From positions 3,335-67,334 of the forward strand of contig NZ_LMJT01000001.1 in NCBI RefSeq assembly GCF_001429395.1: a stretch of 64,000 nt of DNA. Direction: 5' to 3'. The position numbers and the translations under genes were made by a program. Source of the DNA: Allobosea sp. Root381 (GTDB lineage: Bacteria > Pseudomonadota > Alphaproteobacteria > Rhizobiales > Beijerinckiaceae). This document shows positions 1 through 64,000 of this stretch, in pieces (the stretch's first letter is position 1; each line of letters begins with the position of its first letter). The notes beneath the pieces are model-generated. The model worked only from the letters and a program-made list of their open reading frames with translations. It had not been told where the DNA came from and searched no databases.

Positions 1-183
1 GTCATGAACGAGGGCCGCATCGTCGAGCAGGGCCCCCGCGACACCATCTTCGACGCACCCCGGCACGACTACACCAAGAAGCTCCTCTCCGCCGTCCCGG
101 GGCTGGAATCCACGCCGGAAGGCGGCGTCAGGCTGTTCTGGAGGCTGGGGGAGCCCGATGGCGAGCGTCATGGTCGGGCTTGA
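1..183 (+). CDS. Peptide/glutathione-type ABC transporter ATP-binding protein, C-terminal fragment
   Basis: Only the last 60 codons lie in the window; the gene begins upstream. The visible part has the '[11 protein letters not shown]' segment and a '[12 protein letters not shown]' tail, typical of the C-terminus of OppD/OppF, DppD/DppF and GsiA ATPases. The last codons and the TGA stop (181-183) lie inside a hairpin repeat, so the native C-terminus may have been altered by that repeat. The next gene is a gamma-glutamyltransferase, so the lost part of the operon may import glutathione or gamma-glutamyl peptides (inference). Confidence 0.8.
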
Positions 184-262
184 CCCGACCATCCCGGCAA
201 CCAGTGTCCTCCCGTCACGCGATTCTCGGGTCTTCGCTTCGCTGCGCCCGAGAATGACGATC
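165..262. repeat. Two tandem REP-like hairpins
   Basis: Two palindromes lie in the gap between the ABC ATPase and ggt. The first has arms ATGGTCGGG (170-178) and CCCGACCAT (184-192) around a CTTGA loop. The second has arms ATTCTCGGG (222-230) and CCCGAGAAT (247-255). Closely similar hairpins recur near 23.6, 28.8, 46.8 and 52.8 kb, which marks them as a dispersed family rather than a gene-specific terminator. Confidence 0.7.
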
Positions 263-282
263 TTTCATCGAGGCCTAGCACC

Positions 283-1902
283 ATGAAAAACGGCATGATC
301 GTCTGCCCGCAGCCCGAGGCCGCTGAGGCCGGCGCGGAGGTTCTGGAGCGCGGCGGCAACGCGGTGGATGCCGCGATCGCCTGCGCCTTCATGCAGGGCG
401 TGGTCGACCCGCTGATGTGCGGCATCGGCGGCTTCGGCTCGATGCAGCTCTACATGCCGGGCCGCGGCGTCCATGAGATCGTCGAGTTCTATGCCAAGGC
501 GTCGCTCTCGGCGACGGCGGACATGTGGGCCGACAAGCTGCTCGGCCAGTCACGCGACGGCTTCGCCTTCCTGCTCGAGGGCGGGATCAGCGAGTTCGGC
601 CATCTCGCCGTCTGCACGCCCGGCAGCGTCAAGGGCTACGACTTCGCGCTGTCGCGCTACGGCACGATGGACTGGGCCGACATCATCGCCCCAGCGATCC
701 GCCAGGCGCGCGAAGGCGTGCTGGTGCGGCCGCACATGCACTGGTTCTGGAGCCAGGACCAGAAGGGTTCGGGCCAGCAGAACACCCCCGACAAGCTGCG
801 TTACAGCGAAACCGGCAAGCGGCTCTATTTCCGCCCCGACGGCAGCGTGAAGCGCGTCGGCGACATCCTGACCAACCCCGACATGGCGAACACGCTGGAG
901 CGGCTCGCCAAGGGCGGCGCCGACCTGTTCTACCATGGCGAGCTCGCCGAAGAGATCGCCGCCGATTTCGCTCGCCATGGCGGGCTGATCTCGCGCGAGG
1001 ACCTCGCCGCCTACGAGCTCTCGGTGGCAGAGCCGGTCTGGGGCGCTTATCGGGGCAAGCGCATCTCGACCAGCCCGCCGCCGGCGAGCGGCGTGCTGAT
1101 GCTGCAGATCCTGCAGATGCTCGACCAGTTCGACATCGGCTCGCTGACGCATGGCTCGGCCGAACATGTCCGCCTGCTGGCCGAGGCGATGAAGCGCATG
1201 ACCATCGACAAGGATCGCTTCATGGGCGACCCGGCCTATGTCGAGGTGCCGGTCGAGCGGCTGCTGTCGACGGAATACGCCGCCGAGCAGGCCGAGGCGA
1301 TCCGCCGGGGCGAGCGGGCGCAGGTCAAGCGGCTGGAGCAGAAGTCGCAGCGCGAGACCACGCATGTCTCGGTCGTCGACCGGCACGGCAATGCGGTGGC
1401 GATGACCCACACCCTCGGCTCGCCATCGGGCGCCATCACCGACGGGCTCGGCTTCATCTACAACGGCACGATGAGCCGCTTCGACCCGCGCCCGGGCCAT
1501 GCCGCCTCGATCGCGCCGGGCAAACGCCGCGCCTCCTCGGCGGCCCCGACCATCGTCTTCGAGGACGACAAGCCCTTCATCGTGATGGGCGCACCGGGCG
1601 GCAGCTACATCGCGCCGGCGATGGCGCAGGGGATCATGAACGTGATCGATTTCGGCATGTCGATGCTCGAGGCCGTCTCAGCGCCGCGCATCGTCGCGGT
1701 GTCCGACAGCATCGACATCTCGAACCGCATCCGGCGCAGCGTCTCGGCCGAGCTGTCGGAAATGGGCTACGACATCAAGCGCTCGGCCCAGAGCTACCCC
1801 TTCGCGGCGCTGCACGGGATCCAGATCGTCGACGGGCATTGCCATGGCGGTGCCGATCCACAGCGCGACGGCATGGCGATCGGCGTACCCGCCAAGGGGT
1901 AA
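283..1902 (+). CDS. ggt: Gamma-glutamyltransferase family protein, no signal peptide
   Basis: 539 residues. Family enzymes cleave or transfer the gamma-glutamyl group of glutathione and related amides after autoprocessing at a threonine. The processing motif T-T-H-V-S-V-V-D places the nucleophile at Thr359. N-terminal G-G-N-A-V-D-A-A-I-A, the S-S-A-A-P-T-I-V block and A-P-G-G-S (glutamate-binding region) are present, as is the C-terminal G-A-D-P-Q-R. The protein begins directly with the catalytic-domain fold (MKNGMIVCPQPEA), without a secretion signal, so it should act in the cytoplasm, unlike periplasmic E. coli Ggt. A peptide-type ABC ATPase gene ends about 100 bases upstream, consistent with import followed by cytosolic cleavage. 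Substrate unproven. Confidence 0.88.
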   Translation: MKNGMIVCPQPEAAEAGAEVLERGGNAVDAAIACAFMQGVVDPLMCGIGGFGSMQLYMPGRGVHEIVEFYAKASLSATADMWADKLLGQSRDGFAFLLEGGISEFGHLAVCTPGSVKGYDFALSRYGTMDWADIIAPAIRQAREGVLVRPHMHWFWSQDQKGSGQQNTPDKLRYSETGKRLYFRPDGSVKRVGDILTNPDMANTLERLAKGGADLFYHGELAEEIAADFARHGGLISREDLAAYELSVAEPVWGAYRGKRISTSPPPASGVLMLQILQMLDQFDIGSLTHGSAEHVRLLAEAMKRMTIDKDRFMGDPAYVEVPVERLLSTEYAAEQAEAIRRGERAQVKRLEQKSQRETTHVSVVDRHGNAVAMTHTLGSPSGAITDGLGFIYNGTMSRFDPRPGHAASIAPGKRRASSAAPTIVFEDDKPFIVMGAPGGSYIAPAMAQGIMNVIDFGMSMLEAVSAPRIVAVSDSIDISNRIRRSVSAELSEMGYDIKRSAQSYPFAALHGIQIVDGHCHGGADPQRDGMAIGVPAKG

Positions 1903-1962
1903 CGACATAGCCGCGGAACTCTCGTCGCTGAGCCGTGCCCCGCCAGCACAGCCGGCCGATGA

Positions 1963-2589
1963 CTACGGCCGCTGCGACCTCGGCTGAGCTTTCCGAGCCG
2001 CCACGATCAGGGCGCGCGTCATTTGCAGAAGGATCGACGTAGCGTCGCCAGCGGCCAGAATCGGGGAGCTGACGAATGCCCCGTTGACGACCACCGACAA
2101 CTGGGCGGCAAGGTCGTCGGGCTCGTCGACCTGCAGTCGCTCGGCGATGTCCCGCAGACGGCGGCGTAGTTGCTGCTTGTGGGTTCGGGCCACGATCCGG
2201 GCAGGGTGATCCTCGTCGGGAAATTCGGCTGCAACGTTGAGTTGGGGACAGCCGCGATAATTGGGCCGACCAACCCGCTCGCCAATCCACGCCATCTGCG
2301 CCTCGAGTTCGGCTTCGCCGTCCTGCCCGTGGCCCGCCGCCACGCGATCCCAGCACGCCCAAAAGTCCTCGTCCTCCCGCTGCAGGAACGCCGCGATGAG
2401 GTCGTCCTTCGTTCGAAAGTGACGGTAGAGGCTCGTCTTCGCGATGCCCGCCGCCTCCACGACCAGATCGACACCGACAGCGCGCACGCCCCGGCGGTAG
2501 AAGAGGTCCGAGGCGGTCTCGAGGATCCGCTCGCGCATGTCGGCCTGACCTGTGTTCTCGCCAGGCCGGCCCTCCTGCTCTGTCCTCAT
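1963..2589 (-). CDS. TetR/AcrR family transcriptional regulator
   Basis: 208 residues. An N-terminal helix-turn-helix (about residues 18-64, ending S-L-Y-R-H-F-R-T-K-D-D-L) is followed by a TetR ligand-binding region with W-I-G-E-R and G-C-P-Q-L-N. I start it at the ATG ending at 2589 because GAGGAGG lies just upstream; an in-frame extension to 2694 would run through the operator. It is divergent from the saccharopine-dehydrogenase-like gene, with a double palindrome between them, and probably represses that gene and itself. Ligand unknown. Confidence 0.88.
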   Translation of the reverse strand: MRTEQEGRPGENTGQADMRERILETASDLFYRRGVRAVGVDLVVEAAGIAKTSLYRHFRTKDDLIAAFLQREDEDFWACWDRVAAGHGQDGEAELEAQMAWIGERVGRPNYRGCPQLNVAAEFPDEDHPARIVARTHKQQLRRRLRDIAERLQVDEPDDLAAQLSVVVNGAFVSSPILAAGDATSILLQMTRALIVAARKAQPRSQRP

Positions 2590-2640
2590 GTGCAGTCCTC
2601 CTCGCATCGACAAGGCTAGCAGGCTCCAGTTTGACGCGCT

Positions 2641-2679
2641 ACAGACCTGTCTGTAACAAAGAGAACAGACAGGTCTGTA
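2641..2679. promoter_or_regulatory. Double palindromic TetR operator
   Basis: Two 14-bp palindromes, ACAGACCTGTCTGT (2641-2654) and ACAGACAGGTCTGT (2665-2678), are separated by 10 bases and are reverse complements of each other. Their centres are 24 bp apart. They sit between the divergent TetR gene and its neighbour, 14 bases before the latter's ATG. This is the expected position and form of a TetR operator; two adjacent dimers could bind. Confidence 0.75.
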
Positions 2680-2692
2680 GCGCGAGAAAGAC

Positions 2693-3718
2693 ATGACTGT
2701 TCGGCTTTCGAGGGCAGAGAGCGTCGGGCCGGTGGTTGCGGTCTACGGGGCGGCCGGACATACCGGCCGCTTCGTGGTTCGCGAGCTGTCGCGACGCGGC
2801 TTCACGGCCGTCGCGATAGGGCGCGACGCAGCGAAGCTGGCGGCGGCCGACTTCCCCACGGGCGTCAGACAAGTCGTCGCCGCCCTCGACGATCCCGCCT
2901 CGCTGGCCCGCGCCCTCGACGAAGCCGCCGCAGTCATAAACTGCGCTGGGCCGTTCCTCGACACGGCCGATCCCCTGGTCTCGGCTGCGTTGCAGGCGCA
3001 CATCCATTATCTCGACGTGACGGCGGAGCAAGGCAGCGCCCTGGCGACCTTTGCGCGATACGCCCCGACCGCCGAAGAGGCCGGCGTCGCCGTCATCCCC
3101 GCCATGGGCTTCTACGGCGGCCTGAGCGACCTCCTGGCGACGGCCGCCATGGGCGACTGGACGCGCGCCGATGAGGTTCGCATCGGGATCGCCCTGGACA
3201 GTTGGGAACCGACCGAGGGGACGCGCGTCACAGGGCGGCGCAACACAGCCCGTCGCGTGACGATCTCCCAGGGAAAGCTGCAGCCGCTGGCCGATCCGGC
3301 CCCCAACGCCGTCTGGCCGTTCGCAGAACCTTTCGGCGCGCAAGAGATGGTCGAGCTGCCGTTCACCGAGGCCATCCTGATCGGACGCCATCTTCAGGTG
3401 TCCGAACTCCACACCTATTTGAACACGGCACCGCTACGCGATCTTCGGGACGCCACCACCCCTCCCCCGGTCGCGGCTGACGCGTCCGGACGCTCGGCGC
3501 AGACATTCCTCGTCGAGGTCGAAATCCGCCAGGGAAGCAGCGTGCGCCGGGCGGCGGCCCGCGGACGAGACATCTACGCAGTCACCGCGCCTCTGGTGGT
3601 CGAAGCCGTCGAGAGAGTCTTGAACGACGCGAGAGCGCAGGGCGGCGTCTTCGCTCCAGGCGCGCTTTTCGACGCCCAAGGCTTCCTGGCGGCGCTCGCC
3701 CCCGATGTCCTGTCCTGA
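2693..3718 (+). CDS. Saccharopine dehydrogenase-like NAD(P)-binding oxidoreductase
   Basis: 341 residues. An N-terminal Rossmann fold carries G-A-A-G-H-T-G (residues 19-25), followed by I-N-C-A-G-P-F and H-Y-L-D-V-T, the signature of the saccharopine dehydrogenase NADP-binding family. This family includes trans-acting enoyl reductases and many uncharacterised reductases. Real lysine-pathway saccharopine dehydrogenases are longer, so lysine metabolism is unlikely. It is divergent from a TetR regulator and preceded by its operator, suggesting induction by a small hydrophobic compound. Substrate unknown. Confidence 0.75.
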   Translation: MTVRLSRAESVGPVVAVYGAAGHTGRFVVRELSRRGFTAVAIGRDAAKLAAADFPTGVRQVVAALDDPASLARALDEAAAVINCAGPFLDTADPLVSAALQAHIHYLDVTAEQGSALATFARYAPTAEEAGVAVIPAMGFYGGLSDLLATAAMGDWTRADEVRIGIALDSWEPTEGTRVTGRRNTARRVTISQGKLQPLADPAPNAVWPFAEPFGAQEMVELPFTEAILIGRHLQVSELHTYLNTAPLRDLRDATTPPPVAADASGRSAQTFLVEVEIRQGSSVRRAAARGRDIYAVTAPLVVEAVERVLNDARAQGGVFAPGALFDAQGFLAALAPDVLS

Positions 3719-3921
3719 TCACGGATTGCCGCCCGATCAGAGAGCCCGTAGCGCACGGCCTCGAATGTCTGTGAGCCACCTGCCTTTTGATAGATGCGAT
3801 CCGGCCGCGCCATCGCACGAAGCTGGCCCGCCGCCGCGCCTGCAATTTCACTTGCGAGCATCGGCGAACGAGCTTGGAGGCCCGCTTCGAAGCAGGCCTC
3901 CTCGTGCCGCGAGCCTTGCGA

Positions 3922-6267
3922 CTAGGCGCTCGCCCTGAGCGATCGCGCGGCCTGCACCATGTTCACCAGGGCAGGCCGGACCTCTTCCCATTTGCGCGTC
4001 TTCAGGCCGCAATCCGGATTGACCCAGAGCTGCTCATCCTTGAGCCGCTGACGGGCAAGTTTCAGCAGTTCGATCATCTCGGCGATATCCGGCACGCGCG
4101 GCGAGTGAATGTCGTAGACGCCGGGGCCGATCTCGTTCGGGTATTTGTAGCTGCGGAAAGCCTCCAGAAGCTCCATTTTCGAACGCGAGGTCTCGATCGA
4201 GATGACGTCGGCGTCCATCGCAGCGATGGCGTCGATGATCTGGTTGAACTCGGAATAGCACATATGCGTGTGCACCTGCGTCTGGTCGGCGACGCCGGAG
4301 GCGCAGATGCGGAAGCTTTCGACTGCCCAGTCGAGATAATGCTTCCAGTCGCCCTTGCGCAGCGGCAGCCCCTCGCGGAGCGCCGCCTCGTCGATCTGGA
4401 TCATCGCCGCGCCGGCCTGCTCGAGGTCGATGACCTCGTCGCGGATCGCCAGCGCGATCTGCTTGGAGGCCTCGCTGCGAGGCAGGTCGTCGCGCACGAA
4501 GGACCAGTTGAGGATCGTGACCGGGCCGGTCAGCATCGCCTTCATCGGCTTGTCCGTCAGCGACTGCGCATAGCGCCACCATTCCACCGTCATCGGCTTT
4601 GGACGCGAGACGTCGCCGAACAAGATCGGCGGGCGGACGCAGCGCGAGCCGTAGCTCTGCACCCAGCCGCCGCGCGTGAAGGCGAAGCCGGCGAGCTGCT
4701 CGCCGAAATACTGCACCATGTCGTTGCGCTCGAACTCGCCATGGACGAGCACGTCGAGGCCGATCTCCTCCTGCCAGCGCACGGCGCGGGCAGTCTCCTC
4801 GCGCAGGAACTGCTCATATTCGGCATGGCCGAGCTGCCCCTTGTCATGGGCGGCGCGGGCCTTGCGGACCTTGGGCGTCTGCGGGAAGGAGCCGATCGTC
4901 GTGGTTGGAAAGGCCGGCAGCTTGAAGCGGGCACGCTGCACCTTGGATCGCTCGCCGAAGCCGCTCTTGCGGCGGGCGAAGACCTCGGTGACCTGCGCCA
5001 TGCGCGCGGCGACGGCCTTGTCGTTCACCTTCGGCGACGCCTTGCGCGCGGCTGCCGAGGCGGTCGAGGCCGCGAGCTTGTCTTTCACGCTGTCGCGTCC
5101 ACCGCCGAGCGCGCGCCCGAGCGTCGCGAGTTCGTCCATCTTCTGAACGGCGAAGGCGAGCCAGCCCTTCACTTCCGGATCAAGGTTCGCTTCCAGTTCC
5201 AGATCGATCGGGCTGTGCAGCATCGAGCAGGATGGCGCGATCTGGACATGGTCGGTGCCGCGCTTGGCTGCGACGGGCTCGATCCACGCCAGCACCTTCT
5301 CCAAGTCGGTGCGCCAGATGTTGCGGCCGTCGACGACGCCGAGCGAGAGTACGAGGCCGCGCGGCGCCTTCGCCAGAACCGGTTCGAGCTGCTCGGGCGC
5401 GCGGACGAGATCGAGATGCAGGCCCGCGACGGGCAGAGCGAGCGCGGTGTCGAGATTGTCGCCGAGCGCGCCGAAATAGGTCGCCAGCATGATCTTGAGC
5501 TGCGGCAGCGCGTGCGCGATCGTCGCATAGCTCCGGCGCAGCGCCTCGTGGGCAGCTTCATCGAGGTCGAGCACGAGGCAAGGCTCGTCGATCTGCACCC
5601 ATTCGGCACCGTTGGCCGAGAGCCGGCGCAGGACATCGACATAGACCGGCAGCAGCTCGCCCAGCAGCGAGAGCGGATCGAAGGACGGGTCCTTGGCCTT
5701 GCCGAGCTTGAGGAAGGTGACCGGACCGAGCAGGACGGGGCGCGTCTCGTATCCCAGCGCCTTTGCCTCCCGGTATTCCTCGACCGGCTTCAGCGAGGAC
5801 AGCTCGAAGCTCTGCCCAGCCTCCAATTCCGGAACCATGTAGTGGTAGTTCGTGTCGAACCACTTGGTCATCTCCTGGGCGGGGACGCCATGGGAATGCT
5901 CGTGGGCATGATGGGCATGGCCGCAGGAGGTGTGCGGCGCGGTCTCACCTTGCGAACCACGGGCCATAGCGAAGTAAGTGCCCAGCGGAACCGGCCCGCC
6001 CTTCCAGCCATAGATCTTCGGAATCGCACCGACCATGACGCTGGTGTCCAGCACCTGATCGTAGAAGGAGAAGTCGTTGGACGGGATCACTGTGATCCCC
6101 TGAGCCTTCTGGCGTGCCCAGTTGACGGCGCGCAGGGCGGCGGCGGTTTCGAGGAGAGACTTCTCGTCGGATTTTCCGGCCCAGAAGCCTTCGAGCGCGG
6201 TCTTGAGTTCGCGCCGGGGGCCGATACGTGGCGTGCCGAGAGCGGCAACGGAGATTGTTTGAGACAT
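3922..6267 (-). CDS. metE: Cobalamin-independent methionine synthase MetE
   Basis: 781 residues, close to the usual 750-790. It transfers the methyl group of 5-methyltetrahydropteroyl-glutamate to homocysteine in the cytoplasm. The C-terminal catalytic barrel has the zinc ligands His668 and Cys670 (in H-T-H-M-C-Y), Glu692 and Cys753 (N-P-D-C-G-L), at the spacing of the E. coli enzyme. I place the start at the ATG ending at 6267 (M-S-Q-T-I-S-V); the frame stays open upstream into the riboswitch but that stretch is leader RNA. A His-rich insertion ([10 protein letters not shown], about residue 175) may bind metal. Expression is under a cobalamin riboswitch, so the gene should be shut off when B12 allows MetH to work. 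Confidence 0.97.
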
Positions 6268-6275
6268 AGGCTTAA

Positions 6276-6289
6276 CCCCAAAATTGGGG
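6276..6289 (-). promoter_or_regulatory. metE: Hairpin over the metE ribosome binding site
   Basis: Read on the minus strand, CCCCAA-TT-TTGGGG forms a 6-bp stem ending 8 bases before the metE ATG. The only Shine-Dalgarno-like purine run of metE is its 3' arm. It may be part of the riboswitch expression platform, sequestering the ribosome binding site, but pairing with the aptamer was not modelled. Confidence 0.5.
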
Positions 6290-6391
6290 GCAAAGGCCAA
6301 AGCGGACGCGGGACGAGGACCAGCCGGATGGAGTCCGGGCGGTAACGCCAAGCGCACCACCGGGACACCCCGCCCGAGGACGTTCATGCTG

Positions 6392-6566
6392 TCGGGGCAG
6401 GTCTCCTGGCTCACGGGTCGTCGTCCGTAGCCCGTCTTCCCAAGGCCGATCGGCCTCAGTGACATCGTTGGGCAACGAACTCGCCGCTTACAGTTGCGGG
6501 GGCAGCGCCGGTGTTACACCGGCTTCCCTCTTAGCTCCGGAGCAGCAAGCCACCCCGGAGAACCAC
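6392..6566 (-). ncRNA. Cobalamin (B12) riboswitch upstream of metE
   Basis: On the minus strand the B12 box AGCCAGGAGACCTGCC occupies 6411-6396. Upstream lie the conserved core blocks: GGGAAGCCGGTG, the pairing ACACCGGCGC, CCCCGCAACTGTAAGCGG, and a variable stem ending G-A-C-G-A-C-C-C-G-T-G. These are the hallmark elements of the AdoCbl-type cobalamin riboswitch in their usual order. It precedes metE by about 125 bases, the standard arrangement for repressing the B12-independent methionine synthase when B12 is present. The 5' boundary is approximate. Confidence 0.95.
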
Positions 6567-6575
6567 GACACTGGC

Positions 6576-6603
6576 ATTATGACCATGATCGCGCGGTCGT
6601 CAA
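6576..6603 (-). promoter_or_regulatory. metE: Candidate sigma70 promoter of metE
   Basis: On the minus strand TTGACG (6603-6598) and CATAAT (6581-6576) are separated by 16 bases. Initiation about 7 bases further would fall near 6568, exactly at the 5' edge of the riboswitch, which supports the assignment. Confidence 0.6.
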
Positions 6604-6607
6604 TGGA

Positions 6608-6629
6608 GATATAAAGACATCCTTATGTC
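6608..6629. promoter_or_regulatory. Candidate SahR/SamR-type (ArsR family) operator of metE
   Basis: A 22-bp interrupted palindrome with half-sites GATATAAAGAC (6608-6618) and ATCCTTATGTC (6619-6629), 8 of 11 positions symmetric. It abuts the -35 box of the metE promoter. The pattern G-A-Y-A-T-A-A-R-G resembles, from memory, sites bound by ArsR-family regulators of the S-adenosylmethionine cycle in alphaproteobacteria. No such regulator gene is in the window. Confidence 0.5.
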
Positions 6630-6747
6630 TCTATGTTTGATCTTTGCGAGCTATTGAGCGGAAGCGCTGTGCGGACGCCGCTGACTCCGTGGATGCAATC
6701 CTGACGGACAATGGCGAAGCCCTTGCCTTCGGGGGCGGAAGAAGACC

Positions 6748-7614
6748 TCAAAAGTCTCGAAACAGCGCATTCAAGAGCTTTTCGACAAATGCGGGCTTGC
6801 ATCGGTCCGGGTCGAAGACGGCTGTCAAGGTCGCGCCTTGCGCGACGATATCCGAGAAGGGCGCAGCGAGCCGGCCTTGCTCGATGAGATCGGTCAGGAC
6901 GACGGGCGGCGCGATGATGCTACCCTGGCCCGCCATGGCCGCCTGAGCCGCGATGTAGAAGTGCGGCGTCGTGCGGATGACCGCCGGCTTTTCGATGCCG
7001 GCGGCTTCGAGCCAGCTCTCGAGTTCGCCGCTGCGGGTATCCGCCACGAAGACTGTTTCGGCCGACACTCCGGCCGGTCCCGCTTTCCGCATCGCCTCCG
7101 CGCGGTCGGGGCGGGCGAGCAAGGTCAGTCGCTCTACGCCGATCTCGCGCTGCTGCCAGCCTTCGGGCCTCCACGCGTTGCGGAGTATGGCGATGTCGAA
7201 CTGCGCCTGCTGCCAGTCGTCGGTGCTGTGCAGCGCCGAGACGCGTATGGCACGCCCTCCGGCCGCCACCTCCGCATCCACCAGCCGCGGCATGATCCAG
7301 TGCACCGATAGCGTCGCATTCGCAGCCAGGGTCAGGACGCGCTGCTGCCCTTTCTCCGACGCGGCCTCCCAGCCGACGCGGATCTGCTGCAGGCCCGCAC
7401 CGATAGCCTGAGCAAGTTCGGATGCCAGCGCCGTCGGGCGCAGACGGTGCCCCTTCTCGAACAACGGCTCGTCGATCGCCTCCTGCAGCTGCCCGAGCTG
7501 CTTGCTGATGGCGCCGGGTGTCACACAGAGTTCATCCGCGGCTGCAACGATATTGCCGGTGCGCACGACAGCCTCGAAAGTCGCAAGCGCCCGCAAAGAA
7601 GGTAAATGCGACAT
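6748..7614 (-). CDS. LysR-type transcriptional regulator (GcvA-like), probable regulator of the phosphonate operon
   Basis: 288 residues. The N-terminal winged helix (residues 1-60: A-L-A-T-F-E-A-V-V-R-T-G-N-I-V-A-A-A-D-E-L-C-V-T-P) has the P-G-A-I-S-K-Q-L recognition helix, followed by a LysR substrate-binding domain. I start it at the ATG ending at 7614, with GAGGTGAGG upstream; a GTG five codons earlier (7629) is possible. It is divergent from phnA, the usual geometry for a LysR regulator controlling its neighbour. The likely co-inducer is phosphonoacetate or the imported substrate (inference). Confidence 0.88.
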   Translation of the reverse strand: MSHLPSLRALATFEAVVRTGNIVAAADELCVTPGAISKQLGQLQEAIDEPLFEKGHRLRPTALASELAQAIGAGLQQIRVGWEAASEKGQQRVLTLAANATLSVHWIMPRLVDAEVAAGGRAIRVSALHSTDDWQQAQFDIAILRNAWRPEGWQQREIGVERLTLLARPDRAEAMRKAGPAGVSAETVFVADTRSGELESWLEAAGIEKPAVIRTTPHFYIAAQAAMAGQGSIIAPPVVLTDLIEQGRLAAPFSDIVAQGATLTAVFDPDRCKPAFVEKLLNALFRDF

Positions 7615-7638
7615 AGAATGTGACCTCACCTCAAATCA

Positions 7639-7709
7639 ACGCGAATATAAGTCGCTTTCATGTTCGCGTAAATAAGAAGATACGATCTTGGCAGAAACGA
7701 AAAGCCAAG
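7639..7709. promoter_or_regulatory. Divergent LysR/phnA control region with two inverted repeats
   Basis: This AT-rich gap holds two inverted repeats. ACGCGAA (7639-7645) and TTCGCGT (7663-7669) are separated by 17 bases. CTTGGC (7687-7692) and GCCAAG (7704-7709) are separated by 11 bases, the spacing of LysR T-N11-A boxes, and lie 17 bases before the phnA ATG. Either could bind the LysR protein. I could not fix a promoter. Confidence 0.45.
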
Positions 7710-7725
7710 AGAACTCATAAATATC

Positions 7726-8985
7726 ATGTCAATTCTCATTAATAGCCGCGCTTATTACGTACCAAATTCGCCGATTGTTGTGATCTGCTACGATGGAATG
7801 GACCCATCTTACCTTGCGGATGCGGCGATAAGGGGTATTTCCCCGCACCTCTCCGCCATGGCCGAGCGCGGCTTTTACGGCAGCGCGCATTCCGCGATGC
7901 CGAGCTTCACCAACCCAAACAACGTCTCCATCGTCTGCGGCGCACCGCCCAGCGTGCACGGGGTCTCAGGCAACTATTGGTATGACCGTGAGACCGGTGA
8001 GGAGGTCATGATGACCGATGCCGGGCCGCTCGGCGCGCCGACGATCCTGGCCGGACTTTCCGAGGCGGGCGTGAAGGTCGCCGCCGTCACGGCGAAGGAC
8101 AAGCTGCGCAAGGCGCTCGCCGTCGGCCTGGCTGGCGAGGGGCGGCGGGGCATCGCCTTCTCGGCCGAGAAGGCTTCGACCTGCACCCTGACTGAACATG
8201 GAATCTTGGGCGAGGAGGCCCAGGCGGGCCGGCCGATCCCGGACCAGTACTCGCCGGACCTCTCGCTGTTCGTGCTCGATGCGGGGCTCCGCCTTCTGCA
8301 GAGCGGCCGGGCGCAGGTCCTCTACCTCTCGCTGTCGGACTTCGTCCAGCATGCGCATGCGCCGGGCGCCCCGGAATCAGATGCCTTCATCCGCGCCGTC
8401 GATGCGCGCGTCGGGGCGTTCATCGACGCCGGCGCGACGGTCGGCATCGTCGCCGATCACGGCATGACCGATCTCTCTCTCGCCGACGGCTCGCCGAACA
8501 TCCTGTATCTCGGCGACCGGCTGGATGCGCGCTACGGCGCCGGCACGACGCGGGTCATCTGCCCGATCACCGACCCCTTCGTGCGCCATCACGGCGCGCT
8601 GGGCGGCTTCGTCCGTGTCCACATCCTGTCCGCGCTGGATCATGGCGAGGTCCGCGACTTCCTGGCCGGCCTGCCGGGCGTCCAGCATGCGCTGCTGCGC
8701 GACGAGGTTTGCCGCCGCTTCGACCTGCCGATGGAGCGGGAGGGCGACGTCGCCGTCATCGCCGGCAAGGGGGTCGCGCTCGGCACCCGTCAGGGCGCGC
8801 ATGCGCTCGGCGAGCTCGCGGGCGCGCGGCTGCGCTCTCACGGAAGCCTCGCCGAACGCGACGTGCCCTTTCTCGTCTCGCATCCGCTGAACGCGACCTA
8901 TCGGCAGAAGGCGCGGAGCCAGCAGCTCCACAACTACGACATCTTCGATTTCGTGCTGAACGGCACGCGTCGCGAGGAGGCCTGA
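7726..8985 (+). CDS. phnA: Phosphonoacetate hydrolase
   Basis: 419 residues, alkaline phosphatase superfamily. The family splits the C-P bond of phosphonoacetate into acetate and phosphate using two zinc ions. The complete metal and nucleophile set is visible: Asp23 (C-Y-D-G-M-D-P), nucleophile Thr62 (P-S-F-T-N-P-N-N), Asp205 and His209 (S-D-F-V-Q-H), Asp244 and His245 (A-D-H-G-M), His372 (R-S-H-G-S). The S-F-T-N-P-N-N and V-H-G-V-S-G-N-Y motifs separate PhnA from nucleotide pyrophosphatases. No signal peptide, so cytoplasmic. First gene of an operon with a second hydrolase and a peptide-type ABC importer, divergent from a LysR gene. Confidence 0.88.
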   Translation: MSILINSRAYYVPNSPIVVICYDGMDPSYLADAAIRGISPHLSAMAERGFYGSAHSAMPSFTNPNNVSIVCGAPPSVHGVSGNYWYDRETGEEVMMTDAGPLGAPTILAGLSEAGVKVAAVTAKDKLRKALAVGLAGEGRRGIAFSAEKASTCTLTEHGILGEEAQAGRPIPDQYSPDLSLFVLDAGLRLLQSGRAQVLYLSLSDFVQHAHAPGAPESDAFIRAVDARVGAFIDAGATVGIVADHGMTDLSLADGSPNILYLGDRLDARYGAGTTRVICPITDPFVRHHGALGGFVRVHILSALDHGEVRDFLAGLPGVQHALLRDEVCRRFDLPMEREGDVAVIAGKGVALGTRQGAHALGELAGARLRSHGSLAERDVPFLVSHPLNATYRQKARSQQLHNYDIFDFVLNGTRREEA

Positions 8986-8988
8986 GCC

Positions 8989-10269
8989 ATGACCGCGCAA
9001 CGACGTGCCGTCGTCCTCATGCTCGACGGCCTGCGCCGGGATTTCGTCACACCGGCGCTGATGCCGAGGCTCGCCGCATTCCGCGAGCAGGCGAGCTGGT
9101 GCGAGCAGCACCGCTCGGTCTTTCCCTCGGTGACGCGCGTCGTCTCGTCGAGCGTGGCGACGGGGTGCCGGCCATCCAGGCACGGGCTCGCGGGCAACAC
9201 CATCGCGATGGCGGAGAACGGCACGCTCGCGCTGTTCGACGCCGGCAAGCCGGAGTTCATTACGCATAAGCAGCGCCTCACCGGCGCGGCGCTCGCCATG
9301 CCGACGCTGGCCGAGCGCCTCGCTCCTCTGGGCGGTGTCGTGATCTACAACAATGTCTCGCCGGGCGCGGCCTATCTGCATGATCCGCTCGGCCACGGCC
9401 ATGTCTATCACCGGGCCGGCAGCTTCGGGCCGGGACGTGAGCCGATCACCGGCGAAGCCGCGCTGACGATCGCCGGCGACCTCGATGGCGACGCGGCCCT
9501 CGTCCGGCGCTTCGTCGCGGAAGCGATCGACGAAGGACGCCCGGCGCTCGCCTTGGCCTGGCTCGGCCATCCCGACACGACCCAGCATGACTGCGCGCTC
9601 GGATCTCCCCTGCACCATGACGCGCTGCGCTGGGCCGATGCCTATGCCGGTGCGGTCATCGATGCGGTGGCGGCGGCGCGCAGGCGCGGCGAGGACATCC
9701 TGCTGCTGATCGGCTCCGACCACGGCCACCAGACCGTCTCGGGCGTGGTCGACATCGCCGGTGAGCTCATCGAGGCCGGCCTCAAGGACGCCCCCGATTC
9801 GACCGATGTCGTGGTCGCGCCCAACGGGACTGCCGCACTGATCTATGTCGCCGACGGGCAGCAGGGCCGCATTAAGCGGCTCGGCACCTATCTTGAGGGT
9901 CGGCCCTGGGTCGGCCGCCTGATCGCACCCGCCGACTTCGCGGAATTCGGTGTGCCGGCCAGCGAAGACCTCGCCTTCGCCGTGGCGATGGCCGCCGATG
10001 ACGAGGCGGTCAACGAATACGGCGTACCCGGCCTCAGCCTCGCGGCCAAGCCGGCCGGCGGCAAGGCCGACCGGCTCGGCTGCGGCCAGCATGGCGGGCT
10101 CGGGCGCTACGAGCAATCGCCGGTCCTGATGCTGGACGGTGCCGGTTTCGCGCCCGGCACCACGATCGCCGAGGCGACGTCGGCGATCGATCTCGCCCCG
10201 ACGCTCCTCGCCTTTCTCGGACATCCCGCGGCCGGCCTCGACGGCCGTCCGCTGCAGCTTCGCCCCTGA
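8989..10269 (+). CDS. NPP-type alkaline phosphatase superfamily phosphodiesterase
   Basis: 426 residues, type I phosphodiesterase/nucleotide pyrophosphatase fold. Metal ligands and nucleophile are present: Asp13 (M-L-D-G-L-R), Thr49 (F-P-S-V-T-R-V), Asp196 and His200 (D-T-T-Q-H), Asp244 and His245 (S-D-H-G-H), His368 (G-Q-H-G-G). The family hydrolyses phosphodiesters or phosphonate monoesters. No signal peptide, so it should act in the cytoplasm. It starts 3 bases after phnA with GAGGAGG overlapping the end of phnA, so the two are co-translated. It may release phosphonoacetate or phosphate from an imported ester (inference); substrate unknown. Confidence 0.82.
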   Translation: MTAQRRAVVLMLDGLRRDFVTPALMPRLAAFREQASWCEQHRSVFPSVTRVVSSSVATGCRPSRHGLAGNTIAMAENGTLALFDAGKPEFITHKQRLTGAALAMPTLAERLAPLGGVVIYNNVSPGAAYLHDPLGHGHVYHRAGSFGPGREPITGEAALTIAGDLDGDAALVRRFVAEAIDEGRPALALAWLGHPDTTQHDCALGSPLHHDALRWADAYAGAVIDAVAAARRRGEDILLLIGSDHGHQTVSGVVDIAGELIEAGLKDAPDSTDVVVAPNGTAALIYVADGQQGRIKRLGTYLEGRPWVGRLIAPADFAEFGVPASEDLAFAVAMAADDEAVNEYGVPGLSLAAKPAGGKADRLGCGQHGGLGRYEQSPVLMLDGAGFAPGTTIAEATSAIDLAPTLLAFLGHPAAGLDGRPLQLRP

Positions 10270-10297
10270 CCCACCACCACGATCGGACACGCAGACC

Positions 10298-11848
10298 ATG
10301 ACCCGATTCACCACCCATCGCGGCCTCGACCGCCGCAACCTCCTCGTCGGCGGAACGAGCCTCGCCGCAGCCCTCGCCGTCCTGCCCGCCGGGGCCTTTG
10401 GCCAGGCCGCCCGCAAGGGCGTGCTGAAATACGCCACGCTCGGCCTCGACACCTCCGACCCGCATCGCCACACCGGCAGCATCGCGGTGCAGCAATGCTA
10501 TGCCGAGACGCTGACCTCGATCGCGGCCGACGGCTCGGTGGAGCCGTTCCTGGCCGAGAGCTTCGAGATGACGCCGGACGGGCTGACCTACCGGTTCAAG
10601 CTCAGGCCGAACGTCAAGTTCCACAACGGCGATACGATGACCGCGGCGGACGTCGCCGCCAATTTCGAGCGCGTCAAGACCAAGGTGAAGGGCGGCTGGC
10701 TCGTCTCCGCGATGAAGCGCGTGACCAAGCTGGAGACGCCGGATGCGACCACGCTGAGCGTGACGCTGCAGGAGCCCTATGCGCCCTTCCTCAACCTGCT
10801 CTCCGAGCTCTGGGTTCTCTCGCCGAAATCCGAAGGCTGGGACGAGACGATCAAGACGCCGGTCGGCACCGGGCCCTTCACCTTTGGCACCTGGCAGCCC
10901 AAGGTGAAGCTCGTCGCCCCCGCTTTCGCCGACTACTGGAAGAGCGGCGCACCGAAGCTCGAGGCGGTCGAGTTCGACCTGCGCGACGGCATCGACAAGA
11001 GCCTCGCCCTGCGTGCCGGCGACATGCACATCATCAGCGCCGAGCGCGAGGCGGCGGAAGGCCTGGAGAAGGCCGGCGCCGCGACCATCGCAGGACTGAA
11101 GGACACGACCTGGTATTTCGTCGCCTTCAACAATCGCAAGCCGCGCAAGCCCTTCGACGACGTCCGCGTGCGCAAGGCGCTGGCGCTGGCCGTCGACAAG
11201 GCCGCCTTCATGAACTTCGTCGGCGGCGCCAAGGGCGTCGTGACCAACCAGATCGTCGCGCCCGGAAACGTCTATTTCGACCAAAAGAGCCATGACGGCG
11301 ACGCCTTCCGCAAGCCCGATCTCGACCAGGCGCGGAAGCTGCTCACTGAAGCCGGCGTAAAGCCTGCCGAGCATACGATCGAGTTCGTCTCCTGGCAGGA
11401 GCCCTATGCGCAGGTCGTCGTCCAGATGGTGCGCAAGCTCGGCTTCAAGGTGAACCATGTCGCGCTCGACGATATCGGCGCCCAGAAGCGCCTCGGCCAG
11501 TACGACTGGGACATGAATGCGATGGCGTCGGGCCCGCGCTCCGACATCTTCCTGCGCTATGTCCGGCTGATGAGCGACGGCCCGAATCCGGTGCTCTGGG
11601 GCGGCATCCAGGACCCCGAGCTCGACAAGCTGATCGAGGAGGCCGTCAAGGAGCCCGACGCCGCCGACCGCAAGGCGACCTATCTCAAGGCTTCCCAGCG
11701 CGTCATCGACCAGGGCTATTTCTACGTGCTGGGCCATGCCCCGAGCCTGATCGCGATCCGCAAGGGCGTGAAGGGCTACGACCCCGGCTTCACCTGGGCC
11801 TGCCACTGGGCGAGCGGCGGCATCGCCCATACCACGCTCGACGCCTGA
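10298..11848 (+). CDS. ABC transporter substrate-binding protein, peptide type (SBP family 5)
   Basis: 516 residues. The N-terminus has a twin-arginine-like signal (D-R-R-N-L-L-V-G-G, residues 10-18) and a hydrophobic stretch ending A-F-G-Q-A. The mature part is a family 5 peptide/nickel-type binding protein (A-E-S-F-E-M-T-P-D-G-L-T-Y-R-F-K-L-R, then V-K-F-H-N-G-D and P-V-G-T-G-P-F). It would capture the substrate in the periplasm for the two permeases and ATPase encoded next. The start (10298) follows the NPP stop by 28 bases and gives the export signal directly. Association with phnA suggests a phosphonate-bearing ligand, though relatives bind peptides or opines. Confidence 0.88.
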   Translation: MTRFTTHRGLDRRNLLVGGTSLAAALAVLPAGAFGQAARKGVLKYATLGLDTSDPHRHTGSIAVQQCYAETLTSIAADGSVEPFLAESFEMTPDGLTYRFKLRPNVKFHNGDTMTAADVAANFERVKTKVKGGWLVSAMKRVTKLETPDATTLSVTLQEPYAPFLNLLSELWVLSPKSEGWDETIKTPVGTGPFTFGTWQPKVKLVAPAFADYWKSGAPKLEAVEFDLRDGIDKSLALRAGDMHIISAEREAAEGLEKAGAATIAGLKDTTWYFVAFNNRKPRKPFDDVRVRKALALAVDKAAFMNFVGGAKGVVTNQIVAPGNVYFDQKSHDGDAFRKPDLDQARKLLTEAGVKPAEHTIEFVSWQEPYAQVVVQMVRKLGFKVNHVALDDIGAQKRLGQYDWDMNAMASGPRSDIFLRYVRLMSDGPNPVLWGGIQDPELDKLIEEAVKEPDAADRKATYLKASQRVIDQGYFYVLGHAPSLIAIRKGVKGYDPGFTWACHWASGGIAHTTLDA

Positions 11849-11868
11849 GCGGACAAGGGGCGCCCGCC

Positions 11869-12810
11869 ATGGCGATCCAGGCTGTTTCAGCACAGGAGCC
11901 CGGCCTTGGCCGGGCTCCCTCCCCGCGGCGGCACTGGCCGGCCGGGCTCATCCTGTCCTGCGCCATCGTGCTGGGGGTCGTCGCGGCCGGCCTGACGGCG
12001 CCCTGGCTCACGGCGAACTCGCCGCTCGACCAGGACCTGCTCCAGCTCAACAAGGCTCCGGGCGGGGATTTCCCGCTCGGCACCGACCATCTCGGCCGCG
12101 ACGTCTTCGCGCGGCTGCTCTACGGCGCGCGCTCGACACTCGGCATTTCGCTGGCCGGCACGGCGATCGCCTTCGCCATCGGCGCCGGCGCGGGCCTGCT
12201 TGCGCTGACGTTCGGGCGCTGGCCGGCCGCGGTGCTGTTCGCGCTGATCGACCTCGTCCGCGCGCTGCCCGGCACCTTGCTCGCTCTGCTGCTGATCGTC
12301 GGCCTCGGCAGCGGCCCCGGTCCGTTGACGCTCGCGCTGGGAATCTCTTTTGCCCCGCTGGTCGCCTATGTGACGCGCGCCACCTACCGGCGCGAGGCGG
12401 CGCGGGACTATGTCCAGGCGGCGGCGAGCTTCTGCGGCGGCCGCCTGCATATCCTGCAGCGCCATATCCTGCCGAACATCGCCGGCGCGCTCGTGACCCA
12501 GGCCGCGATCATCCTGCCGCGCTGCATCGTCACGGAATCGGTGCTGAGCTTTCTCGGCGTCGGCTCCTCGCCGGACGCGCCGACCTGGGGCCGGATGATC
12601 GCCGACTCGAGCCGCTTCGTCGAGCGCGCCCCGCACGCGATCCTGGTGCCGCTGGTCGCGCTGGTCCTGCTGACGCTCGCGCTCTCGACCATCGGCAACC
12701 ATCTGCGGCGCAGTCTCGACCCTGTCCGCGACGCTGCCGATCGCACGGCCGAGGACGCGGATGACGATCAACCGGCCGAGCGCGCCCGCCCGCAGCTCGC
12801 GACCGCCTAG
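11869..12810 (+). CDS. ABC transporter permease, DppC type
   Basis: 313 residues with about six membrane segments. The N-terminal signature P-L-G-T-D-H-L-G-R-D-V-F-A-R-L-L-Y-G-A-R identifies the DppC/OppC subfamily, and the EAA loop region follows (E-A-A-R-D-Y-V-Q-A-A, then H-I-L-P-N). It begins 20 bases after the binding-protein gene. Here the DppC-type gene precedes the DppB-type gene, the reverse of the common order. Confidence 0.92.
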   Translation: MAIQAVSAQEPGLGRAPSPRRHWPAGLILSCAIVLGVVAAGLTAPWLTANSPLDQDLLQLNKAPGGDFPLGTDHLGRDVFARLLYGARSTLGISLAGTAIAFAIGAGAGLLALTFGRWPAAVLFALIDLVRALPGTLLALLLIVGLGSGPGPLTLALGISFAPLVAYVTRATYRREAARDYVQAAASFCGGRLHILQRHILPNIAGALVTQAAIILPRCIVTESVLSFLGVGSSPDAPTWGRMIADSSRFVERAPHAILVPLVALVLLTLALSTIGNHLRRSLDPVRDAADRTAEDADDDQPAERARPQLATA

Positions 12811-12821
12811 GGAGGGCCGTC

Positions 12822-13730
12822 ATGGCACGCATCGTCGCCGTTCTCGCCAGCCTTCTGCGGGGCCTGCTCCAGGCCGCCTTCATCGTGATGCTGACCTTCT
12901 TTCTCTGCCGGGTCATGCCGGGGGATGTCGTCGACGTGCTTGGCCTCGAAGGCGGCCTGACGGTCGAGCAGCAGGTCGAGATGCGGCGCAGCCTCGGCCT
13001 CGACCAGTCGCTGCCGCGGCAATTCGCTGATTGGGCCGGGCAGGCGCTGCACGGCGATTTCGGCCGCTCGATCCGCTTCGACCGCCCGGTCGGGGAGATG
13101 CTGGCGACGGCGCTGCCGGTCACGGCGAAGCTCGCCGCATTGAGCTTCTGCTTCGGTATCGGCCTTGCCCTCCTGCTCGCGATCGCGGCCACGGCGCGGC
13201 CCTCGCGCTGGCTCGATGCGACCATCGATTTCGTCAACACCTGGTCGATCGCCGTGCCGACCTTCTGCGCCGGCGTCGCGGCGATCCTCGTCTTCTCGAT
13301 CTGGCTGGGCTGGCTGCCGGTGATCGGCGGGCTGCTGGTTCCCGTTCTGGTCATCGGCGTCGACAATGCCGGACAGGTGGTCAAATCCCTGCGCGAGGAG
13401 CTGCGCGAGGCTGTGATGCTGCCGCATGTGCGCACGGCCCGCGCCAAGGGCCTGTCGCCCTGGCGCATCGCCTTCGCCCATGTGCTGCCGGCGGCGATGC
13501 CGATCGTCCTCGCCCTGTCGGGCCTCGTGCTGGGCGGCCTCGTCGCCGGCTCGCTGACCATGGAGGTGCTGTTCGCCCTGCCGGGCCTCGGCAGCCTGAC
13601 GCTCAATGCGATCCATGGCCGCGACTATCCGATCATCCTCGCCGCGGTGACGTTGATCGCGGTTGCGCTCGTCGCCATCAACACGATCGTCGACATGCTC
13701 CACCGCCTGGTCGACCCGAGGCTTGCCTGA
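12822..13730 (+). CDS. ABC transporter permease, DppB type
   Basis: 302 residues. The N-terminus has one membrane segment and the D-V-V-D-V-L-G-L-E-G-G-L-T periplasmic loop; the EAA loop is R-T-A-R-A-K-G-L-S-P-W-R with H-V-L-P-A-A downstream, typical of DppB/OppB. It pairs with the preceding DppC-type protein to form the channel. Its TGA stop overlaps the ATG of the ATPase gene by one base, indicating translational coupling. Confidence 0.92.
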   Translation: MARIVAVLASLLRGLLQAAFIVMLTFFLCRVMPGDVVDVLGLEGGLTVEQQVEMRRSLGLDQSLPRQFADWAGQALHGDFGRSIRFDRPVGEMLATALPVTAKLAALSFCFGIGLALLLAIAATARPSRWLDATIDFVNTWSIAVPTFCAGVAAILVFSIWLGWLPVIGGLLVPVLVIGVDNAGQVVKSLREELREAVMLPHVRTARAKGLSPWRIAFAHVLPAAMPIVLALSGLVLGGLVAGSLTMEVLFALPGLGSLTLNAIHGRDYPIILAAVTLIAVALVAINTIVDMLHRLVDPRLA

Positions 13731-15394
13731 TGCGCCCGCTCCTCGACATCGCCGATCTCGACATCGTCATCGCCGGCCGGCGGGTGGTCCGGGATCTCTC
13801 GCTCACCATCGCACCGGGCGAAACGCTCGCGCTGATCGGGGAATCGGGCTCCGGCAAATCGATGACCGCCTCCGCCGTCATGGGGCTGCTGCCGCCTGGG
13901 GCCCGCATCGCCGATCATGCGCGGCTGCGCTTCGACGGCGCGTTGCTGAAGCCGGAGGACGACGCGGCGATGCGCCCGCTGCGTGGGCGCGCCATGGCCA
14001 TGGTCTTCCAGGACCCGATGAGCTGCCTCAATCCGTTCATGACGGTCGCCGGACAGATCGACGAGGCTCTGCAGAGGCTCGGCACCGCGGCCGCCGCCCG
14101 GCAACGCCACGGCCGCCTCCTCGAACTGCTCGCCCTGGTCGAGCTTCCCGATCCCGAGGCCATCGCAGGGCGCTATCCGCATGAGCTCTCCGGCGGGCAG
14201 CAGCAGCGCGTCATGCTGGCGATGGCGCTCGCCGCCAAGCCGCGCCTGCTGATCGCCGACGAGCCGACCAGCGCGCTCGACGCCACCGTACAGGCTGACA
14301 TCCTGGCGCTTCTGAAGAACCTTCAGCGGACGCTCGGCAATGCCCTGCTGTTCATCACACACGACCTGGCGGCGGCGGCGGAACTCGCGCACAGGATCGT
14401 GGTGATGCAGGCCGGCCGCGTCGTCGAGCGCGGGCCGACCGCGGCTATCCTCGACGATCCGCGCGAGGATTACACGCGCAAGCTGGTCTCGACCCGGCAA
14501 ATGCTCGCCACGCCGCCGCAGGCGTCACCTGTCGCTCGGGTAACCTTGCCAAAGCCGGCGGAGCCGGTGCTGCGGATCGAGGGGCTGGTCCACGACTACC
14601 CGGCGAGGCGCCTCTTCGGCCGGCCCTTCCGCTCGCTGAACGGGGTCTCGCTCACGATCGCGCCGGGCGAAACCCTTGGCATCCTCGGCGAATCCGGTTC
14701 CGGGAAATCGACACTGGCACGGCTCGCCATCGGCCTGGCCCCCGCGGCAGCGGGAGAGATTTCGCTCTTCGGCACGCCGATCGTCGGCTTGGCGCGGCTC
14801 GACCGGAACCTGCGCCGTCGCTGCCAGATCATCTTCCAGAACCCCTATGGCGCGCTCAACCCGAGGCTGACCATCGAGGCGGCGATGCGCGAGCCGCTCG
14901 AGCTGCTCGGCCTTTCAGGCCCCGACGACCGTGCCAGGATCGAGGCCGCGCTCAGCGATGTGGCGCTTGGCCCCGAGCATCTCGCCCGCTATCCGCACCA
15001 GCTCTCCGGCGGGCAGCGCCAGCGCGTCTGCATCGCAAGGGCGCTTCTGTCGGAGCCTGAGCTGCTGATCTGCGACGAGATCGTCTCAGCGCTCGACGCC
15101 ACGGTCCAGATGCATGTCATCGCCATGCTCAAGGCGCTCCAGGCCAGGCGCGGCTTCGCCATGATGTTCGTTGGCCACGACATCGAGATCGTGCGCTGGG
15201 TCTCGGACCGCATCGCCGTGATGCATCGCGGCCGGATCGTCGAGCAGGGGCCGGCGGCCACAATCGTCGAGGCGCCGGCAGAGTCTTATACGCAGAGGCT
15301 CATGGCCGCGATGCCACGGCGCCCTGAAATGACGAAACTCATCATCGATTCCGAGGCACTCCCGAATGGTGCGGCCTCACTGGAGAACCATTGA
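13730..15394 (+). CDS. Fused two-domain peptide-type ABC transporter ATPase (DppD-DppF fusion)
   Basis: 554 residues containing two complete ATPase domains. Domain 1 has Walker A G-E-S-G-S-G-K-S (37-44), L-S-G-G-Q-Q-Q-R and L-L-I-A-D-E-P-T; domain 2 repeats G-E-S-G-S-G-K-S, L-S-G-G-Q-R-Q-R and L-L-I-C-D-E-I-V. The fusion replaces separate DppD and DppF subunits and powers the importer encoded just upstream. The ATG at 13730 shares a base with the previous stop. In domain 2 the usual D-E-P-T is D-E-I-V, a small deviation next to the Walker B glutamate, which is kept. Confidence 0.92.
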   Translation: MRPLLDIADLDIVIAGRRVVRDLSLTIAPGETLALIGESGSGKSMTASAVMGLLPPGARIADHARLRFDGALLKPEDDAAMRPLRGRAMAMVFQDPMSCLNPFMTVAGQIDEALQRLGTAAAARQRHGRLLELLALVELPDPEAIAGRYPHELSGGQQQRVMLAMALAAKPRLLIADEPTSALDATVQADILALLKNLQRTLGNALLFITHDLAAAAELAHRIVVMQAGRVVERGPTAAILDDPREDYTRKLVSTRQMLATPPQASPVARVTLPKPAEPVLRIEGLVHDYPARRLFGRPFRSLNGVSLTIAPGETLGILGESGSGKSTLARLAIGLAPAAAGEISLFGTPIVGLARLDRNLRRRCQIIFQNPYGALNPRLTIEAAMREPLELLGLSGPDDRARIEAALSDVALGPEHLARYPHQLSGGQRQRVCIARALLSEPELLICDEIVSALDATVQMHVIAMLKALQARRGFAMMFVGHDIEIVRWVSDRIAVMHRGRIVEQGPAATIVEAPAESYTQRLMAAMPRRPEMTKLIIDSEALPNGAASLENH

Positions 15395-15932
15395 GGTGGT
15401 CCGGGGGCGAGACCCCCCCGCGGGATGGGTGTAAGACTCCTGTCTGTGCGGCGTCAGCTTACCGGCTGGGTTCCCGCGCCTGCTGTTGGCGCGCTCCCTC
15501 GATGCAAGCATTCTATCGCGTATTCGTCACCGTTCGGTGATGCCGCCCTCGCATGATGCCGCTTGCCTCGATGCCAGAAGGAAGTCCTGATCCTCGGCGA
15601 AAACGGTATCCATAAATCGCGTCTTGTTGGATCCGCCTCGCGCGGTCAAAGCCCTGGCGCCGGCGGAAGAAATTACGTCGGCAATTTGGATTCAGCAGGC
15701 CTCGCGCGCGGAGAGGCAAGGCTGCCGCGCTAGGCGCTCATGTCCGGAACCTGGGATCGGAAGGATCGACCTTTTCATTGCGGCCAGACGAATGGTTCCC
15801 GGATGCGGAACCGCTCCCGCGCGCGGCGACGATTCACGGAGACTCAGGGCTCACGAGCCTAGGGTGGGGCAGCCCGGAGAAGGGATTGGCGGAGAGGCCT
15901 CCGGAAGCCATTGCGCGCGCGGGGCTTGAAAG
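15395..15932. other. Intergenic region with no gene seen
   Basis: 538 bases between the ABC ATPase stop and tRNA-Ser. Open frames here lack recognisable domains and good ribosome sites, and composition is mixed. Apart from the hairpin at 15402-15420 I see no conserved element. Confidence 0.5.
15402..15420 (+). terminator. Possible terminator hairpin of the phosphonate operon
   Basis: CGGGGG (15402-15407) can pair with CCCCCG (15415-15420) just after the last gene. There is no T tract, so intrinsic termination is doubtful. Confidence 0.3.
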
Positions 15933-16023
15933 TGGCGGAGACGGAGGGATTCGAACCCTCGATACCCTTGTGGGGTATGCTCATTTAGCAAACGAGTGCC
16001 TTCAGCCTCTCGGCCACGTCTCC
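15933..16023 (-). tRNA. tRNA-Ser (GCU)
   Basis: 91 bases including an encoded CCA. The minus strand begins GGAGACGTGGCCGAGAGGC and has a long variable arm (ACCCC-ACAAG-GGGT), the class II shape of tRNA-Ser. The anticodon loop TTGCTAA gives GCU. The T arm contains GGTTCGAATCC and the acceptor stem GGAGAC/GTCTCC is perfect. Confidence 0.97.
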
Positions 16024-16212
16024 GTTGGACGCTCTATGCCCGATTGTCTCGCGCTTTGACAAGCCGTCCGAGTGACAATTCCCCCGGGTTTCCGCATCCA
16101 TCCGCCTCATGCACATATTCCTGTCGCAAAGCCGCCGAAGCGACTGGACAGCCCGGGCGTCTCCTACTATACCGCAGCCACCAACAGGGACGCGATCGAA
16201 CGCCTCCCCGGC

Positions 16213-16288
16213 GCCCAGATAGCTCAGTTGGTAGAGCATGCGACTGAAAATCGCAGTGTCGCTGGTTCGATTCCAGCTCTGGGCACCA
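16213..16288 (+). tRNA. tRNA-Phe (GAA)
   Basis: 76 bases including CCA. Acceptor GCCCAGA pairs with TCTGGGC. The D loop is AGCTCAGTTGGTAGAGC, the anticodon loop CTGAAAA gives GAA, and the T arm is GGTTCGATTCC. It reads toward the glycan gene group and is a possible integration site. Confidence 0.97.
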
Positions 16289-16711
16289 TTTTCTTCTCAA
16301 CGTCTAGAAGTGGCCGCCTCGCCTGAAAATAAGGCTTGTTACCATCGTTGCCGCCGCCTGTTCTGGCGGGCGCTCCTGCTTGGTTACGCGGCTTGACCAA
16401 GCGACGCCACTGCGATCTTAACCTCTGGTGCCCGACCCTTTAAGTATCTCGCCCCATGCGAGACCGAAGACGGCATCAGACCGAATGCGACATCCGGTCC
16501 GATGATCCAGTGCGGATCGCGGTCGTCAGCACGTCGGCCGGCTCGGCGGTAGCCTCGAAGCCCTCTCTTCCCGACCCTCGTGATCGATGCGGTGTTCGCC
16601 GATCTCGCGAATGCGCTGCACCAACAGTGCCGTTGGTCGAAGTCATCTTCCCATCTTGGCGGAGATAGCGCCGTGCTGTTAGGGAGGGATGTCGATAACG
16701 GGGGAAATGGA
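16289..16711. other. Region downstream of tRNA-Phe without a clear gene
   Basis: 423 bases, less GC-rich than the flanks. I find no open frame with a recognisable domain, and no repeat of the tRNA-Phe 3' end. A short T-rich stretch just after the tRNA (TTTTCTTCTC) may end its transcript. Confidence 0.45.
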
Positions 16712-17383
16712 ATGCTGGAGCGGATCGGAAAGCCTGAGTACGCGTCTCTTTCTGAGCACAGCGCGGAGATGATCCTGCTCCTCGAACAGATCCTACAAAA
16801 CAACGGCGATCCGCAAATCGCTGAAGTGGGCGTCGGCATCGGAGCGACCAGCGTCAAGATCGCAGAAAAATTGGCGAATAGAGGGCAGCTCTACCTATTC
16901 GATTTCAACCATAACGTGGCCCAGCTCGGCGACGATCTAAAAGCCCTTGGGTTTACGAATCTGCGGCTGCATGGCTCGTCCAAACACACCTATGACAGCT
17001 ACACGTGGCAACTCTTGAAGCTGGCCAAATTCCATCAACGCCTGAGCCCACACGGATTCTTCGATCTGATCTATCTGGATGGCGCCCACACGTTTATCCA
17101 TGATGTCGGCTCGACGGCGCTCTGCAAGAAGCTCGTCAAGCCGGGCGGCTATCTCTTGATGGACGACTACAACTGGACATTCAATACATCGCCCACAATG
17201 AACCCCGAGAAGATGCCGCAAGTAGCGACCTGGTACTCGCAAGAGCAACTCGAGACGCCACACATCAAATTGGTGTGCGAGGCGCTGCTCGACGGTGACC
17301 CTGAGTTCGAGCGGGATTATCTTGACGGGCGCGTGTCGCCGCGACGCGCGCTCTATCGCAAACGCGCTCGACAGCAATCATAG
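16712..17383 (+). CDS. Class I SAM-dependent methyltransferase
   Basis: 223 residues. The motif I region I-A-E-V-G-V-G-I-G-A-T-S (near residue 40) is followed by L-Y-L-F-D-F-N and F-D-L-I-Y-L-D-G-A-H, then K-P-G-G-Y-L-L-M-D-D-Y, the arrangement of methyltransf_24-type enzymes often found in glycan and secondary-metabolite clusters. I start at the ATG at 16712, preceded by GGGGAAATGG; the frame extends upstream without domain content. Base composition is lower in GC than the core genes. Substrate unknown; neighbours suggest a surface glycan. Confidence 0.8.
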   Translation: MLERIGKPEYASLSEHSAEMILLLEQILQNNGDPQIAEVGVGIGATSVKIAEKLANRGQLYLFDFNHNVAQLGDDLKALGFTNLRLHGSSKHTYDSYTWQLLKLAKFHQRLSPHGFFDLIYLDGAHTFIHDVGSTALCKKLVKPGGYLLMDDYNWTFNTSPTMNPEKMPQVATWYSQEQLETPHIKLVCEALLDGDPEFERDYLDGRVSPRRALYRKRARQQS

Positions 17384-17739
17384 GCGGCGCAGCTCGACAT
17401 CGATTCAAATCTGCTTCGAGCCTGACATTCCGCATGTGAGGATAAGCTCGAGGCTAGGCGGTCTGGCTTCAGGCCGGCTCCTCCGACAATCAGAGGCGAT
17501 GACTGCGGTACTCCCGCGGCGAGCCGACGCGGACGCCCGGCATGCGCATGCCGGGCAAATAGGAGCGAAGACGACCACTGGATCGACAACGCAACCGGGC
17601 TATCCTTCGGATTCAGCCAGACGGTACGCCGGCAACCCTGCTGCGGCGCCTTCAACCCGGCCGCAAGGGGCTCAAGACTCGCTTCCGGCACCAGGCACCT
17701 GCGACGGGACTGTTGGCGTTCGGCCAAATGCGGCGCTTC
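17384..17739. other. Convergent gap without a gene, contains a perfect palindrome
   Basis: 356 bases between the methyltransferase (plus) and glycosyltransferase (minus). No gene seen. A perfect 22-bp palindrome lies at 17535-17556. Confidence 0.5.
17535..17556. repeat. Perfect 22-bp palindrome
   Basis: Arms GCCCGGCATGC (17535-17545) and GCATGCCGGGC (17546-17556) are exact reverse complements with no spacer. It lies in a convergent gap and lacks a T tract. Confidence 0.6.
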
Positions 17740-18426
17740 CTAACCGGCCTCGGCCAGAGCTCGACGGAGTAGGTCAGAGACCAGCCAATCCCGGCCCAGA
17801 ACCTCTTCGCGGCTCAAATCCTTGAGTAACGGGAACATGCTCTTGTTGTAGAGGATGCAAGCCAAACGGTTTCTCATGTCCATCTCGGCCGGTTCAAGGT
17901 ACCGCTTCCAATTGGCCCAACGATAACCGAATATAGTCATGCCAATGTCGAAAGGCTCCGGCTTGAGATTTGAAAAAATAGCTTTCCCGATCGCGGTCCA
18001 ATAGAAATCGTGCCGTTGTTCGATCTGGGCTCGCGCCGCCTCGGACCATCTCGTCACGAACTCGCCATTCGGCCGAGACGCGAAGAACGCCATCGACAGA
18101 GAACCAACCGAGACGAGCTCGTGATCGTCGAGGTGGCGCAGGACGCTTTCAGTCAGGTCGCCGAAGACGATCGTGTCGACATCGATCCACATTCCCCCAT
18201 GGATTCGCAGCAACGTCGAGCGGAGATAGTCCGCCTTGTGCGCGGGTACGAGCCGGTGGAAGTTTTCCGGGATATCGTTCTCTGGGACGTAGCTCAGCAG
18301 ATTGTCGGGCGAAACGATTATGAACTCCGCAGCACCCTTGTTCCGGTCGATGCTCTCCAGGCACATCTCCAGATAGGCCGGCATCCGATCACTGTACTTG
18401 TTCTCCCAATAGGTCCAGATCTTCAT
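17740..18426 (-). CDS. Glycosyltransferase with DXD motif (capsule/OCH1-like)
   Basis: 228 residues. The sequence M-K-I-W-T-Y-W-E at the N-terminus, A-H-K-A-D-Y-L-R-S-T-L-L-R-I-H-G-G and then M-W-I-D-V-D-T-I (the metal-binding DXD) match the glycosyltransferase sugar-binding region family containing DXD (GT32-like). It would transfer a sugar from a nucleotide donor in the cytoplasm. I start at the ATG ending at 18426. It lies downstream of an ABC-2 permease gene on the same strand and near an acyltransferase, pointing to a surface polysaccharide. Confidence 0.82.
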   Translation of the reverse strand: MKIWTYWENKYSDRMPAYLEMCLESIDRNKGAAEFIIVSPDNLLSYVPENDIPENFHRLVPAHKADYLRSTLLRIHGGMWIDVDTIVFGDLTESVLRHLDDHELVSVGSLSMAFFASRPNGEFVTRWSEAARAQIEQRHDFYWTAIGKAIFSNLKPEPFDIGMTIFGYRWANWKRYLEPAEMDMRNRLACILYNKSMFPLLKDLSREEVLGRDWLVSDLLRRALAEAG

Positions 18427-18599
18427 GCTACTTGTGCCTCGCCCGGCCTCAATATCTTGCATCGCAAACGGTGTTGCTGTCGGTGACGGGCAGCTTGCTA
18501 TCCACCGCCACCTGCACGGCCATCCGTCGTCTACCGGACCATCCCTGGCAATCCGCGACTGGCAGGATCACGCCGTGCATGCCGTCGCTTTCACGGCCA

Positions 18600-19436
18600 T
18601 CACCTCGTCTTGAGGCGCTTCCGTGATGAGTCGACGGCCCAGAACCCCAAAGCCATCTGCACGGTCGACCAGATAGCGATGTACCAAACGGAGTAATGGG
18701 TCTCCACGGCGTCCCCGAACATGCCTGAGCGAATCATTTCGAAGATATGTACTTGCGGCACCAGCAAAGCATATTCCTGAGCTCCTTTCGGGAGCCAGGA
18801 CACCATGTAAAATACGCCGGACAGGGGCAGCAGCAGATACTGGGCCGGCTGAATCAGGTGAACGACCGCTTCGGATTTTTCCGACAATCCTGCGATCAAA
18901 TGGCCTGCACTGAAGCCGAACGCACACATCGCCAGCCATCCCAAGAGGATCATCGACGGGTCTTCGACAAGCTGGACGACACCTACGGACAGCAGCACCA
19001 GATACACCAGAACAGCGGCGGCGCTGACGGCAGCGATCTCCGTCAGCGCGCGTGCGATCAGGATGTCGTGGACCGTGATCCGCCGGTGGTAGAGCAGCCC
19101 CGCATTTGCCGACATGAAGTTGGCCGAGGACGACAGGTGCCTCCAGAGCGTCAGCGGGATGTAGCTGGCGAGCACGAAAGAGGCCAGGTTCAGGCCGTGC
19201 TTGGTTCCTGGGTACAGAAGCGACCAGACGGCGATGATGCCGCCCACCAGGAAGATCGGTTCGACCACGACCCAAAGGAAACCGAGATTTCCTCGGCCGT
19301 ATCGCGCCATCAGATAGCGGATCATCAAGGCGGCAATGACGTTTCGCTGGATGTCCAGGCGCGTCCAGACCGAAACCTCCGGCAAAGGACGACGCCTATC
19401 CGAAGATGGGGCGCTGCTGGACGCTGCGGATGCCAT
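18600..19436 (-). CDS. ABC-2 type polysaccharide exporter permease (KpsM/Wzm family)
   Basis: 278 residues with six predicted membrane segments. The N-terminal R-Y-L-M-A-R-Y-G-R-G-N-L-G-F-L-W and the V-E-P segment match the ABC-2 membrane family used for capsule or O-antigen export. The start at 19436 has GGGGAGAG just upstream; the open frame continues further but without homology. No matching ATPase (KpsT/Wzt) gene is nearby, which is unusual. Confidence 0.85.
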   Translation of the reverse strand: MASAASSSAPSSDRRRPLPEVSVWTRLDIQRNVIAALMIRYLMARYGRGNLGFLWVVVEPIFLVGGIIAVWSLLYPGTKHGLNLASFVLASYIPLTLWRHLSSSANFMSANAGLLYHRRITVHDILIARALTEIAAVSAAAVLVYLVLLSVGVVQLVEDPSMILLGWLAMCAFGFSAGHLIAGLSEKSEAVVHLIQPAQYLLLPLSGVFYMVSWLPKGAQEYALLVPQVHIFEMIRSGMFGDAVETHYSVWYIAIWSTVQMALGFWAVDSSRKRLKTR

Positions 19437-19727
19437 CGCTCTCCCCGACCTTAAGGAAAGCTCCGCGTAGCAGGAGGTCGGACCGGCTGCAATCCCGCTC
19501 CGTGCGGCGTTTGGCGGTGCTATGCGCGTCGCCGTTCGGCGTCCGGGGAGGCGTCGGGCCCGGCGCGCTTTTGCCCTCACGTCGACGTGGCTTGTCGAGT
19601 CGTGCGCCCTGTGGCCCTGACCTGCTCCCCAGGGCCCAATTGGGAAACGAATCATCCTCCCACGCAAGTCGCATTTTCTGAGACGACTTGGATTGATTTT
19701 CGCAAACGCTGCGTTACCGATGCGCAA

Positions 19728-20393
19728 ATGGCGACGCATGCGAATCAGGCCGAAATCGCTCAACTCGGAATCGACGGAGCGCCCGGCATCGTGTTGCCGT
19801 TCGAGTTCGAGCCACCGATAAGCCTCGGAGGCACCTATTGTTTCGCTGACGTCAGAATCGGCCGCCACTCATATATGAACGCCGGCACGATCCGATCGCG
19901 GGTTCGCATCGGCCGCTTCTGCTCGATTGGCCGCAACGTCATGCTCGGAGCCGGCGACCACCCGCTCGACTGCCTGACGACACATCCCGTGGCCTGGTCC
20001 GCGAAGGCTCGTCCCAATCTTCGTCCACCGACAAGCCTGCGGAGCCGCAAGCATCCGACCACCGAAATCGGCCACGATGTCTGGATGGGCGATAACGTCG
20101 TGGTCATGGCGGGAGTTCACGTTGGCACCGGTGCTGTGATCGGCGCCAATGCGGTGGTGACGAAAGACGTGCCGCCCTATGCCATTGTCGGGGGCGTTCC
20201 AGCTCGGCTGATCCGCATGCGGTTCCCGGCCGAACTGGTTTCAAGGCTTCTCTCGAGCGAATGGTGGATGCTCAGCAGGCGAGCGGTCGAGCAACTCGAC
20301 GTCAACGACATCGAGGGTTGCCTGTCACAGGTCCCTTTGCTCAAGGAAGCGGGCGGGGCCGATCCGCATGACTTCGTCAGGTTGGCGGGCTGA
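19728..20393 (+). CDS. Hexapeptide-repeat (LbH) acetyltransferase, CatB/VatD-like
   Basis: 221 residues. Left-handed beta-helix hexapeptide repeats run from about residue 45 ([14 protein letters not shown]) to 160 ([24 protein letters not shown]), followed by P-A-R-L-I-R-M-R-F. The catalytic-type histidine of xenobiotic/sugar acetyltransferases is in G-A-G-D-H-P-L-D. It likely O-acetylates a sugar or glycan. The start at 19728 precedes the first repeat by a normal distance; it is divergent from the ABC-2 permease gene. Confidence 0.85.
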
Positions 20394-20591
20394 CCAGCGC
20401 CGGTTGGCTACATGTGGGAGCGGGTGGTCGCTGCACCTTTTACGGGCCGCCTCCCCGCACGGAAACGAGAGATCATCCCGGACAAGCTGCAACGCAGAGC
20501 AGATCCGGGGTCCATCCATCGTCGAGCTCCGTCCTCCGATGGGCCCCGCGGCAAGCCAGGGACGACGGCGCGGCTCCGAGAAAAACGCCTC

Positions 20592-20876
20592 TCAGGACAG
20601 GCGCCGGTCGCGGATGTCGAGGATGCGCTCGCAGATCGCGCGGTGCTCTGCAAGCAGCGTCTGGAGCGGCGTCAGCGGGCGGAAGGCGCGGCTGTCCTGC
20701 TCCTCCTCGCCCTCGTCCACCCAGGCGGCGATCGCCTCGTCGGCGGCCTGCATCTGCGCCGCGGACGGGGCATCGCCGGCAGGCTCGCCCCGCTCCTCAG
20801 CCAGGCGCAACGCGATCCGGCTGCGGAAAGCCTGCTCAGCCTCAAGGACGGATTCGAGCTCATCCCTGTAGGACAT
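20592..20876 (-). CDS. Small acidic hypothetical protein
   Basis: 94 residues. It starts M-S-Y-R-D-E-L-E-S-V-L-E-A and is rich in Glu, Ala and Arg, probably all helical. No domain recognised. The ATG ending at 20876 has GGGAGG nine bases upstream. It lies 78 bases beyond yacG on the same strand and may be its last operon member. Coding is supported by codon pattern and ribosome site only. Confidence 0.65.
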   Translation of the reverse strand: MSYRDELESVLEAEQAFRSRIALRLAEERGEPAGDAPSAAQMQAADEAIAAWVDEGEEEQDSRAFRPLTPLQTLLAEHRAICERILDIRDRRLS

Positions 20877-20954
20877 CGTCTCGACCTCCCTGCCCGAAGG
20901 CCGCACGGCGGCACGACTGGATGATGTCGTTCTTGCGCAGTTCGCCGATATCGC

Positions 20955-21164
20955 TCACGCGTCCTCGTCGCGCTCGCGCGGCGGCAGGCCGGTCTCGGTC
21001 TCCTCGACCGGCTCGCCGGGGATGACATAGCTGCCCTTGAGCCAGCGGCCGAGATCGATATCGGCACAGCGGGCAGAACAGAAGGGCTTGAAGCGCGGCG
21101 CTGCGGGCTTGCCACAGATCGGGCAGGGCTTGGCGGCAGGCGGCGTATTCTCGTTGTCAGCCAT
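20955..21164 (-). CDS. yacG: DNA gyrase inhibitor YacG, zinc-binding
   Basis: 69 residues. The four zinc cysteines are C-P-I-C-G-K and F-C-S-A-R-C, followed by the diagnostic [10 protein letters not shown]. YacG binds GyrB and inhibits gyrase. The ATG ending at 21164 overlaps the SDR stop by 8 bases; an upstream ATG (ending 21185) is also possible, as the best purine run (GGAGGA) is 13 bases from the chosen start. In related genomes yacG usually follows maf directly; here an SDR gene lies between. Confidence 0.92.
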
Positions 21165-21978
21165 ATTTGAGCGTGATTCCTCCATCGACGACGAGTTCGA
21201 GGCCCGTCACATAGCGCGCCTCGTCGCTCGCCAGGAACAGGGCCGCGTAAGCGACGTCCCATGCCTCGCCCATATGGCCCATCGGGACCTGCGCGTCACG
21301 CGCCGCCCACATCGCCTCGATGTCGCCCTGCCCGTAGACCTGGGCGAGGCCGGCCGAATGCTCCACCATCGGCGTCTTCATCAGCCCGGGCAGGATCGCG
21401 TTCACGCGGATCTTCTGGGCGGCATATTGCGCCGCGGTCGTGCGGGTGAGCTGGTTCAGGGCCGCCTTAGTCGCCGAATAGCTGGCATAGGGCACGCCGG
21501 TATGGCGGATCGAGGCGATGGACGAGATGTTGATGATCGAGCCGCCCTGCCCACTCTCCTCGAACTGGCGCTGCATCACCGGGATGACGTGCTTCATCGC
21601 GAGGAAGGCGCCGGTGAGATTGACCCTGAAGACCCGCTCCCAGGTCTCGAGCGGCAGGTCCACGACGCTGCCGACCTCGGCGATGCCGACATTGTTGTCG
21701 AGGATATCGATGCGGCCATAGCGGCCGAGCGCACGCTGGACCAGATCGACGACCGCCTCCGCATTCGTCACGTCGGCCTCGATCGCGAAGGCCTGCCCGC
21801 CCTCGTCCTGGATGATGGCGGCGGCCTCCTCGGCCGCATCGCGGTTGATGTCGGCGCAGATCACCCGCGCGCCCTCGCGGGCGAACAGCGTGGCCGTCGC
21901 CTTGCCGTTGCCCCAGCCGGGCCCGATCGACCCGGCGCCCGCCACGATCGCGACTTTGCCGTTGAGACGTCCCGACAT
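21157..21978 (-). CDS. Short-chain dehydrogenase/reductase
   Basis: 273 residues, classical SDR. The cofactor motif is the variant [13 protein letters not shown] (near residue 15) with an acid at the end of beta 2 (C-A-D-I-N), suggesting NAD preference. The N-N-V-G motif stands where N-N-A-G is usual. The catalytic Ser is in N-I-S-S-I-A-S and Tyr/Lys in Y-S-A-T-K. Substrate unknown. It lies between maf and yacG and overlaps yacG. Confidence 0.88.
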
Positions 21979-22195
21979 GCCTGTTCCACTCCCCTGCGGC
22001 GCGCGTCCCGGCGCCTTTGCCCGCCCGCAAGGATCGAGGCTTCGGGAGATGTGCGCAAGACCCGGCCTGTCGCCGTAGCCGTTGCGATATCGACTATTCC
22101 GAGCGCGTGAGCGGCGGCTGCGGCCATGCCGCGGGAGCCCAGGCGCCCGGATGCATCGCGGCGCTCGTCGAACGACCGATCATCCGCAAGGCAAC

Positions 22196-22804
22196 TCAGC
22201 CGGCATTCAGCCAGCCGAAGCGCACCGGGAAGCCTTCGCCGCCGAGAAGATTGACCGTCTCGTGCAGCGGCAGGCCGACGACGGCGGTGTAGGAGCCGAC
22301 GAGCTTGACGACGAAGGAGCCGGCGATGCCCTGGATGGCGTAACCGCCCGCCTTGCCGCGCCATTCACCGGAGGCGAGATAGGTCTCGATGTCCTCGTTC
22401 GAGAGCCGCTTGAAGCGCAGCCTGGTCTCGACCACGCGCTCGCGGACGGTCCCGCCCGGCGTCACCAGCGCGACCGAGGTGTAGACGCGGTGCGCCCGCC
22501 CCGACAGCAGGCGCAGGCAGGCCGCCGCCTCGTCGACGATCTCGGCCTTGGGCAGGATGCGCCGGCCGACGGCGACGACGGTGTCGGCGGCGATGATATA
22601 GCAGCCCTGAAGGTCGGGCCGGCCGGCGACGCCAATGCGCGCGGCCTGGGCCTTCTCGCGGGCGAGCCGGCGCGCAAGGTCGCGCGGGCGCTCGCCCTTC
22701 AGCGGGGCCTCGTCGAGATCGCTCGGCAGCATCGCATCGGGCTTCAGGCCGGCCTGCTCGAGCAAAGCGAGGCGGCGCGGAGAGGCCGAAGCCAGGACCA
22801 GCAT
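22196..22804 (-). CDS. maf: Maf family nucleoside triphosphate pyrophosphatase
   Basis: 202 residues, the usual length. It begins [10 protein letters not shown], the Maf signature, with A-A-D-T-V-V-A-V-G and the [12 protein letters not shown] block. It hydrolyses dTTP, UTP or modified nucleotides to monophosphates (house-cleaning). The start ATG ending at 22804 is set by homology. The common neighbour infA is not seen upstream. Confidence 0.93.
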
Positions 22805-23135
22805 CGGCCGCCAGCCAGGATGTTTGGGAGAAGCGAAAAAGCTCAAGGACGATCCGACGGGTTGAGCGGCCTCAGCGCCGCGCTGCGCCAACAGGCTCTA
22901 GAGCATTTTCGGCCACGGATAAATCCACCTCGAACCCATGCGCTCTACGCGGGAGCATTCCCGAAATTTAAGCCAACCATTCTCGATAAGCATGAGTCAC
23001 GCAATCGAAACGTGTCATACTGCATTGCACATAGTGGCTGGACCGGCCACATTCCTGCCCTGCAGGCCGCACGGCCGTCCTGAGGGACTTTTTCCAGCGG
23101 ACATCCGCCCCCCAAGCCCCGGAGTTGTTCGCCCT
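22805..23135. other. Divergent intergenic region, AT-richer
   Basis: 331 bases between divergent maf and the gene at 23136. The middle (about 22900-23050) is AT-richer and should hold both promoters. It contains CTAGAGCATTTTCGG near 22900, a sequence type common in rhizobial intergenic regions. No gene or clear operator found. Confidence 0.45.
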
Positions 23136-23519
23136 ATGGCGCCACCGATCAGGAAGCCGCGCTCCGCCGCAGCGGCGGGCGTGCAGGCGCAGGCGCTCGC
23201 GAACCGGATGTTGACGCTGCAGGCCGATGCCGGCCTCACGATCGCCATGCGCATGCCGCTGCTGATGAGGGGGGCGCTCGGCGACAGCCGCGGCCAGCGC
23301 GAAGCGGCCAAGGCCGTCAGCGAGAAGGTGTCGGCGGTGATGGAAAGCGGGCTGGCGGCGAGCCAGGCCGCGGCGATGTTCTGGTGGGGTCTCGCGCTCA
23401 ACCCGCTCGCCGGCGTCGATCTGGCCGAGGAAGCCGCGAAGGTCGCCAATAGCACGCTGGAGCCCTTTTCCAAGCGTACCCGCGCGAATGCGGCACGGCT
23501 GACCGTTCGCAAGCGCTGA
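23136..23519 (+). CDS. Small hypothetical protein, phasin-like composition
   Basis: 127 residues, Ala-rich and helical, with a long segment of A-K-A-V-S-E-K-V-S-A-V-M-E-S-G-L and A-A-A-M-F-W-W-G. The amphipathic helical pattern and Lys-rich ends resemble phasin-like granule proteins, but I see no firm family signature. Start at 23136 (M-A-P-P-I-R-K-P) is chosen because homology-like composition begins there; the upstream frame looks like leader DNA. Confidence 0.6.
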   Translation: MAPPIRKPRSAAAAGVQAQALANRMLTLQADAGLTIAMRMPLLMRGALGDSRGQREAAKAVSEKVSAVMESGLAASQAAAMFWWGLALNPLAGVDLAEEAAKVANSTLEPFSKRTRANAARLTVRKR

Positions 23520-23557
23520 AACCCGGTCTTCCGGTTTTCTAGCTGAACCTCGCGGTC

Positions 23558-23660
23558 GTCCCGGGCTTGACCCGGGACCCATTACGGAGCGCATCCGAGT
23601 AAGGTTCAGGCATGGATCCCGGATCGGCGCCGCTTCGCGGCTTGTCCGGGATGACCCGCC
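23558..23660. repeat. REP-like composite repeat
   Basis: Arms GTCCCGGG (23558-23565) and CCCGGGAC (23571-23578) surround a CTTGA loop, the same loop as in the repeat at 165-192. A second GC-rich part follows to about 23660 (CCCGGATC...TTGTCCGGG). It lies in the convergent gap before pssA. Confidence 0.7.
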
Positions 23661-23703
23661 TATTTCGATGGAGACGCAGCCGCCGCCCTGCTTTCCTACC
23701 CGA

Positions 23704-24540
23704 TCAGACGGGCTCGGCCGGAGCCTCGGGCGGCAGCGCCATGGCCGCGGCATGGTCGCGCTCGAGCTTGCGATAGCGCGCGACGCTGACCGGGATCAGC
23801 GCGAGGTAGGCGATCACGATCAGCGCCAGCATCTCGAAGGGATAGGCGAAGAACAGGCCGGCGAGCACCACGACCGCCACGAAGATCGGCAGCACGCGCT
23901 CGCGCGGAATGCGGACGCCCAACGTCTTGCCGGCATAGCAGGGGATGCGCGAGATCGTCAGGAAGGCGATGAACAGGATGTAGAGGCCGACGGGGACGGC
24001 GCCGTAATCCTGCACCGGCACGCCGATGAAATGCAGGTAGAGCGGCAGCATCGCCGTGATGGCGCCGGCGGGCGCCGGCATGCCGACGAAGAAGTTCTTC
24101 TGCCACTCCGGCCGGTCCGGATCGTCGATCATGACGTTGAAGCGCGCGAGCCTGAGCGCCATGGCACAGGCAAGCGTGAGCACGATGATCCAGCCGAACG
24201 ACTTCAGGTCATGCAGCACGAAGATCCACAGTACATAGCCGGTGGCGACGCCGAAATTGACGAAGTCGGACAGCGAATCGAGTTCGGCGCCGAAGCGCGA
24301 GGTGCCCTTGAGCATGCGCGCGAGGCGCCCGTCGACGCCGTCGAGCGCGGCCGCGATCAGGATGCAGATCGTCGCCGTCTCGAGCTTGCCCTCGACGACG
24401 AGTCGCATGGCGGTCAGCCCCAGGCAAAGCGCCAGCAGGGTGATGACGTTCGGCGCGATCAGCCGGAAAGGGATCGGCTTGAAGCGGGCTCGCTTCGATT
24501 CGACGCGCTCGGGCTCAAAGGGGGGAAAGAGGTCGCTCAT
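23704..24540 (-). CDS. pssA: CDP-diacylglycerol-serine O-phosphatidyltransferase
   Basis: 278 residues, membrane protein with about seven segments. The CDP-alcohol phosphatidyltransferase motif D-G-x2-D-G-R-x-A-R-x8-G-x3-D-x3-D is complete (D-G-V-D-G-R-L-A-R, F-G-A-E-L-D-S-L-S-D). It makes phosphatidylserine at the inner membrane, which the decarboxylase encoded next door turns into phosphatidylethanolamine. The A-R-F-N segment agrees with the PssA type. Confidence 0.95.
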   Translation of the reverse strand: MSDLFPPFEPERVESKRARFKPIPFRLIAPNVITLLALCLGLTAMRLVVEGKLETATICILIAAALDGVDGRLARMLKGTSRFGAELDSLSDFVNFGVATGYVLWIFVLHDLKSFGWIIVLTLACAMALRLARFNVMIDDPDRPEWQKNFFVGMPAPAGAITAMLPLYLHFIGVPVQDYGAVPVGLYILFIAFLTISRIPCYAGKTLGVRIPRERVLPIFVAVVVLAGLFFAYPFEMLALIVIAYLALIPVSVARYRKLERDHAAAMALPPEAPAEPV

Positions 24541-24601
24541 GCAGCCGGGATACGCGGTTTTCGGGCGGGAGGCTAGGCAGGGGAACGCGAAGGCGCGGGA
24601 T

Positions 24602-24745
24602 CCCCTCTCCTGTCAGGAGAGGGGTAGGGATGAGGTGTAGGCCCCTGGACCGGCAGAGTATCGCCTAACGGCTTAGCGGCGGCGAGGTCGCGGCCAACCG
24701 GATAGCGGCCGTCACCTCACCCTGCCCTCTCCTGACAGGAGAGGG
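24602..24745. repeat. Pair of near-identical palindromes between psd and pssA
   Basis: CCCCTCTCCTG and CAGGAGAGGGG flank one T (24602-24624). CCCTCTCCTG and CAGGAGAGGG flank one A (24725-24745). The bases between are less conserved, with TGAGGTG after the first and CACCTCA before the second, so the whole unit is itself an inverted pair. Such paired hairpins are typical of mobile REP-like elements. Confidence 0.7.
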
Positions 24746-24770
24746 TTCCCCGCGCCCTCAGCTCGCAAGC

Positions 24771-25472
24771 TCAGATCCCGCGAAAGGTCCGGTCGGCCAC
24801 CTGGGTGCCGGCGAAATCGGCGAGCACCGTCTCGCCGGCGAAGGCCGTCTGCCCCTCGCCCACCAGCGGCGTCACGCCAATCGGCAGGTAGACGTCGACG
24901 CGCGAGCCGAAGCGGATCAGGCCGAAGCGCTCTCCGGTGCCGATCACGTCGCCTTCCTTGACGAAGGGCACGATGCGGCGCGCGATCAGCCCGGCGATCT
25001 GGACGACGCCGACGATGCCGGCCGTGGTCTCGATCGCAAGCGCATTGCGCTCGTTGTCGTCGCTCGCCTTGTCGAGCTCGGCATTGAGGAAGAGGCCGGG
25101 CGTATAGGCCATCTTGACGATGCGGCCCGGCACCGGCGCGCGGTTCACATGGCAGTCGAAGACGTTCATGAAGATCGAGATGCGCGTCATCGGCTCGGCC
25201 GGGAGATTGAGCTCCGGCGGCGGCAGGGCCGAGGCGACCTGGCTGACGCGGCCATCGGCCGGCGAGATCACCAGCCCCTCGCGCTGCGGCGTGATCCGGA
25301 CGGGATCGCGGAAGAAATAGCAGATCCAGACCGTGATGATCGCGCCGATCCAGCCGAAGGGCGACCAGAGATTGGCGAGCACGATCGTCGCGACCAGCGC
25401 GATGGCGATGAAGACGTAGCCCTCCTTGTGGATGGGCACGATCACCTTGCGGACGGAATCGACGAGCGACAT
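24771..25472 (-). CDS. psd: Phosphatidylserine decarboxylase proenzyme
   Basis: 233 residues, the short membrane-anchored type. Two membrane segments (about 18-55) are followed by [22 protein letters not shown] and the processing site in L-I-R-F-G-S-R-V-D, where cleavage between Gly and Ser makes the pyruvoyl group. Product is phosphatidylethanolamine. I start at the ATG ending at 25472 (M-S-L-V-D-S-V-R). A repeat lies between it and pssA, so the two may still be one transcript. Confidence 0.95.
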
Positions 25473-25662
25473 GGGCGTGGGTCCCGTGATGGCTGGCGCG
25501 GTATCCGCGCGAGAAGCGGTCGACGGCACTGCGGCCGCATTTCGTGCGCTGTTTAGGTGGTTCGGCGCGCGGGGGGAAGAGCGACGTCGCCGCAGCGGCG
25601 CCGCCAACCCCAGCCATCCACGTCGGAATCGCGCTTCGCCCGCGCTGCAGGCGCCGCGCGGC

Positions 25663-26151
25663 TCAGGCCGGCGCGTGATATGTCGTGAAGCGCCGCGCCG
25701 CCTGCCAGGTCAGCACGACGAACACCGCGAACAGCAGGGCCTCGGCGACTGCGAAGGGCGGCTCCGACTGCGTCGGCGCCAGGGCGTGCAGCGCCGGAAC
25801 CTTCGAGAACAGCTGCGCCACCAGCACGAAGAGCAGCAGATAGAAGGTGAGCATCACCGTGATCGCGTAGACGCGTCGCCATGCCCCTTCGAGCAGGCGG
25901 GCATAGAGAGCGTAGCCCGCGGTCCCGACCAGAGCGAGCGAGATCGCCCCGATGATATGGGACGGCAGGATACCATTGAAGGGAAAACCGAAGCCGGTCG
26001 CGCTGGTGGCAAAGGCCGTGGAGAGGAAGATCCCGGTCCAGCCTGGGCGGATATGCCCCGCCAGCAGGCCGGCCGCGACCGGAAATCCGGCCACGATGGC
26101 GATCAGGCTGAGCCAGGTGTGAAAGCCTACGAAGGTGGTCGGATCAAACAT
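25663..26151 (-). CDS. Conserved integral membrane protein of unknown function
   Basis: 162 residues, about five membrane segments. It begins with [13 protein letters not shown] and carries P-G-W-T-G-I-F-L and [17 protein letters not shown], motifs I recall from a widespread uncharacterised membrane family. Histidines in membrane segments 1 and 3 (F-H-T-W, L-P-S-H-I-I-G) could bind a cofactor. No function assigned. Confidence 0.75.
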
Positions 26152-26290
26152 CGCAAGGCCCCCGCCTCATGCTCCGGAGCGAAAAACTCCCCTAACGTCA
26201 GGATGCAGGAACGGGACCATCGATGCGAGCGATTTCGATATGAAGTCGCTCCTTGGTCGTTCCGAACGGCAATCGTTTTTGCGAGCAGCG

Positions 26291-28204
26291 CTACTCCGCC
26301 AGGCTGACGCGCACGCTCGGCTCTTCCTCGGCGGTGGCGCGCTGCAGCGTTGCCTTGGCCTCGTCGACCTGGCGCTGGCGGTTCCAGAGCGCGGCGTAGA
26401 TGCCGTCCGCCGCCAACAGGTCGCGGTGATGGCCGCGCTCGGCGATCTGTCCCTTGTCGAGCACGATGATCTCGTCGGCGTTGATCACGGTCGAGAGCCG
26501 ATGTGCGATGACCAGCGTGGTGCGGCCCTCGCTGACCCGGTCGAGCGCATCCTGGATCTCCTTCTCGGTGAAGGAATCGAGCGCCGAGGTCGCCTCGTCC
26601 AGCACCAGCACCGGAGGGCCCTTGAGGATGGTGCGGGCGATGGCGACGCGCTGCTTCTCGCCGCCGGAGAGCTTGAGGCCGCGCTCGCCGACGGAGGTGG
26701 CGTATCCGTCCGGCAGGGATTTGATGAAACGGTCGATCTGGGCGAGGCGCGCGGCCTCCTCGACTTCTTCCGAGGTCGCATCCGGGCGGCCATAGCGTAT
26801 GTTGTATTCGATCGTGTCGTTGAACAGCACGGTGTCCTGCGGGACCATGCCGATGGCGGCACGCAGGGAGACCTGCTGCACATCGGCGATGGGCTGGCCG
26901 TCGATCAGGATGCGCCCTCTCTGCGGCTCGTAGAAGCGGAAGAGCAGGCGCGAGATCGTCGACTTGCCGGCGCCGGACGGGCCGACGATCGCGATGGTGC
27001 GGCCCGCCGGCACCGTGAAGGAGATGCCCTTCAGGATCGGCCGCTCCGGCACATACGCGAAATGCACGTCCTCGAAGCGCACTTCGCCGGCTGGCACGGA
27101 AAGCGGGGCTGCACCCGGCTTGTCCTGGATCTCGGGATCACGGCCGATCAGCGAGAACATCTGCTCGATGTCGAGCGTCGCCTGCTTGATCTCGCGATAG
27201 ACGGTGCCCATGAAGTTCAGCGGCATGTAGAGCTGCACCAGCATGGCGTTGATCAGCACGAAATCGCCGACCGTGTGCGTGCCGGCGCGGACGCCCTGCA
27301 CCGCCATCACCATCGAGACCGTCAGCCCTGCCGCGAAGATCGCGGCCTGGCCGAAGTTGAGCATGGCGAGCGAGGTGTAGGCCTTGACCGAGTTGCGCTC
27401 GTAATGCGCCATCGACACGTCATAGCGGGCGGTCTCGCGCGCCTCGGCACCGAAATACTTCACCGTCTCGTAGTTCAGCAGCGAATCGATCGCCTTCGAA
27501 TTCGCGTCCGTATCGGACTCGTTCATCTGGGCGCGGATGGCGATGCGCCACTCGGTCGCCTTGATGGTGTAGGCCATGTAGGTCGTCACCATCGCGACCA
27601 GCACGACGACATAGACCCAGTCGAACATCACCAGCAGCACGGTGATGATCAGCACCAGCTCGATCGCGACCGGCACGAGCTGGTTGAGGCCGAGCCGGAC
27701 CATCTCCTCGATGCCGTTGCGGCCGCGCTCGAGCACCCGCGTGAGGCCACCGGTCTTGCGCTCGAGATGGAAGCGCAGCGAGAGGTGATGCAGATGGCCG
27801 AAGGTCTGCAGCGCCAGCGTGCGCACCGCATGCATGAAGACCGGCGCGAAGATGGCGTCCCGCAGCTGGATGAAGGCCGCCGAGCCGACGCGGGCAAGCC
27901 CATAGAGCGCCGTCAGCAGCAGCGGCGCGCCGACCAGCCAGGGCAGCCAGCGCTCCAGCGTGGTCGGCACGTTCGCGAGCGCATCCGTCGCCCATTTGAA
28001 GGTGAAGGGCACGCCCATCAGGATCAGGCGACCCACCACCAGCAGGGCGAAGGCGATGACGACGCGCCGGCGCAGATCGGCCCGGTCCGCCGGCCACAGA
28101 TAGGGCCAGAGCGCCCGGAAGGTCGCGACGAAGCCGGAGCCCGGCTGGAGCACGGCGGAGCGCGCGAAACTCTGCACCGGTGGCGGCGCGGCAGGCGAAG
28201 ACAT
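26291..28204 (-). CDS. Atm1-type ABC exporter (ABCB7/HMT1 family)
   Basis: 637 residues: six-segment exporter domain (about 25-320) then ATPase domain with [16 protein letters not shown] and [10 protein letters not shown]. The [11 protein letters not shown] motif in the membrane domain marks the Atm1 branch, which exports glutathione-linked sulfur or metal compounds and functions as a homodimer in the inner membrane. The start ATG ending at 28204 (M-S-S-P-A-A-P) is preferred to an in-frame extension. A glutathione reductase lies 19 kb away. Confidence 0.93.
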
Positions 28205-28369
28205 GTTGGGACGATTCCAGTTTGGCCGCTGATATAGGCCCAATCGCAGGCGAATGCATGTGGCGGGGGAAGAGAGCAGCATTGCAACAAATGCTGCCTT
28301 GTTTAGGCCGAACGCCGGGTGTCAGATCGCGGCCAGCGCCCCAGGCGCGTCACCGGGGAAGAAACCACC

Positions 28370-28717
28370 ATGAGAATCCAGCGTATCATCGCGACCGGAC
28401 TGCTCGGACTGGCTACCGGACTTCTGCCTGCCGCCCTTCCCGCCTTCGCCCAGAGCGCCAAGCCACCGGGGCAGATCACGATCCACAACATGCGCTCCGC
28501 GCCGCTGACGACCTTCGAGATCGCCACCGGCGGCGAGCAGCCCCGCCTCATCGGCAAGCTCGCCAAGCCGCTGGAGCCGGGCAAGCGCGCCACCGTGAAG
28601 CTGAACAAGCCGGCCGGCTGCAGCTATGCGATTCTCGCGAAGTTCGGCGACGACGTCGAGAGCGACGCGGAGGACATGGATCTCTGCAGGGACAAGGTGA
28701 TCCGCCTGACCGAGTGA
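28370..28717 (+). CDS. Small exported hypothetical protein
   Basis: 115 residues. It has a signal peptide (residues 1-27, ending A-F-A-Q-S) and a mature part with I-T-I-H-N-M-R-S-A-P-L-T and two cysteines (G-C-S-Y, L-C-R-D) that could pair. No family recognised. The ATG at 28370 is preceded by GGGGAAGAAACC. Confidence 0.72.
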   Translation: MRIQRIIATGLLGLATGLLPAALPAFAQSAKPPGQITIHNMRSAPLTTFEIATGGEQPRLIGKLAKPLEPGKRATVKLNKPAGCSYAILAKFGDDVESDAEDMDLCRDKVIRLTE

Positions 28718-28726
28718 GGCGGGTGG

Positions 28727-28763
28727 AGGCGTCATGCTCTCCCTTGTGGCGAGCATGACGCCT
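28727..28763. terminator. Bidirectional terminator-like hairpin
   Basis: A perfect 13-bp stem, AGGCGTCATGCTC (28727-28739) and GAGCATGACGCCT (28751-28763), sits just after the small exported protein in the convergent gap before cimA. There is no T tract; it may be a repeat element acting as a terminator. Confidence 0.5.
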
Positions 28764-28794
28764 TGAACACCACATTCGCCCAGCGAAGGCGTGG

Positions 28795-28817
28795 ATGGTC
28801 GAGACAAGCCCGACCAT
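28795..28817. repeat. REP-like hairpin
   Basis: ATGGTCG (28795-28801) pairs with CGACCAT (28811-28817) around ACAAGC. The unit is nearly identical to the one at 46822-46846, differing at one stem base (GAGA for GGGA). Confidence 0.65.
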
Positions 28818-28832
28818 GACGGATCTGGCGAG

Positions 28833-30431
28833 CTACGCCGTCGCGCCGGCCCGCATCAGCTTGTAGATCATCGAGTCGGTCAGCGCCTGGAACGAGGCGT
28901 CGATGATGTTGGCGCTGACGCCGACCGTGGTCCAGCGCTCGCCGGTCTCGTCGGCGGACTCGATCAGCACGCGCGTCACCGCGTCGGTTCCGCCCTGAAA
29001 GATGCGGACCTTGTAGTCGACGAGGCGCAAGCCCCCGATCAGCGACTGGTAGCGGCCAAGGTCCTTGCGCAGCGCCATGTCGAGCGCATTGACGGGCCCG
29101 GCATCGCCCTCCGCTGCCGAGATCAGCACCTCGCCGCCGACCTTCACCTTCACGATCGCCTCGGAGAAGGTGACGAGTTGGCCGAGCGCATTGTGGCGGC
29201 GCTCGACATTCACCGCGAAGCGCTCGACCTCGAAATAGGCCGGGACCTCGCCCATGATGCGCTTGGCAAGCAGGAAGAACGAGGCGTCTGCGCCCTCAAA
29301 GGCGTAACCCTGCGCCTCCTTGTCCTTGACCTCCTGCAGCACGCGGCCGAGCCGCGGATCGTCGCGGCCGAGCGTGACGCCGATGCGCTCCAGCTCAGCG
29401 ATGAGGTTCGATTTGCCACCCTGGTCCGAGATCAGGACCTTGCGGGTGTTGCCAACTGCCTCGGGCGGGACATGCTCGTAGGTGCGGGGGTCCTTGAGCA
29501 CGGCGGAAGCATGGATGCCGGCCTTGGTCGCGAAGGCGGAGGCCCCGACATAGGGCGCATGGCGGTTCGGAGCGCGATTGAGCATCTCGTCAAGCGCGCG
29601 CGATACATGGGCGAGCTCGGCAAGCTGCGCATCGTCGACGCCGAGCTCGAAACGGCCGCTATAGCGGTCCTTGAGCTTCAACGTGCCGATCAGCGTCACC
29701 AGATTGGCGTTGCCGCAGCGCTCGCCGAGGCCGTTCAGCGTGCCCTGGATCTGGCGGGCGCCGGCTTCGATCGCCGCGAGCGAATTGGCGACGGCACAGC
29801 CGCAATCGTCATGGGCGTGGATGCCGAGATGATCGCCCGGCACGGTCTTGGCCACGTCGGCGACGATGTACGCGACCTCGTCCGGCAGCGTGCCGCCATT
29901 GGTGTCGCAGAGCACGATCCAGCGCGCCCCGGCCTCATGGGCGGCACGGGCGCAAGCGAGGGCGTAGTCGCGATTGGCCTTGTAGCCGTCGAAGAAGTGC
30001 TCGCAGTCGAGCATGACCTCGCGGCCGGCGGCCTTCACGGCAGCGACGCTCTCGGCGATGCCGGCGAGGTTCTCCTCCAGCGAAATCTCGAGCGCGACCT
30101 TGACCTGGTAGTCCGAGGCCTTGGCGACGAAGACGATGGCGTCGGCCTTCGCATCCAGCAGCGCGGCGATCCCGGGGTCGTTGGCAGTGGAGCGCCCTGC
30201 CCGCTTGGTCATGCCGAAGGCGGCGAACTTCGCGCGCTTCGTCGCCTTCTGCTCGAAGAAGGCAGTGTCGAGCGGGTTGGCGCCGGGATAGCCGCCCTCG
30301 ACATAGTCGATGCCGAGCCTGTCCAGCATGGCGGCGACGGCGCGCTTGTCGTCGAGCGAGAAATCGACGCCCGTGGTCTGCGCGCCGTCGCGCAGCGTGG
30401 TGTCGAAGAGGTGGATGCGCGCGGCAGTCAT
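28833..30431 (-). CDS. cimA: (R)-citramalate synthase
   Basis: 532 residues. An HMGL-like barrel starts L-F-D-T-T-L-R-D-G-A-Q-T (near residue 8) with V-E-G-G-Y-P-G-A-N and the metal motif H-A-H-D-D-C-G; the C-terminal part is the LeuA regulatory dimer domain. It condenses pyruvate and acetyl-CoA to citramalate for isoleucine synthesis, with likely feedback by isoleucine. Residues V-E-G-G-Y-P-G fit CimA rather than 2-isopropylmalate synthase. The ATG ending at 30431 overlaps the stop of a 36-codon ORF (ATGA). It is the distal gene of the cysS operon. Confidence 0.93.
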   Translation of the reverse strand: MTAARIHLFDTTLRDGAQTTGVDFSLDDKRAVAAMLDRLGIDYVEGGYPGANPLDTAFFEQKATKRAKFAAFGMTKRAGRSTANDPGIAALLDAKADAIVFVAKASDYQVKVALEISLEENLAGIAESVAAVKAAGREVMLDCEHFFDGYKANRDYALACARAAHEAGARWIVLCDTNGGTLPDEVAYIVADVAKTVPGDHLGIHAHDDCGCAVANSLAAIEAGARQIQGTLNGLGERCGNANLVTLIGTLKLKDRYSGRFELGVDDAQLAELAHVSRALDEMLNRAPNRHAPYVGASAFATKAGIHASAVLKDPRTYEHVPPEAVGNTRKVLISDQGGKSNLIAELERIGVTLGRDDPRLGRVLQEVKDKEAQGYAFEGADASFFLLAKRIMGEVPAYFEVERFAVNVERRHNALGQLVTFSEAIVKVKVGGEVLISAAEGDAGPVNALDMALRKDLGRYQSLIGGLRLVDYKVRIFQGGTDAVTRVLIESADETGERWTTVGVSANIIDASFQALTDSMIYKLMRAGATA

Positions 30432-30538
30432 CGGTCGCGTTTCAGCTTGAAGCGGACAAGACGAGGCATGACCATCGCGAGCATGACGAACTTGATGGCG
30501 AAGGAGAGCGAGCCGGCGGGGCGGATCTTGTTGGACAC
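30428..30538 (-). CDS. Possible 36-residue leader-like small protein
   Basis: A GTG-initiated frame (GTG at 30538-30536) with AGGGA six bases upstream ends TGA at 30428, overlapping the cimA ATG. It is hydrophobic then basic, ending F-V-M-L-A-M-V-M-P-R-L-V-R-F-K-L-K-R-D-R, a single membrane helix with a positive tail. The overlapping stop/start suggests translational coupling to cimA. Too short for firm assignment. Confidence 0.45.
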   Translation of the reverse strand: MSNKIRPAGSLSFAIKFVMLAMVMPRLVRFKLKRDR

Positions 30539-30547
30539 GGTTGTTCC

Positions 30548-30931
30548 CTAGTTCTTCCTGGTATTGACGAGAGCGATGCAGGCAGAGACGAATTCCTGCG
30601 CCTGCGACAATGCGAGTTCGGCTTCGGAGCGATGCTGAACCCCGTCGCCGTAATCGGCGAAGAGGCGCAGCTGTTCCTCGCGCGCGATGAGGCGGCCGAT
30701 CTCGAGCGGCATCAAACCCGCCTTGATCACCCGGAGGTTGAAAAGCCGGATGAGCCCGGCATGGGTCTTGATCTCGGAGGTGTCGATGCCGAGGCGATCC
30801 GACAAGACCGCATGTGCCGCATCGAAGCAGGCGTAATAGGCGCGATTGACCGCACCATCGAAATCCTCGGCGGCCAGCAGAAGCTCGGCCGAGCGCAATG
30901 ACTGCAACGCCTTCTCGGCATGGGGCCTCAT
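30548..30931 (-). CDS. HEPN domain protein, partner of MNT nucleotidyltransferase
   Basis: 127 residues. The conserved R-A-Y-Y-A-C-F-D-A-A-H-A-V-L helix (30-43) and F-A-D-Y-G-D-G identify a HEPN domain. Many HEPN proteins are RNase toxins controlled by a cognate MNT; the present one follows its MNT gene with an ATGA overlap. I do not find a clear R-x4-6-H catalytic motif, so activity is uncertain. It may be a toxin or an accessory protein. Confidence 0.82.
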   Translation of the reverse strand: MRPHAEKALQSLRSAELLLAAEDFDGAVNRAYYACFDAAHAVLSDRLGIDTSEIKTHAGLIRLFNLRVIKAGLMPLEIGRLIAREEQLRLFADYGDGVQHRSEAELALSQAQEFVSACIALVNTRKN

Positions 30932-31311
30932 CGCCCCGCTCCCAACGGGCGCGCATCACGGCGTGCAGCCGCAAGCAGGGCGCCAAAGCGTCCCTGCGGC
31001 TCCGCCGCCCGCCATTCGCGTTCGGTGAAGGGCCAGGGCTGGATCATCAGGCCGGCATCCGTCAGCGCGTCGAAACCGAGATCGACGAGATGCATCTTTT
31101 CCGATAGCGCGCCGCCTTCGAAAGCCGAGAGGACGACGGCTACGTCGGCATCGCTGTCCGGCCGCGCGGTGCCGCGCGCGCGGCTGCCGAACAGATGCAT
31201 TTCGACCAGACGGGCGCCGTAACTTTCGCGCACGCGCTCGGCGTAATCTTCCAGCGCGGCAGCAGCCGTCGCGTCGTCGGGCGGCGAAAGCAGGTCGGCA
31301 GCGATGCTCAT
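30928..31311 (-). CDS. MNT-type nucleotidyltransferase, probable antitoxin of a HEPN/MNT pair
   Basis: 127 residues. The nucleotidyltransferase signature G-S-R-A-R-G (42-47) followed by D-S-D-A-D (52-56) is intact, giving the GSx10DxD pattern; the C-terminus is Arg-rich. MNT antitoxins AMPylate their HEPN toxin. Its start overlaps the cysS stop (ATGA), and its stop overlaps the HEPN start, so all are translationally coupled. Confidence 0.85.
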
Positions 31312-32768
31312 CGCTTCACCTCCCAGTTCGTGGTCGGATCGCCGGTGGCGGGATCCTTGCCGTCCTTCAATGCGATGCCCATCGCGGCGAGCTCGTCACG
31401 GATACGGTCGGATTCCGCGAAGTTTTTGTCGCGGCGGGCTTCGAGGCGGGCGGCGATGAGGCGCTCGATTTCTGCGACGGCGACGCTCGCCTGCTCCTCG
31501 GCCGGCAGGGCGATGCCCAACAGGTCCAGGCTTGCGCGCAGGGCCGGGCCGTCGCCGGCCTTCCGCATCGCGTGAAGCTCGGCGAAGACACGAGCGGTGT
31601 TGAGGTCGTCGGCGAGCGCATCCAGCAATTCCGGAGAAGGCTGCGACGGTGCGCCAAGACGGGCGATATCCGCCCAGTCGTGGAGCGTCTTTTCCGCTTC
31701 CTCCAGCGCCTTCACCGTCCAGTCAATCGGCTGGCGGTAATGCGTCTTGAGCATCGCGAGGCGCAGCACCTCGCCCGGCCATTTGCGGCCGCCGAAGGTT
31801 TCCGTCGCCAGCAATTCGTTGATCGTGACGAAGTTGCCGAGGGATTTCGACATCTTCTCGCCCTCGACCTGCAGGAAGCCGTTATGCATCCAGACATTCG
31901 CCATGCGCCCCGTGCCGCCGGCATCGCCGAAGGCGCAGCAGCTCTGCGCGATCTCGTTCTCGTGATGCGGGAAGACGAGGTCGATGCCGCCGCCATGGAT
32001 GTCGAAGACGTTCTTCTGCGGGTCGTCGCAGGAGAGCCCGCCGCCGAAGGGCTCGAGCAGCTTCGCCATCGACATGGCCGAGCATTCGATGTGCCAGCCG
32101 GGGCGGCCGGGCGTGGCGATGCCGGCCGGCGACGGCCAGCCCGGATCGACGCCTTCGCGGCTCGGCTTCCAGAGCACGAAGTCCATCGCGTCCTTCTTGT
32201 ACGGAGCGACATCGACGCGCGCGCCGGCCATCATCTCGTCGAGCGAACGGCGGGCGAGCGAGCCGTATTTCGGCGCACCCTTCAGCCCGGCCACGGCCGG
32301 GACGTGGAAGAGCACATGCTCCTCGGCGACATAGGCAACGCCGCGCGTGATCAGGCGCTCGATGATCGCCTTCATCTCCTCGATATGGTCGGTCGCGCGG
32401 GGCTCCTCGTCGGGCCGCAGGCAGCCGAGCGCATCGACATCCGCGTGGAACTGGGCCGTCGTCGCCTGCGTGACCTTCGCGATGGCCTCGTTCAGCGGCA
32501 AGGCGGGATAGTCGCGGGCGGCACGCGCGTTGATCTTGTCGTCGACGTCGGTGAGGTTGCGGGCATAGGTGACGTGGCTCTCGCCGTAGAGATGCCGCAG
32601 CAGCCGGTAGAGCACGTCGAAGACGATGACCGGGCGCGCATTGCCGATATGGGCGTAGTCGTAGACCGTGGGGCCGCAAACATACATCCGCAGGTTCTGC
32701 GGATCGATCGGCGCGAAGTCTTCCTTCGTCCGCGTCAGCGTGTTGTAGAGCCTGAGGGTCGGCGACAT
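31308..32768 (-). CDS. cysS: Cysteinyl-tRNA synthetase
   Basis: 486 residues. It has the class I HIGH-type motif Y-A-H-I-G-N-A-R-P, the zinc ligands (C-G-P-T-V-Y, E-C-S-A-M-S, H-H-E-N-E), and [10 protein letters not shown], and the usual helical C-terminus. It charges tRNA-Cys. It leads a minus-strand operon with an MNT/HEPN pair, a small ORF and cimA, linked by overlapping starts. Confidence 0.97.
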
Positions 32769-33085
32769 CGGGGTGGCATCCTGAAAGCGGCGAAAAGGCG
32801 TGACGACGGCGAGGCTGTCCTGGCCGCTGGCCGGGGCGCTGTCTGTCTTTCCGTTTCAGGATGAGGACGTGAGCAGCCGGCCAGCGAAAGCTAGCGGCAA
32901 ATAATGCAGATCAGGTTCAGGGCTCGCGTCATCCGAAAAATGCTTGCCTGTGCGCAGGCATTGCGTCAAGAGGGCGCCCGGCTTTTGCCGCATTGCACAA
33001 TCAATAGGCCGGCACTTCACTCAATTTTAATCGACGGGAACCATCCTCGCGATTCGAAGGTTGAGCGACCATCGTTCACGAGGAT
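32769..33085. other. Divergent intergenic region, no gene seen
   Basis: 317 bases between cysS and the gene at 33086. The centre is AT-richer and should contain both promoters. A small hairpin, TGCCTG-TGCG-CAGGCA (32945-32960), is the only clear structure. No tRNA-responsive (T-box) leader is seen before cysS. Confidence 0.5.
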
Positions 33086-33430
33086 ATGAGCAGAATGCGC
33101 CGCGCCGTTGCCCTGATCGGCCTGTTCGGGATTGTCGGGGCCGGGCTTTCGCTCTCGGTGCTGCCGACGACGGGAACGGTCGCAGCCCCCAGCGACCAGC
33201 GCACCTTCCTGATCCCTTCCAGCGACGGCTACGGCGTAGCGGACTGCATCTCCAGCCGGTCCGAATGCGGCAAGATCGTCGCGGATGCCTGGTGCGAGGC
33301 GCAGGGCTTTGCCAAGGCGAGCGCGTTCGGTATCGCCGAGCGGGAGGATTTCACCGGCACGCTGTCCAAGGCGAGCACCGCACCCGCGGCGGTGGCCGAG
33401 CAGCCGCTGACCATCACCTGCAGCAGCTGA
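33086..33430 (+). CDS. Small exported conserved hypothetical protein
   Basis: 114 residues. A signal peptide or membrane anchor (about 1-33) precedes a mature part with D-G-Y-G-V-A-D-C and S-E-C-G-K-I-V-A-D-A-W-C-E-A-Q-G-F. The latter motif recurs in uncharacterised rhizobial envelope proteins I recall. Four cysteines suggest disulfides. Function unknown. Confidence 0.75.
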   Translation: MSRMRRAVALIGLFGIVGAGLSLSVLPTTGTVAAPSDQRTFLIPSSDGYGVADCISSRSECGKIVADAWCEAQGFAKASAFGIAEREDFTGTLSKASTAPAAVAEQPLTITCSS

Positions 33431-33439
33431 GCCCCGTTC

Positions 33440-33958
33440 TCACTTGATCCAGTCGGCGCATTTCGGCGCATCGCCGACTCCGCCCCAGGGCATGATCGGG
33501 ACGGTCGAGGTCGAGTTCTGCGGTGAGCCGTCGATCAGCTTGTCGGAATAGACCAGATAGACCAGCACGTTGCGCTTGGCGTCGCAGCCGCGCACGATCT
33601 GCATCTTCTTCCAGACCAGGGAGCGGCGCTCGCGGAAGACGACATCGCCCTGCTCGGCCTTTTCCTTGAATTTGATCGGGCCGATCTGGCGGCAGGCGAG
33701 CGAGATCTCGGAGACCTCCTCGGCGACGCCGAACATGCCCACGACGCCGCCCTTCTCAGGGATCGTGTAGTGGCAGGCGACGCCCTCGACCAGCGGATCG
33801 TCGACACCGTAGACGGCGAGCTTGTCGTCGGGCGTCATCATCTTCCAGACCGTCGACTTCTTGAAGATCAGGTCCTCCTGCGCGGCCGCCGGCGCAACGA
33901 GGGCCGTTAGGCCGAGCGTGCCGGCGATGACAGCGGAAGCGATGGCATTCAGGCGCAT
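33440..33958 (-). CDS. creA: CreA family protein
   Basis: 172 residues: signal peptide ending A-A-A-Q-E (about 1-25) and a single CreA domain with F-K-K-S-T-V-W, V-A-C-H-Y-T and L-V-W-K-K-M-Q-I-V-R, ending K-C-A-D-W. The E. coli protein is of similar length, periplasmic and of unknown function. The start ATG ending at 33958 gives the signal peptide; further in-frame codons run into the neighbour region. Confidence 0.93.
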   Translation of the reverse strand: MRLNAIASAVIAGTLGLTALVAPAAAQEDLIFKKSTVWKMMTPDDKLAVYGVDDPLVEGVACHYTIPEKGGVVGMFGVAEEVSEISLACRQIGPIKFKEKAEQGDVVFRERRSLVWKKMQIVRGCDAKRNVLVYLVYSDKLIDGSPQNSTSTVPIMPWGGVGDAPKCADWIK

Positions 33959-34032
33959 GGGCGAACTCCTGCGGCAGCGCGCCGCCGCCGGGATATGGGA
34001 AGCAGGCCCCGCCCCCGCCAGAGGCCGAATGT

Positions 34033-34566
34033 TCAGGCGGCCAGCGGCCTGAAGGCGAGATAGGCGGCGGCGAGCGCCCCGACCGTTCCGAGCAGGAACA
34101 GCACGAGCTTTACCTGGGTCACGCGGCTGGCGAAGGCGACATCGCCGGCCTCGACCTTCGGATATTTGTCGAGCAGTCGGGCGACGGCAAAGTTCTCGAC
34201 CACGTCGAAGAGGCCGCCGAGCAGCCAGCCGCCGCCGCAGAGCGCCGCCACCCACCAGGGCTGCCCGCGCATCGACAGGCCCGCAATCAGGATCGCGCCG
34301 ACGATGGCGTAGGTCACGGCGCAGGCGACATCCGCCGGCAGGACGCGGTTGCGATAGCGGGCGCGCTGCCTCTCGCCATACATCGCGAAGAGCTTCTCGA
34401 CATCGGCGACGTTGAAGCCGTTCCAGTCGTTCTCCAGCAGGCGCGGCACGCCCTGCCGGCTCGACCAGAAGCCGACAGCCCAGAACAGCACGACCACCAG
34501 CACCGGGCCCCAGACGAAAAAGGCCAGCGGCACGGTGGCGGGATAGAAGGTGACGGGGTCGATCAT
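34033..34566 (-). CDS. Integral membrane protein of unknown function
   Basis: 177 residues with about four membrane segments (first at 12-35, last near 150-173). No family recognised. It has a soluble loop with D-W-N-G-F-N-V-A-D-V-E-K-L-F. It lies upstream of creA on the same strand, 74 bases apart. Confidence 0.75.
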   Translation of the reverse strand: MIDPVTFYPATVPLAFFVWGPVLVVVLFWAVGFWSSRQGVPRLLENDWNGFNVADVEKLFAMYGERQRARYRNRVLPADVACAVTYAIVGAILIAGLSMRGQPWWVAALCGGGWLLGGLFDVVENFAVARLLDKYPKVEAGDVAFASRVTQVKLVLFLLGTVGALAAAYLAFRPLAA

Positions 34567-34698
34567 CGGGCGGTGCTCTCGCGGCGGAGGGGCGTCGTCG
34601 CGTCACGTTATCCGCCGCCCCGGCAGGCGCCAAGCCCGCCGAGAGCGAACCTTGCGAGCCGCGCGCTCGACACCCTGCTTCCGGCATGTGCCGGCGTT

Positions 34699-35538
34699 TC
34701 AGCCGCTCGGCAGGATCTCCTGCTCGATCGCCCCGAAGATCGAATGGCCGGCGGCGTTCTTCACTTCGATGCGGACCGTGTCGCCGAAGCGCAGGCCGTC
34801 GGAGCCGTGCCCTGCGACCGCCGCCGCGACGAGCGTGCCGGCACTAAGCGGGCGCCGGCGGGCGGCCTGCGCGATCAGCGCGCCGAAGCCGGGTGTCATG
34901 TCGGTGCCGGCATCGGGCTTGCCGATGAGCTTGCCATTGATCTGGGCCTGGAGAGGCAGAATGCCCCGACCGTTCCGCCAGGCGGCGCCCAGCGCGCCGG
35001 GCGTGACCGCAACCGGCGAATAGGCGCCGGACGGCTTCTGCAACGCGCCGGGATCGCTCGCTGCGTCCGGCCCGGCGAGGCTGCGCAGGCCCGCGCCGTT
35101 CGCGAGCATGACAAGGCGGATATGGTCCAGCGCCGCCTCTGCCGTCACGCCCATCGGCACATCGCCCGTCACGACCACGATCTCGGCCTGGAAATCGATA
35201 CCACCCTCGTCGCTCGGCGCGCGGAACGGCTGGCGGGGACCGAGCGGGGTGTCGGCGCTCTCCTGCCGGAGCTGCGCGCCGGCGGTCGACACGGCCAGGC
35301 GCTGATAGGCGCGCGGCAGCGGCGCGGCACAGTCATGCTCGTGGAAACGGAAGGACGGCACCGCGCCGTGCTCGAGGCTCTCGGCCAGGTCGGCTAGGCG
35401 CGGAGCGTGCCGATCCCAGTCGTCGAGGGCGCGCTGCAGCGTCGGCACGATGGGAAACGCATCCGTGGCGCGCGTCAGATCCTGCGACACGACAACGAGC
35501 CGGCCATCCCGGCCATGCATAAGCGAAGCGAGTTTCAT
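34699..35538 (-). CDS. FAH-like protein with eroded metal site
   Basis: 279 residues, related to 2-keto-4-pentenoate hydratase/fumarylacetoacetate hydrolase proteins, which cleave acylpyruvates using Mg or Mn. The family frame is clear (A-P-L-P-R-A-Y-Q, G-I-D-F-x-A-E, D-V-P-M-G-V, Y-S-P-V-A-V-T-P, F-G-D-T-V-R-I-E, F-G-A-I-E-Q). However, the first metal Glu of F-E-A-E is Gln117, the Asp of V-N-D is Gly148, and the segment normally between P-R-A-Y-Q and the metal site is shortened by some 45 residues. Only Glu119 of the ligands I can align remains. It may be inactive or altered. Divergent from the TRAP binding protein gene. Confidence 0.75.
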   Translation of the reverse strand: MKLASLMHGRDGRLVVVSQDLTRATDAFPIVPTLQRALDDWDRHAPRLADLAESLEHGAVPSFRFHEHDCAAPLPRAYQRLAVSTAGAQLRQESADTPLGPRQPFRAPSDEGGIDFQAEIVVVTGDVPMGVTAEAALDHIRLVMLANGAGLRSLAGPDAASDPGALQKPSGAYSPVAVTPGALGAAWRNGRGILPLQAQINGKLIGKPDAGTDMTPGFGALIAQAARRRPLSAGTLVAAAVAGHGSDGLRFGDTVRIEVKNAAGHSIFGAIEQEILPSG

Positions 35539-35601
35539 GTCTTTTCATTCCTCGCACGACGCGCCAATAAGGGCTCAACAAGCCCGCGGGAGGACTACCT
35601 T

Positions 35602-36687
35602 ATGAAACGTCGCGACTTTTTGAAAACGGGCGCGCTGGCGGCCGCCGCCACGCCCGTCGCGATGCCGGCCGTCGCGCAGTCGCAGCCCGAGGTGAAGTGG
35701 CGGCTGACCTCGAGCTTCCCGAAGTCGCTCGACACGATCTTCGGCACCGCGCAGCAATTCGCCAAGCTGGTCGGCGAGGCGACCGACGGCAAGTTCCAGA
35801 TCCAGGTCTTCTCGCCGGGCGAGATCGTGCCGGGCCTGCAGGCGCTCGACGCGGTGCAGAACGGCACGGTCGAATGCGCGCATTCGCCGACCTATTTCTA
35901 TATCGGCAAGGACCCGACGCTGGGGCTGGGCACCGGCATCCCCTTCGGCCTGAATGCGCGCCAGCAACACAGCTGGTGGTATTTCGGCGGCGGCGAGCAG
36001 ATCGTGAACGGCGTGCTCGACCGGTTCGGCGCCTATGGCATCCCCTGCGGCAATTCCGGCTGCCAGATGGGTGGCTTCTTCCGCAACGAGCTCAAGGGCG
36101 TCGACGACCTCAAGGGGCTGAAGTTCCGCATCGGCGGCATGGGCGGCGCGGTTCTGGCGAAGCTCGGCGTGGTGCCGACGCAGATCGCACCCGGCGACGT
36201 CTATCCGGCGCTGGAGCGCGGCACGATCGACGCCGCCGAATTCGTCGGCCCCTATGACGACGAGAAGCTCGGCTTCATCCGCGTCGCCAAATACTACTAC
36301 TATCCCGGCTGGTGGGAGGGCGGCGCGATGCTGCACCTGCTGATCGGCAAGGAGGCCTGGGCCAAGTTGCCGAAGCACTACCAGGCGATCGTCCAGAACG
36401 CCTGCGAGGCGGCCAATAACTGGATGCTGGCGAAGTACGACTTCGTGAATCCGGGCGGCCTGCGCCGGCTCGTCGGCCAGGGCGCCCAGCTCAAGGCCTT
36501 CCCGATGCCGGTGATGGAAGCGGCGCTCAAGGCGGCCGACGAGTATTATGCGGAGACCGGCGCCAAGAGCGCCGACTTCAAGAAGGGCTACGATTCGATG
36601 GTGGCCTTCCGCGGCGAGAACCTGCTCTGGTGGCAGGTGGCGGAGTTGTCCTACGACTCGTTCATGAACCGGCTTCGGGCGCGCTGA
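35602..36687 (+). CDS. TRAP transporter substrate-binding protein (DctP/TakP type)
   Basis: 361 residues. A twin-arginine signal (K-R-R-D-F-L-K-T-G, 2-10) ends in A-V-A-Q-S. The mature sequence (F-P-K-S-L-D-T, F-S-P-G-E-I-V-P-G, F-R-I-G-G-M-G-G, P-Y-D-D-E-K-L-G-F) fits the TakP/mannitol-chloroaromatic branch, whose ligands are often 2-oxo acids. ATG 35602 has GGGAGGA upstream. No DctQ or DctM gene is adjacent; a QM pair of the same branch without a binding protein lies at 57.4-59.5 kb. Confidence 0.92.
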   Translation: MKRRDFLKTGALAAAATPVAMPAVAQSQPEVKWRLTSSFPKSLDTIFGTAQQFAKLVGEATDGKFQIQVFSPGEIVPGLQALDAVQNGTVECAHSPTYFYIGKDPTLGLGTGIPFGLNARQQHSWWYFGGGEQIVNGVLDRFGAYGIPCGNSGCQMGGFFRNELKGVDDLKGLKFRIGGMGGAVLAKLGVVPTQIAPGDVYPALERGTIDAAEFVGPYDDEKLGFIRVAKYYYYPGWWEGGAMLHLLIGKEAWAKLPKHYQAIVQNACEAANNWMLAKYDFVNPGGLRRLVGQGAQLKAFPMPVMEAALKAADEYYAETGAKSADFKKGYDSMVAFRGENLLWWQVAELSYDSFMNRLRAR

Positions 36688-36718
36688 GCGACTGCGGCAG
36701 CGGAGGCGCGAACCGACC

Positions 36719-37207
36719 ATGTCGACGAAACCGCCTGCGCCGGACCGGCCGCTGCGACTCGAGCAATACCTGCCCTACCGCCTCAACGTCGTCGCCTTCC
36801 ATTCGGCGCGGGCGCTCGGGCGGATCTACGATGCTCAATTCGGCATCGGCATCCCGGAATGGCGGGTCGTCGCGCAGCTCGGCGAGTTCGGCCGGCTGAC
36901 CTCGCGCGACATCGGCGAGCTCGCGCAGATGCACAAGACCAAGGTCTCGCGCGCCGTCTCCGAGCTGGAGCAGCGCGGGCTCGTCTCGCGCGCCGAGAAC
37001 AGGCAGGACCGGCGCGAGTCCTTCGTGGCGCTGACGGCGGCCGGCGAGCGCATCTATGCGCAGATCGCACCGCTGGCGCTGGCCTTCGAGGCGCGCTGGA
37101 CCGAAGGCATCGCGGCCGATGAGCTCAAGGTCTTCGAGCGCGTGCTCTCGACGCTGACCGAACGCAGCCGCCACCTTGCCGGCGGCTACCGCGACGACGA
37201 GGGCTGA
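36719..37207 (+). CDS. MarR family transcriptional regulator
   Basis: 162 residues with a winged helix: P-E-W-R-V-V-A-Q-L, L-A-Q-M-H-K-T-K-V-S-R-A-V-S-E-L-E-Q-R-G-L and N-R-Q-D-R-R-E. It starts 31 bases after the TRAP binding protein gene and probably shares its transcript. It may regulate the divergent FAH-like gene and the TRAP protein. Ligand unknown. Confidence 0.9.
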   Translation: MSTKPPAPDRPLRLEQYLPYRLNVVAFHSARALGRIYDAQFGIGIPEWRVVAQLGEFGRLTSRDIGELAQMHKTKVSRAVSELEQRGLVSRAENRQDRRESFVALTAAGERIYAQIAPLALAFEARWTEGIAADELKVFERVLSTLTERSRHLAGGYRDDEG

Positions 37208-37216
37208 GCATCCCGT

Positions 37217-38167
37217 TCAGAAAAACCGCGCGAGGTTGCGGCGGATGCGCTCCAACGGCGGCTCGCCGGCCGGCGGCGGCACGAAATCCTGGCCCGTGAT
37301 GGTCTCGAAGGCCCGGACATAGACGTCCGTGGTCTGCGCGATCAGCTCCTGCGGGATCGGCGGCAGCTCCTCCTTGTAGGGGTCGCAGCGCGCGACCACC
37401 CAGCTCCGGACGAAATCCTTGTCGAAGGATTCCGGCTTCTCGCCTGCCGCGAAGCGCGCGGGATAGTTGGCGGCCATCCAGTAGCGGCTCGAATCCGGCG
37501 TGTGGATCTCGTCGGCCAGCAGGATCCGGCCGTCCTTGTCCGTTCCGAACTCGTATTTCGTGTCGGCCAGGATCAGCCCGCGCTCGTCGGCCATGGCCTG
37601 GCCGCGCGCGAACAGGGCAAGCGCATAGCGGCTGACCGTGTCCCACTGCTCCTGGGTCAGGAGCCCCTCGGCGACGATCTGCCTTGCCGACAGCGGCTCA
37701 TCATGGCCGCCGTCGAACGCCTTGCTCGTCGGGGTGATGATTGCCTCGGGCAGCTTCTCGTTGTCGCGCAGGCCGTCGGGCAGGCGCACGCCGTACATCT
37801 CGCGCTGGCCCTGCTTGTACATTGTCAGGATCGAGGTGCCGGTGGTGCCGGCGAGATAGCCGCGGACCACGATCTCTACGGGCAAGATGTCGAGCCGCGT
37901 GCCGATCACGACATTGGGATCGGGGTATTCGAGCACATGGTTGGGGCAGATGTCGGCCGTCTTCTCGAACCAGTAGCGCGCCGTCTGCGTCAGGACCTGC
38001 CCCTTGAGGGGGATCGCCGCGATCGCCCGGTCGAAGGCGCTCAGCCGATCCGTCGAGATCAGGATGCGGCGCCCGTCCGGAAGATCGTAGTTTTCCCGGA
38101 CCTTGCCGCGATAATAACTGGGAAGCTCGGGGATGAAGGCGTCTTCGAGGGCCAGAGGTTGGTTCAT
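37217..38167 (-). CDS. purC: Phosphoribosylaminoimidazole-succinocarboxamide synthase
   Basis: 316 residues, the longer bacterial/eukaryote-like form. Motifs [38 protein letters not shown] and [11 protein letters not shown] are intact. It joins CAIR and aspartate in purine synthesis. No other purine genes are nearby; alphaproteobacteria often carry a second, shorter purC near purS, which I cannot check here. Confidence 0.95.
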
Positions 38168-38506
38168 GTCGGCTTCGCCCGCTTGCGGCACCCGCGCGGC
38201 GTGCGCGGGCAGCATCGCTGCCTTCTAGACAGTCGCGGGCTGCGCGCCAACCGCGTCGATGCTGGATCGTCAATGCTGCACCGCTCAATCCGGCGTGGCG
38301 ATTGCCCGGCCGCGGCGAATGTGGCATTCGGGTCCCGCGCCGAGCCGGTCGTTTGCGCCTGGCGAGGCGTCCCTCCTTAGTTCCGTCGCGTTTGGCGGGT
38401 GTTGTTCCGCCCCAGGGCGAACCCGCCAGGGTGAACAAGGCCAGCCTTGGGCAAGGATCATCCGGCAGAGCAAGACCGACAAGCAGGTGACGTGACGCGA
38501 CCCGCT
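38168..38506. other. Intergenic region, nothing clear
   Basis: 339 bases between purC (minus) and the DUF2865 gene (plus). It contains GC-rich partial inverted repeats near 38390-38430 (GGCGGGT/ACCCGCC) but no open frame I can support and no definite promoter. Confidence 0.4.
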
Positions 38507-39691
38507 ATGACATCGAGACCTTTCTGGCTGCGGCACGGCAGACGCCTCGGAATTGCGTTGCTGGCGCTGGCTTCCATGAGTGGCGCGGCCGTGGCGCAAT
38601 CGCCATCGTGCAATGCATGGCGTTCCGAGCTCGCGAGCCTGCAGGGCCAGCGCGGCGGCGACGCGCGGGCGGCCCAGGCGGCACAGCGCGTCGGTTCCCA
38701 GCTCGCTCAGGCGACGAACCAGTATCGCTCCATGGGCTGCGAGCGTGGCGGCTTCCTCTTCTTCGGCGAGGCGCCGCCGCCGCAATGCAATGGCCTCCGG
38801 AGCCAGATCGGACAGCTGCAGGCCCAGTATGGCCGTCTGCAGCAGCAGGCCGAGGGCGGCGGGGTCGAACAGCGCCGCGCCCAGCTCGCGGCCGCCATCA
38901 ACAACAATTGCCGTGGCGGTGGTCAGGAGCGCGGCTTCTTCGAGACGATCTTCGGCCTCGAGCCCCGCCGCGGCGAGATCGACTCGACGCTGCCTGAGCT
39001 CGACCCCGAGCAGCCGTTCGAAGAGCAGAAGCCGCGGATGGGCGGCCCCTACACCGTCTGCGTTCGCAGCTGCGACGGCTACTTCTTTCCGCTCTCGAAC
39101 AACAGTTCCGGGAATGGCGACGAGATGTGCCAGGCGCTCTGCCCCGGCACCGAAACCTCCGCCTACGGCATGACCAATGGCGGCGACATCCAGAACGCCG
39201 TCGCCCGGAGCACCGGCCAGCCCTATTCCTCGCTGCCGAACGCTGGCAAGTTCCAGCGCAGCTTCGACGCCGCCTGCACCTGCAGGACCCAGGGCCAGAG
39301 CTGGGCGCAGGCCCTCAGGGAAGCCGAATACCTGCTCGACAAGCGCAAGGGCGACATCATCGTCACCGAGCAGCGGGCAGCCGAGCTTTCGCGGCCCAGG
39401 GAGCCGAAAGCGGACCCGAAGCGGCGCGGCGGCGCCCCGACCCCGGCCCCTGCGACGCAGCCCGCGGGCATCCCCGAGACCCCCGACGAAAAGCCGATGC
39501 CCTCCGAAAACTCGCCGACGGCCGGCACCGAATCGGCCGGCGTCGGGCCGAACTCGGTCGGCGAACGCGTGCTCGACAAGGGCGACGGGCTGAAGCAGGA
39601 GACGCGCAGCGTCACCGGCGAACGGCGCACGGTGCGGATCGTCGCGCCCAATCTGGCGCCCAATCTCGGACCGGCAGCCGCGCGGCCCTGA
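38507..39691 (+). CDS. DUF2865 domain-containing exported protein
   Basis: 394 residues: signal peptide (about 1-31, ending A-V-A-Q-S), a helical Gln/Cys-rich region, then the DUF2865 core with Y-T-V-C-V-R-S-C-D-G-Y-F-F-P and C-Q-A-L-C-P-G-T-E. A Pro/Ala-rich disordered tail follows (about 300-394). Paired cysteines suggest disulfides in the envelope. DUF2865 proteins are typical of Hyphomicrobiales and of unknown function. Confidence 0.88.
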   Translation: MTSRPFWLRHGRRLGIALLALASMSGAAVAQSPSCNAWRSELASLQGQRGGDARAAQAAQRVGSQLAQATNQYRSMGCERGGFLFFGEAPPPQCNGLRSQIGQLQAQYGRLQQQAEGGGVEQRRAQLAAAINNNCRGGGQERGFFETIFGLEPRRGEIDSTLPELDPEQPFEEQKPRMGGPYTVCVRSCDGYFFPLSNNSSGNGDEMCQALCPGTETSAYGMTNGGDIQNAVARSTGQPYSSLPNAGKFQRSFDAACTCRTQGQSWAQALREAEYLLDKRKGDIIVTEQRAAELSRPREPKADPKRRGGAPTPAPATQPAGIPETPDEKPMPSENSPTAGTESAGVGPNSVGERVLDKGDGLKQETRSVTGERRTVRIVAPNLAPNLGPAAARP

Positions 39692-39723
39692 TCGCGATCA
39701 GCATTTCGGCAGCAGGACGCCGC

Positions 39724-41064
39724 TCAGGCGCTATCGCCCGCAAGCCGCTTCAGCGCTTTCTCCCGGCCGATGAGCGGGAGCAGCGCCGCCAGTTCGGGAC
39801 CGTGATCGAGCCCGGTCAGCGCTCGGCGCAGCGGCATGAACAGCGCCTTGCCCTTGGCCCCCGTCGCGGCGGAGACGGCGCCGGTCCAGCTTTTCCAGGT
39901 GGTCGCGTCGAAAGGCTCGGCCGGCAGCAGCGAGGCGGCAGTGGCGGCGAAGGCGGGGTCAGAGATGTCGGGTGCGAGCGGACCCTGCACCACCTCGTCC
40001 CAGATGCGTGCCTCGTCGAGCTTGGCAAGGTTGCCGCGAATCGCGAGCCAGAAGGCCTCACTGCCGTCGACGCCGAGGGCCTGCAGCCGTGCTGCGACCG
40101 CCTGATGCGGAAGCTGATGCAGGGTGCGGGCGCTCAGCGTCTCGAGGTCGTGCTCGTCGAACTTGGCCGGCGCGCGCGAGATATGGCCGAGGTCGACAAG
40201 GCGCGCGAGCTCGTCGAGGCTGGCGACGGGGCGCACCGCATCCGAGGAGCCGGTCAGCACGGCGAGCGATGCAACCGCCATCGCCTCGACGCCCGCCTCG
40301 CGCAGCCCGCGCAGCGAGAGATGGCCGAGGCGCTTGGAGAGCCCTTCGCCGCTTGCCGTCGTCAGCAGGTTATGGTGGCCGAAGGCCGGCAGGCTCGCGC
40401 CCAGTGCCTCGAAGATCTGGATATGCACCGCCGTGTTGGTGACATGATCCTCGCCGCGGATGATGTGGGTCACGCCGGTCTCGGTATCGTCCACCACTGA
40501 CGGCAGATGGTAGAGATAGCTGCCATCTTCGCGGATCAGCACCTGGTCTGACAGCGAGGCGCAATCGACATGGGCTTCGCCGCGCACCAGATCACTCCAG
40601 GCGACGACACGCGGCTCCAGCAGGAAGCGCCAATGCGGCTTCCGCCCCTCGGCCTCCAGCTTCGCCTTCTCTTCGGCGGTCAGCTTCAGCGCGGCGCGGT
40701 CGTAGATCGGCGGCAGGCCGCGCGCGAGCTGGCGCTTGCGACGACGGTCCAGTTCGTCGGCCGTCTCGTAGCAGGCATAGAGCCGGCCTGACGCGCGCAG
40801 GCGCTCCGCCGCCGCGTCATAGAGCGCAAGCCGCTGCGACTGGCTGATCACGACGTCTGGCACGATGCCGAGCCAGGCGAGGTCCTCGGCGATGGCCTCG
40901 GCGAATTCCGGCTTCGAGCGCGCGAGATCGGTGTCGTCGTAGCGCAGCATGAAGCGGCCGCCGTGGCGGCGCGCATAGAGCCCGTTGAACAGCGCCGAGC
41001 GGGCGTTGCCGATGTGCAGATAGCCGGTTGGCGACGGAGCGAAGCGCAGGAGCGGAGCGGTCAT
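39724..41064 (-). CDS. gltX: Glutamyl-tRNA synthetase (second-type GltX)
   Basis: 446 residues. [13 protein letters not shown] (HIGH-type, residues 8-20) and E-G-L-S-K-R-L-G (the KMSKS-equivalent) are present, with the G-E-D-H-V-T-N-T segment. Alphaproteobacteria commonly have two GltX proteins; the short length and weakly conserved K-M-S-K-S (G-L-S-K-R) fit the second type. The downstream neighbour is the NadE-like gene. Confidence 0.93.
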
Positions 41065-41114
41065 GCCCGGCTTATGGCGCGTTTGCGCGGCAGCGACAAT
41101 CGCCGGCTGGTCCT

Positions 41115-42815
41115 TCAGAAATCGAAGCTCTCGCCGCCGCCCCGGCCCACGCCCCTGACCAAGGCCGGATCGGGTTGATACGCCGCCTCGCCCGTGTCGA
41201 CGAAGCCAGGAGCGATGGGATCGAACCGCTCGCCGTTCGGCTTGCGCGCGGCGATCCTGATTCCGGGCGCGGCGCGGCGGCGCCGGTAGGCGGGGCATGC
41301 GAGCGCGCGTTCGACGGCAACCACCGCCTCGCGATCATGCCCCCCGGCAACGATCTCTGAAACGCGCTGCCCACGGTCGAAGGCGGCCAGTATCGCGTCG
41401 AGCACGTCATGAGGCGGCAGCGCTTGCCCGCCGGCCAGGAGCGCGTCCGGGATGACGATGCCGTCGGGGCCCAGCGCGTCGGCCGGCTTCCAGCGGTTGC
41501 GCAGCGCGGCGAGCCGCACCAACTCGGTCGCATAGAGATCCCTGAGCGGATTGAAGCCGCCAGCCGCCTCGCCGGGATGCGCAGCATCGCCGCAAACCAT
41601 CCCGGACCGTCCTGCCGGGACCGCCAGCACCCAGCCGAGGCTGTCGGCCAGCGCCGCGAGCAGCGTGCCGCACACGTGGCTCTCCAGGCTCGACTCCAGG
41701 GCAACGTTTCCACCGGTGCCGACGACGCCTGACAGAGCCGCTTCGACGGCCTTGACCGCGCCCTCGATCCCGAGGATCTCGCAGCGCGCGCCCAGCGCCC
41801 GTGCGCAGGCCTGCGCAGCGGCCAGGATCTGCGGGGCCGTGCGGCGGGAGGGCATCAGCACGCAGGTGACGTTCTCCGGCCCCAGCGCATCGACCGCCAT
41901 GGCAGCCGCGAGCGCCGTGTCGATGCTGCCCGACAGCCCGAGCACGATGCCGGGGCGCCCCGACTTGGCGGCATGGTCGCGCAGGCCCAGCACGCAGGCG
42001 GCATAGTCCGCCTCGTCTCCGGTCTCGACGGCGGCGATCTCGCCGGGCCGGCAGCTCCAGCGCCCGGCCTCGCGGACCCAGTCGACCATGACGAGGGTCT
42101 CCCGGAAGGCGGGGAGCTGGTGCGTCAGGTTGCGTCCGTCATCCAGGACGAAGGAGGCACCGTCGAAGACGAGCTCGCCCCGGCCGCCGACCTGGTTGAG
42201 ATGGACCAGCGGCAGCTCGCTCTCGACCACGCGCGCGACCGTGGCATTCATGCGTTCGTCGCCGGCGCCGCGGCGGAAGGGCGAGCCCTGCGGCGAAAGC
42301 AGGATCTCGGCCCCGGTCTCGGCGAGGCATTCGACGACCTCCTCATGCCCGAGGTCATGACCGATCGGCAGGCCCAGGCGGACCCGATCGCGAAACGGCA
42401 CCGGGCCCGGCAGCGGGCCGGCTGCGAAGCTGCGCGTCTCGTCGAGAAGGTCGTCATCCGCCAACGCCACCTTGAAGCGCACGGATTGGATCACGCCGCC
42501 ATCGAGCAAGGCGCAGGCGTTGTAGAGCTTGCCGCCCTCCAGCCAGGGCAGGCCGAGCAGCACGGCCGGGCCGCCATCCGCCGTCTCGCGCGCGAGCTCC
42601 TCGCAGGCCTTGCGGCAGGCGTCCTGGAAAGCCGATTTCAGCGCGAGATCGTCCGGCGGGTGGCCACTGAGGAACAGCTCGGGGAACATCACCAGCTCGG
42701 CGCCCGCCTGCCCTGCCCGGCGCCGGGCCTCCCGGACAAGCCCGGCATTGCCGGCTACGTCGCCGAGGACGGGGTTCGATTGCGCAAGGGCGAGGCGGAA
42801 GGAGGTCGCGATCAT
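41115..42815 (-). CDS. NadE-like protein, both active sites degenerate
   Basis: 566 residues with the full two-domain layout of glutamine-dependent NAD+ synthetase: a nitrilase-like amidase (about 5-260) and an ATP-pyrophosphatase (about 270-540). The amidase keeps Glu46 (F-P-E-L) and Lys115 but the nucleophile position, normally I-C-E-D-x-W, reads I-G-H-D-L-G (Gly152 for Cys). In the synthetase domain the P-loop S-G-G-x-D-S is S-G-S-I-D-T (295-300), T-T-G-N-K-S-E is V-P-A-G-R-S-G and the K-R-R-Q-A-P-P-G block is R-R-R-R-A-A-P-G. The frame is intact over its whole length, so it is kept as a protein, probably not as NAD+ synthetase. Confidence 0.8.
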
Positions 42816-42950
42816 TGCGCGGCTGTAGCGTGACGCCGGCGCCCGGGCAACGGCGCCCGCCGCGGCTTAACCTGACGTTAGGGTTAATCGCGCATGAATG
42901 CTGGCGGAGCCGCCCCTGCACGACAGCAGGCCTCCGTTCGGAGAAGCGAG

Positions 42951-43820
42951 ATGCGTAGCCGCCAGATCACCATGATGGGCACCGCCGCCCTCGTCGCCTG
43001 TGCCCTGACCACGACCACCTCCATCGAGGCCGCCGATTTCCCCGTACTGCGCGGTTCGCAGATCGAGGACGCTCCGCCGGCGCCGGACTATATCAGCTGG
43101 TCCGGCTTCTATTTCGGCGGTGGCGCCGGCGTCTCCTCGACCAAGTTCGAGCCCGGCGGCGAAGGCCTGCAGAAGCTCGCGCGCTTCTCCTTCCGCAACA
43201 CGGTGCTCGGCAACGAAATCGACATGGGCGGACTGGTCAACGAGCTGCCCTCGAAGCGCGACAGCGGCGCACAGTATTTCGGCTTCGCGGGCTATAATTT
43301 CCTATTCGGCGACGCGGTGCTCGGCATCGAGGCCGATTACACGCGCTCGAACCACTCCTATCTTCTGACCGACTATATCGCGCGGCGCTTCGTCGACTCG
43401 ACCGGCACCGTGAACGACTTCTCGCTCTCGACCCGGCAGGGCGCCGAGCTTCTCGACTACGCCACGGCGCGCATCCGCATGGGCTGGGCCTATGGCCGGA
43501 TCATGCCCTTTGCGACGCTCGGCGCCGCCGTCGGCCGGTTCAACACCGTCTCCACCATCGTGGCGACCAACGACCTGACGCAGGCCAACCCGGTCACCGG
43601 CGGCGTATTTCAGGGCCCGGCGGCCGGCTATCCGCTGGCGGTCGGCGAGACCAAGCGCAATGTGTACGGTTTCGGCCTGACCGCCGGTCTCGGCGTCGAC
43701 ATGGCGCTGACCGAGAACCTCTTCCTCAGGGCCGAATATCAGCTCGTCCGGTTCGCCGATGTCGAAGGCACGACGACGACGGTCAATACGGGCCGTGTCG
43801 CCGCCGGCCTGAAGTTCTGA
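42951..43820 (+). CDS. Outer membrane beta-barrel protein (Omp25/porin-like)
   Basis: 289 residues: signal peptide ending S-I-E-A-A-D (1-28), then the W-S-G-F-Y-F-G-G-G-A-G-V start of an OmpA-like eight-strand barrel, with Y-F-G-F-A-G-Y-N-F, A-R-I-R-M-G-W-A-Y-G and L-F-L-R-A-E-Y-Q. It ends in K-F, a terminal Phe as BAM substrates require. The ATG at 42951 follows GAGAAGCGAG. Abundant structural porin-like protein of Hyphomicrobiales is the likely role. Confidence 0.9.
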   Translation: MRSRQITMMGTAALVACALTTTTSIEAADFPVLRGSQIEDAPPAPDYISWSGFYFGGGAGVSSTKFEPGGEGLQKLARFSFRNTVLGNEIDMGGLVNELPSKRDSGAQYFGFAGYNFLFGDAVLGIEADYTRSNHSYLLTDYIARRFVDSTGTVNDFSLSTRQGAELLDYATARIRMGWAYGRIMPFATLGAAVGRFNTVSTIVATNDLTQANPVTGGVFQGPAAGYPLAVGETKRNVYGFGLTAGLGVDMALTENLFLRAEYQLVRFADVEGTTTTVNTGRVAAGLKF

Positions 43821-43841
43821 AGCGACAATCAGCCAGAAGCA

Positions 43842-43871
43842 AAAAAGCCGGGGCGCAAACCCCGGCTTTTT
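43842..43871. terminator. Bidirectional rho-independent terminator
   Basis: AAAAAGCCGGGG (43842-43853) and CCCCGGCTTTTT (43860-43871) flank a 6-base loop (CGCAAA). The 12-bp stem with A and T tracts on both sides ends the porin gene on the plus strand and the DAHP synthase gene on the minus strand. Confidence 0.92.
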
Positions 43872-43898
43872 CGTTTTCGTCAAGGCTGCGGGCGGAGC

Positions 43899-45290
43899 TT
43901 ACTCGGCCGCCTCGACCTCGGGCCGGGCCCGGCCGGCGCGATCGCGCTTGACCAGCTCGGCGACGAGGAAGGCGAGTTCCAGCGCCTGCTCGGCGTTGAG
44001 ACGCGGGTCGCAGACCGTGTGGTAGCGGTCGTTCAGGTCCGCATCGGTCATGCCGCGGGCACCGCCCGTGCATTCGGTGACGTTCTTGCCCGTCATCTCC
44101 AGGTGCAGGCCGCCGGCATGGCTGCCTTCTGCCTGGTGGACGGCGAAGAAGTTCTTCACCTCGGTCATGATCAGGTCGAAGGGCCTTGTCTTGTAGCCGC
44201 TCGCCGCCTTGACCGTGTTGCCGTGCATCGGGTCGCAGGACCAGACGACGTTGCGCCCTTCCCGCTTGGTGGCGCGCACAAGCGCCGGCAGGTTGTCGAA
44301 CACCTTGTCGGCGCCGAAGCGGCCGATCAGCGTCAGGCGGCCCGGCTGGTTCTGCGGATCGAGCACGTCGATCAGCTTGAGCAGGCCGTCGACCGTGGTC
44401 GACGGGCCGCATTTCAGGCCGATCGGGTTCTTGATGCCGCGGAAGAACTCGACATGGGCGTGGTCGATCTGGCGCGTGCGATCACCGATCCAGAGCATGT
44501 GCCCTGAGGTGTCGTAATACTCGCCCGTCGTCGAATCGGTGCGCGTCATCGCCTGCTCGTAGCCGAGCAGAAGCGCCTCGTGGCTGGTGTAGAAATCGGT
44601 CGTGCGCATCTCCGGATGGGTCTCCGGATCGATGCCGATGGCGCGCATGAAGTCGAGCGCCTCGGTGATGCGCTCGGCGACCTCGTTGTAGCGCGAGGAG
44701 GCGGGCGCATCCTTGACGAAGCCGAGCATCCAGCGATGGGCGTTGTCGAGATTGGCGTAGCCACCCGTCGCGAAGGCGCGGATCAGGTTCAGCGTCGCCG
44801 CCGACTGGCGATAGGCCTCGAGCTGGCGGCGCGGGTCGGGAATGCGCGCCTCAGGCGTGAAGGCGTTGTCGTTGACGATGTCGCCCTTGTAGCTCGGCAG
44901 CTCGACGCCGCCGATCGACTCGGTGGGAGCCGAGCGCGGCTTGGCGAACTGGCCGGCTATGCGCCCGACCTTCACCACCGGCGAGCCGCCGGCAAAGGTC
45001 AGCACCACCGCCATCTGCAGGAACAGACGGAAGAAATCGCGAATGTTGTCGGCGGAGTGCTCGCCGAAGCTCTCGGCGCAGTCGCCGCCCTGAAGAAGGA
45101 AGGCCTCGCCGGCCGCGACCTTGCCCAACGCCCGTTTGAGCTTGCGCGCCTCGCCTGCAAAAACGAGCGGCGGAAAGCCGGCGAGCTGCTGCTCCACCGC
45201 CTTAAGGGCTGCCTGGTCCGGATATTCCGGGATCTGCTGGACGGGCTTTGCCCTCCAGCTCTCGGGCGTCCACCGCTCGGACATTGTCAC
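43899..45290 (-). CDS. Class II 3-deoxy-7-phosphoheptulonate synthase
   Basis: 463 residues, class II (plant-like) DAHP synthase. Motifs [32 protein letters not shown] and [10 protein letters not shown] are intact. It makes the first shikimate-pathway product from PEP and erythrose-4-phosphate. I use the GTG ending at 45290 because AGGAG lies six bases before it; the ATG ending at 45284 would put the site too far. Monocistronic by the terminator downstream. Confidence 0.95.
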
Positions 45291-45427
45291 TCAAAGCTCC
45301 TGATGAGAAAAACGCGCTGTTCAGAACTCCTTCTCGGCGCGAAGGCGCGCCTATACACCCATGGCGCCGGGAAGGCCACCGTTACGAGCGCGCCAGCCGC
45401 ATGCCCGCGATGTCGCGGCGCTATTAC

Positions 45428-45496
45428 TTGAATCGCGTCAGGCTCTTGGCCGTAATCGCTGCCAAGGCGATTCAACGCGCTCAGAGATCGATTCAA
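45428..45496. promoter_or_regulatory. Structured region upstream of ridA
   Basis: A nested inverted repeat: TTGAATCG (45428-45435) pairs with CGATTCAA (45468-45475), and inside it CTTGGC (45445-45450) pairs with GCCAAG (45461-45466). CGATTCAA occurs again at 45489-45496. It lies between divergent DAHP synthase and ridA, 40 bases before the ridA ATG, so it could be an operator array or an RNA leader. Confidence 0.4.
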
Positions 45497-45536
45497 CCGG
45501 CCCGGACATTCCGGCTCTTCCGCAAAGGCCCCCTCC

Positions 45537-45926
45537 ATGCCCAAACGCAGCGTTTCCTCCGACCGCGTCTACAAGAGCCGGCTGCCCTTCGCCCAGGCGA
45601 CCATCGCCGGCGACTTCATGTTCGTGTGCTGTGTCGGCGCCGACCTGCAGGGGCAATACGCGCTGGGCGATGCGCGGCGGCAGACGCAGCAATGCATCGA
45701 CAACATCAAGGCCCTGCTGGAGGAGGCCGGGGCCAGCCTGGCCGACGTCGTGAAGTGCACCGTCTACGTCACCGACCGCGCCTATTGGGAGCCGATGAAC
45801 GAGGTCTTCTTCGCGAATTTCGGCGAAGCCGCGCCACACCGGGTCTCCTGCATCGTCAACGGGCTCGGCTCGCCAAACTGCATCGTCGAGATCGATGCGA
45901 CCGCCTATCTTGGCGAGGTTCCCTGA
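45537..45926 (+). CDS. ridA: RidA family enamine/imine deaminase
   Basis: 129 residues. The RidA fold is shown by G-D-F-M-F-V-C-C-V-G-A, Q-C-I-D-N-I-K-A-L-L-E-E-A-G, D-V-V-K-C-T-V-Y-V-T and the catalytic-type Arg in H-R-V-S-C-I-V-N with C-I-V-E-I-D-A at the end. Such proteins hydrolyse reactive 2-aminoacrylate-type intermediates; this sequence is divergent enough that it may be another RidA subfamily. Divergent from DAHP synthase. Confidence 0.85.
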   Translation: MPKRSVSSDRVYKSRLPFAQATIAGDFMFVCCVGADLQGQYALGDARRQTQQCIDNIKALLEEAGASLADVVKCTVYVTDRAYWEPMNEVFFANFGEAAPHRVSCIVNGLGSPNCIVEIDATAYLGEVP

Positions 45927-46035
45927 CCCGGTTTGCGGTGGCCCGGGCGTTGTGCGCGGTCCGATTGACAGGCACGTCGGCAGCCCGTAGCGCTCGCGCG
46001 ATCCCGCATGCCGCAAGTGGACGGACTCCAGAGAT

Positions 46036-46764
46036 ATGAATCTCAGCGTTTTCGCGCAGGAATATCTGCGTGCCGCCGTCCGCAAGCCGCGGCAGTTCCT
46101 CGCCTCCCGCCCGGCACGCGAGTGCACCATCTGCGGTTACCAGGGCCGCTTCCTCGACGTCGGCCCGCGGCCCGAATCACGCTGCCCCAACTGCTCCTCC
46201 AAGGAGCGGGACCGGATCATGGGGCTCTATCTGCGGCGCAACACAATCGACATGGCCCGCGCCAAGGTGCTGCATTTCTCGCCGGAGCGCCCGTTCTTCC
46301 GGCTCTGGAAGGACAATCCCGCCTATGTCGCCGGCGACGTGAAGATCAGCAAGGTCGCCAATGCCGTCGTCGACATCACCAGCATCCAGTTTGGCGACGG
46401 GCATTTCGACTACCTGATTTGCCACCACATCCTCGAGCATGTGCCCGACGATGCGGCCGGCATGCGTGAGTGCTTCCGCGTGCTGAAGCCGGGCGGAACC
46501 GCCTTCTTCTCCGTCCCGCTCGACCAGACCCGCGCCGAGACCTGGGAGCCGCCGCCGGGCATGCCGGCTGCGGAGATCGAGAAGATCTGCGGCTGGGACC
46601 ATCTGCGCCTTTACGGACGCGACTTCGCCGACAAACTGGCCGCGGTGGGCTTCGCAGTCCGGCAGATCGAATTCACGCCGGAGGAAGGCGAGCGCCACCG
46701 CCTGACCGAGCGGCACGGACTGGCCCTGCAGGGCCTCGACCGGATCTTTGTCTGCACGAAGTAA
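46036..46764 (+). CDS. SAM-dependent methyltransferase with N-terminal zinc ribbon
   Basis: 242 residues. An N-terminal ribbon C-T-I-C-G-Y...C-P-N-C-S-S-K-E-R-D-R (near 33-60) is followed by a class I methyltransferase in which motif I is V-L-H-F-S-P-E instead of a Gly-rich loop, then F-D-Y-L-I-C-H-H-I-L-E-H-V-P and L-K-P-G-G-T. Proteins of this shape occur among surface-polysaccharide methyltransferases. Substrate unknown. Confidence 0.78.
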   Translation: MNLSVFAQEYLRAAVRKPRQFLASRPARECTICGYQGRFLDVGPRPESRCPNCSSKERDRIMGLYLRRNTIDMARAKVLHFSPERPFFRLWKDNPAYVAGDVKISKVANAVVDITSIQFGDGHFDYLICHHILEHVPDDAAGMRECFRVLKPGGTAFFSVPLDQTRAETWEPPPGMPAAEIEKICGWDHLRLYGRDFADKLAAVGFAVRQIEFTPEEGERHRLTERHGLALQGLDRIFVCTK

Positions 46765-46807
46765 GGGCGGCGTTCACGGGCATTGGGTGCGTCCTGTTCG
46801 CCCTCGA

Positions 46808-46846
46808 TGCACGACGACGTGCATGGTCGGGACAAGCCCGACCATG
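46808..46846. repeat. REP-like double hairpin
   Basis: CATGGTCGGG (46822-46831) and CCCGACCATG (46837-46846) enclose ACAAG. Immediately before, TGCACG and CGTGCA (46808-46823) form a second small hairpin. The main hairpin matches that at 28795-28817. Confidence 0.7.
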
Positions 46847-46859
46847 ACGGCGAAGGCGC

Positions 46860-48227
46860 TCACGGCTTGCGCGGCGTCCGCATCGTCACGAGTTCCTCGG
46901 CCGCACTCGGATGCAGCGCGACGGTCCGGTCGAAATCGGCCTTGGTCGCGCCCATGGTCACGGCGATGGCGACCGCCTGGATGATCTCGCCCGCGTCGTG
47001 GCCGAGGATATGGGCGCCAAGCACCTTGTCCGTCTGCGCGTCGACGACGAGCTTCATATAGATGCGCTCCTGCCGGCCGGAGATCGTCGCCTTCATCGGG
47101 CGGAAGGCGGATTCGAAGATCCGCAATTCGTGGCCGCCGGCAGCGGCCTGCGCCTCCGAGAGGCCGACAGTGCCAACCTCCGGCGTGGTGAAGACGGCGG
47201 AGGCGATACAGCCATGCTGAACCTGCCAGGGTTTGCCCCCGAAGACGCTGTCGGCGAAGGCATGGCCCTCCCGGATCGCGACCGGGGTCAGGTTGATCCG
47301 GTTCGTGACGTCGCCGACGGCATGGATCGAGGGCACGCTGCTGGCCGAATTCGCATCGACCTCGACCTCCCCCAAGGAACCGAGTTCGACCCCCGCCTCG
47401 GCCAGGCCCAGCCCGACCGTATTGGGGCGGCGGCCGGTCGCGATCAGGATGACCTCGGCATCGATCGGCTCGCCTTTGGCGCAATGGGCGCGGCGGCAGC
47501 CATCCGGAAGCAGTTCGATGCGCTCGACCGTGCAGCCGAGGCGGAAATGAATGCCGGCATGCTCCAGCGCGTCGCGCAGGCGGGCGCGGATGTCCTCGTC
47601 GAAGCCGCGCAGGATGTTGTCGCCGCGGTGCAGCACCGTCACCTCGACGCCGAGGCGTGCAAAGAGGCTGGCGAATTCGAGCGCGATATAGCCGCCGCCA
47701 ACGACCAGCATCCGCTTTGGCAGGCTCGGCAAATGGAAGATCTCGTTGGAGCTGATGCCGAGTTCGCCGCCCGGGATCGGCGGGTCGAAGGCCGGATAGC
47801 CGCCGGTCGCGACGAGGATGTGGCGGGCGCGGATGGTTTCGCCGCTCGGCATCAGCTTGACCAGTTGAGGGCCGGCTACGGTCGCGCGTTCCTCACGGAT
47901 CGCGACGCTCGCACTCTCGAGGCCCTTGCGATAGAGCCCAGACAGGCGCGCGACCTCCTTCGAGACCGCGTCTCGCAAGGTCGGCCAGTCGAAGCTCGGC
48001 CTGGGAACCGTCCAGCCGAAGCCGGCGGCATCCTCGAAATCCTCGGCGAAGCGACTGGCATAGACGAAGAGCTTCTTGGGCACGCAACCGCGGATCACGC
48101 AGGTTCCGCCGATCCGGTCCTCCTCCGCGATCATGACGCGGGCGCCGTGGCCTGCCGCGATGCGCGCGGCCCGGGTACCGCCGGAGCCGGCGCCTATGAC
48201 GAAGAGATCGACGTCGAATTCAGCCAT
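46860..48227 (-). CDS. gor: Glutathione-disulfide reductase
   Basis: 455 residues, FAD- and NADPH-dependent. The FAD motif G-A-G-S-G-G (12-17), redox pair Cys43/Cys48 (G-G-T-C-V-I-R-G-C-V-P-K-K), NADPH loop V-V-G-G-G-Y-I-A-L-E and the C-terminal H-P-S-A-A-E-E with the catalytic His are all present. It reduces GSSG to GSH in the cytoplasm. Adjacent to a glycan polymerase-like gene on the same strand. Confidence 0.96.
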   Translation of the reverse strand: MAEFDVDLFVIGAGSGGTRAARIAAGHGARVMIAEEDRIGGTCVIRGCVPKKLFVYASRFAEDFEDAAGFGWTVPRPSFDWPTLRDAVSKEVARLSGLYRKGLESASVAIREERATVAGPQLVKLMPSGETIRARHILVATGGYPAFDPPIPGGELGISSNEIFHLPSLPKRMLVVGGGYIALEFASLFARLGVEVTVLHRGDNILRGFDEDIRARLRDALEHAGIHFRLGCTVERIELLPDGCRRAHCAKGEPIDAEVILIATGRRPNTVGLGLAEAGVELGSLGEVEVDANSASSVPSIHAVGDVTNRINLTPVAIREGHAFADSVFGGKPWQVQHGCIASAVFTTPEVGTVGLSEAQAAAGGHELRIFESAFRPMKATISGRQERIYMKLVVDAQTDKVLGAHILGHDAGEIIQAVAIAVTMGATKADFDRTVALHPSAAEELVTMRTPRKP

Positions 48228-48236
48228 GATGTCCTC

Positions 48237-49508
48237 TCAATCGCGCGACCGGTCGATCCTCGCGGGCCGATCGGAGAAAAGCCATAGGGTGGCGAGCGCC
48301 AGCGACGCTATCCACCAGCCCTGCCATGCGCCATGCGCCAGCGAAGCGATGCCGAAGGCAGCTGCGAACAGCGCCAGCCGCGGCGCCGACTGGTCGGCCG
48401 GCAGGTGGCGCAGGCGAAACAGCAGCCCGAGCCCGGCAAAGGTGAGGAAGGCGGCGCCGATAGCGCCGGTCTCGACCCAGGCCTGCATCGGCGCGCTGTG
48501 GGGATGGCCGACCGCGAGCATGGGGCGATGAGCTTCGGAGACCGCCATGGCCATGGGGTGGCGGTCCAGCGCCGGCGACGTCCCGAAGCCGGAGCCGAGC
48601 AACGGGCGCAGCTGGATCGCCTCGCCGAAACTCAGCCAGATATCGACCCGCTCGCGCGAGTGGGAACCGGCCAACCTTTCATGCATCGCCGGGGGCAGCG
48701 CCGAGTCGCCGAGCCGCCCCAGGAACGGCGCGAGCAGCATCGTCGCGGCGAAGGCCAGCGCAACGGCTGCCAGCGCAAGCCGCGGCAGCAGCAGAGCCGC
48801 GAGCCAGCAGGCGACCATGATCGCCAAGCCGAGAGCGGCAGCGCCGCTGTGCGAAAATGCGGCGATCACGACGACCGCCAGCATGACGAGCCCTGCGAGC
48901 AGGCGATCGCGCGGCAGGATCGGCGCCCGCAGCAGCGCGGGCAGCAAGGCTGCGGACAAGACCAGGCAGGTCAGCGCCGGGCGATTGAAGACGAAGCCGG
49001 CCTGCTTGCCGATATCGAGCATGGTCCGCACCGCCAGCCCGCTGGACAGTTCAGCGATCATCAAGGCGACGGCGGCGATGACAGCAAAGGCCAGCCAGCG
49101 ATCATCGGGAAGGCCCGGGCGGAACCGACCGCTGGCTGCGATCGCTAGGGCAAAGGCCAGCGGCAGTATCAGTTCGCCCCAGGCGGCCAGCCCCTGCGCG
49201 GGACGGTGGCTCCAGGCCAGCGTTACGAGCGACCAGGCGAGGAAGGCGCAGAGTGACAGCGCGATCGGGCCGCGCAGAGATGCGAGCAAGCGCCGCAGGA
49301 GCGGCCTCCAGCCTTCCGCGACGAGGGCCGCCACGACGAAGGCCGCAGCCGAAAGGCCGAGGATCAGCGGTGCCGAGCGGTTGGCGAGCCACATCGCCAG
49401 CGGCGTGACGACGAGCAACGCCATGCCCAGGGCAGCGAGCCGCCCGGCCAGCGGCGGCGCGCCGTCGGTGCGCTCGAATCCGGCTTCGTGCGGGGCGGCA
49501 GTGCTCAT
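48237..49508 (-). CDS. O-antigen ligase/polymerase-like membrane protein
   Basis: 423 residues with about eleven membrane segments. The Wzy_C-like periplasmic loop is visible: R-E-R-V-D-I-W, P-L-L-G-S-G-F-G, then V-G-H-P-H-S-A-P-M-Q-A-W-V-E-T-G-A-I-G. These match WaaL/Wzy-type proteins that join or polymerise lipid-linked sugars at the outer face of the inner membrane. The start ATG ending at 49508 (M-S-T-A-A-P) is chosen by composition. It ends 9 bases before gor. Confidence 0.82.
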   Translation of the reverse strand: MSTAAPHEAGFERTDGAPPLAGRLAALGMALLVVTPLAMWLANRSAPLILGLSAAAFVVAALVAEGWRPLLRRLLASLRGPIALSLCAFLAWSLVTLAWSHRPAQGLAAWGELILPLAFALAIAASGRFRPGLPDDRWLAFAVIAAVALMIAELSSGLAVRTMLDIGKQAGFVFNRPALTCLVLSAALLPALLRAPILPRDRLLAGLVMLAVVVIAAFSHSGAAALGLAIMVACWLAALLLPRLALAAVALAFAATMLLAPFLGRLGDSALPPAMHERLAGSHSRERVDIWLSFGEAIQLRPLLGSGFGTSPALDRHPMAMAVSEAHRPMLAVGHPHSAPMQAWVETGAIGAAFLTFAGLGLLFRLRHLPADQSAPRLALFAAAFGIASLAHGAWQGWWIASLALATLWLFSDRPARIDRSRD

Positions 49509-49632
49509 GCCGAGCGCATACGCGATCGGCGGGCCTGCAACCAGAGGCTTGTCGCGCGTGGGGTGCAACGCAAAATGCCCGGGAGAGCATCTGGCCCGCC
49601 CGTCTCATCACGGGAAAACTCTTGACTCGCGA

Positions 49633-49650
49633 TTGTGCATTCATGCGCAA
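49633..49650. promoter_or_regulatory. Candidate operator of the tct operon
   Basis: TTGTGCAT and ATGCGCAA flank TC, an inverted repeat with one mismatch. A -35-like TTGACT lies at 49622-49627. It sits between divergent O-antigen ligase and tctC genes, about 80 bases upstream of tctC. No cognate regulator gene is near. Confidence 0.4.
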
Positions 49651-49730
49651 TCCACCATGACGCGCCCAGCCAGCAGTGCCAGAGGGGACGTCTGGAGGAT
49701 GCGCGGACCAGCCGCGTGCGGAGGAAGAAC

Positions 49731-50693
49731 ATGCTGACATCCATATTCAAGCGGGGCGCCATCGCCGCCGTCGCGCTCGCCGGTCTCTCGACCGCGGCCT
49801 TCGCCCAGCTCGAACTCAAGATCATGGCCCCCGCCGCGCCGGGCGGCGGCTGGGACGGCACGGCCCGCTCGATGCAGCAGGCGCTGACCGCCTCCGGCAT
49901 CGCCAAGAGCGTGCAGGTCACCAACGTGACCGGCGCCGGCGGCACGATCGGCCTCGCCCAGCTCATCGGCGCGAAGGGCGACGGCCATCAGCTGATGGTC
50001 AACGGCTTCGTCATGGTTGGCGCGATCCTGCTCAACAAGTCGCCGGTGAACCTGTCGCAGACGACGCCGATCGCGCGGCTGACCGCGGAAGCTCTGGTCA
50101 TCGTCGTGCCGGCGGATTCGCCGATCAAGACCGCCAAGGACCTGGCCGAGCGCGTCAAGGCCGACCCGGCCAAGGTGACCTGGGCCGGCGGCTCGGCCGG
50201 CGGCGCCGACCATATCCTCGCCGCCCTCTTCGCCGAGGCCGCGGGGGGCGATGCCAAGAAGATCAACTACATCCCGTTCTCGGGCGGCGGCGAGGCATTG
50301 GCCGCGATGCTGGGCGGGCGCGTCACGGCCGGCATCTCGGGCTATGGCGAGTTCGAGGGCCAGATCAAGGCCGGCAAGCTGCGCGTCGTCGGCGTCTCGT
50401 CCTCGGCCCGCCTCGCCAATGCGCCTGATGCGCCGACGCTCAAGGAGGGCGGCGTCAATCTCGAGCTGATGAACTGGCGTTCGGTCGTCGCCCCTCCCGG
50501 CCTCAGCGCCGAGCAGACCAAGACCTTGTCCGACGCCATGGAGAAGATGGTGAAGTCCAAGGAATGGGCCGAGATCCTCAAGGCCCGCGGCTGGGACGAC
50601 GCCTATCTCGGCGGCGCCGATTTCGACGCCTTCCTGAAGGCCGAGCAGGCCCGCGTCGCCAAGGTCATGACGGATGTCGGCCTGGTGAAGTAA
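49731..50693 (+). CDS. tctC: Tripartite tricarboxylate transporter binding protein TctC
   Basis: 320 residues: signal peptide (about 1-25, ending A-F-A-Q) then the Bug-family fold with [14 protein letters not shown] and [12 protein letters not shown]. It captures a carboxylate in the periplasm. ATG 49731 follows GGAGGAAGAAC. First gene of tctCBA; a hairpin separates it from tctB, which would favour excess binding protein. Confidence 0.93.
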
Positions 50694-50722
50694 GACGCTT
50701 CGCAGCACCACGACAATCAACG

Positions 50723-50747
50723 AAGGGGCCGGAAATCGGCCCCTTTC
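50723..50747 (+). terminator. Attenuating hairpin between tctC and tctB
   Basis: AAGGGGCCG (50723-50731) and CGGCCCCTT (50737-50745) flank GAAAT, followed by TC. The hairpin follows the tctC stop by 30 bases. It can end part of the transcripts and raise binding protein over permease levels. Confidence 0.6.
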
Positions 50748-50791
50748 GCGCCTCAGATCAACGAAAATCGCGCCGGACGATGGGAACGCCG

Positions 50792-51271
50792 ATGACGAAC
50801 GAAAAGCTGGCTCGTGGGCCCGACCGGCCCGCCCTCCTCGTCGGCCTCGTGCTGCTCGCGCTGGCGGCGACGGTCTATTACGACGCATCGAAACAGACGA
50901 TCACCTCGAATTACGGCCTCGGGCCGACGGCCATGCCCTATGTGGTCTGCTGCGGACTGGTCGTGCTCGGGCTGGCGCACCTCTTCGTCGCCTTCCGCGA
51001 GGGCCTGCCGAAGCCGGAGCGGGCCGATGGTGGCGCGTTGCTCTGGATCGTCGGCGGGCTGGTCGGGCTGATCGCCAGCATCGCGCTCGGCGCCGGCTTC
51101 AGCATCGCGATCACGATCCTCTTCGCCTGCACGGCGCGCGGCTTCGGCCGGCGCGCATTGGTCGTCGATGCCATCATCGGCTTCGTGATGGGCCTCGGCA
51201 TCTTCCTCGTTTTCGCCAAGCTCCTGACCCTGCTGCTCCCGGCCGGGCCGCTCGAACGCCTGTTCATCTGA
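50792..51271 (+). CDS. tctB: Tripartite tricarboxylate transporter small subunit TctB
   Basis: 159 residues with four membrane segments, the TctB layout. It includes Y-D-A-S-K-Q-T-I-T-S-N-Y-G-L-G-P-T-A-M-P-Y. I prefer the ATG at 50792 with GGGA six bases upstream; an ATG at 50780 would add four residues. It is followed by tctA after 12 bases and forms the membrane complex with it. Confidence 0.9.
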   Translation: MTNEKLARGPDRPALLVGLVLLALAATVYYDASKQTITSNYGLGPTAMPYVVCCGLVVLGLAHLFVAFREGLPKPERADGGALLWIVGGLVGLIASIALGAGFSIAITILFACTARGFGRRALVVDAIIGFVMGLGIFLVFAKLLTLLLPAGPLERLFI

Positions 51272-51283
51272 GGAGCGCCGGTC

Positions 51284-52783
51284 ATGGAAACCACTCTGTC
51301 GCTGCTCAACGGCTTCAGCGTCGCGCTCGAGCCCTCCAAGCTCGTCTTCTGCCTGATCGGCGTCTTCCTCGGCACCGCCGTCGGCGTGCTGCCCGGCATC
51401 GGCCCGGCTCTGACGGTCGCGCTGCTGTTGCCGGTGACGTTCAAGCTCGATCCTGCCGGCTCGCTGATCATGTTCGCCGGCATCTATTACGGCGGCATGT
51501 ATGGCGGCTCGACCACCGCGATCCTGCTCAACGCGCCGGGCGAGAGTGCCTCGCTCGCCACCGCGCTGGAAGGCTCGAAGATGGCCAAGGCCGGCCGCGG
51601 CGGCCCGGCGCTGGCGACCGCCGCGATCGGTTCGTTCGTGGCGGGCTTGATCGCAACCATCGGGCTCGCCTTCCTGGCGCCCTGGCTGGTCGAGGTCGCG
51701 ATCAAGTTCGGGCCGTGGGACTATTTCGCTCTGATGATCCTCGCCTTCGTCACCGTCTCGGCGACCTTCGGCGACTCGCCCCTGCGCGGCATGACCAGCC
51801 TGTTCCTCGGCATCACGCTCGGCCTCGTCGGCATCGACAAGCTGACCGGCCAGGCGCGTCTGACCTTCGGCGTCCCGGAACTGCTGAACGGCGTCGAGGT
51901 GACGACGCTGGCGGTCGGGCTCTTCGCGGTCGGCGAGGCGCTCTATGTCGCCTCGAAGCGCTATCACGCGCCTGAGGAGATCATCCCGATCAAGGGCTCG
52001 CTCTGGATGAGCAAGCAGGACTGGAAACGCTCCTGGGCGCCCTGGCTGCGCGGCACCGCCTTCGGCTTCCCGATCGGGGCGCTGCCGGCGGGCGGCGCCG
52101 AGGTGCCGACCTTCCTGAGCTATTCCACCGAACGCAAGCTCTGCAAATACCCGGACGAGTTCGGCAAGGGCGCGATCGAGGGCGTCGCCGGGCCGGAAGC
52201 AGCGAACAACGCCTCGGCCGCCGGTACGCTCGTGCCGCTGCTGACCCTCGGCCTGCCGACCTCGGCGACGGCGGCGATCATGCTGGCCGGCTTCCAGCAA
52301 TACGGGCTCAATCCAGGGCCGCTGCTCTTCGCCGAGAAGCCGGATCTGGTCTGGGGCCTGATCGCCTCGCTGTTCATCGCCAATGTGATGCTGGTGGTGC
52401 TGAACCTGCCGCTGATCGGGCTCTGGGTAAAGCTGCTCGCCGTTCCGCAGCCCTGGCTCTATGCCGGCATCCTGGTCTTCGCCACGATGGGCACGCTTGC
52501 GGTCAATGCCTCGCCGGTCGAGCTCGGCATGCTCTTCCTGTTCGGCTATATCGGCTACCTGATGCGGCGCTACGACTATCCGGTCGCACCCATGGTGGTC
52601 GGACTGATCCTCGGCCCGATGGCCGAGGCTCAACTGCGCCGCGCGCTGCAGATCAGCCTCGGCGATCCGATGATCCTGCTGGAGAACCCGATCTCGGCGA
52701 CGCTGCTCGGCCTTGCCTTCATTGCGTTGGTCGCGCCCTTCGTGATGAAGGGGCTGAACCGGTTCAAGGCCGAGGAGGACTGA
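51284..52783 (+). CDS. tctA: Tripartite tricarboxylate transporter large subunit TctA
   Basis: 499 residues, about eleven membrane segments. TctA signatures are [29 protein letters not shown] and the second-half repeat [11 protein letters not shown] and L-P-T-S-A-T-A-A-I. It forms the Na+ or proton-coupled channel with TctB. Substrate likely a carboxylate; not determined. Confidence 0.95.
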
Positions 52784-52795
52784 GCCCTCCTCGGT

Positions 52796-52833
52796 CATTC
52801 CGGGGCGAGCGCGGAGCGCTCAAGCCCGGAATG
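52796..52833. repeat. REP-like hairpin after tctA
   Basis: CATTCCGGG (52796-52804) pairs with CCCGGAATG (52825-52833) in the convergent gap after tctA. The unit belongs to the same class of GC-rich palindromes and may also end transcription from both sides. Confidence 0.65.
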
Positions 52834-52843
52834 ACGATGTCGC

Positions 52844-53878
52844 CTATCTGCCGACCAACCCCAGCCGGATCAGGCTCTCGCCCGTCGCGGCGAGCGCATC
52901 GGCGGCCGAGCGCGGCTGCCAGCCCAGCATGGCGCGGGCCTTGGCGCTGGAGGCGTTCTTGCTCCGGCCGAGTTCGGGCGTCGCCGCCTGACGCGCCGCG
53001 GCGCTGAAGCGCCCCGCGAGGCGCACCAGCCAGTCCGGCAGCTCGCTCGTCGGCGCCTTCGCCCCAGCCTCGCCGAGCCGCTCGCGCAGGATCGCGGCAA
53101 TCTCGCGCATCCAGAGGAAGTTGTCGGCAACCGCCACGAAACGTTCCCCGGCCGCCGCCGGATCGCGCAGGGCGCGCAGATGCAGGTCGGCCACGTCGCG
53201 CGCGTCGACGACGCCGAACATCAGCCGCGGCACGGCCCAGAGCCGGCCTTCGAGCATGGCGCGAACCAGGACGATCGAGGCCGAGAGGTCGGGGCCCAGC
53301 AGCGGGCCGAAGATGCCGACGGGGTTGACCACGGCCAGTTCGAGCCCCTGCCCTTCGCCATCGACGAAATCCCAGGCGGCACGCTCGGCCAGCGTCTTCG
53401 ATTTCGGATAGGCGGCGACGCCCGCAGCGTCGGGATCCGTCCAGTCGCGCTCGTCATAGGGACGCTTGAGCGGGCGGCCATAGCCGATCGCGGCGAATGA
53501 CGAAGTCAGCACCACACGACGCAGCCCGGCCGCCTTCGCCGCCCGCAGGACGCGCAGCGTGCCCTCCCGCGCCGGACGGATCAGATCGTCCTCATGACGC
53601 GGGACGCCTGCCGGCAAGGGCGAGGCGACATGGAGCGCCGCATCGCAGCCGGCCGCGGCCTGCGCCCAGCCGTCATCGGCCATGAGATCGGCTCGCGCGA
53701 CTTCGAGACGACCCGCCGTCTCGACGCCGGCGCCCAGCAATACAGCCCGCAGCGCGGTTTCCCGAGCTGGATCGCGCAGCGTCGTGCGCACGGCATAGCC
53801 GGCCTGGAGCAGCATCAGGATGCAGTGACCGGCGAGGAAGCCGGAGCCTCCGGTGACGAGGATGCGTTCGGACGACAT
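52844..53878 (-). CDS. NAD-dependent epimerase/dehydratase family (extended SDR) protein
   Basis: 344 residues. The cofactor motif G-G-S-G-F-L-A-G (near 9-16) is followed by V-A-S-P-L-P, V-L-T-S-S-F-A-A-I-G-Y-G and Y-P-K-S-K, giving the Tyr-x3-Lys pair. The features match the dihydroflavonol-4-reductase/cinnamoyl-CoA reductase-like group, which reduce aldehydes or ketones on small molecules. The start ATG ending at 53878 (M-S-S-E-R-I) is used. Substrate unknown. Confidence 0.85.
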   Translation of the reverse strand: MSSERILVTGGSGFLAGHCILMLLQAGYAVRTTLRDPARETALRAVLLGAGVETAGRLEVARADLMADDGWAQAAAGCDAALHVASPLPAGVPRHEDDLIRPAREGTLRVLRAAKAAGLRRVVLTSSFAAIGYGRPLKRPYDERDWTDPDAAGVAAYPKSKTLAERAAWDFVDGEGQGLELAVVNPVGIFGPLLGPDLSASIVLVRAMLEGRLWAVPRLMFGVVDARDVADLHLRALRDPAAAGERFVAVADNFLWMREIAAILRERLGEAGAKAPTSELPDWLVRLAGRFSAAARQAATPELGRSKNASSAKARAMLGWQPRSAADALAATGESLIRLGLVGR

Positions 53879-54077
53879 GTGTTCTCCGGAAGGCAAAGGC
53901 TAAGCTGACGCAGATAGGCCGAAACCGGCGCATCATGAAAGCGCAGCTGCCGCCGCACCGCGCATCGTCAGGCATGAGTCCGGCGCGCTACCGCCCTGCG
54001 CCACGAGCGCGCCGGTTGGTACGAGGCTTGGTTATGGGTTGCGGCAATACCATTCGCCTCAGTTGCCGAGAGCCGTC

Positions 54078-55022
54078 ATGACCGTGAACATCGTCTTCAA
54101 GGAACGCTTCCCCTCCTTTATCGAACGGCTCGCGCAGGACTTCACCGTCCACGATCTCGATCTGCCGCTCGACCGGCTCCCGGCCGACGTCGCGGCCAAG
54201 GCCGAGGTTCTGGTGACGTCGGGCAGCGCCGGGGCGAGCCGAGCGGAGATCGCCGCCCTGCCCGCGCTGAAGCTGATCTGCACGGTCGGCACCGGCTATG
54301 AGAGCATCGACCTGCAGGCGGCGCGCGAGCGCGGCGTCCCCGTCACCCATGCCGCCGGCATCAATGCGCCCGTCGTCGCCGACCATGCGATGGCGCTGCT
54401 GCTGGCGGTCGTCAGGGACGTGCCGCGCGGCGATGCGGTCGCGCGCTCCGGCGGCTGGCGCCAGGGCCTGACTTCGCGGCCGATGCTCGCGGGCAAGCGC
54501 CTCGGCGTGCTCGGCTTCGGCGGAATCGGCCAAGGCATCGCCCGCCGCGGCGCCGGCTTCGACATGGCGGTGAGCTATTATTCCCGCAGCGCCAAGGATT
54601 TTCCGGGCGCGACGCGCCTGCCGACGCCAGCGGCTCTGGCCGAGGCGGTCGATTTCCTGATCTGCGCCCTGCCCGGCGATGCCTCGACCTTCCACCTGAT
54701 CGGAGCGGAGGTGTTCGAAGCGCTGGGCCCGGCGGGCTTCTTCGTCAATGTCGGGCGCGGCAGCACGGTCGATACCGAGGCGCTGGTCGCGGCGCTTCGC
54801 GACGGCACCATCGCGGGCGCCGGGCTCGACGTGTTCGAGAACGAACCCGGCGTGCCGGAATCCCTGCGCAATCTGGCCAATGTCGTGCTGACGCCGCATG
54901 TCGCCGGCGGAGCACCGGAGGCGCAGGCGCTCAGCGCGGAGCTGATCATCCGCAACATCCGCGGCTGGCTCGACGGCCGTCGCCTGGAAACCCCGGTACC
55001 CGAGATGCGCGACATGGCATGA
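54078..55022 (+). CDS. D-isomer-specific 2-hydroxyacid dehydrogenase
   Basis: 314 residues, NAD(P)-dependent. It has the G-F-G-G-I-G-Q-G cofactor motif, the catalytic Arg in N-V-G-R-G-S, Glu in F-E-N-E-P and His in T-P-H-V-A-G. The family covers glyoxylate, hydroxypyruvate and similar reductases; this one resembles the GhrB/hydroxypyruvate reductase branch but the substrate is uncertain. ATG at 54078. Confidence 0.9.
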   Translation: MTVNIVFKERFPSFIERLAQDFTVHDLDLPLDRLPADVAAKAEVLVTSGSAGASRAEIAALPALKLICTVGTGYESIDLQAARERGVPVTHAAGINAPVVADHAMALLLAVVRDVPRGDAVARSGGWRQGLTSRPMLAGKRLGVLGFGGIGQGIARRGAGFDMAVSYYSRSAKDFPGATRLPTPAALAEAVDFLICALPGDASTFHLIGAEVFEALGPAGFFVNVGRGSTVDTEALVAALRDGTIAGAGLDVFENEPGVPESLRNLANVVLTPHVAGGAPEAQALSAELIIRNIRGWLDGRRLETPVPEMRDMA

Positions 55023-55131
55023 AGCCACGCGCTGCCCTTCCGGAAACGCAGCACGCTTGCGCGTGAACCATTGCGGCGCAATCGTGTTGCTTGTCGGCCG
55101 GCGCCGAATGCCGGCGGAGCGAGGGCGAGCC

Positions 55132-56556
55132 ATGAGCGACGTCGCAGCAACCCAGACCGCCGGCAGTTCACCACAAGCAGAACCGAGCCTCCATCGGGTC
55201 ATGGGCCCTTGGCTGCTCCTGCTCTTCATCGTCGGCGACATCCTCGGAACCGGCATCTACGCGCTGACCGGCCAGGTCGCCAAGCAGGTCGGCGGGGTGG
55301 TCTGGCTGCCCTTCCTGGTCGCCTTCATCGTCGCGATGGTGACCGCCTTCAGCTATCTCGAGCTGGTCACGAAATATCCGAAGGCCGCTGGCGCGGCGCT
55401 CTACACCCACAAGGCCTTCGGCATCCATTTCATCACCTTCATCGTCGCCTTCGCGGTGATGTGTTCCGGCATCACCTCGGCCTCGACCGCCTCGCGCGCC
55501 TTCGCAGCCAACATGTCGAATGCGCTCAATCTCGGGCTCACCGGCACCTTCGGCATCACCGCCATCGGCCTCGGCTTCATGGCGCTGGTCGCGGCGGTCA
55601 ACTTGCGCGGCGTCGGCGAGAGCGTGAAAGCCAATGTCGTACTGACCTGCGTCGAGCTCACCGGCCTGCTGATCATCATCACGATCGGCTTCATGGCGAT
55701 CATGGCCGGCCAGGGCGACGTCTCGCGCGTACTCGAGTTCAAGACGACGGGGGATGGCGGCGTCTTCTGGCCGGTCATCGCGGCGACGACGCTCGCCTTC
55801 TTCGCGATGGTCGGTTTCGAAGATTCGGTCAACATGGCCGAGGAGTGCAAGAACCCGACCCGCATCTTCCCGAAGGTGCTGCTCGCCGGCCTCGTCATCA
55901 CCGGCGTGATCTATGTGCTGGTCTCGATCTCCTCGATCACGCTGGTATCGCCGGAAGAGCTCGGCGAGGGCGAGACGCCGCTGCTCAAGGTCGTCCAGGC
56001 CGGGGCGCCCAATTTCCCGATCTGGATCTTCGGCTTCATCACCATGTTCGCGGTCGCCAACAGCGCGCTGATCAACATGCTGATGGCGAGCCGGCTGGTC
56101 TACGGCATGAGCCGCGAGCATGTTCTGCCACCGGTTCTCGGCAAGGTGCACCAGACGCGGCGCACGCCCTATATCGCAATCGGCTTCACGACCCTGCTCG
56201 CCTTTGCGCTGATCACCTTCGTCGGCGAGGTGCCGGCGCTCGGCGGCACCACGGCGCTGCTGCTGCTCTGCGTCTTCACCGTCGTCAACATCGCCGTGCT
56301 GGTGCTACGCAAGGACAAGGTCGAGCACGAGCATTTCCGCACGCCGACCATCCTGCCGATCCTGGGCGCGCTAGCCTGCGCCTTCTTCGCCGGACCCTGG
56401 ACCGGCCGCGACGGCGTTCAGTACCAGATCGCCGCCGTGCTGATCGGCATCGGCATCGTGCTCTGGTTCGTGACCGTGATGGTCAACCGCTCGACCGGCG
56501 TGAAGCCTGCCGTCCCGGACCGGGAGGATTTCGGCCGCGCCGGTCCGGTGAACTGA
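55132..56556 (+). CDS. APC family amino acid permease
   Basis: 474 residues with about twelve membrane segments. The first segment carries the unwound helix motif G-D-I-L-G-T-G-I-Y-A-L and the protein has F-E-D-S-V-N-M-A-E-E-C-K-N-P, the CAT-type signature of the APC superfamily. It should move an amino acid or amine across the inner membrane. ATG 55132 is preceded by GAGGGCGAGC. Close to the 2-hydroxyacid dehydrogenase gene, 109 bases away. Substrate unknown. Confidence 0.88.
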   Translation: MSDVAATQTAGSSPQAEPSLHRVMGPWLLLLFIVGDILGTGIYALTGQVAKQVGGVVWLPFLVAFIVAMVTAFSYLELVTKYPKAAGAALYTHKAFGIHFITFIVAFAVMCSGITSASTASRAFAANMSNALNLGLTGTFGITAIGLGFMALVAAVNLRGVGESVKANVVLTCVELTGLLIIITIGFMAIMAGQGDVSRVLEFKTTGDGGVFWPVIAATTLAFFAMVGFEDSVNMAEECKNPTRIFPKVLLAGLVITGVIYVLVSISSITLVSPEELGEGETPLLKVVQAGAPNFPIWIFGFITMFAVANSALINMLMASRLVYGMSREHVLPPVLGKVHQTRRTPYIAIGFTTLLAFALITFVGEVPALGGTTALLLLCVFTVVNIAVLVLRKDKVEHEHFRTPTILPILGALACAFFAGPWTGRDGVQYQIAAVLIGIGIVLWFVTVMVNRSTGVKPAVPDREDFGRAGPVN

Positions 56557-56567
56557 AGCCACCGATG

Positions 56568-56600
56568 AAAAAAGCCGCCGGCCCATGGCCGGCGGCTTTC
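56568..56600 (+). terminator. Rho-independent terminator after the APC permease
   Basis: GCCGCCGGCC (56574-56583) and GGCCGGCGGC (56587-56596) flank CAT, with an A run before and TTTC after. Confidence 0.85.
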
Positions 56601-56632
56601 TGACGATAACGGCGGCAATGGCACCCGCGTGA

Positions 56633-57148
56633 TTACATCTGGTGGCCGCGCTTGCGCATTTCCTCGCTGAAGCGGTCGAACAGGAAATTGCTGGTCTGCA
56701 TGCTCCAGGGCTGCAGCAGCGCGTAGATCTCGTCGATCGCACGCGGGCGCGCGGCGTTGTAGCGCTGCCCGACGGGCGAATTGAAGAAAGCCGCGACATC
56801 CCTGAGATCGGTCTCGGACATGCGCTTGGCAAAGATGAAGGCGGCGGAAGCGACGATCTCCTCGCGCTTCTTATCGGCCTCGGGCCGCAGCGAGGCGATA
56901 ATCTCCTCCATATCCTTGCGGGCCTCGGGGCGCGTGGTGCCGACGGTCTGGGATACCCGCTCACTGAACTCGAGAAAGATCGAATCGAAGGAGTCGGCAA
57001 GGCCCGAGACGATGACGACGTCCCTGCCGGCGGCGAGATGGCTCTGCGGAATGTCGGGCTGCGCCGGCTGGGCGGTCTGAGCCTGGGCAGGCACGGCCAG
57101 CAAAAGTGCGAGGCTGACGGCCGCGCCGGCAAAATGGTGACGGATCAT
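56633..57148 (-). CDS. DUF2059 domain-containing exported protein
   Basis: 171 residues: signal peptide ending A-Q-A-Q-T (1-24), then a DUF2059 helical domain with M-S-E-T-D-L-R-D-V-A-A-F-F-N-S-P-V-G-Q-R-Y. The domain is common in exported alphaproteobacterial proteins of unknown role. The ATG ending at 57148 gives the signal peptide directly; in-frame upstream codons are not needed. Confidence 0.88.
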   Translation of the reverse strand: MIRHHFAGAAVSLALLLAVPAQAQTAQPAQPDIPQSHLAAGRDVVIVSGLADSFDSIFLEFSERVSQTVGTTRPEARKDMEEIIASLRPEADKKREEIVASAAFIFAKRMSETDLRDVAAFFNSPVGQRYNAARPRAIDEIYALLQPWSMQTSNFLFDRFSEEMRKRGHQM

Positions 57149-57435
57149 CGCGTAGGCCCCTTCATCGTGCGCCGGTTCGCGCATTAAACTGGATCGCGGC
57201 CCGCGCCCCATGGCGCGGCGGCCGCCCGCTTGTCTCGGTAGCGTCCGGTCCGGCGCGACTCAAGCCAGCCCCGATACCGGATTTCGCATAGCGGCCCTCC
57301 ATAGAGCATCGCTGCGTAAAGGTGAAACCGGTTTTCGGCCCGACGATGTCGCAGCCGGCAGCATCGGAAACCGGCCGAGAGGCACTCGCAGGAAAGCCCG
57401 AAACCGTGGCTCGCCGGACCCAGCCGCCCAGGGGG

Positions 57436-58866
57436 CTAGGGCTTTGGTGGCGTCAGTCCCTGCAATTCGATCGTCCCGAAGGATGGGATCGCATCGAACT
57501 GCTTCTGCAGCGCAGCAGGATCGATCACCGCGGGCTTGTCCAGCCAATAGGTGACCATCTGGGGGAAGGCGATCATCAGCGCGACCAGCAGCAATTGCAG
57601 GCCGATCCAGGGAATCGAGCCGAGATAGATGTCGCGCGTCTTGACCGTCGCCGGGGCGACACCGCGCAGATAGAACAGCGCGAAGCCGAAGGGCGGATGC
57701 ATGAAGGCGGTCTGGATGTTGGCGCAGATCAGCAGGCCGAACCAGATCAGGTCGATGTTCAGCTTGGTCGCGGCCGGCGCCAGCAGCGGGATGATGATGA
57801 AGGCGATCTCGAAGAAGTCGAGGAAGAAGGCGATGAAGAAGACGAAGATCATCGTGAAGGTCAGGAACCCGACCTGACCGCCCGGAAGCCCGGTGAGGAT
57901 GTGCTCAATCCACAGGCCGCCGCCGACGCCCTGGAAGACGAGGCTGAAGACGCGCGCGCCGATCAGGATCATCGTGACCATGGCGGTGATGCGCATGGTC
58001 GAGGACATCGCCTGATAGGTCAGCTTCCAGCTCAGCGTCCGGTACATCGCCGCCAGCACGAGCGCCCCGACCGCACCCATGGCGCCGGCCTCGGTCGGCG
58101 TCGCCAGGCCCATGAAGATCGTGCCGAGCACGAGGAAGATCAGCGCGCCGGAGGGGACGATGCCGCGGAAGCACTTCCAGGCCAGCGCCCAGCCCGTCAG
58201 GGTGCGCGCCTCGGGCGGCAGGGCCGGAACCTGCGCCGGGCGGAAGATGCTGAGAAACATCACCCAGAGGCAGAACAGCACGACCTGCACAATCGAGGGG
58301 CCGATGGCGCCGGCATACATGTCGCCGACCGACTTGCCCATCACGTCGGCCAGGACGATCAGCACCAGCGAGGGCGGGATCAGCTGGGTGATCGTGCCGG
58401 AGGCCGCGATGACGCCCGTGGCGTGCTGCATGTTGTAGCCGTAGCGGATCATCACCGGCAGCGAGATCACCGCCATGGCGATGACCGAGGCCGCGACCGT
58501 GCCGGTGATCGCACCCAGGATCGCGCCGACGAAGATCACGGCGTAGGACAGGCCGCCGCGCACCTTGCCGAAGAGCTGGCCGATCGAGTCGAGCAAGTCC
58601 TCAGCCAGGCCGCAGCGCTCCAGCACCGCGCCCATGAAGGTGAAGAACGGAATCGAGAGCAGCAGGTCGTTCGAGATGATCGAGAACAGCTGGAAGGTCA
58701 GGTTGCCCATGTACTGGGGCGCGATCACCCCCATCTCGATCGCGATGAGGCCGAAGAACAGGCCGACCGCCGCGAGCGAGAACGCTGCGGGGTAGCCGAT
58801 CAGCAGGAACAGGATCAGGCCCCCGAACATCATGGGGCCAAGATTGGCGCGGATCGCGTCGATCAT
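57436..58866 (-). CDS. TRAP transporter large permease (DctM/TakM type)
   Basis: 476 residues, about twelve to thirteen membrane segments. The DctM features are F-F-T-F-M-G-A-V-L-E-R-C-G, G-A-I-L-G-A-I-T-G-T-V-A-A-S, and T-P-T-E-A-G-A-M-G-A. The polar C-terminal extension (about 430-476) is characteristic of the mannitol/chloroaromatic (TakM-like) group. Start ATG ending at 58866 overlaps the DctQ stop by 4 bases. No binding protein gene is adjacent. Confidence 0.93.
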   Translation of the reverse strand: MIDAIRANLGPMMFGGLILFLLIGYPAAFSLAAVGLFFGLIAIEMGVIAPQYMGNLTFQLFSIISNDLLLSIPFFTFMGAVLERCGLAEDLLDSIGQLFGKVRGGLSYAVIFVGAILGAITGTVAASVIAMAVISLPVMIRYGYNMQHATGVIAASGTITQLIPPSLVLIVLADVMGKSVGDMYAGAIGPSIVQVVLFCLWVMFLSIFRPAQVPALPPEARTLTGWALAWKCFRGIVPSGALIFLVLGTIFMGLATPTEAGAMGAVGALVLAAMYRTLSWKLTYQAMSSTMRITAMVTMILIGARVFSLVFQGVGGGLWIEHILTGLPGGQVGFLTFTMIFVFFIAFFLDFFEIAFIIIPLLAPAATKLNIDLIWFGLLICANIQTAFMHPPFGFALFYLRGVAPATVKTRDIYLGSIPWIGLQLLLVALMIAFPQMVTYWLDKPAVIDPAALQKQFDAIPSFGTIELQGLTPPKP

Positions 58867-59474
58867 TGCAGCGGCTTCTCGTAAGCGTATTCGTGCTGGT
58901 GGAAGCCACGCAGGGCCGCGGCGCGCTTGATCATCTCGGAGATGCCCTGCAGCAGGATCAGGGCGAAGCCGACCGGCAGCAGCAGGATGACCGGCCAGCG
59001 GATCAGGCCGCCGGCGTTGTTGGAGGTCTCGTTGAGCGTCCAGGACTGGACGAACCAGGGCCAGGTGAACCAGATCATGATCAGGCACATCGGCATCAGG
59101 AAGACGGCGCCGCCGAGCAGGTCGATCCAGTGGCGGGTGCGGTCGGAAACGGCGCCGTAGAACAGGTCGACGCGGACATGCTCGTTGACGCGCAGCGTGT
59201 AGGCCGAACCGAGCAGCACCATGCCGGCGAACATGTACCACTGCAGCTCGAGCCAGGCATTGGAGCTATAGGAGACAAGGTAGCGGACCGTGGCGTTGCC
59301 GGCGCTGACGAGGCAGGCGAGTAGCACGAGCCAGCTCGCAACGACGCCGAGCCAGCCGCCGAGACGGTCGATCGCACGGGCCAGCGGCATCAGCTGGCGG
59401 CAGAAGTACCAGGCCACTGCCACCATGCCGGCCATGCCGCCGACAGTGGCCAGAGCCAACCAAATCTTGAACAT
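58863..59474 (-). CDS. TRAP transporter small permease (DctQ/TakQ type)
   Basis: 203 residues with five membrane-like segments, one more than the usual four, from an added N-terminal helix. W-L-E-L-Q-W-Y-M-F-A-G-M-V-L-L-G and N-E-H-V-R-V-D-L are DctQ motifs. It overlaps DctM by ATGA. The promoter may lie between it and the response regulator gene 80 bases upstream. Confidence 0.92.
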   Translation of the reverse strand: MFKIWLALATVGGMAGMVAVAWYFCRQLMPLARAIDRLGGWLGVVASWLVLLACLVSAGNATVRYLVSYSSNAWLELQWYMFAGMVLLGSAYTLRVNEHVRVDLFYGAVSDRTRHWIDLLGGAVFLMPMCLIMIWFTWPWFVQSWTLNETSNNAGGLIRWPVILLLPVGFALILLQGISEMIKRAAALRGFHQHEYAYEKPLQ

Positions 59475-59554
59475 CGCGCCCCGCGCCGCCGGAATCCCTC
59501 GGGGCAGCAGCTAGCAGCTACGGGATTAGCCGTTCCATTACTGCGAGAGGCTGA

Positions 59555-60298
59555 TCATATAGCCGCGACATAACCAAAAGCATCGAGTTGCTCCTGCGTG
59601 CGCAGCCGATAACCGATGGCCAGTTCGGTCACCAGATAGATCGGGCGGGCAGGATCGGGCTCGATGCGGTTCCGCAGCTTCTTCATGAGGATACGCAAAT
59701 ACTGCACATCCTCGTCCGGCTCCTGCGGCCAAAGCTCGCGCATCAACTGCCGATGGGTCATGACGCTGCCGTGATGGACCGCCAGCAGGCGCAGCAGGGC
59801 GAACTGCTTGGGCGAAAGTATGATGGCGGCGCCGTCGCGGCTGACGAGGCGCCGGGCCAGATCGATGGCGAGGCCGCCGACCTTGACCACCGGATCGGCG
59901 GTTTCCTGGCGAACGACGCGCCGGAGCACCACCCGCACCCGCGCCAGCAGTTCGCCCATGCCGAAGGGCTTGACGATGTAGTCGTCCGCGCCGCTTTCCA
60001 GAAGCTTGATCTTCTCGGTTTCGGACTTTCGGACCGACAACACGATGACCGGAACCTGCGACCAGCCGCGCAGCGTCTCGACCACGCTCGCGCCGTCGGC
60101 GTCCGGGAGGCCGAGATCGAGCACGACCAGATCGGGCTGGCGCATCACGGCAATCTCGTTGGCCGCCTGGGCCGTGTCGGCCTCGACGACCCGGAAGCCG
60201 TTCATCTCAAGCCCGGCCCGCAGGAAGCGGCGGATCGGCGCCTCATCGTCGACAACGAGAACCAGAGGTGCCTGGGAATGCTCCGCAGCGTCAGTCAT
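59555..60298 (-). CDS. OmpR/KdpE-type response regulator
   Basis: 247 residues: receiver domain with Asp-Asp 17-18, phospho-acceptor Asp61 (V-V-L-D-L-G-L-P-D) and Lys in Y-I-V-K-P-F, then an OmpR winged helix (L-S-P-K-Q-F-A-L-L-R-L-L, L-R-I-L-M-K-K-L-R-N-R-I, L-V-T-E-L-A-I-G-Y-R-L). The sequence is KdpE-like. The ATG ending at 60298 overlaps the kinase stop by 8 bases. No kdp operon is in the window; TRAP genes follow by 80 bases. Confidence 0.9.
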   Translation of the reverse strand: MTDAAEHSQAPLVLVVDDEAPIRRFLRAGLEMNGFRVVEADTAQAANEIAVMRQPDLVVLDLGLPDADGASVVETLRGWSQVPVIVLSVRKSETEKIKLLESGADDYIVKPFGMGELLARVRVVLRRVVRQETADPVVKVGGLAIDLARRLVSRDGAAIILSPKQFALLRLLAVHHGSVMTHRQLMRELWPQEPDEDVQYLRILMKKLRNRIEPDPARPIYLVTELAIGYRLRTQEQLDAFGYVAAI

Positions 60299-61811
60299 GG
60301 TCCTCGTCATCCCCCGTCGCTTCGCTGACCGGAAGCGTGATGCGCATGGTCGTGCCCCTGCCCGGACCTTCGCTGATCGCGGTGACACGCCCGCCATTGG
60401 CCTCCACGAAAACCCGGGCGATCGTCAAGCCCAACCCGCTGCCGCCGGCGACATCGGCATAGCGGCGGCCGCGCTGGAAGCGCTCGAACACCAGCTCGGC
60501 CTCCCCCGCCTCGAGGCCGTGGCCGGCATCGGCGATCTCGATGGCGAGCTCCTCGCCATCGCGCCGGATGGCGACTTCGATCGCGCCGCCGGGCGGGGTG
60601 TACTTGCCGGCATTCTCCAGGATGTTGACGAGCGCCTGCGCCAGCAGGACAGGGTCGATGCGGATCAGCGGCAGCCCGTGGTCGAAGCGGCGGCGGAGCG
60701 GATGTCCCGCCAGCCGCTCGGCGACGGTCATCAGCGCGTCGTTGACGACATCGGCCGGGTCCGTCTCCTGCAGGCGCGGCTGCAAGGCGCCTGCACGGAT
60801 CCGGCCGAGATCGAGCACATCCTGGATCAGTCGGTCGAGGCGCCTCGCCTCGGTTTCGATGCCGGTGGCGAGCTCGCGAAGCTGCGGCCGCTCATTGATA
60901 TCCGGCACATGCGCGAGCACGCTGGCCGAGCCGGTGATGCCGGCGAGCGGCGTCCGCAGTTCATGCGAAACCGCCTCGACCAGGATGTCCCGCAACTCGT
61001 CGGTCCGTTGCCGCAGGCGGCGCTCGTCCAGGACCTTCCGGACGCCGAGCCGCTCCAGCGAAACCGCGGCCTCGCCGAGCAGGCCGCGCGCCAGTTCGCC
61101 CATCCGGGTGCCGCCGGTCTGATCCTGCGCCGGCAGCTCGACGGCGAGCACCAACGCGAGATCGCTGCCGCTCGCGGCGCGGCAGAGCAGCCAGCGGCCG
61201 ATGCCGGGCAGTTCGATGCTTTCAGTGGTCTCCCGCTCCTCACGCAGGAACGCGACCGCCGCCTCCGACAACCGCCCGGTGACATCAGGCGCGAAGGCCG
61301 AGTTGACCACGCGCGTCTTGCCCTCCGTCCCAGCGAACAGGGCGATCGGCCGATCGAGGCTCGTCGCTAGATGCTCGGCGAGGATGGCGAGGACGGCATC
61401 GACATCGCGCGCGGAGGCGATGGCGTCACTGAGCGCATAGACCTGCCTGATATGCTGCTCGCGCGCGCGCACAGCGACCATATGGCGGCGCAGGCGCCCG
61501 GCGAGCTGCCCGACCGTCAGGGCGACCAGCAGCGAGGTCACCAGGTCGATCAGCCGCGAGGGCGTGAAGACCAGAACGCGGAACAGAGGCGGATAGAGCA
61601 GCGTCGTCATGATCGCGCCGAGCAGGGCGGCCAGCACAGCCGGCCCCGTCCCGTAGCGCACGGCCGCCAGCAGCACCGGCAGCATGTAGATGGCGGAAAC
61701 GCTGTCGAGCGGGGTGAACCAGAGCATCGCTGCGGCAAAGCCGGTCGCCACCAGCACGAAGCCGCTGGCGAGGGCGTAGCCGCGTATCGAAGCCCAGCTG
61801 GTCAGTGCCAT
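60291..61811 (-). CDS. KdpD-like sensor kinase lacking the KdpD/Usp N-terminal domains
   Basis: 506 residues: four membrane segments (DUF4118-like, about 10-105), a GAF-like part (about 125-240), HisKA with phospho-His283 (E-A-V-S-H-E-L-R-T-P-L-A) and HATPase with N-I-L-E-N-A-G-K-Y and G-G-S-G-L-G-L. Full KdpD is about 900 residues with N-terminal KdpD and universal stress domains; those are absent here, yet the frame begins cleanly. It senses an unknown signal and likely phosphorylates the KdpE-like protein encoded next. Confidence 0.88.
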   Translation of the reverse strand: MALTSWASIRGYALASGFVLVATGFAAAMLWFTPLDSVSAIYMLPVLLAAVRYGTGPAVLAALLGAIMTTLLYPPLFRVLVFTPSRLIDLVTSLLVALTVGQLAGRLRRHMVAVRAREQHIRQVYALSDAIASARDVDAVLAILAEHLATSLDRPIALFAGTEGKTRVVNSAFAPDVTGRLSEAAVAFLREERETTESIELPGIGRWLLCRAASGSDLALVLAVELPAQDQTGGTRMGELARGLLGEAAVSLERLGVRKVLDERRLRQRTDELRDILVEAVSHELRTPLAGITGSASVLAHVPDINERPQLRELATGIETEARRLDRLIQDVLDLGRIRAGALQPRLQETDPADVVNDALMTVAERLAGHPLRRRFDHGLPLIRIDPVLLAQALVNILENAGKYTPPGGAIEVAIRRDGEELAIEIADAGHGLEAGEAELVFERFQRGRRYADVAGGSGLGLTIARVFVEANGGRVTAISEGPGRGTTMRITLPVSEATGDDEDHD

Positions 61812-61919
61812 GAAACGCGCTCTTCCAGCGACCGCACAGTTATCCGGGCTTTACTGGACGAGGCGCCCATCGCGCGCAATCGGCCTGCGTCGGAGCCGCC
61901 CTGGCGGCCCCGGCGCTCG

Positions 61920-62621
61920 CTATTCCAGATCTCCGAGAATGGTCAGGCCAGCGCCAGCCGCCAGGATCGCGGCCGTGGCGAGGCCGAGGAACAGGCCGTG
62001 CTCGACCACACCGGGGATCGAGGCCAGCGCAGCCGACAGCGCCTCGGGCTCGGCGATGGCGCAGAGATGCGCATCGAGGATGTAGTGGCCGCCATCGGTC
62101 AGCAGCACGCTGCCGTCCGGCTTGCGGCGCAAAACGAGATCGCCCGAAGCGCCGGCCGCTGCGATCGCGGCGAGGACGGCGCGGCGCGTCACCTCGAGCC
62201 CAAAGGGAACGACCTCGATCGGCAGCGGAAAGCGCCCGAGCTGCGGCACCAGCTTGCTGTCATCGGCGATCACCACCATCCGGGCCGAGGCCGAGGCGAC
62301 GATCTTCTCGCGCAGCAACGCCGCGCCGCCGCCCTTGATCAGGCGAAGGCTGCTGTCGACCTCGTCGGCGCCATCGATGGTGAGGTCGAGCTCCGGCGTC
62401 TCCTCGAGCGTCGACATCGGGATCCCGAGCCCGCGTGCCTGCGCCTCTGTCACCTCCGAGGTCGAGACGCAGATGACGTCGAGCCCCTTCGCAACGCGCT
62501 CACCCAGCAGATCGACGAAGTGCTTCGCCGTCGAGCCGGTGCCGAGGCCCAGCCGCATGCCCGGGCGCACCAGTTCGAGCGCACGGGCGGCCGCCAGCTT
62601 CTTCAGATCGTCCGGACTCAT
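61920..62621 (-). CDS. rpiA: Ribose-5-phosphate isomerase A
   Basis: 233 residues. The motifs [29 protein letters not shown] and [11 protein letters not shown] are intact, with the catalytic Glu of L-R-E-K. It interconverts ribose- and ribulose-5-phosphate in the pentose phosphate pathway. The ATG ending at 62621 overlaps the gabD stop (ATGA), so the two are cotranscribed. Confidence 0.96.
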
Positions 62622-64000
62622 GCGCCGAGCCCGCCCATGAGCATGTACTTGATCTCGACGAACTCCTCGATGCCGTGGAGCGAGCCCTCGCGGCCGAGGC
62701 CGGATTCCTTGACACCGCCGAAGGGCGCGACCTCGGTGCCGAGCATGGCCGAGTTGATGCCGACCATGCCGTATTCGAGTTCTTCGGCTACGCGGAAGGC
62801 GCGGCCGAGATCCTTCGAATAGAAATAGGCGGCGAGCCCGAAGGGCGTGTCGTTGGCCATCGCGACGACCTCGTCCTCGGTCTTGAAGCGGTAGACCGGG
62901 GCTACGGGACCGAAGGTCTCCTCGTTCGTTACCAGCATCTTGGTGGTGACGCCCGCAAGCACGGTCGGCTCGTAGAAGGTGCGGCCCAGCGCATGGCGCT
63001 TGCCGCCAACCATCACTTTGGCGCCATGGCTGAGCGCATCGGCGACATGGCGCTCGACCTTCTCGACCGCGCGCTCGTTGATCAGCGGGCCCTGGACGAC
63101 GCCGACCTCGGTGCCGTTGCCGACCTTCATCTTGGCGACCTCGCCCGAGAACTTGGCGACGAACTCGTCATGGACGCCGTCCTGCACAAAGAGGCGGTTG
63201 GTGCAGACGCAGGTCTGGCCCATGTTGCGGAACTTGGCGGCGATCGCGCCCTGCACGGCAGCGTCGACATCGGCGTCGTCGAAGACGATGAAGGGCGCGT
63301 TGCCGCCGAGCTCGAGCCCGACCTTCTTCACGGTCGAGGCCGCCTGCTGCATCAAAAGCTTGCCGACCGGCGTCGAGCCGGTGAAGCCCATGAAGCGCAC
63401 CGCAGGGTGCGAGGTCATGACCTTGCCGATCGCGACCGCATCCCCCGTGACCATGTTGAGCACGCCTTCGGGGAAGCCGGCGCGGATGGCGAGTTCCATC
63501 AGCGCCAGCGCCGTCAGCGGCGTGTCCGGCGCGGGCTTGACCACGAAGGTGCAGCCGGCGGCGAGGCCGGGCGAGCATTTGCGGGTGATCATCGCGGCCG
63601 GGAAGTTCCAGGGCGTGATCGCGGCGCAGACGCCGACGGGCTGCTTCTGGATGATGATGCGCGAGTTCGGGAAAGGCGAGGGAATCGTCTCGCCATAGAT
63701 GCGCTTGGCTTCTTCCGCGTAGAACTCGACGAAGGAGGCGGCATAGGCGACCTCGCCGCGCGACTCGGTCAGCGGCTTGCCCTGCTCGGCCGTCATGATC
63801 TGCGCGAGATCCTCCTGGTTCGCCATGATCAGCTCGAACCATTTGCGCAGGATGCCGGAGCGCTCCTTGGCGGACTTCTTGGCCCAGGGCTTGAACGCGC
63901 GCGAGGCGGCTTCGACAGCAGCCGTGGTCTCGGCCTCGCCGAAGCGCGGCACCTTGGCGAGCACGTCGCCGGTCGCGGGGTTGTCGACCACGTCGACGCC
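62618..64000 (-). CDS. gabD: Succinate-semialdehyde dehydrogenase, N-terminus outside the window
   Basis: 460 residues are visible; the start lies beyond the window. NAD(P)-aldehyde dehydrogenase with [22 protein letters not shown], catalytic Glu in L-E-L-G-G-N-A-P-F and nucleophile Cys in G-Q-T-C-V-C-T-N-R. The residue set and G-Q-T-C-V-C favour the GabD branch that converts succinate semialdehyde to succinate. The stop overlaps rpiA. Confidence 0.92.

Follow-up and report, generated by a model that had tools for sequence, protein, structure and literature searches.

The 64,000-nucleotide stretch of Allobosea sp. Root381 DNA analysed here (hereafter the window) encodes a full-length homologue of the NAD synthetase NadE2 in which both active sites have been lost. 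Judged from sequence, the protein is probably a retained pseudoenzyme with a structural or regulatory role, its catalytic residues gone and the protein itself preserved by selection. This conclusion is carried by the lost catalytic residues, by a second nadE in the same genome, by a locus shared with related genomes and by the selection acting on dead copies. The protein is presumably expressed, inactive in vitro and, by prediction, folded. Features of the locus are collected in Table 1; below, G numbers denote genomes or species of a Bosea survey, P numbers database proteins and L numbers fetched loci.

Table 1. Features of the nadE2 locus in the window.
Feature	Position	Strand	Basis or remark
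NadE2 homologue, catalytically dead by sequence, 566 aa, whole gene	41115..42815	-	Stop at 41115-41117
Glutaminase-like (nitrilase-fold) domain, residues 4-262	42030..42806	-	PF00795; largely conserved except near the pocket
Codon 152, GGT (Gly), at the nucleophile Cys position	42360..42362	-	Alignments and codon reading
Synthetase-like domain, residues 263-539, relaxed selection	41199..42029	-	PF02540; dN/dS
Altered P-loop SGSIDT (canonical SGGIDS)	41916..41933	-	Alignment
VPAGRSG where TTGNKSE is canonical	41601..41621	-	Alignment
12-residue in-frame deletion, PPSAEL...DQD loop, approximate site	41425..41440	-	Alignment
YRRRRAAPG (genus canonical YKRRQAAPG), mild change	41262..41288	-	Alignment
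C-terminal tail, residues 540-566	41118..41198	-	Kept in Gly-type rows except G212 (frameshifted); altered in P0059
gltX2 (glutamyl-tRNA synthetase family)	39724..41073	-	41 bases downstream of the window gene; next conserved gene
Outer-membrane-protein-like ORF (omp; named by eye), divergent, upstream	42894..43820	+	Conserved part of the locus
DAHP synthase-like gene (aroG; named by eye)	43899..45290	-	Conserved flank

The open reading frame starts with ATG, runs for 566 codons without an internal stop and keeps the domain order of NadE, with the CN_hydrolase domain PF00795 at residues 7-246 followed by the NAD_synthase domain PF02540 at residues 273-513. The intact frame and domain order described in the initial annotation are thus borne out, and the protein belongs with NadE2. 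HMMER alignments to the solved structures 4f4h and 5kha, in agreement with alignments of relatives, place Gly152 at the nucleophile cysteine, so that the Cys-to-Gly reading stands and a mis-registration of this position is ruled out. Two members of the Glu-Lys-Cys glutaminase triad, Glu46 and Lys115, are retained, as are Glu126 and Asp154; Tyr52, Tyr121, Phe124, Glu153, Trp156, Asn176 and Tyr205 have been replaced. Neither the SGGxDS P-loop nor the TTGNKSE motif is present in the synthetase domain, where alignment upholds the SGSIDT reading, with S295, G296 and D299 still in place, and reads VPAGRSG for the changed TTGNKSE. The reported change in the KRRQ motif is also real (KRRQAAPG of the genus has become RRRRAAPG) but mild. 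Loss of both active sites in a full-length, two-domain protein is therefore confirmed, and the damage extends beyond that described earlier, with a 12-residue synthetase loop missing and seven pocket residues replaced.

The closest solved relative of the window protein is the NadE of Burkholderia thailandensis (4f4h); the available text of PMC7196632 places a B. thailandensis NadE among the dimeric type-2 synthetases, NadE2. In a Foldseek comparison, an AlphaFold model of the protein likewise finds its best E-value with 4f4h, at 36% identity in the alignment. With NadE2 (4f4h, 5kha and NF010588) the window protein shares domain order, predicted fold, this level of identity to 4f4h and the NadE2 locus of the genus; unlike NadE2, it lacks the nucleophile cysteine, has damaged ATP and substrate motifs and, with 459.2 bits, falls short of the curated threshold of NCBIfam NF010588 (NAD+ synthase), which is set at 479. 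The octameric NadE1 enzymes (M. tuberculosis 3dla) have the same glutaminase and synthetase architecture, but they are about 680 residues long, carry canonical motifs and form a different subfamily.

NadE1 is the type of the other enzyme in this genome. A second, canonical nadE is present in the same 5.68-Mb assembly as a 702-residue open reading frame with CEDVW and SGGLDS motifs; among PDB entries it matches M. tuberculosis NadE best (3dla, 857.8 bits), which identifies it as NadE1. The window gene is thereby ruled out as the sole nadE, and the lack of any second nadE, named in the initial annotation as a refutation, does not apply. We searched 67 genomes of Bosea, the closest named relatives of the window genome, for both NadE types and read residue 152 in the 45 NadE2 proteins encoded at the same locus. 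Twenty-seven genomes carry a Cys-type NadE2 and no NadE1, 10 carry a Cys-type NadE2 with NadE1 (in two fragments in G214), 22 carry NadE1 but lack a NadE2 at the locus, and eight combine a Gly-type NadE2 with NadE1 (complete in seven, cut to residues 68-679 in G212); none of the 67 lacks both types. The nucleophile has thus been lost in a family that normally has it, residue 152 being Cys in 37 of the 45 proteins and Gly in all eight others. Gly-type proteins occur in 8 of the 18 NadE2 genomes with NadE1 and in 0 of the 27 without (Fisher p = 0.0002, kinship ignored), and the absence of NadE2 from the locus in 22 of 40 NadE1-bearing genomes indicates that a NadE2-type protein is dispensable, which counts against the pseudoenzyme reading.

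Additional copies of both types were seen in the survey. Three genomes (G208, G219 and G247; loci L138, L139 and L140) hold a further NadE2 copy with Cys that shares 39-40% identity with the window protein. In each, this copy lies on a different contig, which bears an extra gyrB match as well; in G219 and G247 the matched stretch contains one TGA. G218 has a second, shorter NadE1-like stretch (G218:C1:3537351-3538469) about 7 kb from its full-length NadE1 gene.

The order DAHP synthase-like gene, omp, nadE2, gltX2 is shared by the window, seven other dead loci and the nine intact loci compared, with nadE2 and gltX2 separated by 0.6-2 kb in some relatives. Among 11 regions fetched from NadE1-only genomes, seven have omp and gltX2 89-233 bases apart with no nadE2 between them; the gaps are longer in G226 and G211, and the pair was not seen in G225 and G238. 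G238 differs from the surveyed relatives in having neither a NadE2 at the locus nor a close gltX2, its best gltX match being 40% identical (E 3.1e-62). In G208, a 493-residue transporter-like open reading frame (SulP-like by eye; L133:6628-8109) lies on the other strand between nadE2 and gltX2. With G238 not counted, the upstream outer-membrane-like protein (window 42894-43820) is 40 to 72% identical among relatives, and at the same loci identity exceeds 76% for gltX2 and 91% for the DAHP synthase-like protein.

Two protein searches, each covering the best 120 of 7998 scored candidates and the second seeded with Gly-type proteins, yielded together with the genus set at least 33 rows without the cysteine, or at least 30 after removal of three duplicates. 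In this 30-protein set, which still holds a few near-identical pairs and whose counts are partly biased by the Gly-type seeding, the Gly152 equivalent, Lys115 and Asp154 are found in 30 of 30 proteins, with Glu at position 46 in 21 of them and Asp in the other 9. Less biased are the counts from the genus survey, where Gly stands in eight of eight proteins without the cysteine, and from the first search, where eight of the 120 matches listed, the window protein included, lack it and all eight have Gly. Among the matches listed, P0002 (84% identical) and P0003 (78%) represent the window protein's own lineage and dead state, with N-domain identities of 89% and 88% versus 79% and 68% in the synthetase domain. 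These two proteins, together with the 8 of 45 same-locus NadE2 proteins that lack Cys, indicate that the state is more than chance. Another protein, P0059, combines Gly with an intact SGGIDSAL and hence looks like an early stage of loss.

Selection on the dead copies was estimated with a purpose-written codon model program (MG94, F3x4). In an all-dead clade (G208, G212, G237 and G240), dN/dS is 0.159 for the N-terminal domain (2dlnL 173 against 1) and, without the frameshifted G212, 0.291 for the synthetase domain (2dlnL 70 against 1). Subsets give 0.165 for the N-terminal domain (G208, G212 and G237) and 0.275 for the C-terminal domain (G208 and G237), and the two domains differ when both are estimated from one set of three taxa (2dlnL 9.0). 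For intact NadE2, four related species give 0.081 in the N-terminal domain, 0.070 in the C-terminal domain and 0.131 in the tail, versus 0.340 for the tail of the dead clade, where the test against 1 is weak over 27 codons (2dlnL 5.2). Other genes of the dead-clade species give 0.062 (gltX2), 0.042 (gyrB) and 0.051 (NadE1, three of the four species).

A branch model of 16 taxa on a hand-specified topology, without G212 and G084, gave N-domain values of 0.113 for intact copies, 0.193 for the window, 0.133 for G110, 0.181 for the G208 clade, 0.196 for G223 and 0.185 for G163. The corresponding C-domain values are 0.120 for intact copies, 0.444 for the window (estimated over residues 263-566), 0.387 for G110, 0.324 for the G208 clade and 0.262 for G223; that of G163 (0.072) comes from a saturated branch (20 substitutions per codon) and was left unused. 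On the window branch, which may include time before the loss, dN/dS = 1 is rejected for both domains (2dlnL 40.5 and 14.6). Nei-Gojobori estimates (Biopython) point in the same direction, with 0.25-0.28 (N) and 0.38-0.80 (C) in the dead clade, where C pairs that involve G212 take in the frameshifted end of this copy, and 0.07-0.16 for intact pairs. Purifying selection thus retains the protein in dead lineages, and values above those of intact copies (0.07-0.12) indicate that it is partly relaxed. With a canonical second nadE in the genome and dN/dS well below 1, the retained pseudoenzyme proposed in the initial annotation gains support from both sides, and the window protein resembles pseudoenzymes generally in being a family member that has lost its catalytic residues and remains under selection.

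The same measurements weigh against the view that a NadE2 made redundant by NadE1 is slowly being lost, its low dN/dS being mostly a legacy of the period that preceded the loss and of weak selection acting on misfolded products. The all-dead clade, at 0.16 (N) and 0.29 (C), is far from 1; seven of the eight Gly-type genomes keep the frame and the C-terminal tail despite indels; and Gly is invariant in all eight while the third base of its codon varies (GGT, GGC and GGG). Slow loss would explain the coexistence of intact copies, the early-looking P0059, degraded forms, in-frame deletions, a G212 C-terminus that is frameshifted in reality or by assembly error, and the clean absence of the gene between omp and gltX2. 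It also fits the raised dN/dS of the synthetase domain and the ease with which open frames persist in GC-rich genes. Taking both sides together, we consider that the gene is unlikely to be a decaying relic.

The dead copies have kept the body of the N-domain and not its pocket. Residues 52, 121, 124, 152, 153, 156, 176 and 205 are invariant in all 37 Cys-type proteins and mostly changed in the eight Gly-type ones. The N-domain sites most clearly abandoned by dead copies are 52, 58, 60, 119, 121, 123, 124, 152, 156, 176, 177, 184, 191 and 205, and most lie near triad residues in sequence. Among the M. tuberculosis NadE residues named in the available text of PMC6946656, Cys176, Glu52, Lys121 and Glu132 match residues 152, 46, 115 and 126 of the window protein by triad offset, and Tyr58, Tyr127, Phe130 and Glu177 match 52, 121, 124 and 153. 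Conservation among 13 Gly-type proteins is strong in two helices (61-80 and 158-166) and in residues 81-115; of the 30-protein set, 30 retain Cys67, 29 Cys71 and 30 Cys163. The same three cysteines (window 42603-42617 and 42327-42329, minus strand) are kept in 59, 46 and 57 of 59 distant intact proteins; NadE2 is described as more active with DTT in the text available from PMC7196632. The AlphaFold model has a pLDDT of 88.3 and a pTM of 0.90, derives from an alignment dominated by intact enzymes and says nothing on the dead protein's own folding; a model from 13 Gly-type sequences alone is poor (pLDDT 71.8, pTM 0.50).

A conserved N-domain body around a lost pocket favours a role of the protein surface over that of a sensor, in which the nucleophile-less pocket would still bind and report glutamine or a related amide. 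Lys115 and Asp154, present in every Gly-type protein of the set, and the acidic residue at position 46 would suit such a sensor, but Glu46 and Lys115 may owe their retention to a structural role, and the presumed ligand-binding or pocket-closing residues (Tyr52, Tyr121, Phe124, Glu153, Trp156 and Asn176) are mostly lost, which leaves ligand sensing improbable.

Continued catalysis is very hard to reconcile with the synthetase domain. The initial annotation had offered a synthetase re-tuned for another acid, and the S295, G296 and D299 still present in the window P-loop would be in keeping with an enzyme that acts on a new acid or amine; TTGNKSE and the 12-residue loop are gone, however, and we reject re-tuning on the fate of this domain in related dead copies, the P-loop being unrecognisable in G163, G223 and G240 and roughly 80-100 domain residues missing from G163 and G223. 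Free ammonia is usable in vitro by two-domain NAD synthetases (available text of PMC3376133), and P0059, with Gly and an intact SGGIDSAL, suggests that an ammonia-dependent NAD synthetase lacking only its glutaminase may have been a passing stage, but the synthetase motifs of the window copy are damaged too and make a working enzyme of this kind scarcely credible.

The weight of the shared glycine depends on how often it arose: with one origin it is trivial, whereas with three, as in the protein gene tree, or five, as in the species tree, it is not. Under neutral change from TGC, the first replacement would be Gly with a computed chance of about 0.20. In a four-gene tree (gyrB, rpoB, NadE1 and gltX2), dead copies are interspersed among intact ones and dead G110 is sister to intact G214 (support 100; 96 with gyrB and rpoB, 99 with gltX2), a placement that requires five losses unless genes were transferred. 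Several deep nodes of this tree are weak (24-61); of its 20 species, gltX2 covers 18, NadE1 17, gyrB 20 and rpoB 19, with G214 represented by one of its two NadE1 fragments and G237 by a partial rpoB. G214 is joined to G245 in the NadE1-only tree (82) and also in NadE2 trees (85-95; first plus second position or protein sets), which makes transfer or recombination possible.

AU tests retain a single origin on four nucleotide sets (p 0.39-0.51) and on proteins with P0059 included (0.077). The species topology is rejected when all codon positions are used (0.014 and 0.0009) or the third positions of the larger set (0.043), but is retained on N-domain third positions alone (0.081); one of four sets rejects the G110 and G214 grouping (0.005). 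The NadE2 sets behind these results are partial, with 18 taxa in the AU tests, chosen intact rows in the protein gene tree and one tree built without 14 intact genomes and three off-locus copies, and long-branch attraction may also have played a part. The nitrilase nucleophile sits in a strained turn, and Gly may be favoured by stability once catalysis is free to go.

We propose NadE2, one of the glutamine-dependent NAD synthetases described as dimeric, as the ancestral enzyme of this locus; its catalysis would have become dispensable where NadE1 was also present. Some lineages would then have lost the gene; in others, the window's included, the nucleophile was probably lost before the synthetase site, an order suggested by one intermediate, P0059, with purifying selection continuing. 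Preservation would centre on the body of the folded N-terminal domain and not on its glutamine pocket, and a scaffold or binding partner acting through the protein surface is the most likely role. Such a protein could serve as a regulatory adaptor that makes no NAD and holds on to the nitrogen-signalling protein PII, a known partner of NadE2, or has some other protein as its partner.

According to the available text of PMC7196632, Azospirillum NadE2 is bound by PII, which also lifts the inhibition that NAD+ exerts on the NadE2 enzymes of three distant bacteria. The window protein belongs to the subfamily bound there; in that complex the enzyme works and its NAD+ feedback is relieved by PII, whereas no activity is expected here. 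By analogy, a NadE2 body without chemistry could keep the PII contact, and this most specific of the mechanisms is a guess. That NadE2 turned non-catalytic in parallel on several occasions in this genus, each time through Gly and beside NadE1, to give a recurrent regulatory adaptor that keeps its partners, perhaps PII, and leaves the making of NAD to NadE1, is a tentative proposal that may well not hold.

Loss and transfer in particular lineages have been described for NAD synthetases (PMC3376133), and the portion of that paper available mentions no retained dead form. No report of an NAD synthetase pseudoenzyme appears among the open-access matches listed, a weak absence with subscription papers and preprints outside its scope. 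Of the Gly-type proteins with a source name, several are labelled NAD+ synthase and others hypothetical or nitrilase-related, a labelling that can mislead pathway reconstructions. The copies at this single locus of one genus form a natural series that starts with a working enzyme, passes through dead forms of early and late stage and ends in clean absence of the gene, which allows a test of why a cell keeps the body of an enzyme after its chemistry has moved elsewhere. If a dead NadE2 does act as a regulator, NAD synthesis would gain a further level of control, in a subfamily that elsewhere is under PII nitrogen control.
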